Positions 1 to 39,189 of a stretch of 39,189 bases of DNA are shown in pieces. The position numbers and the translations under genes were made by a program. The DNA lies in the NCBI GenBank assembly GCA_029548565.1, contig JAKPNF010000123.1, positions 1 through 39,189 of the forward strand. The letters run 5' to 3'. The notes below the pieces were generated by a model. It searched no databases. It had not been told where the DNA came from and saw only the letters and a program-made list of their open reading frames with translations. Source of the DNA: Verrucomicrobiota bacterium. Lineage in GTDB: Bacteria > Verrucomicrobiota > Verrucomicrobiia > Opitutales > JAKPNF01. Every line of letters starts with the position of its first letter. The first letter of the stretch is position 1.

Positions 1-21
1 GGGGGGGGGGGGGTCGAATTC
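1..21. other. Probable sequence-end artefact (poly-G plus EcoRI site)
   Basis: The window opens with 13 consecutive G and then TCGAATTC, which contains an EcoRI site at 16-21. A pure G run directly at a sequence end, followed by a polylinker-like site, is better explained by a cloning junction or low-quality base calls than by genomic sequence. The sequence from about position 22 onward has normal complexity. Confidence 0.5.
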
Positions 22-238
22 ATCATGTTAAAAATGGCCTTACAAAAATAGCAATACTAAGGCAGACAGACAAAAATTAATCTTGTTCCAAAAAAATTTA
101 AAAAATAAAAAAAAGTTTCCCCGCGAGCGCCCTACACGGTCGCACACAAAAGAAAAACCCTCGATTCCAAAACCAAAAACAAACCTTCCTGTCAGCAAAT
201 TCAGCTTACGACCATCTGTCGCCTCACATCAGCAAAAC

Positions 239-320
239 GGATGCGCAGCATCCGCCATAAAATTTTTTTGAAAGGGGTGCGGGGAAGACTTTTTTTTATT
301 TAAAAAAAGTTTTCCCCGCA
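239..320 (-). repeat. Dispersed 3'-end repeat, copy 1 (after htpX)
   Basis: Read from the htpX stop on the minus strand, the element is a long hairpin (320 to 278) followed by an AT-rich spacer and the 15-base palindrome GGATGCTGCGCATCC (253-239). The hairpin arms, TGCGGGGAA..., are 19 bases with one mismatch and a 5-base loop. Related copies with the same order and orientation follow galK (8885-9136) and purU (15149-15223). The palindrome is identical in all three. Confidence 0.75.
278..320 (-). terminator. Terminator-type hairpin after htpX
   Basis: Two 19-base arms (278-296 and 302-320) pair with one mismatch around the loop TATTT. The GC-rich outer half and A/T-rich inner half give a stem with T-runs on both strands. 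It starts 22 bases after the htpX stop and probably ends the TIGR03790-lemA-htpX transcript. Confidence 0.6.
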
Positions 321-342
321 TTCACATCCTCATTCTCTCATC

Positions 343-1431
343 TCATTCCTTCCCTGCCTTTCTCAAACACGCGGGTGGCGTTTGGGGAAGTGGGCGCGGG
401 GGGAGGGAGCGCGGGACTATGAATTTGCCGTCCCAGTTGGGTTCGAGGGCGCGGATGCGTTCGGGCAGGGGTGGGTGGGTGGCGAAGAGGGTGGAGACGC
501 CTTTTGCGAAGAAGAGGTGGGAGGCTTCCATTGCTTTGGGGTTTTGGATTTTTCCGTGAAGAGCGAAGCCTCCGATGCGCTTGAGGGCGTTGGCGAGGGC
601 TTGGGGGTTGCGGGTTAGTTGCGTGGCGTCGGCGTCGGCCAAGTGTTCGCGCTGGCGCGAGACGGCGGCCTGCATCAGTTGGCCGAAGACGATGCCCACG
701 CACCCGCACAGCAGTACGACGATGCCGGCTAGCGCGATGACGGGACCGGCGTTGTTTTTATCGCCGCGCGAACGCGGGGCGCTGTAGATGAGGACACGCC
801 CCACGATTGTCAGGGCGAACAGGCCGAAGGCCAGCGAGATCAGGCGCATGTTCAAGCGCGTGTCCTCGTTGCGGATGTGGCCAAGCTCATGGGCGATGAC
901 GCCTTGCAATTCCTCGCGTGTGAAATGATCGAGGGCGCCCTGCGTGACGCCGATCAGGGCGTCCTCGCCGTTGCCGAAGGCGAAGGCGTTGATGGACGGC
1001 TCGCGCGTGAGCACGTAAAGCTCCGGCACGGGTATCGCGGCGGACAGGCACATTTCTTCGACCACGTTTATGAACTGGCGGTGATGGGGGTCGCGCGTGT
1101 CGCGCGAGATGCGCTCGCCGCCCAGGTCTCTGGCCAGCGCGCCGGACTGCGCGGCCAGCGAGGCGCGTTTGACGAGCGAGGCGCACCCGATGACCAGCAG
1201 CGTGACGCCGGCCGTCCAAAGAAACAGGTCGGGGTTCCACCAGTTGTTGTCGTGCACGAGACTTTTTTGGCCGCGCTCGTCGTATTGTATCTCGCTGTCG
1301 AAAAGGACGACGCACACGACGTACGGCAATAACGACAAAGCGAACGCGCCGAACAGGTAAATCAGCACCAGCTTGACGGTGGTCGTGCGCGCTTTTTTCT
1401 GACGATTAAAAAAATCGGTGGGTTGCGCCAT
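343..1431 (-). CDS. htpX: M48 family membrane zinc metalloprotease, HtpX-like
   Basis: This 362-residue protein belongs to the M48 family, integral-membrane proteases that degrade misfolded membrane proteins. The zinc motif HELGH lies at about 181-185, and the usual third ligand is in SRQREHLADADATQL. Hydrophobic segments near 18-42 and 68-88 precede the domain, and two more follow the zinc motif. Cytosolic orientation of the catalytic site is known for HtpX and assumed here. I start at the ATG at 1431 (MAQPTDFF); a TTG two codons upstream is also open. It lies 47 bases after lemA, and LemA-HtpX pairing is common in bacteria. The C-terminus ends in a Pro/Arg-rich stretch after the conserved THPP motif. 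No Shine-Dalgarno sequence is visible. Confidence 0.9.
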   Translation of the reverse strand: MAQPTDFFNRQKKARTTTVKLVLIYLFGAFALSLLPYVVCVVLFDSEIQYDERGQKSLVHDNNWWNPDLFLWTAGVTLLVIGCASLVKRASLAAQSGALARDLGGERISRDTRDPHHRQFINVVEEMCLSAAIPVPELYVLTREPSINAFAFGNGEDALIGVTQGALDHFTREELQGVIAHELGHIRNEDTRLNMRLISLAFGLFALTIVGRVLIYSAPRSRGDKNNAGPVIALAGIVVLLCGCVGIVFGQLMQAAVSRQREHLADADATQLTRNPQALANALKRIGGFALHGKIQNPKAMEASHLFFAKGVSTLFATHPPLPERIRALEPNWDGKFIVPRSLPPRPLPQTPPACLRKAGKE

Positions 1432-1478
1432 TGGCAAAGAGAAAGGGTTTTACCAAAGAAGGGAAAGCGTTTTTTTTA

Positions 1479-2066
1479 TCAGAAGGAAACTTTGACGGCC
1501 TCGCGTTCGGCGGGCGACTGGGCCTCGAACAGTTCGGCCTTTGAAAAGCCCAGGCGCTCGGAAATGAGGTTGGCGGGGAACAGCTCGCGGCGGTTGTTGT
1601 AGGCCAGCACCGCGTCGTTGTAAGCCTGGCGGGCGAAGGCCACGCGGTTTTCCGTGGAGGTCAGTTCCTCGGAGAGTTGGCGCATGTTCGCGTCGGCCTT
1701 CAAATCGGGATAATTTTCCGAGAGGGCGAAAAAGCGCGTGAGCAGCCCCGAGAGCTGGCCCTCGGCGGCGTTGAGCGCCTGCATGTTTTGCGCGTCGGGA
1801 TTTTTTTGCGCGGCCGCGGAAGCCTGCTGGGCGCTGTTGCGCGCGGCGATGACGGCCTCGAGCGTCTGGCGCTCGTGGGAGAGGTAGCCCTTGGCGGTTT
1901 CCACGAGGTTGGGAATAAGGTCGTAGCGGCGCTTGAGCTGCACGTCTATCTGCGCGAAGGCGTTTTTAAAGCGGTTGCGCAGCGTGACCAGTGAATTGTA
2001 CACGGAGATCACGTAAGCCACCAGGCCGATGGCGATGATCAGGAGGATGAGCGGTAGGCGAAACAT
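1479..2066 (-). CDS. lemA: LemA family protein
   Basis: This 195-residue protein has one N-terminal membrane helix (about 3-23) and a helical domain. The typical LemA signature runs from YNSLVTLRNRFKNAFAQIDV through the tract RRYDLIPNLVETAKGYL. LemA proteins are membrane-anchored with the helical part probably outside the cytoplasm; their biochemical role is unknown, though they often accompany M48 proteases. It begins 33 bases after the TIGR03790 gene and is followed by htpX, so the three are probably co-transcribed. Length matches the family. Confidence 0.92.
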   Translation of the reverse strand: MFRLPLILLIIAIGLVAYVISVYNSLVTLRNRFKNAFAQIDVQLKRRYDLIPNLVETAKGYLSHERQTLEAVIAARNSAQQASAAAQKNPDAQNMQALNAAEGQLSGLLTRFFALSENYPDLKADANMRQLSEELTSTENRVAFARQAYNDAVLAYNNRRELFPANLISERLGFSKAELFEAQSPAEREAVKVSF

Positions 2067-2099
2067 GGCGTTTTTCTATGGGAAGGGTTGCCGCTTTTT

Positions 2100-3809
2100 T
2101 TATTTGGCGGAAGGCTGCGTTATTTCGTTTAAGCGCGTTTGCCAGCGGGCGGCCAAGTCGGGCTTGCCTGTGGCGCGCGCGGCGATGATGGCCGTGGGAA
2201 GAATGACCTTTTGCGCCTCGCGCGGGGTGTTGGGCGCGTTCATGATGTTGGTGTAAATTTGGACGGCCGCTGCCGGGTCGCGGTTTTTCTCGGCCAGGAA
2301 TTTGGCGGCGATGATGCCCACTGACATGTTGTCGCCTTCCAGCGAGGGCGCTTTTTTGAAACGCTCAAAACACTCCTCGGCCTGCTTGCGGTTGCTATCC
2401 CACAAGCGCGTGCCCACTTCATAAGCCAGCGCCAAACCGTCCGTGACGCGCAGGCATTGGCGCCCCAGCAGCAGCGCCTCGTCTTTTTTCTGGGCGCCTT
2501 CGAGCAGCTTCATCACGCGGATGACGACATACTGCGCGTAGGGCGAGCGCTCGCCCTGTTTGCGGATGCGCTCGATCTGCTCGGCCAACGGCGTAGCCAG
2601 CGGACGGTACAAGGGGTCGCCCAAAACAATGCTCATCCAGCTAAGCACCGGCATGCTGGCGTAGGCAGCTTCGCCGTGCGTTTTGCCGTCGCGCAAACTG
2701 GTGAAATAAACAGGCGGCATATGCGAGAGTTCCAGATACGGCTCGTAGACATTGCCCAAACTGGCGGCCGCGCCGCGCTGGGCGAAGGCGGCCAGCCAAC
2801 CTTTTGCCGGATCGTGCAAAGTGAAGGCAGAAAAGCTGTGAATGTGCCAGGCGATGGCGCCCGGGGCGAATTTAAAGTCGCGGTAAGACATGGGGCCGCG
2901 CACGTGGTCGGCGTACCAGCCCAGATACAGGGCGGTGGCGTCCCAGCGGTTGTCAAAGCCCAGCAGTTGCTTTGATTTTTCAACCGTCAGGTCAAAACCC
3001 CAGGATTCGAAGATGCGCATGGTTTGCGAGATCCACTCGTCGCCTTTTTCGTGCGGGCCCCCCATGTCGAGGTAGGCGCGCCCGCGCAATCCGGCGCGCT
3101 CGCCCTCCAGCGCGCTGTCGATCAGCGAGATGACGTGGTCGGTGCGCGCGCCGTCCAGACGGCTGACGCGGATGACCTTTTGCAAATCCGCAGCCTCGGC
3201 CACGCGTTTGTTGAACAGCGGGTTGGGCACAAAGGCGATCAGCGGGTAGGAGCCCATGAGCATGCAGCTCAGCTCGCTGTCGACACTGGCCTCGTTGATT
3301 TGAAACTCGGCCTGCTGGGGCTTGTTGGTTTCCAACTCCAGCAGCATCGTGTCGCGCGCGATGCGCAGCGGCACGCCGCGCATGAGCACCAAAAAGTCTA
3401 TCTTGTGCCCCGTGACAGACGGGGTGAGCCGCCCAAAGGCGTCCTTGTTTTGCGTGGGGGCGGCGCTGATCCAACTGCTGGCGATCAATTCGCTGAGCAG
3501 GGGGTTGTAAATGCTCTGGTTGAACTGCTCGCGCGTGATTGTTTCATCCGTGGGCATCGGCAGAGAGAAAATATTGGCGAAAGGAATGCCGCGCTTTTCG
3601 CAGTAGGCGCGCGCCAGTTTGGTGGAGTCCGGGTCGTTGTTGTTGGCCAGCACGATGACGCGCTCTTTGGACACGCCCGTGGGCGCGCTCGTTGTCTGCG
3701 CGGCCGATTGCCCCACCGCCCCGCCAAAGAAAGCCTGCTCCAGATTCAGGGCACCCTGCGCAAGGCAGACGCATCCCGGAAGGAAAAAAAGAAAAAAACG
3801 CGATAGCAT
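2100..3809 (-). CDS. TIGR03790 family exported protein
   Basis: This 569-residue protein starts with a signal peptide (hydrophobic run at about 4-18, MLSRFFLFFLPGCVCLAQG). After it comes the pattern I associate with TIGR03790: a beta strand with VIVLANNNDPDS, LARAYCEKRGIP, a central block with DFLVLMRGVPLRI, and a late block with ASLGNVYEPYL and GDPLYRP. The last 150 residues look like helical TPR-type repeats (ECFERFKKAP..., AAVQIYTNIM). The function of the family is unknown; export suggests a periplasmic or surface role. It is the first gene of a unit with lemA and htpX. A plausible promoter lies at 3854-3882. The product name is a family assignment from memory and not a verified match. Confidence 0.75.
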   Translation of the reverse strand: MLSRFFLFFLPGCVCLAQGALNLEQAFFGGAVGQSAAQTTSAPTGVSKERVIVLANNNDPDSTKLARAYCEKRGIPFANIFSLPMPTDETITREQFNQSIYNPLLSELIASSWISAAPTQNKDAFGRLTPSVTGHKIDFLVLMRGVPLRIARDTMLLELETNKPQQAEFQINEASVDSELSCMLMGSYPLIAFVPNPLFNKRVAEAADLQKVIRVSRLDGARTDHVISLIDSALEGERAGLRGRAYLDMGGPHEKGDEWISQTMRIFESWGFDLTVEKSKQLLGFDNRWDATALYLGWYADHVRGPMSYRDFKFAPGAIAWHIHSFSAFTLHDPAKGWLAAFAQRGAAASLGNVYEPYLELSHMPPVYFTSLRDGKTHGEAAYASMPVLSWMSIVLGDPLYRPLATPLAEQIERIRKQGERSPYAQYVVIRVMKLLEGAQKKDEALLLGRQCLRVTDGLALAYEVGTRLWDSNRKQAEECFERFKKAPSLEGDNMSVGIIAAKFLAEKNRDPAAAVQIYTNIMNAPNTPREAQKVILPTAIIAARATGKPDLAARWQTRLNEITQPSAK

Positions 3810-3853
3810 AACTGGATAAAAACAGCCCCGCCGCGCACGGCGGGAATTTTTTC

Positions 3854-3882
3854 ATACTAGGCAGCCACGTGAAAAAGGCCAA
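3854..3882 (-). promoter_or_regulatory. Candidate promoter of the TIGR03790-lemA-htpX unit
   Basis: On the minus strand, TTGGCC (3882-3877) and TAGTAT (3859-3854) are separated by 17 bases, each matching the sigma-70 consensus at 4 of 6. The predicted start near 3847 gives a leader of about 38 bases. The leader holds a GC-rich hairpin (CCCGCC and GGCGGG arms, 3826-3843 region). Confidence 0.35.
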
Positions 3883-3923
3883 GCATTTACTTATCGCGTA
3901 TGCGCTTAAGTCATTAAAAAGCG

Positions 3924-3952
3924 TTGAATTATCCGCGCCGAAATGTTACAGT
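3924..3952 (+). promoter_or_regulatory. Candidate promoter of infC
   Basis: TTGAAT (3924-3929) and TACAGT (3947-3952) are spaced by 17 bases, each 4 of 6 to consensus. Transcription from about 3959 would give a 65-base leader before the infC ATG at 4024. I see no clear attenuator in the leader. Confidence 0.3.
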
Positions 3953-4023
3953 GGAAATCGAAACGCCGCCTGCGCCGTCCAAACCCCCGGCTCGCGCGGA
4001 CTGTCCAGAACTAAAAAACGTTA

Positions 4024-4719
4024 ATGGCGAATATCTCCTCCTTTGGCGGCTCACGGCCGCCTTTTCGTTCCCGTCACGGGAATTCAAACTCCAAGTTTGT
4101 TCGCAAGAATGACCGTATCCGCGCCGTTGAGGTGCGCTTGATCGGTGCCGACGGCCACCAAGTCGGCGTGGTGCCCACAAGGCAGGCGCTGCAAATGGCC
4201 CAAAACGCGGGGCTCGACCTGATCGAGGTCTCCGCCGGCGTCAACCCGCCTGTGTGCCGCATTGTCAATTACGGCAAGTACATGTACGACCTGGGCAAAA
4301 AAGGCAAGGGCAAGGAAAAAAGCGGCTCATCCAAACTCAAGGAGATCAAGCTGCGCCCGCGCATCGAACTGCACGACTACGAGACGAAGATGCGCCGCAT
4401 GGAGTCGTTCTTGGCGCACGGCAACAAGGTGAAGGTGACGCTCTTTTTCCGCGGCCGCGAAATGGCATACCGCGAGCTGGGCTTTGAGACGATCAACCGC
4501 GCGATCAAAGACATCGCGCACATCGGCACGCCCGACAGCCCCCCGCGCCTGATGGGCCGCAATATTTCAATGGCGATCTCCCCGCTGCCGGCCAACCGCC
4601 GCAAGCTGAAATACACCCAGCCCGACGACGAGATGCTCGACGACGAGGACGAAGGAGATGAAGAAACGTCCGAAAACGGCGAGGCGCCCGCGCAAAGCGA
4701 AACGCCCGCGCAGCCGTAA
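4024..4719 (+). CDS. infC: Translation initiation factor IF-3 with acidic C-terminal extension
   Basis: This 231-residue protein is IF-3, which binds the 30S subunit, prevents premature 50S joining and monitors start-codon selection. The N-terminal domain shows RKNDRIRAVEVRLIGADGHQ and the linker region has CRIVNYGKYMYD. The C-terminal domain has KEIKLRPRIELHDYETKM, KVKVTLFFRGREM and LMGRNISMAISP. The last 33 or so residues after KLKYTQP are an Asp/Glu-rich tail ending in a Pro/Ala/Gln stretch, which the family does not need. The start is an ordinary ATG, not the rare AUU seen in enterobacterial infC, with no Shine-Dalgarno. The usual partners rpmI and rplT do not follow. Confidence 0.95.
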   Translation: MANISSFGGSRPPFRSRHGNSNSKFVRKNDRIRAVEVRLIGADGHQVGVVPTRQALQMAQNAGLDLIEVSAGVNPPVCRIVNYGKYMYDLGKKGKGKEKSGSSKLKEIKLRPRIELHDYETKMRRMESFLAHGNKVKVTLFFRGREMAYRELGFETINRAIKDIAHIGTPDSPPRLMGRNISMAISPLPANRRKLKYTQPDDEMLDDEDEGDEETSENGEAPAQSETPAQP

Positions 4720-4735
4720 GGACTATAAAGAGTGC

Positions 4736-4748
4736 GGCGCTGCGCGCC
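4736..4748 (+). terminator. Weak GC hairpin after infC
   Basis: GGCGC-TGC-GCGCC sits 17 bases after the infC stop and is followed by GGTGACTTTT. The stem is short and the T-run is poor, so termination is possible but not assured. Confidence 0.3.
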
Positions 4749-4811
4749 GGTGACTTTTAAAGACCCTCGTGTTCCAAGGGGTATACAGGCTGGCGGTAGC
4801 CGTTGCCGTTA

Positions 4812-4849
4812 CACCCGCAAGAATATTCCATTGGGTTGTTCTTGTGTTC
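4812..4849 (+). repeat. Second repeat family, copy A (after infC)
   Basis: This 38-base segment matches 35411-35448 at 31 of 38 positions. Its core can fold with CAAGAA and TTCTTG arms (4818-4844). It lies between infC and the next gene. A longer upstream ATG (4803) for the next gene would make this repeat coding, which is one reason I prefer the start at 4935. Confidence 0.6.
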
Positions 4850-4934
4850 TTTCTCCCTTTGCCCGCTAATTCAATTGTGCCGAAGTGCGATTTTTACATT
4901 GCTCTGCCCGGCCAAAGCTAAACAATTGACCCTT

Positions 4935-6734
4935 ATGTTGCCGTCGCCTGACGCATCTGCCGGCCTGATTGTTTGCCCGGTTGTCTTCGCCATTGTGGGG
5001 GTGCTTTGGCTGCGCGCCAAAGACGGGGCGCCGCGCTTGGGCGGATTGCCGGATTGGGCGCTGTTGTTGGGTGTTTTGGCGGCGGGGCTTTCGTTGTTGT
5101 TTTCGCCTTGGAAAATGGAGGCGCTACCGCAAACGCTGGTCGTTTTCAGCGCCGCGGCACTGGTTTATCTCCTGCAGGCGTTGCTGAAAAAAACGGGCGA
5201 AAAGGCGTTGCGCGTGCTGGCGATCATAGGGGCACTGGGGTTGTTGACCGGCGCGCTTTTTTCAACACGCGGCGATGCCGCCATCTTCAACCTTTTGCTG
5301 TTGGGACTGAGTTTCGCGCTCTTGCTGGCACTGCCGCGATTTTGGAAACTGCCCGCGCTGGCGGCTTGTTTTTTTTGTTTTTTCATGCTGGCAAAAAGCG
5401 GGCGGGCGTCGGTGTTGTTGCCGCTGATGGGATTTGCGATCGGCTGCCTGTATATCGCGCGCACTTACCGTTGGCTCACGCGCCGGCAGTTGACGGCGGT
5501 GGCCTTTGCGCTGTGCGCGGGCGTGTTCGCGCTTTTCGGGGCCGCCCAGCGCGCAAGCGACGGCACGCGCCTGGGGCTTTCCCAGCAGCAGCAACTCACG
5601 ATCTACAGCGAACTGCAAGCGGCCTGGCTGCTGGGCAACGAGCGCGCGCTGACAGGCTGGGGGCTTTCCAATTACAAAGCGGCCTTTCCCAAAGTGGCGG
5701 CGCAAACACCCTGCCCGCCGCCGCAAACGCCCGCCGCCGCCCCGAGCGCCTACGCGCAGCTGTTCGCCGAGGCGGGCGCGCCGGGGCTTATGGCCGCTTT
5801 GTGGTTTTTCTGGGTGCTGCTTTTGCAGTTGCGCGCCTATTTAAAAACCGCGCCCGCGCGCGACGGGCGCTTTGCATGCGCATTGGGTGGTTTGCTGGGA
5901 CTGAGCCTCGTCGGACTGCTTTTGTTGGCCACGCCCGTGCCGAGCAATCCGCTGGCGTTGTGGGCGTGCGCTATCGCGCTGGGGTTGGCTGCAGCGGCGA
6001 AAAACCCGGCGGATTGTTTTTCCCGTCGGACTGGGCGACTGGGTGCGCTGGCGTGCTTTGGCCTGTGCGCGGGTATCGTGGGGACTCTTTTTTTAAGGGA
6101 ATTGCCCGTTTCAAAAGAAGCTCCCCTGGCCGCCATAACCCGTTCGCTCAAAAAAAATCCGTGGCAACCGCAGCAATGGATCCGCCTTGCCATGATCTCG
6201 CTGGATAACGCGGATTACACGCATGCGCGCATCGCCGCCGAAAAAGCCTATCTTTTAAATCCGAACGACAAGACAAGCCTGCTGCTGCTGGCCGACATCG
6301 CCGAGCGTCAGCAACAACCCGAGCAAGCCCTCGTGCTGCTGGCGCTGGAAATTATCAACGACCCGGCCGTGCTGCTAAGCGTCAAAGACGCCGGCACGCG
6401 CGAGCGCATCGCCCATCTGGCGCGCCCCTTGCTGGCGCAACTGCAAAAAGATTTTCCTCCCTACGCGCAAAAACTCTCCTACACCGACGCGCTGATCGAA
6501 TGGCTGCAAACGGCAACGCTCGTTGCCACGTTCATCGCGCCCGAACCGCACAAGAAATTCTGGGCGGGCGACCAGCCCGCGCAGTTGCGCGCGCAATGGC
6601 TGAAAACATTGGACAGCGCCGAGCATTACACGGCGCCCGACGAACTAAAAAACGTCTTCCCCCGGCGCGGCTACCTGCCGCCCGGCATCCGCCTGCCGCT
6701 GTACGAGGCGCTCTGCGCGAAAGCGGAAAATTAG
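4935..6734 (+). CDS. O-antigen ligase/polymerase-like membrane protein with C-terminal TPR
   Basis: This 599-residue protein has about ten hydrophobic segments in its first 385 residues. A Wzy_C/O-antigen-ligase-type block follows the central membrane part: LTGWGLSNYKAAFP, then AYAQLFAEAGAPGLMAALWFF. After the last membrane segment (about 370-388) come soluble helical repeats of TPR type (NPWQPQQWIRLAMISLDNAD, ARIAAEKAYLLNPNDKTSLL). Such proteins join or polymerise glycan chains on lipid carriers at the outer face of the inner membrane, but ligase and polymerase cannot be told apart here. I place the start at ATG 4935 (MLPSPDASAG), because the reading frame upstream runs through a repeat. No neighbouring glycan genes are seen. 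Confidence 0.7.
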   Translation: MLPSPDASAGLIVCPVVFAIVGVLWLRAKDGAPRLGGLPDWALLLGVLAAGLSLLFSPWKMEALPQTLVVFSAAALVYLLQALLKKTGEKALRVLAIIGALGLLTGALFSTRGDAAIFNLLLLGLSFALLLALPRFWKLPALAACFFCFFMLAKSGRASVLLPLMGFAIGCLYIARTYRWLTRRQLTAVAFALCAGVFALFGAAQRASDGTRLGLSQQQQLTIYSELQAAWLLGNERALTGWGLSNYKAAFPKVAAQTPCPPPQTPAAAPSAYAQLFAEAGAPGLMAALWFFWVLLLQLRAYLKTAPARDGRFACALGGLLGLSLVGLLLLATPVPSNPLALWACAIALGLAAAAKNPADCFSRRTGRLGALACFGLCAGIVGTLFLRELPVSKEAPLAAITRSLKKNPWQPQQWIRLAMISLDNADYTHARIAAEKAYLLNPNDKTSLLLLADIAERQQQPEQALVLLALEIINDPAVLLSVKDAGTRERIAHLARPLLAQLQKDFPPYAQKLSYTDALIEWLQTATLVATFIAPEPHKKFWAGDQPAQLRAQWLKTLDSAEHYTAPDELKNVFPRRGYLPPGIRLPLYEALCAKAEN

Positions 6735-6750
6735 AACTCGGATTGGTTTT

Positions 6751-7638
6751 TCAAAACGCGTCGTCGGGATCCATTTCGGGAAAGTCGCGCTGGCCGGGGG
6801 TTTTCTTGCGCAGCCAGGTGCGGTAGACGTAGCGGATCAGGCCGTAAAAGATGTAGCCGGAAAACAGGACGGCGAAGGAGTACTTGTGCAGCAAAATGCA
6901 AATCGCCGCCACCACTACCAGCAGAATGAAGCTGCGCGCGCGCGTCTGGGTGTTCCAGTCGATGTGCTTGAAACTCGGGTACGGGATGTTGCTGACCATC
7001 AGGATGGCGATCATCAGCATGAACAAGGGCATAAAGCGGTACATCACCTCCAGCTTTTCGTCGATGATCACCAGCACGAGCGAGGCGATCATGCCCGCGC
7101 CCGCCGGGGAAGGCAGGCCCATGAAATCCTTGGTCTTGGGCAAGGTCTCGTCCTTGGGCAGCAGCGGGTGCGTCAGCACGTTGAAGCGCGCCAGGCGCAC
7201 ACCCACGCACAGCAGGTAGATGAAGCTGATCAGCCAGCCGATTTTTGTGAAAAATTCAACGCCGTCGCGCGGGGACAGGATGAGGAAAAACACCATCATC
7301 GCCGGTGCCACGCCGAAGGAAACCGTGTCGGCGATCGAGTCAAACTCCAGGCCAAACAGCGACTCGCGCCCGCTGATGCGCGCGATTCGCCCGTCCAGCG
7401 CGTCACACAAAAAGGCGCCGAGGATGCAGGCCACCGCCGCCGTGTAGTGCGAGGCGGCCATCGCCTCGTCCACCGCCACGTACTTGGCCTTGATGCAGCA
7501 GATGATCGACAAAAACCCGAAGAACATGTTGCCCGCCGTGAACAAATTGGGCAGCAGGTAAATGCGCCCGGCCTCGCGCGTGGACTTGTATTTTCCGGCG
7601 ATCAGCCCGTTCTCGTCTTTTTTTTGTTCGTCAGGCAT
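6751..7638 (-). CDS. pssA: CDP-diacylglycerol--serine O-phosphatidyltransferase
   Basis: This 295-residue integral membrane enzyme makes phosphatidylserine from CDP-diacylglycerol and serine, the precursor of phosphatidylethanolamine. The CDP-alcohol phosphotransferase motif is complete: D82 G83 x2 A86 R87 x8 G96 x3 D100 x3 D104. About eight hydrophobic segments follow the family pattern. I choose the ATG at 7638 (MPDEQKKDE), five bases after the stop of the RelE-like gene; an in-frame start at 7674 would overlap that gene by 31 bases. The tail is hydrophilic and ends in DPDDAF. It converges with the Wzy-like gene, leaving 16 bases between stops. No psd gene is in view. Confidence 0.9.
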   Translation of the reverse strand: MPDEQKKDENGLIAGKYKSTREAGRIYLLPNLFTAGNMFFGFLSIICCIKAKYVAVDEAMAASHYTAAVACILGAFLCDALDGRIARISGRESLFGLEFDSIADTVSFGVAPAMMVFFLILSPRDGVEFFTKIGWLISFIYLLCVGVRLARFNVLTHPLLPKDETLPKTKDFMGLPSPAGAGMIASLVLVIIDEKLEVMYRFMPLFMLMIAILMVSNIPYPSFKHIDWNTQTRARSFILLVVVAAICILLHKYSFAVLFSGYIFYGLIRYVYRTWLRKKTPGQRDFPEMDPDDAF

Positions 7639-7643
7639 AGCGT

Positions 7644-7994
7644 TTATTTTTTCAGGCTCTCGAGGTAATCCCAAAAGGACGGATGCTGCTCGAAGGTTTC
7701 CTCCGTGGCGGGCAGCCCCGTGCGCAGCACAAAGTCGGCCACGGAATGCTGCTGCAAAATATAGTGGCTGTACAGCGCGTCGTCGCGCACCTCAAAGTAA
7801 ATCCGGTAATCGCCCGCGCGCAGGCGGTAGAGCAAAACGCCCTCGCGTGAAAAGGTCTTCAGGCCGTTGCGCCCCGGATGCTCAAGCATGTCCGGCGTCA
7901 ACGCGCTGACGGCCTCGAACAAAATCATCTGCGCCTCGGGCGGCAGCTTGTTAAGCTCAAGCATGCTCTGGTTGCTAAAAGTGAGCTGGTACAT
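7644..7994 (-). CDS. RelE/ParE-superfamily-like small protein, orphan
   Basis: This 116-residue protein has the layout of the RelE/ParE fold. It has an N-terminal strand and helix (LTFSNQSMLELNKLPPEAQMIL), a LKTFSREGVLLYRLRAGDYRIYFEV stretch like the Arg-rich beta core of RelE toxins, and a final YSHYILQQHS strand. A C-terminal extension of about 30 residues is unusual. No antitoxin-sized gene flanks it: upstream are 166 gene-free bases, and downstream is pssA after 5 bases. It may be a domesticated toxin-fold protein or a co-regulated partner of pssA. The fold call is by eye, and the role is unknown. Confidence 0.6.
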   Translation of the reverse strand: MYQLTFSNQSMLELNKLPPEAQMILFEAVSALTPDMLEHPGRNGLKTFSREGVLLYRLRAGDYRIYFEVRDDALYSHYILQQHSVADFVLRTGLPATEETFEQHPSFWDYLESLKK

Positions 7995-8160
7995 GCGGTT
8001 GTCAGGTCTTGTTGCGTTTGTTCAACCCAACAATACCCGCATTGCCGTAGTTCGAAAACCAAAAAATGCCTCAAAAGCGCTTATGACGCGGCGCGCGGAG
8101 ATGTTGGGGAACGCCAAAATGCCCATTCAAAATCCCTGATTCCGAAACACCGCCTCGCTA

Positions 8161-8835
8161 TCAAATTCCCACACACGAATACAGCACTGAGAAAAAATGC
8201 ATAATAGTCCCGGCCAGCACAAACAAATGCCACACGGCATGCATGTACGGGCGCTTTTTTTGGATGTAGAAAAAAACGCCCAGCGTGTAAAGCAAGCCGC
8301 CGATCGCCAGGAAGACGATGCCGCTGGTCGGCAGGGCGGTCAGCAGTTTTCCCAGGATGAAAACAATCATCCAGCCCATTCCCAGATACAGGCCGATTGA
8401 CCAGAATTTTTTGCCGTTGGCGCGGGTGCAAATTTTCAGGACGGTACCGATGAGCGTCAGCCCCCAGATGATCCCGAAGGCCACCCACGCCCCCGCCGAG
8501 CGGATGCTTGCCAGCAAAAACGGCGTGTAGGTGCCCGCTATCAGGTAAAAAATCGCGATGTGGTCGAGTTTTTTGAGGACAGCTTTTGCCCTGGGCGAAG
8601 GAATCGCGTGATAAAGCGTGGAAGCCAGATACATCACAATCACGCTCGTGCCAAAAATGGACACGCCCACCGTGCTCCACGCATCGCCGTAAAGAGCCGA
8701 GAATGTCACCAAAATGGCGAGCGCCGCGATGCCGAAAAGCACCCCCAGCCCATGAATAGACGCCGACCAAATTTCTTCAGTCTTGGCATAGGCAGGCGAT
8801 GGCGGAGATGTTTTCAAACCGCCCCACCCTAGCAT
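8161..8835 (-). CDS. Hemolysin III / PAQR family membrane protein (TrhA-like)
   Basis: This 224-residue protein has seven hydrophobic segments and the conserved PAQR/CREST signatures. These are SxxxH in STLYHA, LDHIAIFYLIAGTYTPF in the middle, and HxxxH in MHAVWHLFVLAG near the C-terminus. In this superfamily Ser, Asp and His residues form a membrane-embedded metal site. Bacterial members have been linked to membrane fluidity and energetics, while true haemolysis is doubtful. Length fits the family. It stands alone between a repeat cluster upstream and a gene-free stretch downstream. Confidence 0.88.
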   Translation of the reverse strand: MLGWGGLKTSPPSPAYAKTEEIWSASIHGLGVLFGIAALAILVTFSALYGDAWSTVGVSIFGTSVIVMYLASTLYHAIPSPRAKAVLKKLDHIAIFYLIAGTYTPFLLASIRSAGAWVAFGIIWGLTLIGTVLKICTRANGKKFWSIGLYLGMGWMIVFILGKLLTALPTSGIVFLAIGGLLYTLGVFFYIQKKRPYMHAVWHLFVLAGTIMHFFSVLYSCVGI

Positions 8836-8884
8836 ATTTTACACCCGCGCCACAATGGAATTTGAAAAGGGGCAGCGTGGTATC

Positions 8885-8928
8885 TGCGGGGGAAAACCCT
8901 TTTCTGGAAAGAAAAGGTTTCCCCCGCA
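8885..8928. terminator. Terminator-like hairpin upstream of the hemolysin III gene
   Basis: Arms TGCGGGGGAAA... and ...TTTCCCCCGCA pair over about 19 bases with two single-base bulges and a loop near GGAA. It has the same architecture as the hairpin after htpX. It could stop read-through from galK toward the hemolysin III gene. Confidence 0.5.
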
Positions 8929-9136
8929 CCCCCTTTCCCAAAAAACTTTTGAAATATTTTACCACCCACGCACACATGCAGGATGCGCAGCATCCGTCAT
9001 AAATTTTTTTGAGGGGGCCCGGGGGAGCTTTTTTATAATGAAGCGAGCCCATTTATAGCGAGCGCAACGGGCGGGCGCCGTAGGCGCACGATGCGAAGCA
9101 TGTCGGCGTTCAGCCGACACCAAAAAGTTCCCCCGG
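8885..9136 (-). repeat. Dispersed 3'-end repeat, copy 2 (after galK), expanded and double-sided
   Basis: This repeat fills most of the 308 gene-free bases between galK and the hemolysin III gene. Read from galK, arm 9136-9122 pairs with arm 9034-9019, but the loop between them is 87 bases (9035-9121). Then come a C/A-rich spacer and the palindrome GGATGCTGCGCATCC (8995-8981). Beyond the palindrome lies a second hairpin (8885-8928) in the opposite orientation, with its own CCCCCT...CAAAAAACTTTT flank. Thirty bases (9034-9005 on the minus strand) are identical to 15169-15198 of copy 3. Confidence 0.78.
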
Positions 9137-9143
9137 CTTCTTC

Positions 9144-10295
9144 TTAAACTGTTTTCGCCCCGTCGCCGGAAGCGCAGGTTAAGATGGCGGGGGGGGCGCC
9201 GAAGTGGGTGGCGTAGGCGGCGGCTATTTGTTGGGCTTGGGTTTCGTTGAAGGAGGCGTCGGTCAGGGCCATGACTGCGCCGCCGAAGCCGCCGCCACTT
9301 AGGCGGGCACCGTGGATGTTGGGGTGTTTTTTGGCCTCGTCGACGAGGAAGTCCAATTCGGGCGTGGAGTTTTCGAAAAGGGTTTTGGAGCTTTCGTGCG
9401 AGGCGTAGAGCAGTTGGCCCACGCCCGCGATGTCGCCGGAGAGTAGCAGGTCGCGCGCTTGGAGCACCCGCGCGTTTTCCTCGATGACGTGCCGGGCGCG
9501 TTTGTAGACGGTGGCGGTCATTTTGGGTTGGGCGGTCTGCAGGTCTTCTTGCGTGAAGGCGCATAGCAGGCGCGACGGGCCGCCTTGCGATAAAATTTGG
9601 GCGGCTTGCGTGCACTCGTCGTGGCGGGCGGCGTACAGGCCGTCGACCAGCGCGTGTTTTTTCGTGGAGTTAAAGAGCCAGAATTTGCAGTCGTGCGGCA
9701 GCGGATAATTGGAAAATTCCTCTTTCAGGCAGTCGATAAAGACTACCGTGTCGGCCTTGCCAAAGCCTGAGACGCCCTGATCCAAAATACCGCTGGGCAC
9801 GCCGACGAATTCGTTCTCGCTCTTGCGGCCGATTTTCACGAGGGTTTTGCGGTCGGTTTGGAAATCGTAGAGTTTCGCCAGCGCGAAGGCGCTGGACAGC
9901 TCGATGGCCGCCGAGGAGCTTAGCCCCGCGCCGCTGGGCAGCGTGCTGTGGTCGATCAGGTTGAAGCCCGTGCCGGCCTTCAGGCCAGCTTGTAATAAAA
10001 ATTTGAATACGCCCAGCGGGTAATTCGCCCAGTTGTGCTCGTCGGCCTGGCGCTCGATCTTGTCCATGTCGACGAAGACCGTTTCCCCGCTGTTTGCGTT
10101 GCCGAAACAAAGCTGGCGGTCGGCGCGTTTGCAGACGGTGCACACGATCGTCTTGTCGATGGCCACCCCCATGACAAAGCCGCCGTTGTAGTCGGTATGG
10201 TTGCCGATAAACTCTATCCTGCCGGGCGCCTGCCCTATCGCTTGCGGGCTTTCGTGGAAAAAATTTTCAAATGTTTCGCTTATTGTTTTTTTCAT
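9144..10295 (-). CDS. galK: Galactokinase
   Basis: This 383-residue GHMP kinase phosphorylates galactose to galactose 1-phosphate with ATP, the first step of the Leloir pathway. The galactokinase signature (APGRIEFIGNHTDYNGG) is near 24-41. The phosphate-binding GHMP motif (LPSGAGLSSSAAIELSSA) is near 115-132, and motif 3 (GARLSGGGFGGAVMAL) lies near the C-terminus. Length is normal. Its ATG is separated by one base from the stop of the upstream symporter gene, so translation is probably coupled. No galT or galE is in the window. Confidence 0.95.
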   Translation of the reverse strand: MKKTISETFENFFHESPQAIGQAPGRIEFIGNHTDYNGGFVMGVAIDKTIVCTVCKRADRQLCFGNANSGETVFVDMDKIERQADEHNWANYPLGVFKFLLQAGLKAGTGFNLIDHSTLPSGAGLSSSAAIELSSAFALAKLYDFQTDRKTLVKIGRKSENEFVGVPSGILDQGVSGFGKADTVVFIDCLKEEFSNYPLPHDCKFWLFNSTKKHALVDGLYAARHDECTQAAQILSQGGPSRLLCAFTQEDLQTAQPKMTATVYKRARHVIEENARVLQARDLLLSGDIAGVGQLLYASHESSKTLFENSTPELDFLVDEAKKHPNIHGARLSGGGFGGAVMALTDASFNETQAQQIAAAYATHFGAPPAILTCASGDGAKTV

Positions 10296-10296
10296 T

Positions 10297-12327
10297 TTAG
10301 AACCAAAGCCCCGAGAAGGTGAGGTACAACAGCGCGGCGACCACCAGCACGCCGATACCCGCGTTGCGTGCCGCGGGCGAGGGCGTCATGTCCATCTTTT
10401 CGTTCACCGGCAGCACGACGTCCTGCTTGAGCGGCTTGACCAAGGTCAGCGCCAACATCACCAGCAGCGAGCAGCCGAAGGTGATCGCCATGCGGTTCAA
10501 AAACGCGATCTCGTTAAAGAACAGGTACAGCGTGCCGTACACAATCGGGCTGGTGATAATGCCCAGAACACCCGCGAAGCGCGGGGCGCGTTTGGAGAAC
10601 AGCCCGAACAAAAACACCGCCAAAATGCCGGGCGATAAAAAGCCCTGGAACTCCTGGATGTACACGAAGATCGTGCCCAAGTTCGGGTTGGCCAGCAGCG
10701 GCGCGATTGCGCAGCCGACCACCGCGAAGACAAGCACGGAAATGCGCCCGACCAGCACTTGATGGCGGTCGCTGGCGTGCTTGACCAGAAATTTTTTGTA
10801 GATATCGATCGTGAAAATCGTCGAGGCCGCGTTGAGCATGGCCGCCAAGGAGCTGACCACCGCGCCCAGCAGCGCCGCAAAGATGAACCCACGTATTCCA
10901 AAGCCGTCCGGCAGCACCTTGCTGATCAGCAGGCCGAAGGCGGAGTCATATTTGTATCCGTAAAGGTTCTGACGATACGCGGGGTCTTTGGCGGCGACCT
11001 GCGCGTTCCACGCTTCGACCACCGGCACGAGATCGGGGTTGTTTTGTTTCCAGCCTTGGTCGTACTCGTAATAAATTTTTTCCAGCGCGCCCTTTTGTTT
11101 GTCGGCGGCGTATTTTTTGTAAAGCGCCTCGGCGTCGGCACGCGCCAGTAGCGGTGTTTTTATATCGCCCTTCAAATAAGTAAAGGTCGCCGCCATCTCC
11201 TGCGCAGCCTGGTCGGAAAGGCCGTCTTGCAGCTTGCCGGATTCATCCAGCGCCGAGAAATAAATCGTCGAGTAATTCTTGGCGTTGGTCGTGAGGATGG
11301 AGACGTCGCGCGAGGCGATGTCGCGCTGTTCGTTCGAAAACAAATTGAAGGCGATGATCCCCGGAATCACGATAAGGAAGGGGATGATCAGCTTGAGCCA
11401 GGCGGCGAACATCACACCTTTTTGCCCCTCCGCCAAACTCTTGGAACCGAGCGTGCGCTGAATGATGTACTGATTCAGTCCCCAATAATAAAAATTCGGG
11501 ATCCATAGTCCGATGATGAGGGCCGTCCACGGCAGTTCCGTCTCGGTTGCGGGGCGGAACATCGTCAGCTTTTCGGAGTTGAGCGTGAAGAAGCGCTCGA
11601 TGGTGCCGGCGTCAGAGAGGCTCGCGAGCGTCTCGGGCGAAAAAGTGGTGGCCGTCGTGATCTGGTCAACCGCCGTCTCGCCAAACATGCGTATGGCGAA
11701 AAATGCGATGATCATCCCGCCGACGATCAGCGCGGTGCCCTGCAGCAAGTCCGCCCACGCCGCTGCTTTCAGCCCGCCCGCGCACACGTAAACGGCCGCG
11801 ACCGCGCCAATTGCCCAGCAAGCCTGTACCAGTGAAATTTCAAAGGGCAGATCCGGCGTGTGCCCGAACACGGTGTTAGCCACCGTCGCGCCCGAGTAGA
11901 TGACCGCCGTGATGTTCACGCACACCAGCACCACCACCATCAGCAGCGACATCACCGTACGGCTCGCCGCGTCAAAGCGGTATTCCAAAAACTGCGGGAT
12001 CGTGTAGATGCCGGACTTTAAAAATTTCGGGATGAAAAACAACCCCACAAACACCAGCGCCACCGCCGCCATCCACTCGTAACTGGCGATCGCCATCCCC
12101 GTGGGCCCGGAGGCCGAGCCGCTCATCCCCACAAACTGTTCGGTCGAAATATTCGCGGCGATCAGCGAGATGCCGATCAGCCACCACGCCAGCCCGCGCC
12201 CGGCCAAAAAATAATCCTCGCTGGTGGAATGCTTTCCCTTGCCCGTGCTCTTGATAAGCCCCACGGAAACCACGGCGATCACAAAGACAACAAAAACGGC
12301 GATGTCCAAAACAAGGTCAAAATTCAT
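10297..12327 (-). CDS. Sodium/solute symporter (SSS/SGLT family), probably sugar
   Basis: This 676-residue protein has about 14 membrane segments and SGLT-type signatures. The N-terminal part has LAGRGLAWWLIGISLIAANIS and GMSGSA. The middle has WIPNFYYWGLNQYIIQRTLG, close to the family core of vSGLT-type sugar transporters. The late part has LLGAVVSSLAAMLNAASTIFTIDIY. Galactokinase follows one base later, so Na+-driven galactose uptake across the inner membrane is the likely role. A soluble stretch of roughly 120 residues (about 335-455), rich in Lys, Asp and Tyr, is inserted between two membrane helices where classical SGLTs have a short loop. Confidence 0.88.
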   Translation of the reverse strand: MNFDLVLDIAVFVVFVIAVVSVGLIKSTGKGKHSTSEDYFLAGRGLAWWLIGISLIAANISTEQFVGMSGSASGPTGMAIASYEWMAAVALVFVGLFFIPKFLKSGIYTIPQFLEYRFDAASRTVMSLLMVVVLVCVNITAVIYSGATVANTVFGHTPDLPFEISLVQACWAIGAVAAVYVCAGGLKAAAWADLLQGTALIVGGMIIAFFAIRMFGETAVDQITTATTFSPETLASLSDAGTIERFFTLNSEKLTMFRPATETELPWTALIIGLWIPNFYYWGLNQYIIQRTLGSKSLAEGQKGVMFAAWLKLIIPFLIVIPGIIAFNLFSNEQRDIASRDVSILTTNAKNYSTIYFSALDESGKLQDGLSDQAAQEMAATFTYLKGDIKTPLLARADAEALYKKYAADKQKGALEKIYYEYDQGWKQNNPDLVPVVEAWNAQVAAKDPAYRQNLYGYKYDSAFGLLISKVLPDGFGIRGFIFAALLGAVVSSLAAMLNAASTIFTIDIYKKFLVKHASDRHQVLVGRISVLVFAVVGCAIAPLLANPNLGTIFVYIQEFQGFLSPGILAVFLFGLFSKRAPRFAGVLGIITSPIVYGTLYLFFNEIAFLNRMAITFGCSLLVMLALTLVKPLKQDVVLPVNEKMDMTPSPAARNAGIGVLVVAALLYLTFSGLWF

Positions 12328-12379
12328 AAGTGGAGGTATGCGGGATTAAAAGGTGAGAGGTGTGCGGCGGTTTTCAATT

Positions 12380-12408
12380 ATTATACAAGCTTGCCCGTAG
12401 AAAGTAAT
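12380..12408 (-). promoter_or_regulatory. Candidate promoter of the symporter-galK unit
   Basis: A perfect TATAAT lies on the minus strand at 12385-12380, about 46 bases upstream of the start codon from the predicted initiation point near 12373. The -35 position is poor (ATTACT or TTACTT at 16-17 bases), as expected if an activator is needed. Confidence 0.4.
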
Positions 12409-12472
12409 CCAAAACAAGCGGAACTAAAAAACATTTGAACGGGCTGAAAACGCCTGCTGTGCGGGGGCAAAT

Positions 12473-12502
12473 AAAAAGCGTTTCAAGTTTGAAACGCTTT
12501 TT
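12473..12502 (-). terminator. Strong terminator after the catalase gene
   Basis: Two perfect 14-base arms, AAAAAGCGTTTCAA and its complement, flank a 2-base centre (effective loop larger). T-runs occur on both strands. It begins 17 bases after the catalase stop. Confidence 0.85.
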
Positions 12503-12519
12503 ATAAGACCGTCTTTCGC

Positions 12520-14082
12520 TCACCGTTTTTTAGACGCTTTTTTGGCTTTCTTCCCTCCGCTCCAATTGGCGTCGCTGGTGGCGGCCAGGCGTTTGGCGTG
12601 GTCGGTGATGGCGGCCAACTCCTTGACTTTTTTCAGGTCGCAGCCCAGTGCCTGGGCAACGCGTGTGCCGTAGTCCTTGTCGGCCAGGTAGCAGTGGGCG
12701 GCGTGGCGGTGGCGGATGTTGGATGAAACGCCTTCCATGTTGCGCGCGGTGTTTTCGACCAAGACTTTTTTCTGTGGTTCCTTCATGAGGCGATAGAGGT
12801 CGCCCGGCTGGTAAAACACATTGTCGCTGGTCTCGTCGGCGGGGTTGTAATGATGCATTTCGCCTTCCAGCGCCAGCGGGGGCTCGCGGAATTTGTCCTG
12901 CTGCGCCCACTGCCCCATGCTGTTGGGCTCGTAGCCCTTGGTCGCCCCGTAGTTGCCGTCCACGCGCATCAGCCCGTCGCGGTGATAGCCATGCACGGGG
13001 CAACGCGCCTGGTTGACAGGGATCTGGTCGTGGTTGACGCCCAAGCGGTAGCGCTGCGCGTCGCCGTAGGAGAACAGGCGTCCCTGCAGCATTTTGTCGG
13101 GCGAAAAACCGATGCCCGGCACGATGTGGGCGGGGTTGAAAGCCGCCTGCTCCACGTCCGCAAAATAATTTTCCGGATTGCGGTTAAGCTCCATGACGCC
13201 GACTTTTATGAGCGGATAGTCTTTGTGGCTCCACACCTTGGTCAGATCGAAGGGGTTTTCCTTGTGCTTGCGCGCCTGCGCTTCGGTCATGATCTGGAAG
13301 TAGAGCGTCCAGCGCGGGAAGTCTCCGCGCTCGATCGCCTCGAACAAGTCGCGCCCGTGGCTTTCGCGGTCTTTGCCCACAATCGCCTCGGCCTGCGCGT
13401 CCGTGATGTTCTTGATGCCTTGCTGGGTGCGCAGGTGGAACTTCACCCACACGCGCTCGTTCTTGGCGTTGATCAGGCTGTAGGTGTGACTGCCAAAACC
13501 GTGCATATGCCGGTAAGTGGCGGGGATGCCACGCTCGGACATGACGATCGTCACCTGGTGCAGCGCCTCGGGCAGCATGCTCCAAAAGTCCCAGTTGCTC
13601 TGCGCCGAACGCAGGTTGCTCTTTGGGTCGCGCTTGATGGCGTGGTTCAAGTCCGGGAAGTGCAGCGGGTCGCGCATGAAGAAGACGGGCGTGTTGTTGC
13701 CCACCATGTCCCAAACGCCCTCGTCCGTATAAAACTTGATCGCAAAGCCGCGGATGTCGCGCTCGGCGTCGGCGGCACCGCGCTCGCCCGCGACGGTGGA
13801 AAAGCGCACGAACACATCGGTCTTTTTCCCGATCTTTTTAAACAGGTCGGCCTTGGTGTATTTGGTGACGTCGTTCGTCACCTTGAACGTGCCGAATGCC
13901 CCGGAGCCTTTGGCATGCATGCGGCGCTCGGGGATCACCTCGCGGTCGAAATGCGCGAGCTTTTCCATGTACCACACGTCCTGGAGCATCATCGGGCCGC
14001 GCGCGCCGGCCGTCAGGGAATGCTGGTTGTCCGAAACGGGCGCGCCCACTTCGTTGGTCAGTTTTTTGTCTTTTTTGCTCAT
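12520..14082 (-). CDS. Monofunctional heme catalase
   Basis: This 520-residue cytosolic enzyme disproportionates hydrogen peroxide. The catalytic His is in [12 protein letters not shown] (about residue 56), the catalytic Asn in VGNNTPVFF, and the heme-ligating Tyr in [14 protein letters not shown]. The length and layout match the small-subunit (clade 3) catalases. I start at ATG 14082 ([15 protein letters not shown]); a longer in-frame start at 14112 adds ten non-conserved residues. The C-terminus is a Lys-rich tail. The gene is single, diverges from purU, and ends at a strong terminator. I see no OxyR- or Fur-type site I would trust. Its presence implies exposure to oxygen. Confidence 0.95.
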
Positions 14083-14224
14083 GATGGGAGTTGGATTAAG
14101 GCGGAGACGCAAAGGAAACCGCGCTTCGAAAGGCGCAGTGTGTTACAAGTAACCCCGAAGCCCGCCGAAAGCAAGGAGCGGGGGCGTTTTTTGCCAAATG
14201 AAACTTTCCGGTTCCGCTTTTGCG

Positions 14225-14253
14225 TAGACAGCTTTTCGCTTTGCGCGTTTAAT
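14225..14253 (+). promoter_or_regulatory. Promoter of purU giving a predicted leaderless mRNA
   Basis: TAGACA (14225-14230) and TTTAAT (14248-14253) are each 5 of 6 to the sigma-70 consensus with a 17-base spacer. The purU ATG starts seven bases after the end of the -10 box, exactly where transcription is expected to begin. Confidence 0.55.
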
Positions 14254-14259
14254 TAGAGC

Positions 14260-15132
14260 ATGCAAGGACAGGGAAACCATTCCATCGTGGCGCTGCTGCA
14301 CGGGCCGGACAAGGCCGGGCTGGTCGCGCGCGTTTCCGGGTGGATTTTTGAGCGCGGGGGCAACATCCTGCACGCCGACCAGCACCGCGACGGCGAGGCG
14401 GGCGTGTTTTTCCAGCGCGTGGAATGGACCATGCCGGAGGGTTTGGGAAAAGAAACGGCTGAGGCCTTCCAGCGGTTCGCCGAGCAAGAACTCGGCATGC
14501 GCACCCAAGTCGCCCTGCGCGGGGCGGGCGCCGCCCTGCCCGTGGTGGCGATTTTTGTGTCCAAGCAAGACCACTGCTTTTACGACCTGTTGCAACGCTT
14601 CCGCGCGGGAGAGATGCCGGGGAAAATCGGCTGCGTCATCTCCAACCACGACGACCTGCGCCAGCCCAGCGAGCACGAAGGGCTGCCCTTTTATCACATT
14701 CCTGTCACCAAGGAAAATAAAACACAGGCCGAAGCCCAACAGGTCGAAGTCCTCAAGCGCACCGGCGCCAACCTCGTCGTCATGGCGCGCTACATGCAGA
14801 TCCTAAGTAACGACTTCCTCAAAGCCGCAGGCGTGCCGGTAATAAACATCCACCACAGCTTCCTGCCCGCATTCGCCGGCGGAAAACCCTACCACCAAGC
14901 CTACGCGCGCGGCGTCAAACTCATCGGCGCCACCGCCCACTACGCCACCGCCGACCTCGACGAAGGACCCATCATCGCCCAAGACGTCGCCCGCATCACC
15001 CACCGCCACCAAATCCCCGACCTCATCCGCCGCGGCAAAGACCTCGAAAAAATCGTCCTGGCCCAAGCCGTGCGCTGGCATTTGGAGTCGCGCATTCTCG
15101 TTTATAATAATAAGACAGTTGTTTTTGATTGA
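14260..15132 (+). CDS. purU: Formyltetrahydrofolate deformylase
   Basis: This 290-residue enzyme hydrolyses 10-formyltetrahydrofolate to tetrahydrofolate and formate, balancing one-carbon pools. An N-terminal ACT domain (about 7-85; LLHGPDKAGLVARVSGWIFE) senses ligands. The C-terminal formyltransferase-type domain carries RYMQILS, INIHHSFLPAFAGGKPYHQA and IGATAHYATADLDEGPIIAQ, with the Asn, His and Asp expected at the active site. Length and start agree with known PurU proteins: the ACT domain begins within eight residues of the ATG, leaving no room for a later start. A repeat-type hairpin follows. It may act alone, as coaX has its own upstream repeat. Confidence 0.95.
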   Translation: MQGQGNHSIVALLHGPDKAGLVARVSGWIFERGGNILHADQHRDGEAGVFFQRVEWTMPEGLGKETAEAFQRFAEQELGMRTQVALRGAGAALPVVAIFVSKQDHCFYDLLQRFRAGEMPGKIGCVISNHDDLRQPSEHEGLPFYHIPVTKENKTQAEAQQVEVLKRTGANLVVMARYMQILSNDFLKAAGVPVINIHHSFLPAFAGGKPYHQAYARGVKLIGATAHYATADLDEGPIIAQDVARITHRHQIPDLIRRGKDLEKIVLAQAVRWHLESRILVYNNKTVVFD

Positions 15133-15148
15133 TGGGAGGGGAGGAGAA

Positions 15149-15184
15149 CCGGGGGAACTTTTTTTGAAAAAAAAGCTCCCCCGG
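15149..15184 (+). terminator. Terminator-type hairpin after purU
   Basis: CCGGGGGAACTTTTTTT pairs with AAAAAAAGCTCCCCCGG with one mismatch and a tiny loop. It starts 16 bases after the purU stop. T-runs lie inside the stem rather than after it, so it could be a terminator or an RNA-stabilising 3' end. Confidence 0.6.
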
Positions 15185-15223
15185 GCCCCCTCAAAAAACT
15201 TTTATCGCGGATGCTGCGCATCC
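15149..15223 (+). repeat. Dispersed 3'-end repeat, copy 3 (after purU)
   Basis: The element consists of a hairpin (15149-15184), the spacer GCCCCCTCAAAAAACTTTTATCGC without its first bases shared with the hairpin, and the palindrome GGATGCTGCGCATCC (15209-15223). The first 30 bases from 15169 are identical to copy 2 read on the opposite strand. The palindrome contains an ATG (15211) in frame with coaX, but I do not treat it as the start. Confidence 0.8.
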
Positions 15224-15234
15224 TGTTTCCTCGT

Positions 15235-15981
15235 ATGACTGGTAAAAAAATTCTTTGCGTTGATTTGGGGAACTCCTTTGTTCATTGGGGGGTGTTGGAT
15301 GCTTGTAGTTTTAAGGTGTTGGCGCGAGGGGATTTTGTTTCCAGCTTGAAAAACATGTCTTCTCTGCCTTTCAAAAAGGCTGATTGTGCGGTTTATTGTT
15401 CGGTTGTGCCGAGGCTTAATTCGCCGCTGGAAAAGATTTTTAAGAAAACTGCCCTCCCCTTTGTGCGGCTGACTGAAAAAAATTTCCCGTTGCCCATTTG
15501 TTACGACACGCCGCGCACGCTGGGGCATGACCGTCTGGCGCTTTGTTTGGGAGCGCTGGCGCTTAAAAAGAAAAAGGCGATTGTCGTGGACGCAGGCACG
15601 GCCGTCACGGTCGACGGAGTGGATATGCGCAAAGGATTTTTGGGCGGCTTCATCGCGCCGGGGCTTGGGCTTATGCTGGAAAGCCTGCACACACGCACGG
15701 CGCAGTTGCCCCGCGTAAAGCCTGCCGGCATTGTGCATCCGCAGTTGCCCGGCAAGACCACTGCTCAGGCGATCGGCCGCGGCGCGGCGCTCAGTTTTCG
15801 CGGCGGGGTCGGAGAGATGGTTTGCTCTTTGCAAAAAATCATGGGAAAAAACACCCCCGTGATTGTCACGGGGCGCGGCGCCGAATTTTTAGGCAAGCGC
15901 CCCGTCCACACGCGCGACGGGGACTTGCTGCTCAAGGGGCTGGCCTTTTTCGCGCGGCAACAGTCTTTTCAAAATAGATAA
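15235..15981 (+). CDS. coaX: Type III pantothenate kinase
   Basis: This 248-residue kinase phosphorylates pantothenate, the first committed step of coenzyme A synthesis. Type III enzymes are ASKHA-fold and insensitive to CoA feedback. Visible motifs are the N-terminal phosphate loop (CVDLGNSFVHWGV), LGHDRLALCLGA with the catalytic Asp, VDAGTAVTVDGVD, GGFIAPGLGLMLESL, TTAQAIGRGAA and VTGRGAEFL. I start at ATG 15235 (MTGKKILCVDLGN), since the ATG at 15211 lies in the repeat palindrome and only adds eight unrelated residues. The first third of the gene is clearly less GC-rich than its neighbours. Confidence 0.92.
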   Translation: MTGKKILCVDLGNSFVHWGVLDACSFKVLARGDFVSSLKNMSSLPFKKADCAVYCSVVPRLNSPLEKIFKKTALPFVRLTEKNFPLPICYDTPRTLGHDRLALCLGALALKKKKAIVVDAGTAVTVDGVDMRKGFLGGFIAPGLGLMLESLHTRTAQLPRVKPAGIVHPQLPGKTTAQAIGRGAALSFRGGVGEMVCSLQKIMGKNTPVIVTGRGAEFLGKRPVHTRDGDLLLKGLAFFARQQSFQNR

Positions 15982-15991
15982 ATTGCTTTGC

Positions 15992-16021
15992 TTGAACAGC
16001 CAAGGCGTGTTTAAATATAGG
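15992..16021 (+). promoter_or_regulatory. Weak candidate promoter of the ABC-Gld unit
   Basis: TTGAAC (15992-15997) and TATAGG (16016-16021) are 18 bases apart, each 4 of 6. Initiation near 16028 would leave only about two bases before the ATG at 16030. Read-through from coaX (48 bases upstream) is an alternative. Confidence 0.25.
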
Positions 16022-16029
16022 CCGATTTC

Positions 16030-17058
16030 ATGCCTGAAGCCGCCGACAGTTCAGAGCCTAAAGCGCCGCCCGCCATTGAGGTTAAAAATCTCACAAAGAT
16101 TTACCACGGCACAGCCGCGGTCAATGATGTCAGCTTCCAAGTCGCCCCGGGCGAGATTGTCGGCTTTCTGGGGCCAAACGGGGCGGGCAAAAGTACCACC
16201 ATGCGCATTTTGTGCGGCTTGAGCAGCGGCAACCGCGGCTGGGTGAAGGTGCACGGCGTTTCCGTGGCCACGCACCCGGAAAAGACCAAGCGCATGATCG
16301 GCTACATGCCGGAAAACAACCCCCTGCCCGAAGACCTGCGCGTGAGCGAGTACCTGCGCTACCGCGCCAAACTCAAGGAAATCCCTGCCAAGGAAATTTC
16401 AAAGCGCGTGGACGCCGTCATGGAGGTGACGGACTTGCACCGCACCGCCTACCGCCGCGTCATCGGGGCTTTGTCAAAGGGGTTTCGCCAGCGCGTGGGC
16501 ATTGCCGACGCCCTGCTCTCGCGCCCCAAAGTCATCATCATGGACGAGCCGACCATCGGACTTGACCCGCACCAGATCCACGCCTTCCGGCGCTTGCTGG
16601 GCGAATTGCGCGGGCAGATGACGATCATCCTTTCCAGCCACATCCTGCCGGAGATCGAGCTTTCGACCGACCGCGTCATCATCATCAACCAGGGGCGCGT
16701 GGTGGCCGAGGGCACGCCCGCCGCCCTGCGTGCCGAATTCATGCCGCGCGCGCAGTGGAGCGTGGCGCTCAAGGTGGAGCCGGCGCGCTTTGACTTCGCG
16801 CTGGCCGGCCTCGAAAAACCCGCGAGCATCACAGCCGTGGGCGAGCCGGACGCGCAGGGCTTTCGCACCTTCAACCTCGTGGCCAATTCCGAGGACGAAT
16901 GCCTGGGCGTGGCGCTGAGCGAGCTGGCCAAAACCAACGGCTGGCCGCTGCGCCAGCTCTCCTTGCGCCAGTCCAACCTCGAGGACATTTTCATGGCGGC
17001 CACCAAGCGCTCGTGGGACGCCATCATCGCCGAAAAGAAAGCGGCCAACGCGAACTGA
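16030..17058 (+). CDS. ABC transporter ATP-binding protein, GldA-type
   Basis: This 342-residue ATPase energises the adjacent ABC-2 permease. The Walker A (GPNGAGKSTT) is near 51-60, the signature (LSKGFRQRVGIADAL) near 148-162, and Walker B with the D-loop (VIIMDEPTIGLDP) near 170-182. The H-loop His is in SSHILPEIE. A C-terminal extension of about 100 residues follows, as in many ABC-2 exporters. An N-terminal 15-residue acidic extension precedes the nucleotide-binding domain. The next genes are GldF- and GldG-like, so this is the ATPase of a Gld-type exporter. The GldA name comes from gliding Bacteroidetes; gliding itself is not implied here. Confidence 0.9.
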   Translation: MPEAADSSEPKAPPAIEVKNLTKIYHGTAAVNDVSFQVAPGEIVGFLGPNGAGKSTTMRILCGLSSGNRGWVKVHGVSVATHPEKTKRMIGYMPENNPLPEDLRVSEYLRYRAKLKEIPAKEISKRVDAVMEVTDLHRTAYRRVIGALSKGFRQRVGIADALLSRPKVIIMDEPTIGLDPHQIHAFRRLLGELRGQMTIILSSHILPEIELSTDRVIIINQGRVVAEGTPAALRAEFMPRAQWSVALKVEPARFDFALAGLEKPASITAVGEPDAQGFRTFNLVANSEDECLGVALSELAKTNGWPLRQLSLRQSNLEDIFMAATKRSWDAIIAEKKAANAN

Positions 17059-17061
17059 TTT

Positions 17062-17829
17062 ATGCGCCACTTTTTCCAGATGACCCGCAACGAACTGCGC
17101 GCCCTGTGGATCGCCCCGTCGACCTACGTGGCCGCCGTGCTGTTTTTGATCATCATGGGCGCGCTGTATTTGCTGGCGCTCGAGGAAACCGGCCCCGGCC
17201 ACGCGCCGAAAATGGAGCTGCCTTCCACGGTCTTCTTCAAAATGTTTTGGCTGCCGGTTTTCTTCATGGTGCCCATGCTCACGATGCGCTCCATCGCCGA
17301 GGAGCGCCGCCTGGGGACACTGGAGGCGCTGATGACGACCCCCATTTCCGCAGGTTCGCTGGTGGCCTCGAAGTTCACCGCCGCCTATTTGTTTTACTGC
17401 ATGCTGTGGGTGCTCACGCTCATCTTTCCGATTCTGGCCAACATGGCGCTGGGGGCACGCGGCGACCCCCGGCTGCTGGACTGGCCGTCGCTGATGGGGG
17501 GGCTGTGCTTTGTGGCGGTGTCCGGCTCGCTGTTTGTGGCGATCGGCATTTTCGCCAGTTCCATGACCCGCACGACGCTGGTGGCGGGGATGCTCTCCTT
17601 TAGCTTGCTGTTCATCGTCATCTTAAGCGGGGGGCTGCTCACGCGCCTGACTTTCGGCGACGGCATCGACCTGCCCTTTTTCGCCGAGGCGCTCGAATAT
17701 CTAAAAACCTTCCAGCATCAGGAAGACTTCGGCCGCGGCATCATCGACTCGCGCCCCTTCTTTTTTTATTTCACCAACACGCTGCTGCTTTTGGGGCTGA
17801 CGACGCTGATCGTCGAGTCCAAGACATAA
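17062..17829 (+). CDS. ABC-2 type permease, GldF-like
   Basis: This 255-residue membrane protein has six hydrophobic segments. It shows the ABC-2 hallmark MRSIAEERRLGTLEALMTTPIS between the second and third segments. It starts three bases after the ATPase gene and is followed four bases later by a GldG-like gene, the standard order of this family. The substrate is unknown. The start ATG directly precedes a basic amphipathic stretch typical of the family. Confidence 0.88.
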   Translation: MRHFFQMTRNELRALWIAPSTYVAAVLFLIIMGALYLLALEETGPGHAPKMELPSTVFFKMFWLPVFFMVPMLTMRSIAEERRLGTLEALMTTPISAGSLVASKFTAAYLFYCMLWVLTLIFPILANMALGARGDPRLLDWPSLMGGLCFVAVSGSLFVAIGIFASSMTRTTLVAGMLSFSLLFIVILSGGLLTRLTFGDGIDLPFFAEALEYLKTFQHQEDFGRGIIDSRPFFFYFTNTLLLLGLTTLIVESKT

Positions 17830-17833
17830 TCTC

Positions 17834-19327
17834 ATGGCCCGCTTTGAAGATTTTCGGGAAATCCGCTGGATAAAGCTAGGCAACCGTCTGGCGCAGGTGG
17901 CGCTGAGCTTGCTCTTGGCGCTCGGGCTGAATTATCTGGCGGCGATCCATTTTACGCGCACGGATTTGACACGCGAGCACCAGCACTCCCTCTCACCCGA
18001 GACGCTGGCGCATCTTGAGGAAATCATGCGCGCGGCGCAGACAGAACCCATCACGCTGTACGTGACGCTGCCGCGCGAGACAGACAACAAGGAAGTGGCC
18101 GAGGTGCTCAAGGACATCGATCCGCTGTTGCGCGAGTTCGAGTTCGCGGGGCGCAAGGACGGAAAAAAGTTTATCACGCTGGAAAACGTCGACATTTTTC
18201 AGCAGCGCACCAAGGCGCAGGAGTTGCGCGAGCGCTACCATGTCACCGACACTTTGACCGTCATGGTGGTCGCGCGCGGGGATCGCTACCGGCAGATTTC
18301 CGTGAAGGATTTGTACGAGCAAAAAGACGGCGTGCCGACCGCGTTTTTGGGCGAGCGCGTGATCGCCTCTGCCCTGCTCGACGTGGCCGAGCAGCAAAAC
18401 CAAAAAATTTATTTCCTGCAAGGCCACGGCGAGATGAAGCCCGACGACGTCAACCCGATGGACGGGGCCTCCGCCGCGCGCAACGCCCTGCAGCAGCGCA
18501 ATTTCACGGTCGAGGCGCTCACGCTGGCCGACAAGGTGCCCGAGGACGCCGCCATGCTCGTCATCGCCGGGCCGCAGGCCACCTATTTGCCCAAAGAAGT
18601 GGAGGCGCTGCGCCGCTATCTCGAGGACAGGCAGGGGCGCATTTTGGCGCTCATCGACCCGCGCACCGACCACGGGTTGAGCCAGCTTTTGTACGAATGG
18701 GGGATTTATTCCGACGATCGGCTCATCATGGAGATGATTCAAGGCGGCGTGTCGGCCGACAACCTCACGATCCTGACCTTCGCCGACCACCCGATCACCC
18801 GCGCGCTGGCGGACTACCAATTTTCCGTGCAGCTGGGCCCCACGCGCCCCGCCCGGCGCGACGAGGGCGCCCCGCTGGACGAGCGCCTGGTCGTGCGCGA
18901 CTTGATGCTCAGCTCGCCGCACAGCTGGGCGGAGCTTGATTTCCGCGACTCGTCCAAGACGGCCGCGCAGTCCTTCGACCCCGCCCGCGACATTCAGGGA
19001 CCCATCCCCGTGGCCGCGCTGGCCGAGCGCAGCGCCGGCTCGCAGATCGGCATCTCGCTGCGCGGGGGGCGCATGCTGCTGGTAGGATCCTCGGGGCTGA
19101 TCGCCAACCGCACCTTCAGCGTGCCGGGCAACCAGTGGCTGTTTTTGAACATGGTCAACTGGATGCTCGACAAAAACAGCCGCCTGAACGTGCCGCCCAA
19201 GGCGATACGCACCTTCTCGCTGCCGCTGGCCAAGGACGACCTGCGGCGCGTCGGCCTTTACTTCGTGCTGCTGCCGGCCTTTGTGGCGCTGACAGGTGTC
19301 ATTGTTTTTTGGATACGCCGCCGTTAA
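17834..19327 (+). CDS. GldG-like ABC transporter auxiliary protein
   Basis: This 497-residue protein has one membrane helix near the N-terminus (about 24-42) and one at the extreme C-terminus (about 470-493, ending RRR). The large domain between them is expected in the periplasm. The domain matches the ABC_transp_aux/GldG pattern, with SLSPETLAHLEEI at the start, ITLYVTLPRE, KIYFLQGHGEMKP, and MLVIAGPQATYLPKEVEALRRYLE. These proteins are needed with GldF and GldA for exporter function in gliding bacteria. It is coupled to the permease gene (4 bases) and to the DUF4340 gene (12 bases). Confidence 0.85.
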   Translation: MARFEDFREIRWIKLGNRLAQVALSLLLALGLNYLAAIHFTRTDLTREHQHSLSPETLAHLEEIMRAAQTEPITLYVTLPRETDNKEVAEVLKDIDPLLREFEFAGRKDGKKFITLENVDIFQQRTKAQELRERYHVTDTLTVMVVARGDRYRQISVKDLYEQKDGVPTAFLGERVIASALLDVAEQQNQKIYFLQGHGEMKPDDVNPMDGASAARNALQQRNFTVEALTLADKVPEDAAMLVIAGPQATYLPKEVEALRRYLEDRQGRILALIDPRTDHGLSQLLYEWGIYSDDRLIMEMIQGGVSADNLTILTFADHPITRALADYQFSVQLGPTRPARRDEGAPLDERLVVRDLMLSSPHSWAELDFRDSSKTAAQSFDPARDIQGPIPVAALAERSAGSQIGISLRGGRMLLVGSSGLIANRTFSVPGNQWLFLNMVNWMLDKNSRLNVPPKAIRTFSLPLAKDDLRRVGLYFVLLPAFVALTGVIVFWIRRR

Positions 19328-19339
19328 CCGCTTTTTTCC

Positions 19340-21193
19340 ATGCGATTCAAACTCACACTGATTTTGCTGCTGGCCAACCTCGTGGTGTTCTACCTGATCT
19401 GGTCGCTGGGCAGGCCGGATCTGGAGCCGCCCGCGCAGTTCGAGCTGCCCGACAGCGCGACGGTCGACCGCATCAGCGTCGAGGGCAAAAGCCTGCCGCG
19501 GCCCTACCGCTTCGAGGCCGGGCGCGACGGGCGCTGGGCGATCACCTCCCCCGTGCAGTGGCCGGCCAACGTGCACGCGCTGGGCAACATCCTCTCCCAA
19601 CTGCAACTGCTGCGCCGCGAGATCAGCTTCCCCGTCTCGCAGATCGAGGCGCGCGGACTCTCGCTGGCCGACTACGGGCTGGCGGATCCCTCGCTCAAGC
19701 TCAGCGTCGGCTCGGCGGACAAGGACTATGTTTTTGAAATCGGCGCGCGCACGCAGATCGGCCAGCGCGTATACATGCTCTCGCCCAAGGGCGACCTCAT
19801 CATCGTGGCGCCCGACGAGCTGCTCGAATTGCTAAGCACCGACATCGAGCAACTGCGCGCGCCCACCATCTTCACCGTGCCGACCTTCGAGGTGCGCGGG
19901 CTGTCCATCCGCATCGCCGAGGGCGACGGCGCGCAGGCGGGCGCTTCCGCGCAGCGCGTGGGGCTGGTCAAGACCAAGGACGGCTGGCGCATAGAAACGC
20001 CCGTGCAGGCCGACGCCGACGCCCGCATGGTCGAAAGCCAAATAGCGGCGCTGGAAGCCCTGCAGGCCAACCGCTTCATCCAAACCCCCGACGCCAGCCC
20101 GGCGGCTTACGGGTTGACCAACCCGGCCATGCGTGTGTCGCTGGAGGGCAACCAGCGCCAGACGCTCCTGCTGGGGCGCAGCGTGCCGCAGCAAAAACCC
20201 GCGCAATATTACGCGCAGCTCGAGGGCAACCCCGCCATTTTCACGGTCAACGCCGCGCTGTTTGACGCACTGAAAAACGCGCAGGAACTTTTGCGCGAGC
20301 GCCACATCCTGCCCTTCGACCCCGCGGCGCTCAGCGCCATCGACATTGTGGACGAACACGGCGCGCGCGTGCGCTTGCAGGTGCTTGAAAACGGCTCGTG
20401 GCAGGTGATGGGCGAAGCCAACGGCACCCGGCTTGAACCCATACGCGCCGACGACAATGAAGTCGCGCGTCTGGTCGGCGCGCTGCGCACGTTAAAGGCC
20501 GGCGCCTTCACCAACGACGCGCCCACCCAGGAAAATCTTTCCGCTTACGGGTTTGACAAGCCGCTGCGCACGGTCACGCTCTCGCTGCAAAACAGCGAGC
20601 CGCTGGTGCTGACGCTCGGCAGCATGCAGACCGAAGAAGGCAAACTGCTTTACGCGCGCACCAACCGCGCGCAGGGCGTCTATCAGGTGCACCCCGCCAT
20701 TCTCATGCTGCTGTCGCTGCAAAGCGCGCAGTACCGCTGGCGCGTGCTCGAGCAGTTGCCGGCCCCCGCCATGCTCACGCGGCTTTCGCTCAAAGACCTG
20801 TCCGCCGGCAAAGTCATTTTTGAAGGCAACCCCGCCGAGCTGCCCAAGGAATTGGACGAGGCCAAAAAGGCCGCCGTGCAGCAGATCGCAGCCGCGCTGA
20901 AAAATTTCGAGGTCGCCCAGTACCTTGAAAAATCGTCCGACGAGGGCTGCTATCACGACGGGCGTTTGCTGCCGTGGCGCTATGAGTTGACGGGCTCCGC
21001 CGCATTGTCTTCAGGCGCCGACGCAAAAACGCAGGCGCTTGCCTACCGCTTCACCGCGCGCCAGGGCGGCACCGTGCAGGGGGGCTTTTCCGCCCAGTCC
21101 AACACCGCCTTTTTGCTCGCCCAGCCGCTGATCGACGCGCTGTTCACCCTGACCGACGAGGCCCCCGCCGCCGCGCCCGCCGCGCAAAAATAG
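19340..21193 (+). CDS. DUF4340 domain-containing protein
   Basis: This 617-residue protein has an N-terminal membrane helix (MRFKLTLILLLANLVVFYLIW, split here as about residues 3-20) and an all-beta-like remainder. It contains repeated units with the pattern YGLADPSLKLSVG, YGLTNPAMRVSLEG and YGFDKPLRTVTLSL. The repeated Y-G-L/F-x-x-P is the DUF4340 hallmark. At least three such units are visible (about 110-125, 255-270, 400-415). DUF4340 genes commonly follow GldG-like genes, and the function is unknown. A single-pass periplasmic protein is most likely. Confidence 0.8.
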   Translation: MRFKLTLILLLANLVVFYLIWSLGRPDLEPPAQFELPDSATVDRISVEGKSLPRPYRFEAGRDGRWAITSPVQWPANVHALGNILSQLQLLRREISFPVSQIEARGLSLADYGLADPSLKLSVGSADKDYVFEIGARTQIGQRVYMLSPKGDLIIVAPDELLELLSTDIEQLRAPTIFTVPTFEVRGLSIRIAEGDGAQAGASAQRVGLVKTKDGWRIETPVQADADARMVESQIAALEALQANRFIQTPDASPAAYGLTNPAMRVSLEGNQRQTLLLGRSVPQQKPAQYYAQLEGNPAIFTVNAALFDALKNAQELLRERHILPFDPAALSAIDIVDEHGARVRLQVLENGSWQVMGEANGTRLEPIRADDNEVARLVGALRTLKAGAFTNDAPTQENLSAYGFDKPLRTVTLSLQNSEPLVLTLGSMQTEEGKLLYARTNRAQGVYQVHPAILMLLSLQSAQYRWRVLEQLPAPAMLTRLSLKDLSAGKVIFEGNPAELPKELDEAKKAAVQQIAAALKNFEVAQYLEKSSDEGCYHDGRLLPWRYELTGSAALSSGADAKTQALAYRFTARQGGTVQGGFSAQSNTAFLLAQPLIDALFTLTDEAPAAAPAAQK

Positions 21194-21211
21194 CCGCCTT
21201 TTTCGCGTGTC

Positions 21212-24085
21212 ATGAGCGCCGAACAAGCCAGCTTTTTTCGCCGCCTGACGCGCGGGCTTTTTCGCGCGGGCGCAAAATTTTTCCGGCTGGCGCTGTGGCT
21301 TTTTTTATTGGTTCAGATTTTTTTGCTGGTCGGCCTGTTGCGCGACGACGTGTTCACGCTGCCGCAGGCCGCCTTGCGCCTCGCACAGGAAAGACTGGCC
21401 GCGCAAAACGTGTTTTTGTCCGCGCAACGCTGCGCCCTGACGCCGACGGGCTGGCTCGTGCTGGAGGATGCCTCCCTCTACGACGACGCGCGGCACTCCG
21501 AACCTTTGCTGCGCGCCGGAAAAATTGCCGTGCGCCCGAGCTGGTCGCGCCTGCTCATGGGAAATTTTTTGCCCGCGCGCGCGTATCTGGAAGACGGCGC
21601 GCTGCACTGCCCTTCTTACCGCAGCATGGGCGGGCAAAACACGCCGGTCTTGCAGGACATCGTGCTGCAAGTTTCCCAAAAGGACGGGAATCTTTGGAAA
21701 ATCGAAAAGGGGTTTTTGCGCATTTTTAACCTGACAGCCGGCGCGCACGGAAATTTTTACCTGCCGCAAACAACACACGGTGCCCCCGCCGACAAGGACG
21801 CGCCCGCAACCCCCGCAACGCCCTTCATGCGCCAGATCGCCGACATCGCAGCGCAGGCGCAAAAGGCCGAGGCCGTGCTCGCGCACTTTAAAAACCCGCA
21901 CCTAAAAATCGCCCTACGCACACAGGGAAAAGACACGCTGATCGAGGCCACCGCTCTGGCCGACGGCGGGCAGCTCGAGCCCCAGGTACACGCGGGCGCC
22001 TTCACGCTCAATGCGCTTATGCGCTTTGACGGTAAAACCCTCGCCCCCGCACGCCATGTGCTGGGAAACGCGGCCGACCTGCGCTACACAGTGCCCGCCG
22101 CCGACACCGCGCAAACGCCGCAAAACGTGCGCGTGGGCACTGCCCTGCTGCGCGCGGTGCCTTCGGGGAAAATCGAAAAAGATATCAAGGACACTTTTTC
22201 GGACATTTATCTGGATCTGTTCGACGTCGAAGGCTACGACGCCCACATCGACGCCGCGCACGTGCACGCAAGCGCCCTGCCGCTGCCGCTTGTTCAAGCA
22301 GACGCGCGCGTGCGCGTGGGCGAGCACACCGTCGCCTTGCAGGTGCAGGCCGACATCGAGGCCAAGACGATTCAGGCCGAGCTTTCCGGCAGGGTCGACC
22401 CGCGCGCGCTGCTGCCGGAGAGCCTGCTGCAAGACCCGGGGGTGCGCGGTATCCAATTTTCAAATACGCCCGAATGGTCGCTGCGCGCCGTGGCCTCCCA
22501 TGATGGGCAGGCGTTTGTCTTCGACCACGCCACTGCTACCTTGCGCCTGTACGAGACGCGCTACGAAAGCCTTCACCTGCACGGCGCCTACGCGATCGCG
22601 CGCGTGGACACGCAGGGCGTGCGGACAGACACGCTGCGGCTGTGGGGCGAGGGTTTTTACATTCAGGGGGCCTACCTTCAGGACTTCGACAACAGCTCCT
22701 ACCGCTTTTTGCTGCGCGGCGAAATCCCGCCGCACCAGCTCGACGCCCTCATGGAATCGTGGTGGCAGGACATTTGGCGCGAGTTCGACGTCGAGGGCAA
22801 TCCCCCCTACGCCGACATTGACTTTGGCGGCAAATGGGCGACCGACATCGACACCAAACTGGTCGGCGAGATACGCCTGAACGACTTTTTCTTCCGCACC
22901 GCCCGCTGGCAAAACGGGCGCGTCGGCATCCGCCTGAAACCGGAGTACACAGCGATCGACAACATTTTATTGTACGGCGAACAGGGCACGCTCAACGGAA
23001 ATTTTCGGTGGTTCTACAAAACCGACCTGCGCCCGCGCCTGATGTTCATGCAGCATTTGTCGATCCGCAGCACACTGGGGCTGGAGTTGCTGGGTAAAGT
23101 TGGAGGGGAGGACGTCGAGCTGATCGCCCGCGAGCTTACCAGCGAAAAGCCGCCAAAACTCTCCGGCGAATTTTTCACCTGGGGCGTCGGCTCCGCGGTG
23201 GCGGGCGAGAATTTTATCACGCTCAGCGCGCTCATCGAGGGCCCGGGCACGGTCTTCGGTATTCCGGTGGCCGGTGTGGCGCTCAATGCGCAAATCAACA
23301 ACCGCGGCGTGCAGCTCTCGGACATCAATCTGGGGCTTTCCGGTGGAAAGATGCTGGGCACTGTCACCCTCTCGCCCACCTCAAAGGGCACCCGCGCGGA
23401 CTTCGGCTTCGAGCTGACCGACGCCGACCACGAGCGCTTTTTGGACGACATCGCGCGCATGCAAACCTTTGAGGAGGCGCACTCCAAAAACGCCAAGGTG
23501 TTCGAGCATCCCCCGATCACGGACAGCCTGGATGGCGACATGAAGTTGACCGCCAAAGGCTCTGGCATCTTCGGCCACACCGACACCTTTAACGGCAAGG
23601 GCGCGGTGCATATCGACGGTGCGGACATCGGGAAACTCAATCTGCTGGGCGGGCTTTCCCGTTTTCTGGAAAACACCGTGCTGCCTTCCGGCCAATTGCA
23701 TTTCACCCATGCCGACAGCGGCATCGTCATGAGCAACGGCGTGCTGATTTTCCCAGAGGTGGCCATCACGGGACCCACCGCCAAGGTCGACGCGGCCGGC
23801 TGGCTCAACCTCGCCGACCAGTCGCTGGATTTCAACATCCACTTTTACCCGCTGGGGGCGATGGACTCCTCCTTCGTCCAATTTTTGATGACGCCCACCC
23901 GCGCGGTGTCCAACGTCTTCGCCGTGACGCTCAACGGCTCCTCCAAAAACCCCAACTGGAGCTTGAATATTTCCCCCTCGCGACTTTTCACTTTCAGCAA
24001 GCAGTCCCCGCAGTTGCCCGAGCTGCCGGCAGCCGCGCAAAAACCCGCCCTTACCCCGATCTCCCTTGAAAAACGCGCCAATTGA
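21212..24085 (+). CDS. Large AsmA-like (AsmA/YhdP/TamB-type) envelope protein
   Basis: This 957-residue protein has one N-terminal membrane helix (about 24-45). A long beta-rich body follows, and the C-terminal third has an AsmA-like signature: NRGVQLSDINLGLSGGKMLGTV, SLDGDMKLTAKGSGIF, FNGKGAVHIDGADIGKL and VDAAGWLNLADQSLDFNIHF. AsmA-like proteins form long periplasmic beta-grooves thought to carry phospholipids between membranes. The position at the end of a Gld-type exporter unit suggests a role in the same envelope process. It starts 18 bases after the DUF4340 gene. The exact subfamily is uncertain. Confidence 0.75.
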   Translation: MSAEQASFFRRLTRGLFRAGAKFFRLALWLFLLVQIFLLVGLLRDDVFTLPQAALRLAQERLAAQNVFLSAQRCALTPTGWLVLEDASLYDDARHSEPLLRAGKIAVRPSWSRLLMGNFLPARAYLEDGALHCPSYRSMGGQNTPVLQDIVLQVSQKDGNLWKIEKGFLRIFNLTAGAHGNFYLPQTTHGAPADKDAPATPATPFMRQIADIAAQAQKAEAVLAHFKNPHLKIALRTQGKDTLIEATALADGGQLEPQVHAGAFTLNALMRFDGKTLAPARHVLGNAADLRYTVPAADTAQTPQNVRVGTALLRAVPSGKIEKDIKDTFSDIYLDLFDVEGYDAHIDAAHVHASALPLPLVQADARVRVGEHTVALQVQADIEAKTIQAELSGRVDPRALLPESLLQDPGVRGIQFSNTPEWSLRAVASHDGQAFVFDHATATLRLYETRYESLHLHGAYAIARVDTQGVRTDTLRLWGEGFYIQGAYLQDFDNSSYRFLLRGEIPPHQLDALMESWWQDIWREFDVEGNPPYADIDFGGKWATDIDTKLVGEIRLNDFFFRTARWQNGRVGIRLKPEYTAIDNILLYGEQGTLNGNFRWFYKTDLRPRLMFMQHLSIRSTLGLELLGKVGGEDVELIARELTSEKPPKLSGEFFTWGVGSAVAGENFITLSALIEGPGTVFGIPVAGVALNAQINNRGVQLSDINLGLSGGKMLGTVTLSPTSKGTRADFGFELTDADHERFLDDIARMQTFEEAHSKNAKVFEHPPITDSLDGDMKLTAKGSGIFGHTDTFNGKGAVHIDGADIGKLNLLGGLSRFLENTVLPSGQLHFTHADSGIVMSNGVLIFPEVAITGPTAKVDAAGWLNLADQSLDFNIHFYPLGAMDSSFVQFLMTPTRAVSNVFAVTLNGSSKNPNWSLNISPSRLFTFSKQSPQLPELPAAAQKPALTPISLEKRAN

Positions 24086-24094
24086 GGCGATAAT
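24066..24094 (+). promoter_or_regulatory. Internal promoter at the Asp23 pair
   Basis: TTGAAA (24066-24071) and GATAAT (24089-24094), each 5 of 6, lie 17 bases apart at the very end of the AsmA-like gene. Initiation near 24101 leaves about five bases before the ATG at 24106. Confidence 0.5.
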
Positions 24095-24105
24095 GCTCTT
24101 ACTTT

Positions 24106-24534
24106 ATGGACGAGACGACCAACGATCCGGCGCAAACGCAGGAAAACGAGATCACCATCGAGCCTAGCGTGGTGGCCGGTATCATCCGGCTGTGCGCGCT
24201 GGACGTCGACGGGGTTTACAGCGTCGGCAAGGGCGTGACCGACCGGCTCAGCGAGCTGTTTTTCAAGCGAGAGAGCGACCGCGGCGTGCAAGTCAGCGAG
24301 GACGAACACGGCGCCTACCGCGTAAAAATCCGCGTGATCATGCAGTTTGGCGCACCGCTGCAGCAAACGGCCAAAAAAATTCAGGAAACCATCCGCGAAA
24401 AAGTTTTGGAAATGACGGGTAAGCCCGTGACCACCGTGCACGTGCTGGTGGACGGCGTGCACACCGCCTCTTACAAACGCGCGGCCAAGCAGGAACCCGA
24501 AGACCACACGGCAGACCTGCCCCACACCGACTAG
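24106..24534 (+). CDS. Asp23/Gls24 family protein
   Basis: This 142-residue soluble protein has an Asp23 domain from about 16 to 120. It begins ITIEPSVVAGIIRLCALDVDGVYSV, the typical strand-helix start of the family, and ends TTVHVLVDGVHT. In Firmicutes, Asp23 is an abundant cell-envelope stress protein held at the membrane by AmaP. This gene is followed by a membrane-anchored protein with a similar domain, matching that arrangement. The termini are acidic and probably disordered. A near-consensus promoter lies immediately upstream, so it can be transcribed apart from the ABC unit. Confidence 0.8.
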   Translation: MDETTNDPAQTQENEITIEPSVVAGIIRLCALDVDGVYSVGKGVTDRLSELFFKRESDRGVQVSEDEHGAYRVKIRVIMQFGAPLQQTAKKIQETIREKVLEMTGKPVTTVHVLVDGVHTASYKRAAKQEPEDHTADLPHTD

Positions 24535-24569
24535 ACCTGTTTTCAAACACACTTTAATCTTTTTAAAAA

Positions 24570-25205
24570 ATGGACGAAACAAATAACGAAACGCCCGCCC
24601 AAGCACCGGTCGACACGCCTGAAGCGCCCGAGACGCCGCAAGACAGCCAACCGGTGATCGTCACCGACGAGCAAGGCGGGCAGCCCGCACCCGAACAGGT
24701 GCAAACCCACACGACCAGCCCGGCTGACTACGGCCGCAAGGCGCTCAGTTTCGCCAAGGAAAACCCCAACGCCATGATCTTTGGCGCCGCGGTGCTGGGG
24801 CTGTTGATTTTGCTGTGGCTGATCGCCCGCGCCCGCAAGGCCGAGCTGGGGCTTTTCCGCAACCCCTCCGGCCGCGTGAGCGTCTCGCGCAACGCGCTGG
24901 CAGACCTCGTGGAAACAGTGGCCCGCAGCGTGCCCGGCACGGTAAAGCCGCGCGCCTACTTCCGCAAGCGCGGCGGCCTGGTCAACGTGAAGCTGCGCCT
25001 GAAACTCAAGGGCCGCCGCAAACTCACGGGCTTTACCAGCGACATTCAGGAGCGCATCACGCTGGCCTTGCGCGACGCGCTGGGCGACGAGCAGATCGGC
25101 CAGATCGACGTGATCGTCACCGGTTTTTACGACCTGGGCACCCGCGAGCAGGCGCCCGAAGGCACCTCGAAAGAGATCGAGGAAAACATGAACGACGTGC
25201 TTTAG
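24570..25205 (+). CDS. Membrane-anchored Asp23-like protein (AmaP-like arrangement)
   Basis: This 211-residue protein has a Pro/Glu/Gln-rich disordered N-terminus (1-60), one membrane helix (about 68-87, AMIFGAAVLGLLILLWLI) followed by RARK, and a C-terminal domain (about 100-190) with strands and helices like Asp23: GRVSVSRNALADLVETVARS, then VNVKLRLKLKGRRKL and IGQIDVIVTGFYD. Basic residues after the helix suggest the C-terminal domain is cytosolic. It lies 35 bases after the Asp23 gene and may anchor it. The homology to AmaP is by architecture, and sequence relation is unproven. Confidence 0.65.
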   Translation: MDETNNETPAQAPVDTPEAPETPQDSQPVIVTDEQGGQPAPEQVQTHTTSPADYGRKALSFAKENPNAMIFGAAVLGLLILLWLIARARKAELGLFRNPSGRVSVSRNALADLVETVARSVPGTVKPRAYFRKRGGLVNVKLRLKLKGRRKLTGFTSDIQERITLALRDALGDEQIGQIDVIVTGFYDLGTREQAPEGTSKEIEENMNDVL

Positions 25206-25254
25206 GGTGTGTTTTAAACGCGCGCCCATACGCCACCCCTGATTCTTTCCGCCC

Positions 25255-25887
25255 ATGCGCAAGCCGCTTAATCCCGCGCTGTTTTACGGCATTTTGGACA
25301 CGGGCTACGTGCTCGAGGAAAAAATGGCCGACCTGTGCCGCGCCCTCATCGCAGGCGGGGCGGGCCTTTTGCAGTTGCGCGCAAAAAAGAACTCCCCGTT
25401 CGAGCGTATCCGATTACTGGATACACTCTACCCCATCTGCCGCGAGGCCCGCGTGCCATTGATCGTCAACGACCAGATAGAGCTGGCGCTGCGCTACCCC
25501 GACGTGGGGCTGCACGTCGGCCAGGACGACCTTTCCGTGCCCGCCGCGCGCGAAAAACTAGGCCCCGGGCGCCTGCTGGGGCTGTCCACGCACTCAAAAG
25601 CCCAGGCGCAGGAAGCCATCGCGCTTTCCTCGCTTTTAGACTACTTCGCCGTCGGCCCCGTGTTCGCCACCCAGACCAAGCCCGACTACAACCCCGTAGG
25701 GCTGGAGTTAATACACTTTGTCACCCGCATGAACCCGCCGCTGCCGTGGTACTGCATCGGCGGCATCACCCGCGCGAACGTGAAAGAAGTCACCCAAGCC
25801 GGCGGCCAGCGCGTGGTAAGCGTGTCCGACATTCTCACCGCCGCCGACCCCGCCCAAGCCACACGCGAAATCCTAGCCGCGCTGTAG
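25255..25887 (+). CDS. thiE: Thiamine-phosphate synthase
   Basis: This 210-residue TIM-barrel enzyme joins HMP pyrophosphate and the thiazole phosphate to give thiamine phosphate. Motifs in order are LLQLRAKK, LIVNDQIELAL, GLHVGQDDLSV, LLGLSTHS, YFAVGPVFATQTKPDY and CIGGIT. Length is normal. It follows the Asp23-like gene by 49 bases and is the only thiamine gene in the window. I find no TPP-riboswitch-like element ahead of it, so it probably relies on the upstream promoter. Its link to the envelope genes is unexplained. Confidence 0.9.
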   Translation: MRKPLNPALFYGILDTGYVLEEKMADLCRALIAGGAGLLQLRAKKNSPFERIRLLDTLYPICREARVPLIVNDQIELALRYPDVGLHVGQDDLSVPAAREKLGPGRLLGLSTHSKAQAQEAIALSSLLDYFAVGPVFATQTKPDYNPVGLELIHFVTRMNPPLPWYCIGGITRANVKEVTQAGGQRVVSVSDILTAADPAQATREILAAL

Positions 25888-25909
25888 GAGTGTTTGAAAA
25901 TTAATACTT

Positions 25910-25932
25910 GAGGCAGGCTGAATCAGCCTCTC
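25910..25932. terminator. Short hairpin between convergent thiE and the TIM-barrel gene
   Basis: AGGCTG-AAT-CAGCCT (25915-25929) with partial outer pairing GAG/CTC overlaps the stop codon of the minus-strand gene. No T-run follows on either strand, so its activity as a terminator is doubtful. Confidence 0.3.
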
Positions 25933-26740
25933 ACCTCAGCCACGAATTAAGCATGCGCAGCGAGGCTTTTAAATCGTCCTGGGGGCCTGCGTTGGTGGAT
26001 TCGTTGACGACCGAGATGCAGCCTTGGTATTGAATTTGCTCAAGCGCCTGCACGCAGCGCGGCAGGTTGACAACCCCTTGGCCGAAACGACAGTCCAGCA
26101 AGGCTGCGCCCTGCGCTTTCACATCGCGAAAACGTGTGTACATGAGCACGGGTGCCAGTTCTTTCAGGGCTTGCTGCGGCTCGTAATCTTGTTGCACAAA
26201 AGCGCCGCTGTCTACGCACACGCCCACCACGCCCGCCACGCCGTCGTGGATGCGCTCGAGCAGTTGGCCGGGTGTTTTGTCCCAGCGGTTGACGACGGCC
26301 AAGCGCATTCCCTCCTGCCGCAGCAGTGCGACTACTCCCGGAAAATCCGTTTGCAAGGCGGCGCAATCCCCGCACAGCACGCGGCAGTCAAGCGCCTTGG
26401 CCGCGCGGCAGAAGGCCTGTACGCTTTCAAGGTCGTCGCCCACATTGCCGCTGAGCGATTGCACGCTCATTGAGCGGCGCGAAAGCGCCTCGTTCACCGC
26501 GTCAAAATACGCCTGGGTTGCCCATAGCGGGTTGAGCGTGCCCTCCCACAAGTCCACGGCGTCAAAGCCGATTTGCTGGATGTCGGCCAGCAGCGCGTCG
26601 AAGCGCATAGAAAAGGTTTCCGTCGGGCGAAAAAAGGCCTCGTTGGCGCTTTGGTACTGCGTCCATTGGCAGCGGCGCATCGGGTAGCCCGGATGCCGCC
26701 CGATAAAATTGGCCGTCAAGCAACAAGCGCGGGTGCCCAT
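25931..26740 (-). CDS. Sugar phosphate isomerase/epimerase-like TIM-barrel protein with altered active-site motifs
   Basis: This 269-residue protein matches the AP_endonuc_2 TIM-barrel layout: LLADIQQIGFDAVDLWEGTLN at the first strand-helix units, then regular beta-alpha repeats. The metal-site motifs usual in the family are changed. The position of the E-N-H strand reads V150-N151-R152, D177 is kept but the following His is absent (DSGAF), the H-x-K-D strand reads R203-F-R205-D206, and the last strand ends VVNES. It may have lost metal-dependent isomerase activity or serve another function. It starts 12 bases after trxB and is probably co-transcribed with it. The substrate is unknown. Confidence 0.65.
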   Translation of the reverse strand: MGTRACCLTANFIGRHPGYPMRRCQWTQYQSANEAFFRPTETFSMRFDALLADIQQIGFDAVDLWEGTLNPLWATQAYFDAVNEALSRRSMSVQSLSGNVGDDLESVQAFCRAAKALDCRVLCGDCAALQTDFPGVVALLRQEGMRLAVVNRWDKTPGQLLERIHDGVAGVVGVCVDSGAFVQQDYEPQQALKELAPVLMYTRFRDVKAQGAALLDCRFGQGVVNLPRCVQALEQIQYQGCISVVNESTNAGPQDDLKASLRMLNSWLR

Positions 26741-26752
26741 GATTTTTTGCGC

Positions 26753-27682
26753 TTACACCAGCCAGCGTTCAGCCTCGATGGCGGCCTGGCAGCCCATGCC
26801 GCTGGCAGTGATCGCCTGGCGGTAATTGTTGTCGGCACAATCCCCCGCCACAAAAACGCCGGGCGTTTTCGTGAGCACCTGCGAGTCTGTCAGCGTGACA
26901 AAATAGCCGTTCTCGTCGCGCGGCACGACGTTGCCAAACGGCTCGGTGTTCGGGTGGTGGCCGATCGCGTAAAACACGCCGTCCACCGCCAGCTCGCGCA
27001 ATTGCTGCGAAAGCGTGTCCTTCACGATGAGTGCCTTGACGTGGCCTTCGGCGTTGGGAAGAATAGCGGTGGCGTTGGCGTTCCACACCGGCTCGATTTT
27101 TTTGTTGGCCAGCACGCGCTCGGCCATGATCTTGGAAGCGCGCAATTGGTCGCGCCGGTGCACCAGATAAACCTTTTTGGCAAAGCGCGTCAAAAAATGC
27201 GCCTCCTCGGCCGCAGAGTCTCCCCCGCCCAAAACGGCGACGGTTTTTTCGTGGAAAAACGCGCCGTCGCAAGTCGCGCAGGTGGACACGCCCTTGCCGC
27301 CGAACATCTCTTTTTCTCCGGGAATACCCAGCATGCGCGGCGAGGCGCCGGTGGCGATGATCAGCGCGCGCGTTTGCATCGGTTCGCACTGTTCGGTCAG
27401 AATCAAGCGCTTGATCCCCTTGGACGTGACCTCCACGTCCTTGATGTGCGCACCCTGGAAGCGGGTGCCGAATTTTTCGGCCTGCTGGCGCATCTTCCAG
27501 GTCAGGTCAAAGCCGTTGATGCCCTCGGGGAAACCCGGGAAATTCTCGACGTCGCTGGTGGTGGTGATCTGGCCGCCGGGCAGCTTGCCCTCGACGACCA
27601 GCGGTTTCAAATTCGCGCGGGCGCAATAAATAGCAGCCGTGAGGCCGGCGCAGCCGCTTCCGATGATGATGACGTTTTCCAT
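26753..27682 (-). CDS. trxB: Thioredoxin-disulfide reductase
   Basis: This 309-residue FAD enzyme uses NADPH to reduce thioredoxin. The FAD motif [13 protein letters not shown] is at 5-17, [21 protein letters not shown] at about 35-55 is family-typical, and the redox pair is C135-A-T-C138. The second nucleotide-binding motif ([14 protein letters not shown]) follows, and the C-terminal FAD motif [19 protein letters not shown] is present. The first motif has Cys (GSGCAG) where Pro is most common. It diverges from tatD across 64 bases and is followed by a TIM-barrel gene. Confidence 0.93.
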
Positions 27683-27710
27683 GCGTAAAAAAAAGTTTGT
27701 TTCGCCACGC

Positions 27711-27740
27711 TTGGCATGGCCGCTTGCTTGATATTATAAT
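27711..27740 (+). promoter_or_regulatory. Promoter of tatD giving a predicted leaderless mRNA
   Basis: TTGGCA (27711-27716, 5 of 6) and a perfect TATAAT (27735-27740) have an 18-base spacer. The tatD ATG at 27747 starts seven bases after the -10 box, at the expected transcription start. The divergent trxB start lies 29 bases to the left of the -35 box. Confidence 0.6.
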
Positions 27741-27746
27741 TTTAAC

Positions 27747-28583
27747 ATGAGCGATTCGGATAGTGCCAGCGCAAAGCTTGAACATGAGGCCTGTTGGGTG
27801 GATACCCACTGCCATCTGGATCGTTTTGTCCACAACGGGACGCTGGAAAAAATACTCGCAAACGCCCGCGCAAACGGCGTCGGGCAGCTTGTGGTGGCGG
27901 GCACCAGCCCCGAAGACTGGGAACTTTACCGGTCTTTGCACCGCGAGCACCCCGGGCACATCCGCTATAGCGTGGGCATCCACCCCAACGAGGTGGACGC
28001 GGATTTTGAGCAACAGATCGCTACGCTGGAAACTTTTTTCAAAAGCGATGCGCCGCCTTGCGCCGTCGGCGAGGTGGGGCTGGACTACTACCGCCTGCCA
28101 CAGGACAGCGCCGAGGCCGCCCGCGCCACCGAGCGCCAGCAGCGTGCCTTCATTTTGCAAATCCGCCTGGCGCTGGCCTTCGACAAACCGCTGATCATCC
28201 ACGCGCGCAACGCCTTTGCCGACACCGTGCGCTTGCTGGAAGAAAACCGTGCCAACTGGGAAAAGGTCGTTTTTCATTGCTTTGCCGAAGGCCCCGATCC
28301 GGTTTTGTTTTTGCGCGAGCGCGGCGCCTGGGCGTCGTTCACGGGCGTGCTGACTTATAACAACGCCGAGATCACCCGCCAGGCCTGCCTTGCCCAAGGC
28401 CTGGAGCGCCTCATGCTGGAAACCGACTGCCCCTACCTCTGCCCCATGCCCCTGCGCGGCAAGGAAAACGAGCCGGCCAATCTGCCGCTGATCGGCAACT
28501 TCGCCGCCGGATTGTTTAACGTCTCCCCCGCCGAGGCCGCCGCCATCACCACACGCAACGCGCGGGTTTTTTTTGGATTTTAA
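27747..28583 (+). CDS. TatD family metal-dependent hydrolase
   Basis: This 278-residue amidohydrolase-fold protein belongs to the TatD/YcfH family, whose members are 3'-exonucleases or DNases. Metal-site motifs are complete: VDTHCHLD (18-25), GIHPNEV, GEVGLDYYR with the bridging Glu, IIHARN, FHCFAEGP and LETDCPYLCP. The ATG at 27747 gives an 18-residue acidic extension before VDTHCHLD, longer than in many relatives. A GTG at 27798 would give a more typical N-terminus, so the start has some doubt. It converges with the GH32-fold gene; the 74 bases between them show no clear terminator. Confidence 0.9.
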   Translation: MSDSDSASAKLEHEACWVDTHCHLDRFVHNGTLEKILANARANGVGQLVVAGTSPEDWELYRSLHREHPGHIRYSVGIHPNEVDADFEQQIATLETFFKSDAPPCAVGEVGLDYYRLPQDSAEAARATERQQRAFILQIRLALAFDKPLIIHARNAFADTVRLLEENRANWEKVVFHCFAEGPDPVLFLRERGAWASFTGVLTYNNAEITRQACLAQGLERLMLETDCPYLCPMPLRGKENEPANLPLIGNFAAGLFNVSPAEAAAITTRNARVFFGF

Positions 28584-28657
28584 AGGAAGAAGTTTACCCG
28601 CCGAACAAGCGAACACGCATTGTCTGTGCAATAAGATAGCGACCCTTTGCCAGCCTT

Positions 28658-30241
28658 CTACAAACTCATGCTGGCATCGATGTCGGCGGTTTTTATTTTC
28701 TCAAAAATTGCCGCGCCGCCGCTTGTGTGCAGGCGCACTTGGGTTGAGTTTTTGTCCGTGCTGTAAATGGGGGCGGCGGTGAAGGCGCGGTGGTTGACGA
28801 TTACTTCGTAAAAAGCGCCGTCGCGGAAGATTTGGATGAATAGTTTTTCGTTTGGTTTTAGCTCGAAGGGGATGTCTATGGAGGTGATTTTTTCGTCGAA
28901 GCCGCCTTCGGCGCTGCGGGCGTCGTATTTTTGGACGGCGTTGTCTTTGCCCTGGATGCTGTTTTTGAAATCCACGCGGAAGATTTTTTTCGCGGGGACG
29001 TACTCGAAGGCGATGTGCTCCTTCCCATCGGGCGAGCAGGCGAGTTTCACGCCTGCTGCCTGCGCGTCTTTCATGTCGATGAGCGTCTCCAGCATCATTG
29101 AGAGCGAGCCGATTCCTTCCAGCGTTTGCTCGCCGTTTATCTCTTTGTTTAAAAATTCCCTCTCGTTAAATTTCAACGCGTTTAATTCTTCGAGCGGATA
29201 ATATTCCAGCTCGTTATCCTTGCCCAGGCGCAGCTCCAGCGGCTGGATGGCGGCGGCCGAACGCCCGACACCCGCCCCCTTGGTGGTGCCGAAATAGATG
29301 CGGCGTTTTTTCGTGTGGTCGTAAAACGTCTCCGGCGCGAACAGGTAGCTGTGCGCCCCGCCCATGCGCGTGAGGTTTTCGGGAAAAAATTCCTTGCCGT
29401 CGAAAGTGCCCACCATCACGCGCGTGTGGTAATAGGGGTAATGCACGTGGCAAATCATCACCCATTTTCCCTTGTCGCCCAGCGGGAAAAAATCGACGCA
29501 GGCAGTATCCTCACGCTCGCTCAGCCAGCCGGACTGCGCCTTCATGACGGGGCCGAGGTATGTCCATGCAATGAGGTCTTGGGAAGAGAACAAGCTCGGC
29601 GAACCCTGGTGCCCGGGTCTGCCGTTGTTGTTTCCGATCAGCGCGAGATAAGTCTGTGTTTTCTCGTCAAACCAGGCGAAAGGGTCGAAAACCACGTACT
29701 CGCGCTTTTCCTTTAATGACGGGATGACCGGCTCGCCGTTGTTTAAAAATTCCCAGTTCTCCAGCGTGTCGTCGGTCGCCTGCGCGACAAAAATGCCGCG
29801 CCTTTTCACATAGACGATGATCGTGGGCTTGGGCGCTCCCGCGACGGAGTGCCCGCTGTAGTACGACGGTGTTTTTTCCAAGTCCCCGATCACGAAAATA
29901 TCGGGGCGAAAGCGCCAGTGAAACAAATCGCGGCTGGTGGCATGCCCCCAGTTGGAGACATCGCCCGTGCCCGGGCGCGTGCCGTCGTCGTTCAAAAGAA
30001 AACGCAAAAACGCAAGGTGGTACTGGCCGTTGATGTCGAAGGCCGCGTTAATGTCCCACCAGTTGGAATCCGGCGGGCTAAGGTGCCAGCGCATGCGCCA
30101 CGCGTCGTTCACGAGGCGGTCGTACTGTTTCATGGCGGCGTGCTTTATTTTACCGTCCTGTGTCTTTGACAAATCTCGTGCGCTCAAAACGCAAAACGAC
30201 CCGAGCAGCAGGCACACAATAGCGATTAAAATTTTTTTCAT
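28658..30241 (-). CDS. Secreted GH32-fold protein lacking the canonical acid/base Glu
   Basis: This 527-residue protein has a signal peptide (MKKILIAIVCLLLGSFCVLS) and a five-bladed propeller of GH32 type. Visible motifs are HLSPPDSNWWDIN (nucleophile Asp63 position), YHLAF, NWGHATSRDLFHW, SGHSV, FDP (185-187) and LFSSQDLIAWTYLG. The block equivalent to the family's E-C-P-D reads A247-C-V-D, so the usual acid/base Glu is missing; E244 is close by. The C-terminal beta-sandwich shows LFIQIFRDGAFYEVIVN. Known GH32 enzymes cut fructans or sucrose. It is the last gene of a unit with a glycine-rich exported protein and a GH2 enzyme. A weak AGGA precedes this start, the nearest thing to a Shine-Dalgarno in the window. 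Confidence 0.75.
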   Translation of the reverse strand: MKKILIAIVCLLLGSFCVLSARDLSKTQDGKIKHAAMKQYDRLVNDAWRMRWHLSPPDSNWWDINAAFDINGQYHLAFLRFLLNDDGTRPGTGDVSNWGHATSRDLFHWRFRPDIFVIGDLEKTPSYYSGHSVAGAPKPTIIVYVKRRGIFVAQATDDTLENWEFLNNGEPVIPSLKEKREYVVFDPFAWFDEKTQTYLALIGNNNGRPGHQGSPSLFSSQDLIAWTYLGPVMKAQSGWLSEREDTACVDFFPLGDKGKWVMICHVHYPYYHTRVMVGTFDGKEFFPENLTRMGGAHSYLFAPETFYDHTKKRRIYFGTTKGAGVGRSAAAIQPLELRLGKDNELEYYPLEELNALKFNEREFLNKEINGEQTLEGIGSLSMMLETLIDMKDAQAAGVKLACSPDGKEHIAFEYVPAKKIFRVDFKNSIQGKDNAVQKYDARSAEGGFDEKITSIDIPFELKPNEKLFIQIFRDGAFYEVIVNHRAFTAAPIYSTDKNSTQVRLHTSGGAAIFEKIKTADIDASMSL

Positions 30242-30287
30242 AAAAATCCTGAAGCAAAAAACCATAAACCATCCGTGCGCAACGTGG

Positions 30288-31199
30288 CTATTTTTTTCTG
30301 GGGTTGATGCGCACGACGAGCTGTTGGTAGCCGCCTTTTTCGGTGATGAAGATTTTGGCGTCCAGCTCGTCCGGAAAGTTGACCGCCTCAAAACGGGCGC
30401 CGCCCTCGGGTATCTTGTCGGCCTCGATCAGCGTGATGGTCCTGGCGCCGCCGCCGCTGGAGGGCTTGTAATTTTTCCCGTCCACGCGCACAGTGCAGCC
30501 AGGGTAAAAATGCACGCGCCCGCCGCGATAATTCATCAGTGTCACGCCTTTTTCGTCGAGCTGGAACTCGAGCGTGCCGGAGGCCTCGAGCATCAGGAAG
30601 TTGTTGCCCGCGGTGTTGGTGGAAACGCTGGCCTGCGAGCCCTTGACGATGAGCGTGCCGTGCTGCGTGTTGGCGATGCTCGAGCCCACCTTGATGCCGC
30701 CCTTGAACTTGCCGCCGCTAAGCTCGAAAACACCCGTGCCTGAAAAGGTGCCGCCCGTGCCGACGGACAATACGCCGCCCCCGTCCTTGTCGTTGCCGAC
30801 CGAGAGTTCTCCCCCGCGCATGTGGGCCACGGCGTTGGAGCCGGTGTGTCCGGCAAAGGGCACAAACAGCAGCGAGAGCTTCATCTTCGCGCCGTTTTCG
30901 ATGTACATCTCGCACTTGTCGGAACTCAGCGCACCCAGATTGATGCTCTCGGAATTGTCGACCGGGCAGCTGACCGTCAGCGTGCAGCCGCCCTTGATCT
31001 GCGCGCGCGACCAGCCGGCATTGGGAACCTTGCCCTCCTGCCAATTTTTGGCGACGTCCCACTTGCCCTTTTTGGCGGTGAAATTAAAACGCGGCAAATT
31101 GGCATAAGGGTCGTCCTTCATGTAGGCGGGCGCCGCCTGCAAACAGGTCGCCAAGCCAAACGCGCAGCAAAGAAACGAAAGGAGTGTTTTTGATTTCAT
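30288..31199 (-). CDS. Exported glycine-rich beta-repeat protein of unknown function
   Basis: This 303-residue protein begins with a signal peptide (MKSKTLLSFLCCAFGLATCLQAAP, hydrophobic core 5-20). I start at ATG 31199; a longer frame upstream is not supported. The N-terminal part has KKGKWDVAKNWQEGKVPN, a pattern often seen in exported Verrucomicrobia/Planctomycetes proteins with stacked beta repeats. The middle has GGELSVGNDKDGG, LSVGTGGTFSGTG and LSGGKFKGG, suggesting a right-handed beta helix. No C-terminal sorting signal or autotransporter barrel is seen, so it probably stays in the periplasm or is released. It lies between the GH2 and GH32-fold genes (35 and 46 bases), hinting at glycan binding. 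I cannot assign a function. Confidence 0.65.
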   Translation of the reverse strand: MKSKTLLSFLCCAFGLATCLQAAPAYMKDDPYANLPRFNFTAKKGKWDVAKNWQEGKVPNAGWSRAQIKGGCTLTVSCPVDNSESINLGALSSDKCEMYIENGAKMKLSLLFVPFAGHTGSNAVAHMRGGELSVGNDKDGGGVLSVGTGGTFSGTGVFELSGGKFKGGIKVGSSIANTQHGTLIVKGSQASVSTNTAGNNFLMLEASGTLEFQLDEKGVTLMNYRGGRVHFYPGCTVRVDGKNYKPSSGGGARTITLIEADKIPEGGARFEAVNFPDELDAKIFITEKGGYQQLVVRINPRKK

Positions 31200-31234
31200 G
31201 ATGGTAGTTTTGATTTTTAAAAACGAAGCGCCGC

Positions 31235-33796
31235 TCAAAGGCGCGGGGGCGCGGGAGCGGGTAAAAAGTCCAAACCGAGTTCCGCTGTTTGCAAGCCGTC
31301 GCATAACGCGCGCAGCGTCACCTTGCCGGGTGTGCCGTCGGACTGCACTATTACTTGAGCAAGGCCGTTAAAGAGCCAGCGCTGGCTTGCCTTGTCCGGT
31401 TCGTGGCTGTTGGGATTGCCGTTGCCCAGCCCGATGATTTTGGCCGGGCCCTCGATTTCGAAGCGGATGAGTTTGTCGGCGTCGGGCACCGCGCGCCCCT
31501 GCCCGTCGCGCGCGAACACTTTTATCATGGCGGTGTCCAGTCCGTCGGCCAGATAGGAGGGACGGTCGGATTCTAGCGCGACCCGCGCGGGCTCGCCCGT
31601 GGTTTCGATGACCGTCTCTTTCACCAACTCGCCGTTTTTGTAACCGCGCACGACCAGTTTGCCGGGCGTGTACTGCAGGCGCCACTCGGCGGGTTGGCCG
31701 CGATTGACGCGACGTTTTCCGTAATCGATGCCGTTGTATTGCAGCGTCACCTCGTCGAGGTTTGTCCAGACTTGCAACGGGATCTCTCTTGCGCCGGGTT
31801 TCCAGTTCCAGTGCGGGTAGACGTGCATCATCGGCTCATCCGCCCAAATCGACTGGTAGAAATAATACGGGTCTTTTGGGAAGCCGCAACTGTCCATCAG
31901 CCCGAAGAACGAGCCCACGCTCGGCCAGCGGAATTCCGGCTCACCGCGGTAATCGATGGCCGTCCACATGAACGCCCCCGCAATCCACGGGCGCGCTTTG
32001 ATGAAGTCCCATGAAGCCTGCATCGTCGGGATCCAATGGCGCGTGGGGTTGGGGAGGTCGTAGGCGCTCAGCGCGTTGCGCTCGGGGCGGTACTGGTACT
32101 GCCCGCGCGTCCACAAGTTGCTGCTTTCCTCCGAAAGGAAGACCGGTTTTTCCGGGAATTTTTTGTGGAAGGAATCCGGTGTGAGGCCGTTGTTGTCTCG
32201 CTCGTGGTCGCTCATCATCAAAAAATAATTGTAGCCCTGCACGTCGACGATGTTGGAAAGTTCTCCTCCTGCGCCGGTGTTGGCGCCCAGCGTGATGGGG
32301 CGCGTTTTGTCCATGGCGCGCACTTTCTCGGCCATCGGGGTGGCGTATTTTTTCGCCATCTCGTCGTCTTGCTGGACGAGTTTTTCCTCGTTGCCGATGC
32401 CCCAGATAATGATCGATGGATGGTTGCGGTCGCGGCGCAACATGCGCTCGAGCTGGCCGAGCAGCTCGGGGGAGCTGCCGGTCTTGCGCTGCTCGGCGTA
32501 GACCAAAATGCCCATGCGGTCGCACAAATCCAGCACGGCGGGGTCAAAGGGGTTGTGCGCCCAGCGCAGGGCGTTGGAGCCCATTTTTAGAATTTGCTCG
32601 AGCCGCCATTTGTGCACCGCCACGGGGACGGCCACGCCGATGCCCGCGTGATCCTGGTGGGTGCACATGCCGTCGAGCTGCACGCGTTTGCCGTTCAGGA
32701 AAAAGCCCTCGTTCGTCCAGGCGATTTTTCGCACGCCAAAGGGCGTGTCGTAACGGTCAAACACGCGGCCGTCTTTGGCGAGTATCTCGCAGCGCAGCGT
32801 GTACAGCACGGGATTTTCGGGCGCCCAGAGTTGGGGAGAAGAAAACAAAAATGTCTCTGTATACACATCGCTGCCGCAGGCCTGCAAGCCGTCCAGCGCG
32901 GTTTGCCCGCTGGCCACGACAGAACCGTCGGGTGCCAGAATGCTCATGGAAAGCGACACGTTTTCAACGGGAAATTCCGTCGCGTTTTGAACCGTGATTT
33001 CGGCGCTTACCGTCGCCTGCGAGAAGTCGTCGTTCAATTCGCTGGTCACATAGGTGCCCCACGGAGCCACGTGCACGGGCCCCGATTTGATCAGCCACAC
33101 GGGACGGTAAATGCCCGCGCCCTCGTAGTACCAGCCCTCGTAGCGCGAGGCGTCCACACGCACGACCAGCGTGTTTTTTCCGCCGTAATTAATGGCGTCA
33201 CTGACGTCGTAGACGTTGCCGATCACCCCGCTCACATTCCTTCCCAGGCATTTTCCGTTGAGCCAGATCAGGGCGTTGCGGTGGACGCCGTCGAACTCCA
33301 GCCACAGCGCGCGGCCCTTGTCGGCAGCGGGGATTTCGAACTGCTTGCGGTACCAGCCGATCGTGTTGCCGAATTTTCCCGCGAACGCGCGCGAGCCGTG
33401 CACCACATGCGCCCAACTGCCGGGCTTGTCCTTCCACACATGCCCGTCGTCCTCGGCAAAGGGCAGCTCGACCACCCAGTCGTGCGGCACGTCGACGTTT
33501 TTCCAGCCGTTGTCGTCAAAACCGCCCTGAAGAAAGGAAACGCCCGCTCCCACGTTGTTCGCGGCCGCATCCACACGGCGGCTAGCCAGCGCAGCCTCTT
33601 GCGCGTCGTCGTCGCGCTCGGCCTTGGAGAGGTTTTTTTCCTCCGGCCAATTAAACTCGGGCACGGCGTCCGGCGCGTCGCCTAGGTAAAACTTCCAGTC
33701 GTGCTGGAGCAGGAATTTTTCGCGGGGAGCCTGCGGCTGCGCCCACGCACCCGCGCACAGGCACGCGCACAAAAACAGGGGCGTTAAATAATTCAT
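31235..33796 (-). CDS. Secreted glycoside hydrolase family 2 protein, beta-galactosidase-like
   Basis: This 853-residue protein has a signal peptide (MNYLTPLFLCACLCAGAWA). The jelly-roll sugar-binding domain (about 30-230) contains VPHDWVVELPF and YYEGAGIYRPVWL, and an Ig-like domain follows. The TIM barrel has NALRWAHNPFDPAVLDLCDR, the acid/base Glu in WGIGNEEKL (about residue 467), and the nucleophile Glu in VFLSEESSNLW (about 554). The C-terminal part has Ig-like domains of the kind found in DUF4982-bearing GH2 enzymes. The product likely removes terminal beta-galactose or related residues from glycans in the periplasm or outside. It leads a three-gene unit; a fair promoter lies at 33847-33875. 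Exact substrate specificity cannot be read. Confidence 0.88.
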   Translation of the reverse strand: MNYLTPLFLCACLCAGAWAQPQAPREKFLLQHDWKFYLGDAPDAVPEFNWPEEKNLSKAERDDDAQEAALASRRVDAAANNVGAGVSFLQGGFDDNGWKNVDVPHDWVVELPFAEDDGHVWKDKPGSWAHVVHGSRAFAGKFGNTIGWYRKQFEIPAADKGRALWLEFDGVHRNALIWLNGKCLGRNVSGVIGNVYDVSDAINYGGKNTLVVRVDASRYEGWYYEGAGIYRPVWLIKSGPVHVAPWGTYVTSELNDDFSQATVSAEITVQNATEFPVENVSLSMSILAPDGSVVASGQTALDGLQACGSDVYTETFLFSSPQLWAPENPVLYTLRCEILAKDGRVFDRYDTPFGVRKIAWTNEGFFLNGKRVQLDGMCTHQDHAGIGVAVPVAVHKWRLEQILKMGSNALRWAHNPFDPAVLDLCDRMGILVYAEQRKTGSSPELLGQLERMLRRDRNHPSIIIWGIGNEEKLVQQDDEMAKKYATPMAEKVRAMDKTRPITLGANTGAGGELSNIVDVQGYNYFLMMSDHERDNNGLTPDSFHKKFPEKPVFLSEESSNLWTRGQYQYRPERNALSAYDLPNPTRHWIPTMQASWDFIKARPWIAGAFMWTAIDYRGEPEFRWPSVGSFFGLMDSCGFPKDPYYFYQSIWADEPMMHVYPHWNWKPGAREIPLQVWTNLDEVTLQYNGIDYGKRRVNRGQPAEWRLQYTPGKLVVRGYKNGELVKETVIETTGEPARVALESDRPSYLADGLDTAMIKVFARDGQGRAVPDADKLIRFEIEGPAKIIGLGNGNPNSHEPDKASQRWLFNGLAQVIVQSDGTPGKVTLRALCDGLQTAELGLDFLPAPAPPRL

Positions 33797-33846
33797 AGAT
33801 GGGGTGGATTCGGGTGAACAGTGAAAATACGAAGCAGGCTGCCTCC

Positions 33847-33875
33847 ATCATTTTGCCCACCGCGGCTTGGGTCAA
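33847..33875 (-). promoter_or_regulatory. Candidate promoter of the GH2 unit
   Basis: On the minus strand TTGACC (33875-33870, 5 of 6) and AATGAT (33852-33847, 4 of 6) have a 17-base spacer. The leader would be about 44 bases. Confidence 0.4.
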
Positions 33876-34013
33876 AAATATTTTGTCGCGCTTTCTTGAC
33901 GTGATATGACTTTTATTGATGTTTTCGATTTTGCCGCTTTCCAAAATCGCTTATCCATTTGATTCTTATACACTAAGTAAGGAATTCTTCTGCTTGATTG
34001 ACGCCAAACGCTT

Positions 34014-34035
34014 TGTTAAAGTCGTCGGTTTAACA
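34014..34035. promoter_or_regulatory. Operator-like inverted repeat upstream of the fadL-like gene
   Basis: TGTTAAA and TTTAACA form perfect 7-base arms around 8 bases, 57 bases before the ATG at 34093. The geometry fits binding of a dimeric regulator. No second copy was noticed in the window. Confidence 0.3.
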
Positions 34036-34092
34036 GCCGGTTTTGTTCTTTTTCTCCTACCTCAATTAACACCCAAAACTCCTTAATCCCTT

Positions 34093-35352
34093 ATGAAAAA
34101 AATCCACGCCGCAGTGTGCGCGCTTGCGTCCGTTGCCATTTTGTATCCCTCCGGTTATCAGGTCATCGACCAAGGCTCCTCCAACATGGGCACCGCCATG
34201 GCGGGCGCCGTCACCAACGCCAACAACGACGCCTCCGCCGCGTTCTGGAACCCGTCGGCGGCCGTGTTTGTCGAGGGCAAGGGACGCTTGGAGCAAGGCG
34301 TCGCCTTCATCGTGCCGAGCTTCGAACTTAAAAACAGCTCGGGCACCCACCCCGCCGCCGCGGGCGGCGGCCCCATCAACGGCGTCGACGGTGGAAACGG
34401 CGGAAATTTCGCCTGGGTTCCCAGCTTGTTTGGCACCTATAAATTTGACGAGAAACTCTGGGGCACCCTTGCCATCACCGCCCCCTACGGGCTGGAAACC
34501 GAATACAGCGACGGCACCAATTTTATCGGGCGCTACCACGGCATCCGCAGCAAGCTCATGACGATCGACGTCAACCCCTCGCTGGCGTACAAATTCTCGG
34601 ACGAGTTTTCGATCGCCGGCGGTGTTTCCATCCAGTACATCGACGCGATACTCACCAGCCACATGGCCGGCGACACCTGGACGGAAGTCTCCGGCGACGG
34701 TTACTCCGTCGGCTTCAACCTGGGCGCCACCTACCAGTACGCCAAAGGCGGGCGCATCGGCGCGGCCTTCCGCTCGCAAGTCAACCACAAGCTCCACGGC
34801 ACGATGCTTATGCCCGGCAACAAGCTCGGCCGCCTGGAAGAGCAGGACATCTCTTGCGATCTGACGATCCCCAACTCCTTTGTCGTGGGTATTTACCAAC
34901 GGCTGGGCGGCTCTTTTTCGGAATTCGCCGTGATGCTCGACTACGGCTGGACAAACTGGAAGCAGTTCGACGAGCTGGTTATCAAGGGCGAAGACACCAC
35001 TTCCGTCACACAGGAGCGCTGGAAAAACACCTCGCGCCTATCCTTCGGCATCCACTACTACCCTTCCTGGAACGAAAACCTCACCTTCCGTGCCGGCTGC
35101 GCTTGGGACGAAAGCCCGATCAGCTCGCCGGAATTCCGCACCGTGCGCATCCCGGACAATGACCGTATTTGGGCGAGCTTCGGCGTGGGCTACACTTGGA
35201 ACAACATCCAATTCGACCTAGCCTACACCTATTTGATGTTCGACGATTCGTTCATGAACAACACGTCTGAGGCCATGACCAAAGGCACCGTCACGGGCAC
35301 CTACGTGGGCCACGCGCATATCGTGGGCATCACAGTGGGTTTAAAGTTTTAG
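34093..35352 (+). CDS. FadL/OmpP1-family outer-membrane channel
   Basis: This 419-residue protein has a short signal peptide, then the FadL N-terminal pattern: SGYQVIDQGSSNMGTAMAGAV followed by NNDASAAFWNPSAAVF (the NPA-type box). The rest alternates in the way of a beta-barrel, with aromatic strand ends (FDLAYTYLMF) and a final strand AHIVGITVGLKF ending in Phe, as outer-membrane assembly requires. FadL-type channels pass hydrophobic molecules such as long-chain fatty acids or aromatics. The mature N-terminus would plug the barrel. The gene is single and diverges from the GH2 unit. The substrate is not identifiable. Confidence 0.85.
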   Translation: MKKIHAAVCALASVAILYPSGYQVIDQGSSNMGTAMAGAVTNANNDASAAFWNPSAAVFVEGKGRLEQGVAFIVPSFELKNSSGTHPAAAGGGPINGVDGGNGGNFAWVPSLFGTYKFDEKLWGTLAITAPYGLETEYSDGTNFIGRYHGIRSKLMTIDVNPSLAYKFSDEFSIAGGVSIQYIDAILTSHMAGDTWTEVSGDGYSVGFNLGATYQYAKGGRIGAAFRSQVNHKLHGTMLMPGNKLGRLEEQDISCDLTIPNSFVVGIYQRLGGSFSEFAVMLDYGWTNWKQFDELVIKGEDTTSVTQERWKNTSRLSFGIHYYPSWNENLTFRAGCAWDESPISSPEFRTVRIPDNDRIWASFGVGYTWNNIQFDLAYTYLMFDDSFMNNTSEAMTKGTVTGTYVGHAHIVGITVGLKF

Positions 35353-35410
35353 GGACTGGGGAGCTGTCGCTGATCGAAATGGCATCGGAGTAGCGAACCC
35401 TGGATTTGCC

Positions 35411-35448
35411 CACCCGAAAGAATATCCCGTTGGGCTATTCTTCCGTTC
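35411..35448 (+). repeat. Second repeat family, copy B (after the fadL-like gene)
   Basis: It matches 4812-4849 at 31 of 38 positions. This copy folds better: AAGAATA/TATTCTT with inner CCC/GGG (35418-35442). Both copies lie 60-95 bases after a gene stop in the same direction as that gene. Confidence 0.6.
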
Positions 35449-35492
35449 CCGCGGTGAAAATCCTTCAGGGCGGATTTTCACTTGCGGGAAAG

Positions 35493-35529
35493 CTGCACGG
35501 AGCAAAAGTGGCCAGTGTGCAGTATTTTT
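35493..35529 (+). terminator. Possible terminator of the fadL-like gene
   Basis: CTGCAC (35493-35498) pairs with GTGCAG (35517-35522), followed at once by TATTTTTTT. The stem is only six bases and the loop is 18, so this is weak. Confidence 0.35.
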
Positions 35530-35741
35530 TTAGAAGGAGCTGGCGGATGGGCGTGAGGTTATTTTGGAAAAGAAAGATTTAGATGGGTGCCAGCTCCGTA
35601 AAGGGGTGCAGGGGACTGCGTCCCCTGCAGGTGCAAACCGTTCCCGGGTTCGTAGCTGAATAACAAAGCAAATATCTGTTATCCTTCGCCGCCTCCGCCA
35701 ACCCGCTCAGGTGCTATTTTAATTTCAAATACCCAACAAAC

Positions 35742-35782
35742 AAAAAAGCCGTTCACGCACTTTGTGCGTGAACGGCTTTTTT
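35742..35782 (-). terminator. Strong terminator after sdhB
   Basis: Perfect 19-base arms (35742-35760 and 35764-35782) with a TTT loop, GC-rich near the loop and with A/T runs at the base on both strands. It lies 13 bases after the sdhB stop. Confidence 0.92.
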
Positions 35783-35795
35783 TTGTGCGTCCGGA

Positions 35796-36572
35796 TTACT
35801 TCAGCAAGCCTAGCGTTTTCTTCACGCCGGCCACGAGATAATCGCGATTGAGCTGGGCGATGTGATCGAGTGTAATGCCCTTGGGGCAGGCGGCTTGGCA
35901 TTCGCCGAAGTTCGTGCAGTTGCCAAAGCCCTCGGCGTCCATTTGTTTGACCATGGCCAAGACGCGGCGGTCTTTCTCGGGCTTGCCTTGCGGCAGGGAG
36001 TTCAGCTGCGAGGCCTTGGCCGCCACAAAGAGCATGGCCGAGGCATTTTTGCAGGCGGCCACGCAGGCGCCGCAACCGATGCACGCGGCCGCGTCCATCG
36101 CGTAGTCGGCCACCGGCTTGGAAATGAGGATCGCGTTGGCGTCCTGGGTGCCGCCCGTGCGCGCGGAGATGAAGCCGCCGGCCTGGATGATGCGGTCAAA
36201 CGCCCCGCGGTCGACGATCAGGTCGCGGATGATGGGAAAGGACTTGCTGCGCCACGGTTCGATGGTGATGACGTCGCCGTCCTTGAACTTGCGCATGTGC
36301 AATTGGCAGACGGTGGTCTTGCGCTCGGGGCCGTGAGGAACGCCGTTGATCGTCATCGAGCACATGCCGCAGATGCCCTCGCGGCAGTCATGGTCGAACA
36401 CCACGGGCTCCTCGCCCTTGTGCACGAGCATCTCGTTCAAGATGTCGATCATCTCGAGGAACGAGGAGTCCTCGGAAACGCCGGAGAGCTTGTATTCGAC
36501 GAATTTGCCCGGGGCGCTTTTGTTTTTCTGGCGCCACATGCGCAGGGTGATTTTCATTCCTTCGCTAGACAT
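35796..36572 (-). CDS. sdhB: Succinate dehydrogenase/fumarate reductase iron-sulfur subunit
   Basis: This 258-residue subunit carries electrons from the flavoprotein to the membrane anchor. The [2Fe-2S] Cys residues are C63, C68 and C71 (CREGICGMC) with a fourth in TTVCQLHM. The remaining clusters use [14 protein letters not shown] and [16 protein letters not shown]. The insertion between these last motifs and the overall wording resemble the Bacteroidetes/Chlamydia/Verrucomicrobia (type B, diheme) branch, not the mitochondrial type. A later Met (MKITLRMW) at residue 6 is a possible start. It is the third gene of sdhCAB, 60 bases after sdhA. Confidence 0.95.
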
Positions 36573-36632
36573 AAGATTGGAGAAGTTTGAGAGTTTTTAA
36601 ATGGTTTTTGGAAACAACGGGAAGGCTGCCTT

Positions 36633-38585
<1,953 letters not shown>

Positions 38586-38625
38586 AGGTCGATGCCTTTT
38601 TTAAAAGTTTTTAAATGGGTGGCGT

Positions 38626-39189
38626 TTATTTCGCGGCGGGCAATGGGCAAACGGTTTTTTGCGGGCACTTTGCCACGGGGCAATCGGTGCGCCCGCAGTT
38701 GTCAGCAGGCGTGCACTTGCCGCCTTTGGGGCAGTCAGCCTTGCAGGGAGCCAACGGGCAATTGACCTTCGCCTTCTCGCTGCCGTGCTTCAAGAAAATC
38801 GGGGACTGGCCGTCCCAGCCTTCCATTTTGTTGGCGGCGATGCCCTGCTCGATTTGTTTGACGGGGAAAATATTCACGCCATCCACGTACTTGGAAACAA
38901 GCACGCTGGCCGGCAGCGCGGCAAAGCCCACAAACAGCGCCAGCGCGTAAATACCCGCCAGGCAGCCGAAGACTTTTCTCAAAAGCTCGTTGCGCAGGCC
39001 GAGGGTCTGGAACAGCGAGGACGCCCCGTGGGAAATGTGGAAGGCCAGCAGCGCCACCGCCACAATATAAAAGCCCGCATACCAGTCGTTGGCAAAACCG
39101 TTGATGACCATGGCGTACACGTCGGGGATGGCCTTGCCGTCGGCGTTCACATACATGAGCGACTGGCTGACAGGCTCCAGGTTCTTCAC
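38626..39189 (-). CDS. sdhC: Succinate dehydrogenase cytochrome b subunit, partial, with Cys-rich C-terminal tail
   Basis: The window edge cuts this gene; 187 C-terminal residues are visible and the codon at the edge (GTG) is not necessarily the start. Two membrane helices remain (about visible residues 36-62 and 70-99). The first contains AFHISHG, with a His that is a likely heme ligand. In the five-helix type B anchor the C-terminus faces the periplasm. After the last helix comes a hydrophilic stretch and then a tail with eight Cys (144, 149, 153, 159, 165, 170, 175, 181), five of them followed by Pro. I know of no such tail as a standard part of this family. Confidence 0.88.
   Translation of the reverse strand: MKNLEPVSQSLMYVNADGKAIPDVYAMVINGFANDWYAGFYIVAVALLAFHISHGASSLFQTLGLRNELLRKVFGCLAGIYALALFVGFAALPASVLVSKYVDGVNIFPVKQIEQGIAANKMEGWDGQSPIFLKHGSEKAKVNCPLAPCKADCPKGGKCTPADNCGRTDCPVAKCPQKTVCPLPAAK

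Follow-up and report, generated by a model that had tools for sequence, protein, structure and literature searches.

Complex II anchors are usually viewed as minimal scaffolds for heme and quinone. In the stretch of DNA analysed here (the window; 39,189 nucleotides from a Verrucomicrobiota bacterium), the gene for one such anchor, sdhC, ends in 44 codons of which eight specify cysteine, and the question raised by this locus is what role so cysteine-rich an end might play on a core respiratory enzyme.

The sdhC gene and its protein

The gene occupies positions 38626–39189 (minus strand) as 187 C-terminal codons and a stop codon. Its 5′ part is lost because the window contig (C48) ends exactly at 39189 and cuts it, so that only the C-terminal part lies in the window, where the GTG at 39189 does not mark the start. 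It heads an operon sdhC–sdhA–sdhB, in which sdhA (36633–38585, minus strand) encodes the flavoprotein subunit (650 residues; NF005749, 1122.7 bits against a cut-off of 866) and sdhB (35796–36572, minus strand) the iron–sulfur subunit (258 residues; NF005746, 427.5 bits against a cut-off of 243), both exceeding their NCBIfam cut-offs. The original prediction had named the cut gene product SdhC. This identity is supported by a match to 9lay_C, a chain of solved structure, and by the b558-family profile TIGR02046, which matches residues 21–98 (E = 4.6e-17; 62.3 bits, model positions 134–209) and, on another contig described below, a probable N-terminal part (71.7 bits, model positions 2–88); the curated cut-off of 96 refers to the whole protein, and neither half passes it alone because each is partial. 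Histidines 51 and 54 (numbering of the in-window part, used throughout) are invariant. Profile, operon and helices together assign the protein to the b558 family as the anchor of a class B complex II (succinate dehydrogenase/fumarate reductase).

Beside the sdh genes, on the other strand (34093–35352, plus strand), lies a gene for a FadL/TodX-type outer membrane transporter (PF03349). A row of plus-strand genes at 16030–24085 of the window looks similar to an ABC cluster of the gliding type; its products are an ABC transporter ATPase, a permease-like protein, an ABC_transp_aux protein and two more proteins of membrane type.

Queried with the SdhC of a relative, the genome gave two matches, the window part and bases 9–278 of a second contig (C123); the latter match also lies at a contig end and its coverage is complementary to that of the window part. 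The C123 piece (bases 3–317, minus strand, starting at base 317; L218, L233) reads MSNNSCCCKCGFRIPSLVKKYLMALTG; it opens MSNNSCCCKCG and provides the match to TIGR02046 positions 2–88. The ends of C48 and C123 do not overlap and roughly 35–45 residues are absent between the two pieces, which probably belong to a single sdhC gene. If they do, SdhC appears to be cysteine-rich at both ends, with CCCKC at its cytoplasmic N-terminus.

Relatives of this SdhC have five hydrophobic helices. The window part shows the fourth (residues 35–62; 39004–39087, minus strand), predicted by AlphaFold with a pLDDT of ~93–97, and the fifth (residues 68–101; 38887–38988, minus strand), also predicted by AlphaFold and coinciding with a hydropathy peak at 80–98, while the stretch between the contigs is missing. 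In most relatives lysine and arginine are generally more frequent at the N-terminus and in loops 2 and 4, and five helices with such even segments should, by the positive-inside rule, place the C-terminus on the periplasmic side, with the caveat that the SdhC tails of one family of the order (f17) are also lysine-rich. The earlier proposal that the tail follows the final helix and would, with five helices, be periplasmic is supported to this extent, the choice of side being drawn from the lysine and arginine distribution. The tail itself is predicted to be almost without structure, with a pLDDT near 50.

Composition and parts of the tail

Translation of the reading frame 38626–39189 (minus strand), which has no internal stop, gives a C-terminus of ...KVNCPLAPCKADCPKGGKCTPADNCGRTDCPVAKCPQKTVCPLPAAK followed by the stop codon. 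The final 44 residues, here termed the appendix (residues 144–187; 38626–38760 including the stop codon, minus strand; pLDDT ~45–57), contain cysteines at 144, 149, 153, 159, 165, 170, 175 and 181, with successive gaps of 4, 3, 5, 5, 4, 4 and 5, and Cys-Pro pairs at 144, 153, 170, 175 and 181. Translation thus confirms the eight cysteines, five Cys-Pro pairs and gaps of 3–5 first noticed here, together with a clean frame ending 40 bases before the start of sdhA. TGC is the codon for all eight cysteines, and with a GC3 of 0.71 in the tail against 0.80–0.84 upstream the frame still looks coding. At a background of 1–2% cysteine, eight in 44 residues has a binomial probability of ~1e-8 to 2e-6; a minimum gap of 3, given eight cysteines in 44 positions, has a random probability of 0.0026, so that the even spacing is also unusual. 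Cysteine makes up 1.17% of a sample of the genome (20 stretches and the window, ~12% of the genome; 183 heuristically called ORFs, 259 kb), and only two of these 183 ORFs have at least four cysteines within their last 45 residues, namely SdhC (eight) and a vitamin B12-dependent ribonucleotide reductase (six). The cysteine-rich tail is real and far from chance.

Sequence comparison divides the tail into two parts. The first, residues ~102–143 (38761–38886, minus strand), is an extension without cysteine that alignments and a profile search relate to the post-helix extensions of two families of the order, f17 and f23, with which it aligns in frame. Across 384 genomes of the class, a profile of helix 5 plus the extension recovered the extension only in f1 (the family of this SdhC), f17 and f23, weaker matches covering mainly the helix. 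The second part, the appendix, would be lineage-specific. It has no Pfam match and no PDB match, and a search of its own genome for tail paralogues gave weak matches only, the two inspected being antisense to better reading frames. When the genome collection was scanned with octapeptides of SdhC, including two taken from the tail region, no relative was confirmed; no second genome of f1 appeared, and no description of cysteine-rich SdhC tails was found in the literature searched. The eight-cysteine appendix so far appears to be unique.

The appendix contains neither CxxC nor histidine, and no histidine follows residue 135, so that heme c and the usual Fe–S or zinc motifs do not fit. The idea that the tail might bind heme accordingly finds no support as regards heme c. 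A c-type cytochrome tail was rejected for lack of CxxCH in residues 144–187; a class F (Rieske) anchor for lack of histidine and of a PDB match, the tail having no Rieske-type Cys/His ligand set; and a metallothionein-like protein for lack of CxC, CC and CxxC (the gaps are all 3–5) and of a Pfam match. The failed motif tests make membership of these families less likely; they do not lessen the chance that the tail binds metal.

Cysteine-bearing tails in related SdhCs

Among its relatives, the tail reads as the extreme case of a cysteine-bearing habit found in several lineages. All 15 SdhCs of f17 carry one to four tail cysteines and all eight of group g35 of family f20 carry two to five; in g80 of the same family the number is 0–4, with tail cysteines present in four of six or fewer, depending on the threshold. 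Three are found in f14 g59, in f2 g44 and in Pelagicoccus mobilis, and post-helix cysteines occur also in f14 g53, while most other families of the order have no tail cysteine. Tail length and cysteine number vary greatly, even within genera. A normal anchor was expected to end soon after its last helix. This is so in Bacteroidota and other outgroups, whose SdhCs mostly stop right after helix 5, but within the order many have tails of 20–60 residues. The proposed comparison with relatives, in which a conserved spacing was to support a function, revealed cysteines in their tails too, but in smaller numbers and with different spacing.

In f20 g35, conservation is higher in cysteine columns than in the rest of the tail (0.71 versus 0.56), but in f17 it is not (0.473 versus 0.482). 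A cysteine lies just after helix 5 in 13 of the 15 f17 proteins (shifted in two of the 13), alongside at least one near the C-terminus. Cysteines near the N-terminus of SdhC are common in f20, f11 and f19, and f20 g35 and g80 have an N-terminal cluster as well, where this end is readable. N-terminal clusters such as MSASSCCSCCRPSSIG and MCSLCSF were also seen in f20 g20 (L139, L140, L154, L155, L157) and f11 (L028, L162, L172), in SdhCs whose C-terminus lies right after helix 5 or whose tail has no cysteine. A tree of 128 SdhC cores places f1 with f17, f20 g35/g80 and f16 (support 89), a tentative placement given long branches. At least two tail cysteines are present in 30 of the 128 proteins, with nine changes on the tree; the association between N-terminal and C-terminal cysteines on this tree was not significant.

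Possible roles of the tail

The best explanation, which we favour tentatively and at somewhat short of even chances, is a flexible periplasmic tail whose thiols bind soft metals or react as such. A five-helix b558-type (class B) SdhC would have had its periplasmic end lengthened by the ~40-residue extension common to two families of the order, and then by a disordered 44-residue appendix rich in cysteine, proline and lysine. The appendix would act by composition and not by a fixed fold, as clustered thiols exposed on the outside of the membrane; their likeliest task would be to bind soft metal ions such as Cu(I), Fe(II) and Zn(II) loosely, or to undergo thiol reactions beside the distal heme/quinone end of the complex. 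The real frame and strong cysteine excess favour this reading, as do the in-frame extension shared with f17 and f23, the cysteine tails of relatives, the better conserved cysteine columns of f20 g35, the probable CCCKC N-terminus and the lack of a predicted fold; varying positions combined with a recurrent preference for cysteine point to composition as what matters in the tail. It is disfavoured by a spacing from which the patterns most common in metal binding (CC, CxC and CxxC) are missing, by the widely variable number and position of the cysteines and by the f17 columns, in which cysteine is no better conserved. Exposure to oxygen also counts against it: the genome encodes one cytochrome bd oxidase (no heme-copper oxidase was found in it) and the window a catalase (12520–14112), so the cell meets oxygen and thiols could be oxidized without enzymes. 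In its favour, the thiols may stay reduced, since DsbA, DsbB and VKOR, the oxidative-folding enzymes searched for, have no match in the whole genome. The sequence and its frame, its rarity in the genome sample, the shared extension and the cysteine-bearing tails of relatives are established; from them we infer a periplasmic location, mostly reduced thiols and a metal or thiol role.

The strongest rival, and a realistic possibility, is drift, in which SdhC ends vary freely within the order and the appendix grew by local sequence expansion with no selected role. High variability of tail length and cysteine number even within genera, the lack of preferential cysteine conservation in f17 and the low predicted structure are what drift would produce; eight evenly spaced cysteines in a 44-residue stretch, compared with 1.17% for the genome, the recurrence of cysteine-bearing tails in several lineages and the preferential conservation in f20 g35 are harder to reconcile with it.

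Disulfide bonding, already raised in the original prediction, now seems unlikely. The eight cysteines would be paired within the molecule or would cross-link two anchors of a dimer, stabilizing the periplasmic end, and the description of class B enzymes as obligate dimers (PMC10238741) counts in favour of such a cross-link. An even number of cysteines at gaps of 3–5, many prolines and a periplasmic position would suit these bonds, and in f17 the cysteine after helix 5 (13 of 15) has at least one C-terminal cysteine as a potential partner. The proposal is weakened by the lack of a match to DsbA, DsbB or VKOR, to which the search was limited, and by the absence of a compact AlphaFold fold and of a cysteine spacing common to relatives.

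More doubtful still is a docking or electron-transfer tail, which would bind a partner in the periplasm, a c-type cytochrome for instance. CcsA/ResB-like cytochrome c assembly genes do occur in the genome beside a gene for a CxxCH-motif protein (L241, contig C52), and the tail is lysine-rich, but no partner gene is seen beside sdhCAB and the tail has no Fe–S or heme c motif. Known class B enzymes, moreover, react with quinone and not with a periplasmic carrier.

A further reading, which we consider very improbable, is that SdhC couples thiol chemistry to the quinone pool, the tail sensing redox state or shuttling electrons between complex II and thiols, and the CCCKC end doing the matching job in the cytoplasm; its setting would be a tail beside the periplasmic heme/quinone end in a genome where DsbA, DsbB and VKOR were not found. 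Hardly credible is an origin of the tail by assembly error or frameshift, the latter a possibility allowed for at the outset: although the assembly is in 170 contigs, with the gene at the end of one, and GC3 is somewhat lower in the tail, the tail is ~430 bases inside the contig, the segment before it aligns in frame with the extensions of relatives up to a PIF-like motif, similar cysteine-bearing tails occur in independent assemblies and sdhA follows sdhC at a normal distance.

To return to a flexible thiol tail, should such thiol-rich ends prove to bind metal or to react with the quinone pool, an outward-facing thiol function would have been gained by a core respiratory enzyme in several lineages of one order. 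Relatives with zero, three and eight tail cysteines provide a ready natural comparison.

Among known systems, class II ribonucleotide reductase has a zinc/redox tail that is the only other cysteine-rich C-terminus in the genome sample; however, it belongs to a cytoplasmic enzyme, its cysteines form CxxC pairs and it has no sequence relation to the SdhC tail. Class F and class E complex II, with a Rieske cluster and with anchors carrying zinc and a 4Fe-4S cluster, respectively (PMC10238741), likewise combine an anchor subunit with acquired cysteine-related cofactors, but their anchors are six-helix or amphipathic with defined cofactor sites, whereas the tail described here has no histidine or such motif. 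Closer are the SdhCs of f17 and f20 (g35, g80), which share cysteines after the last helix and, in f17, the extension; they differ in having 0–5 tail cysteines, with other spacing and often with CxxC or CC. The b558 SdhCs and class B anchors (TIGR02046, PMC10238741, 9lay_C) share the helical core, the histidine positions and an operon that also includes sdhA and sdhB; in outgroup members and in 9lay_C the chain stops no more than a few residues after helix 5, whereas the present SdhC continues for ~86 more residues that include its eight cysteines.
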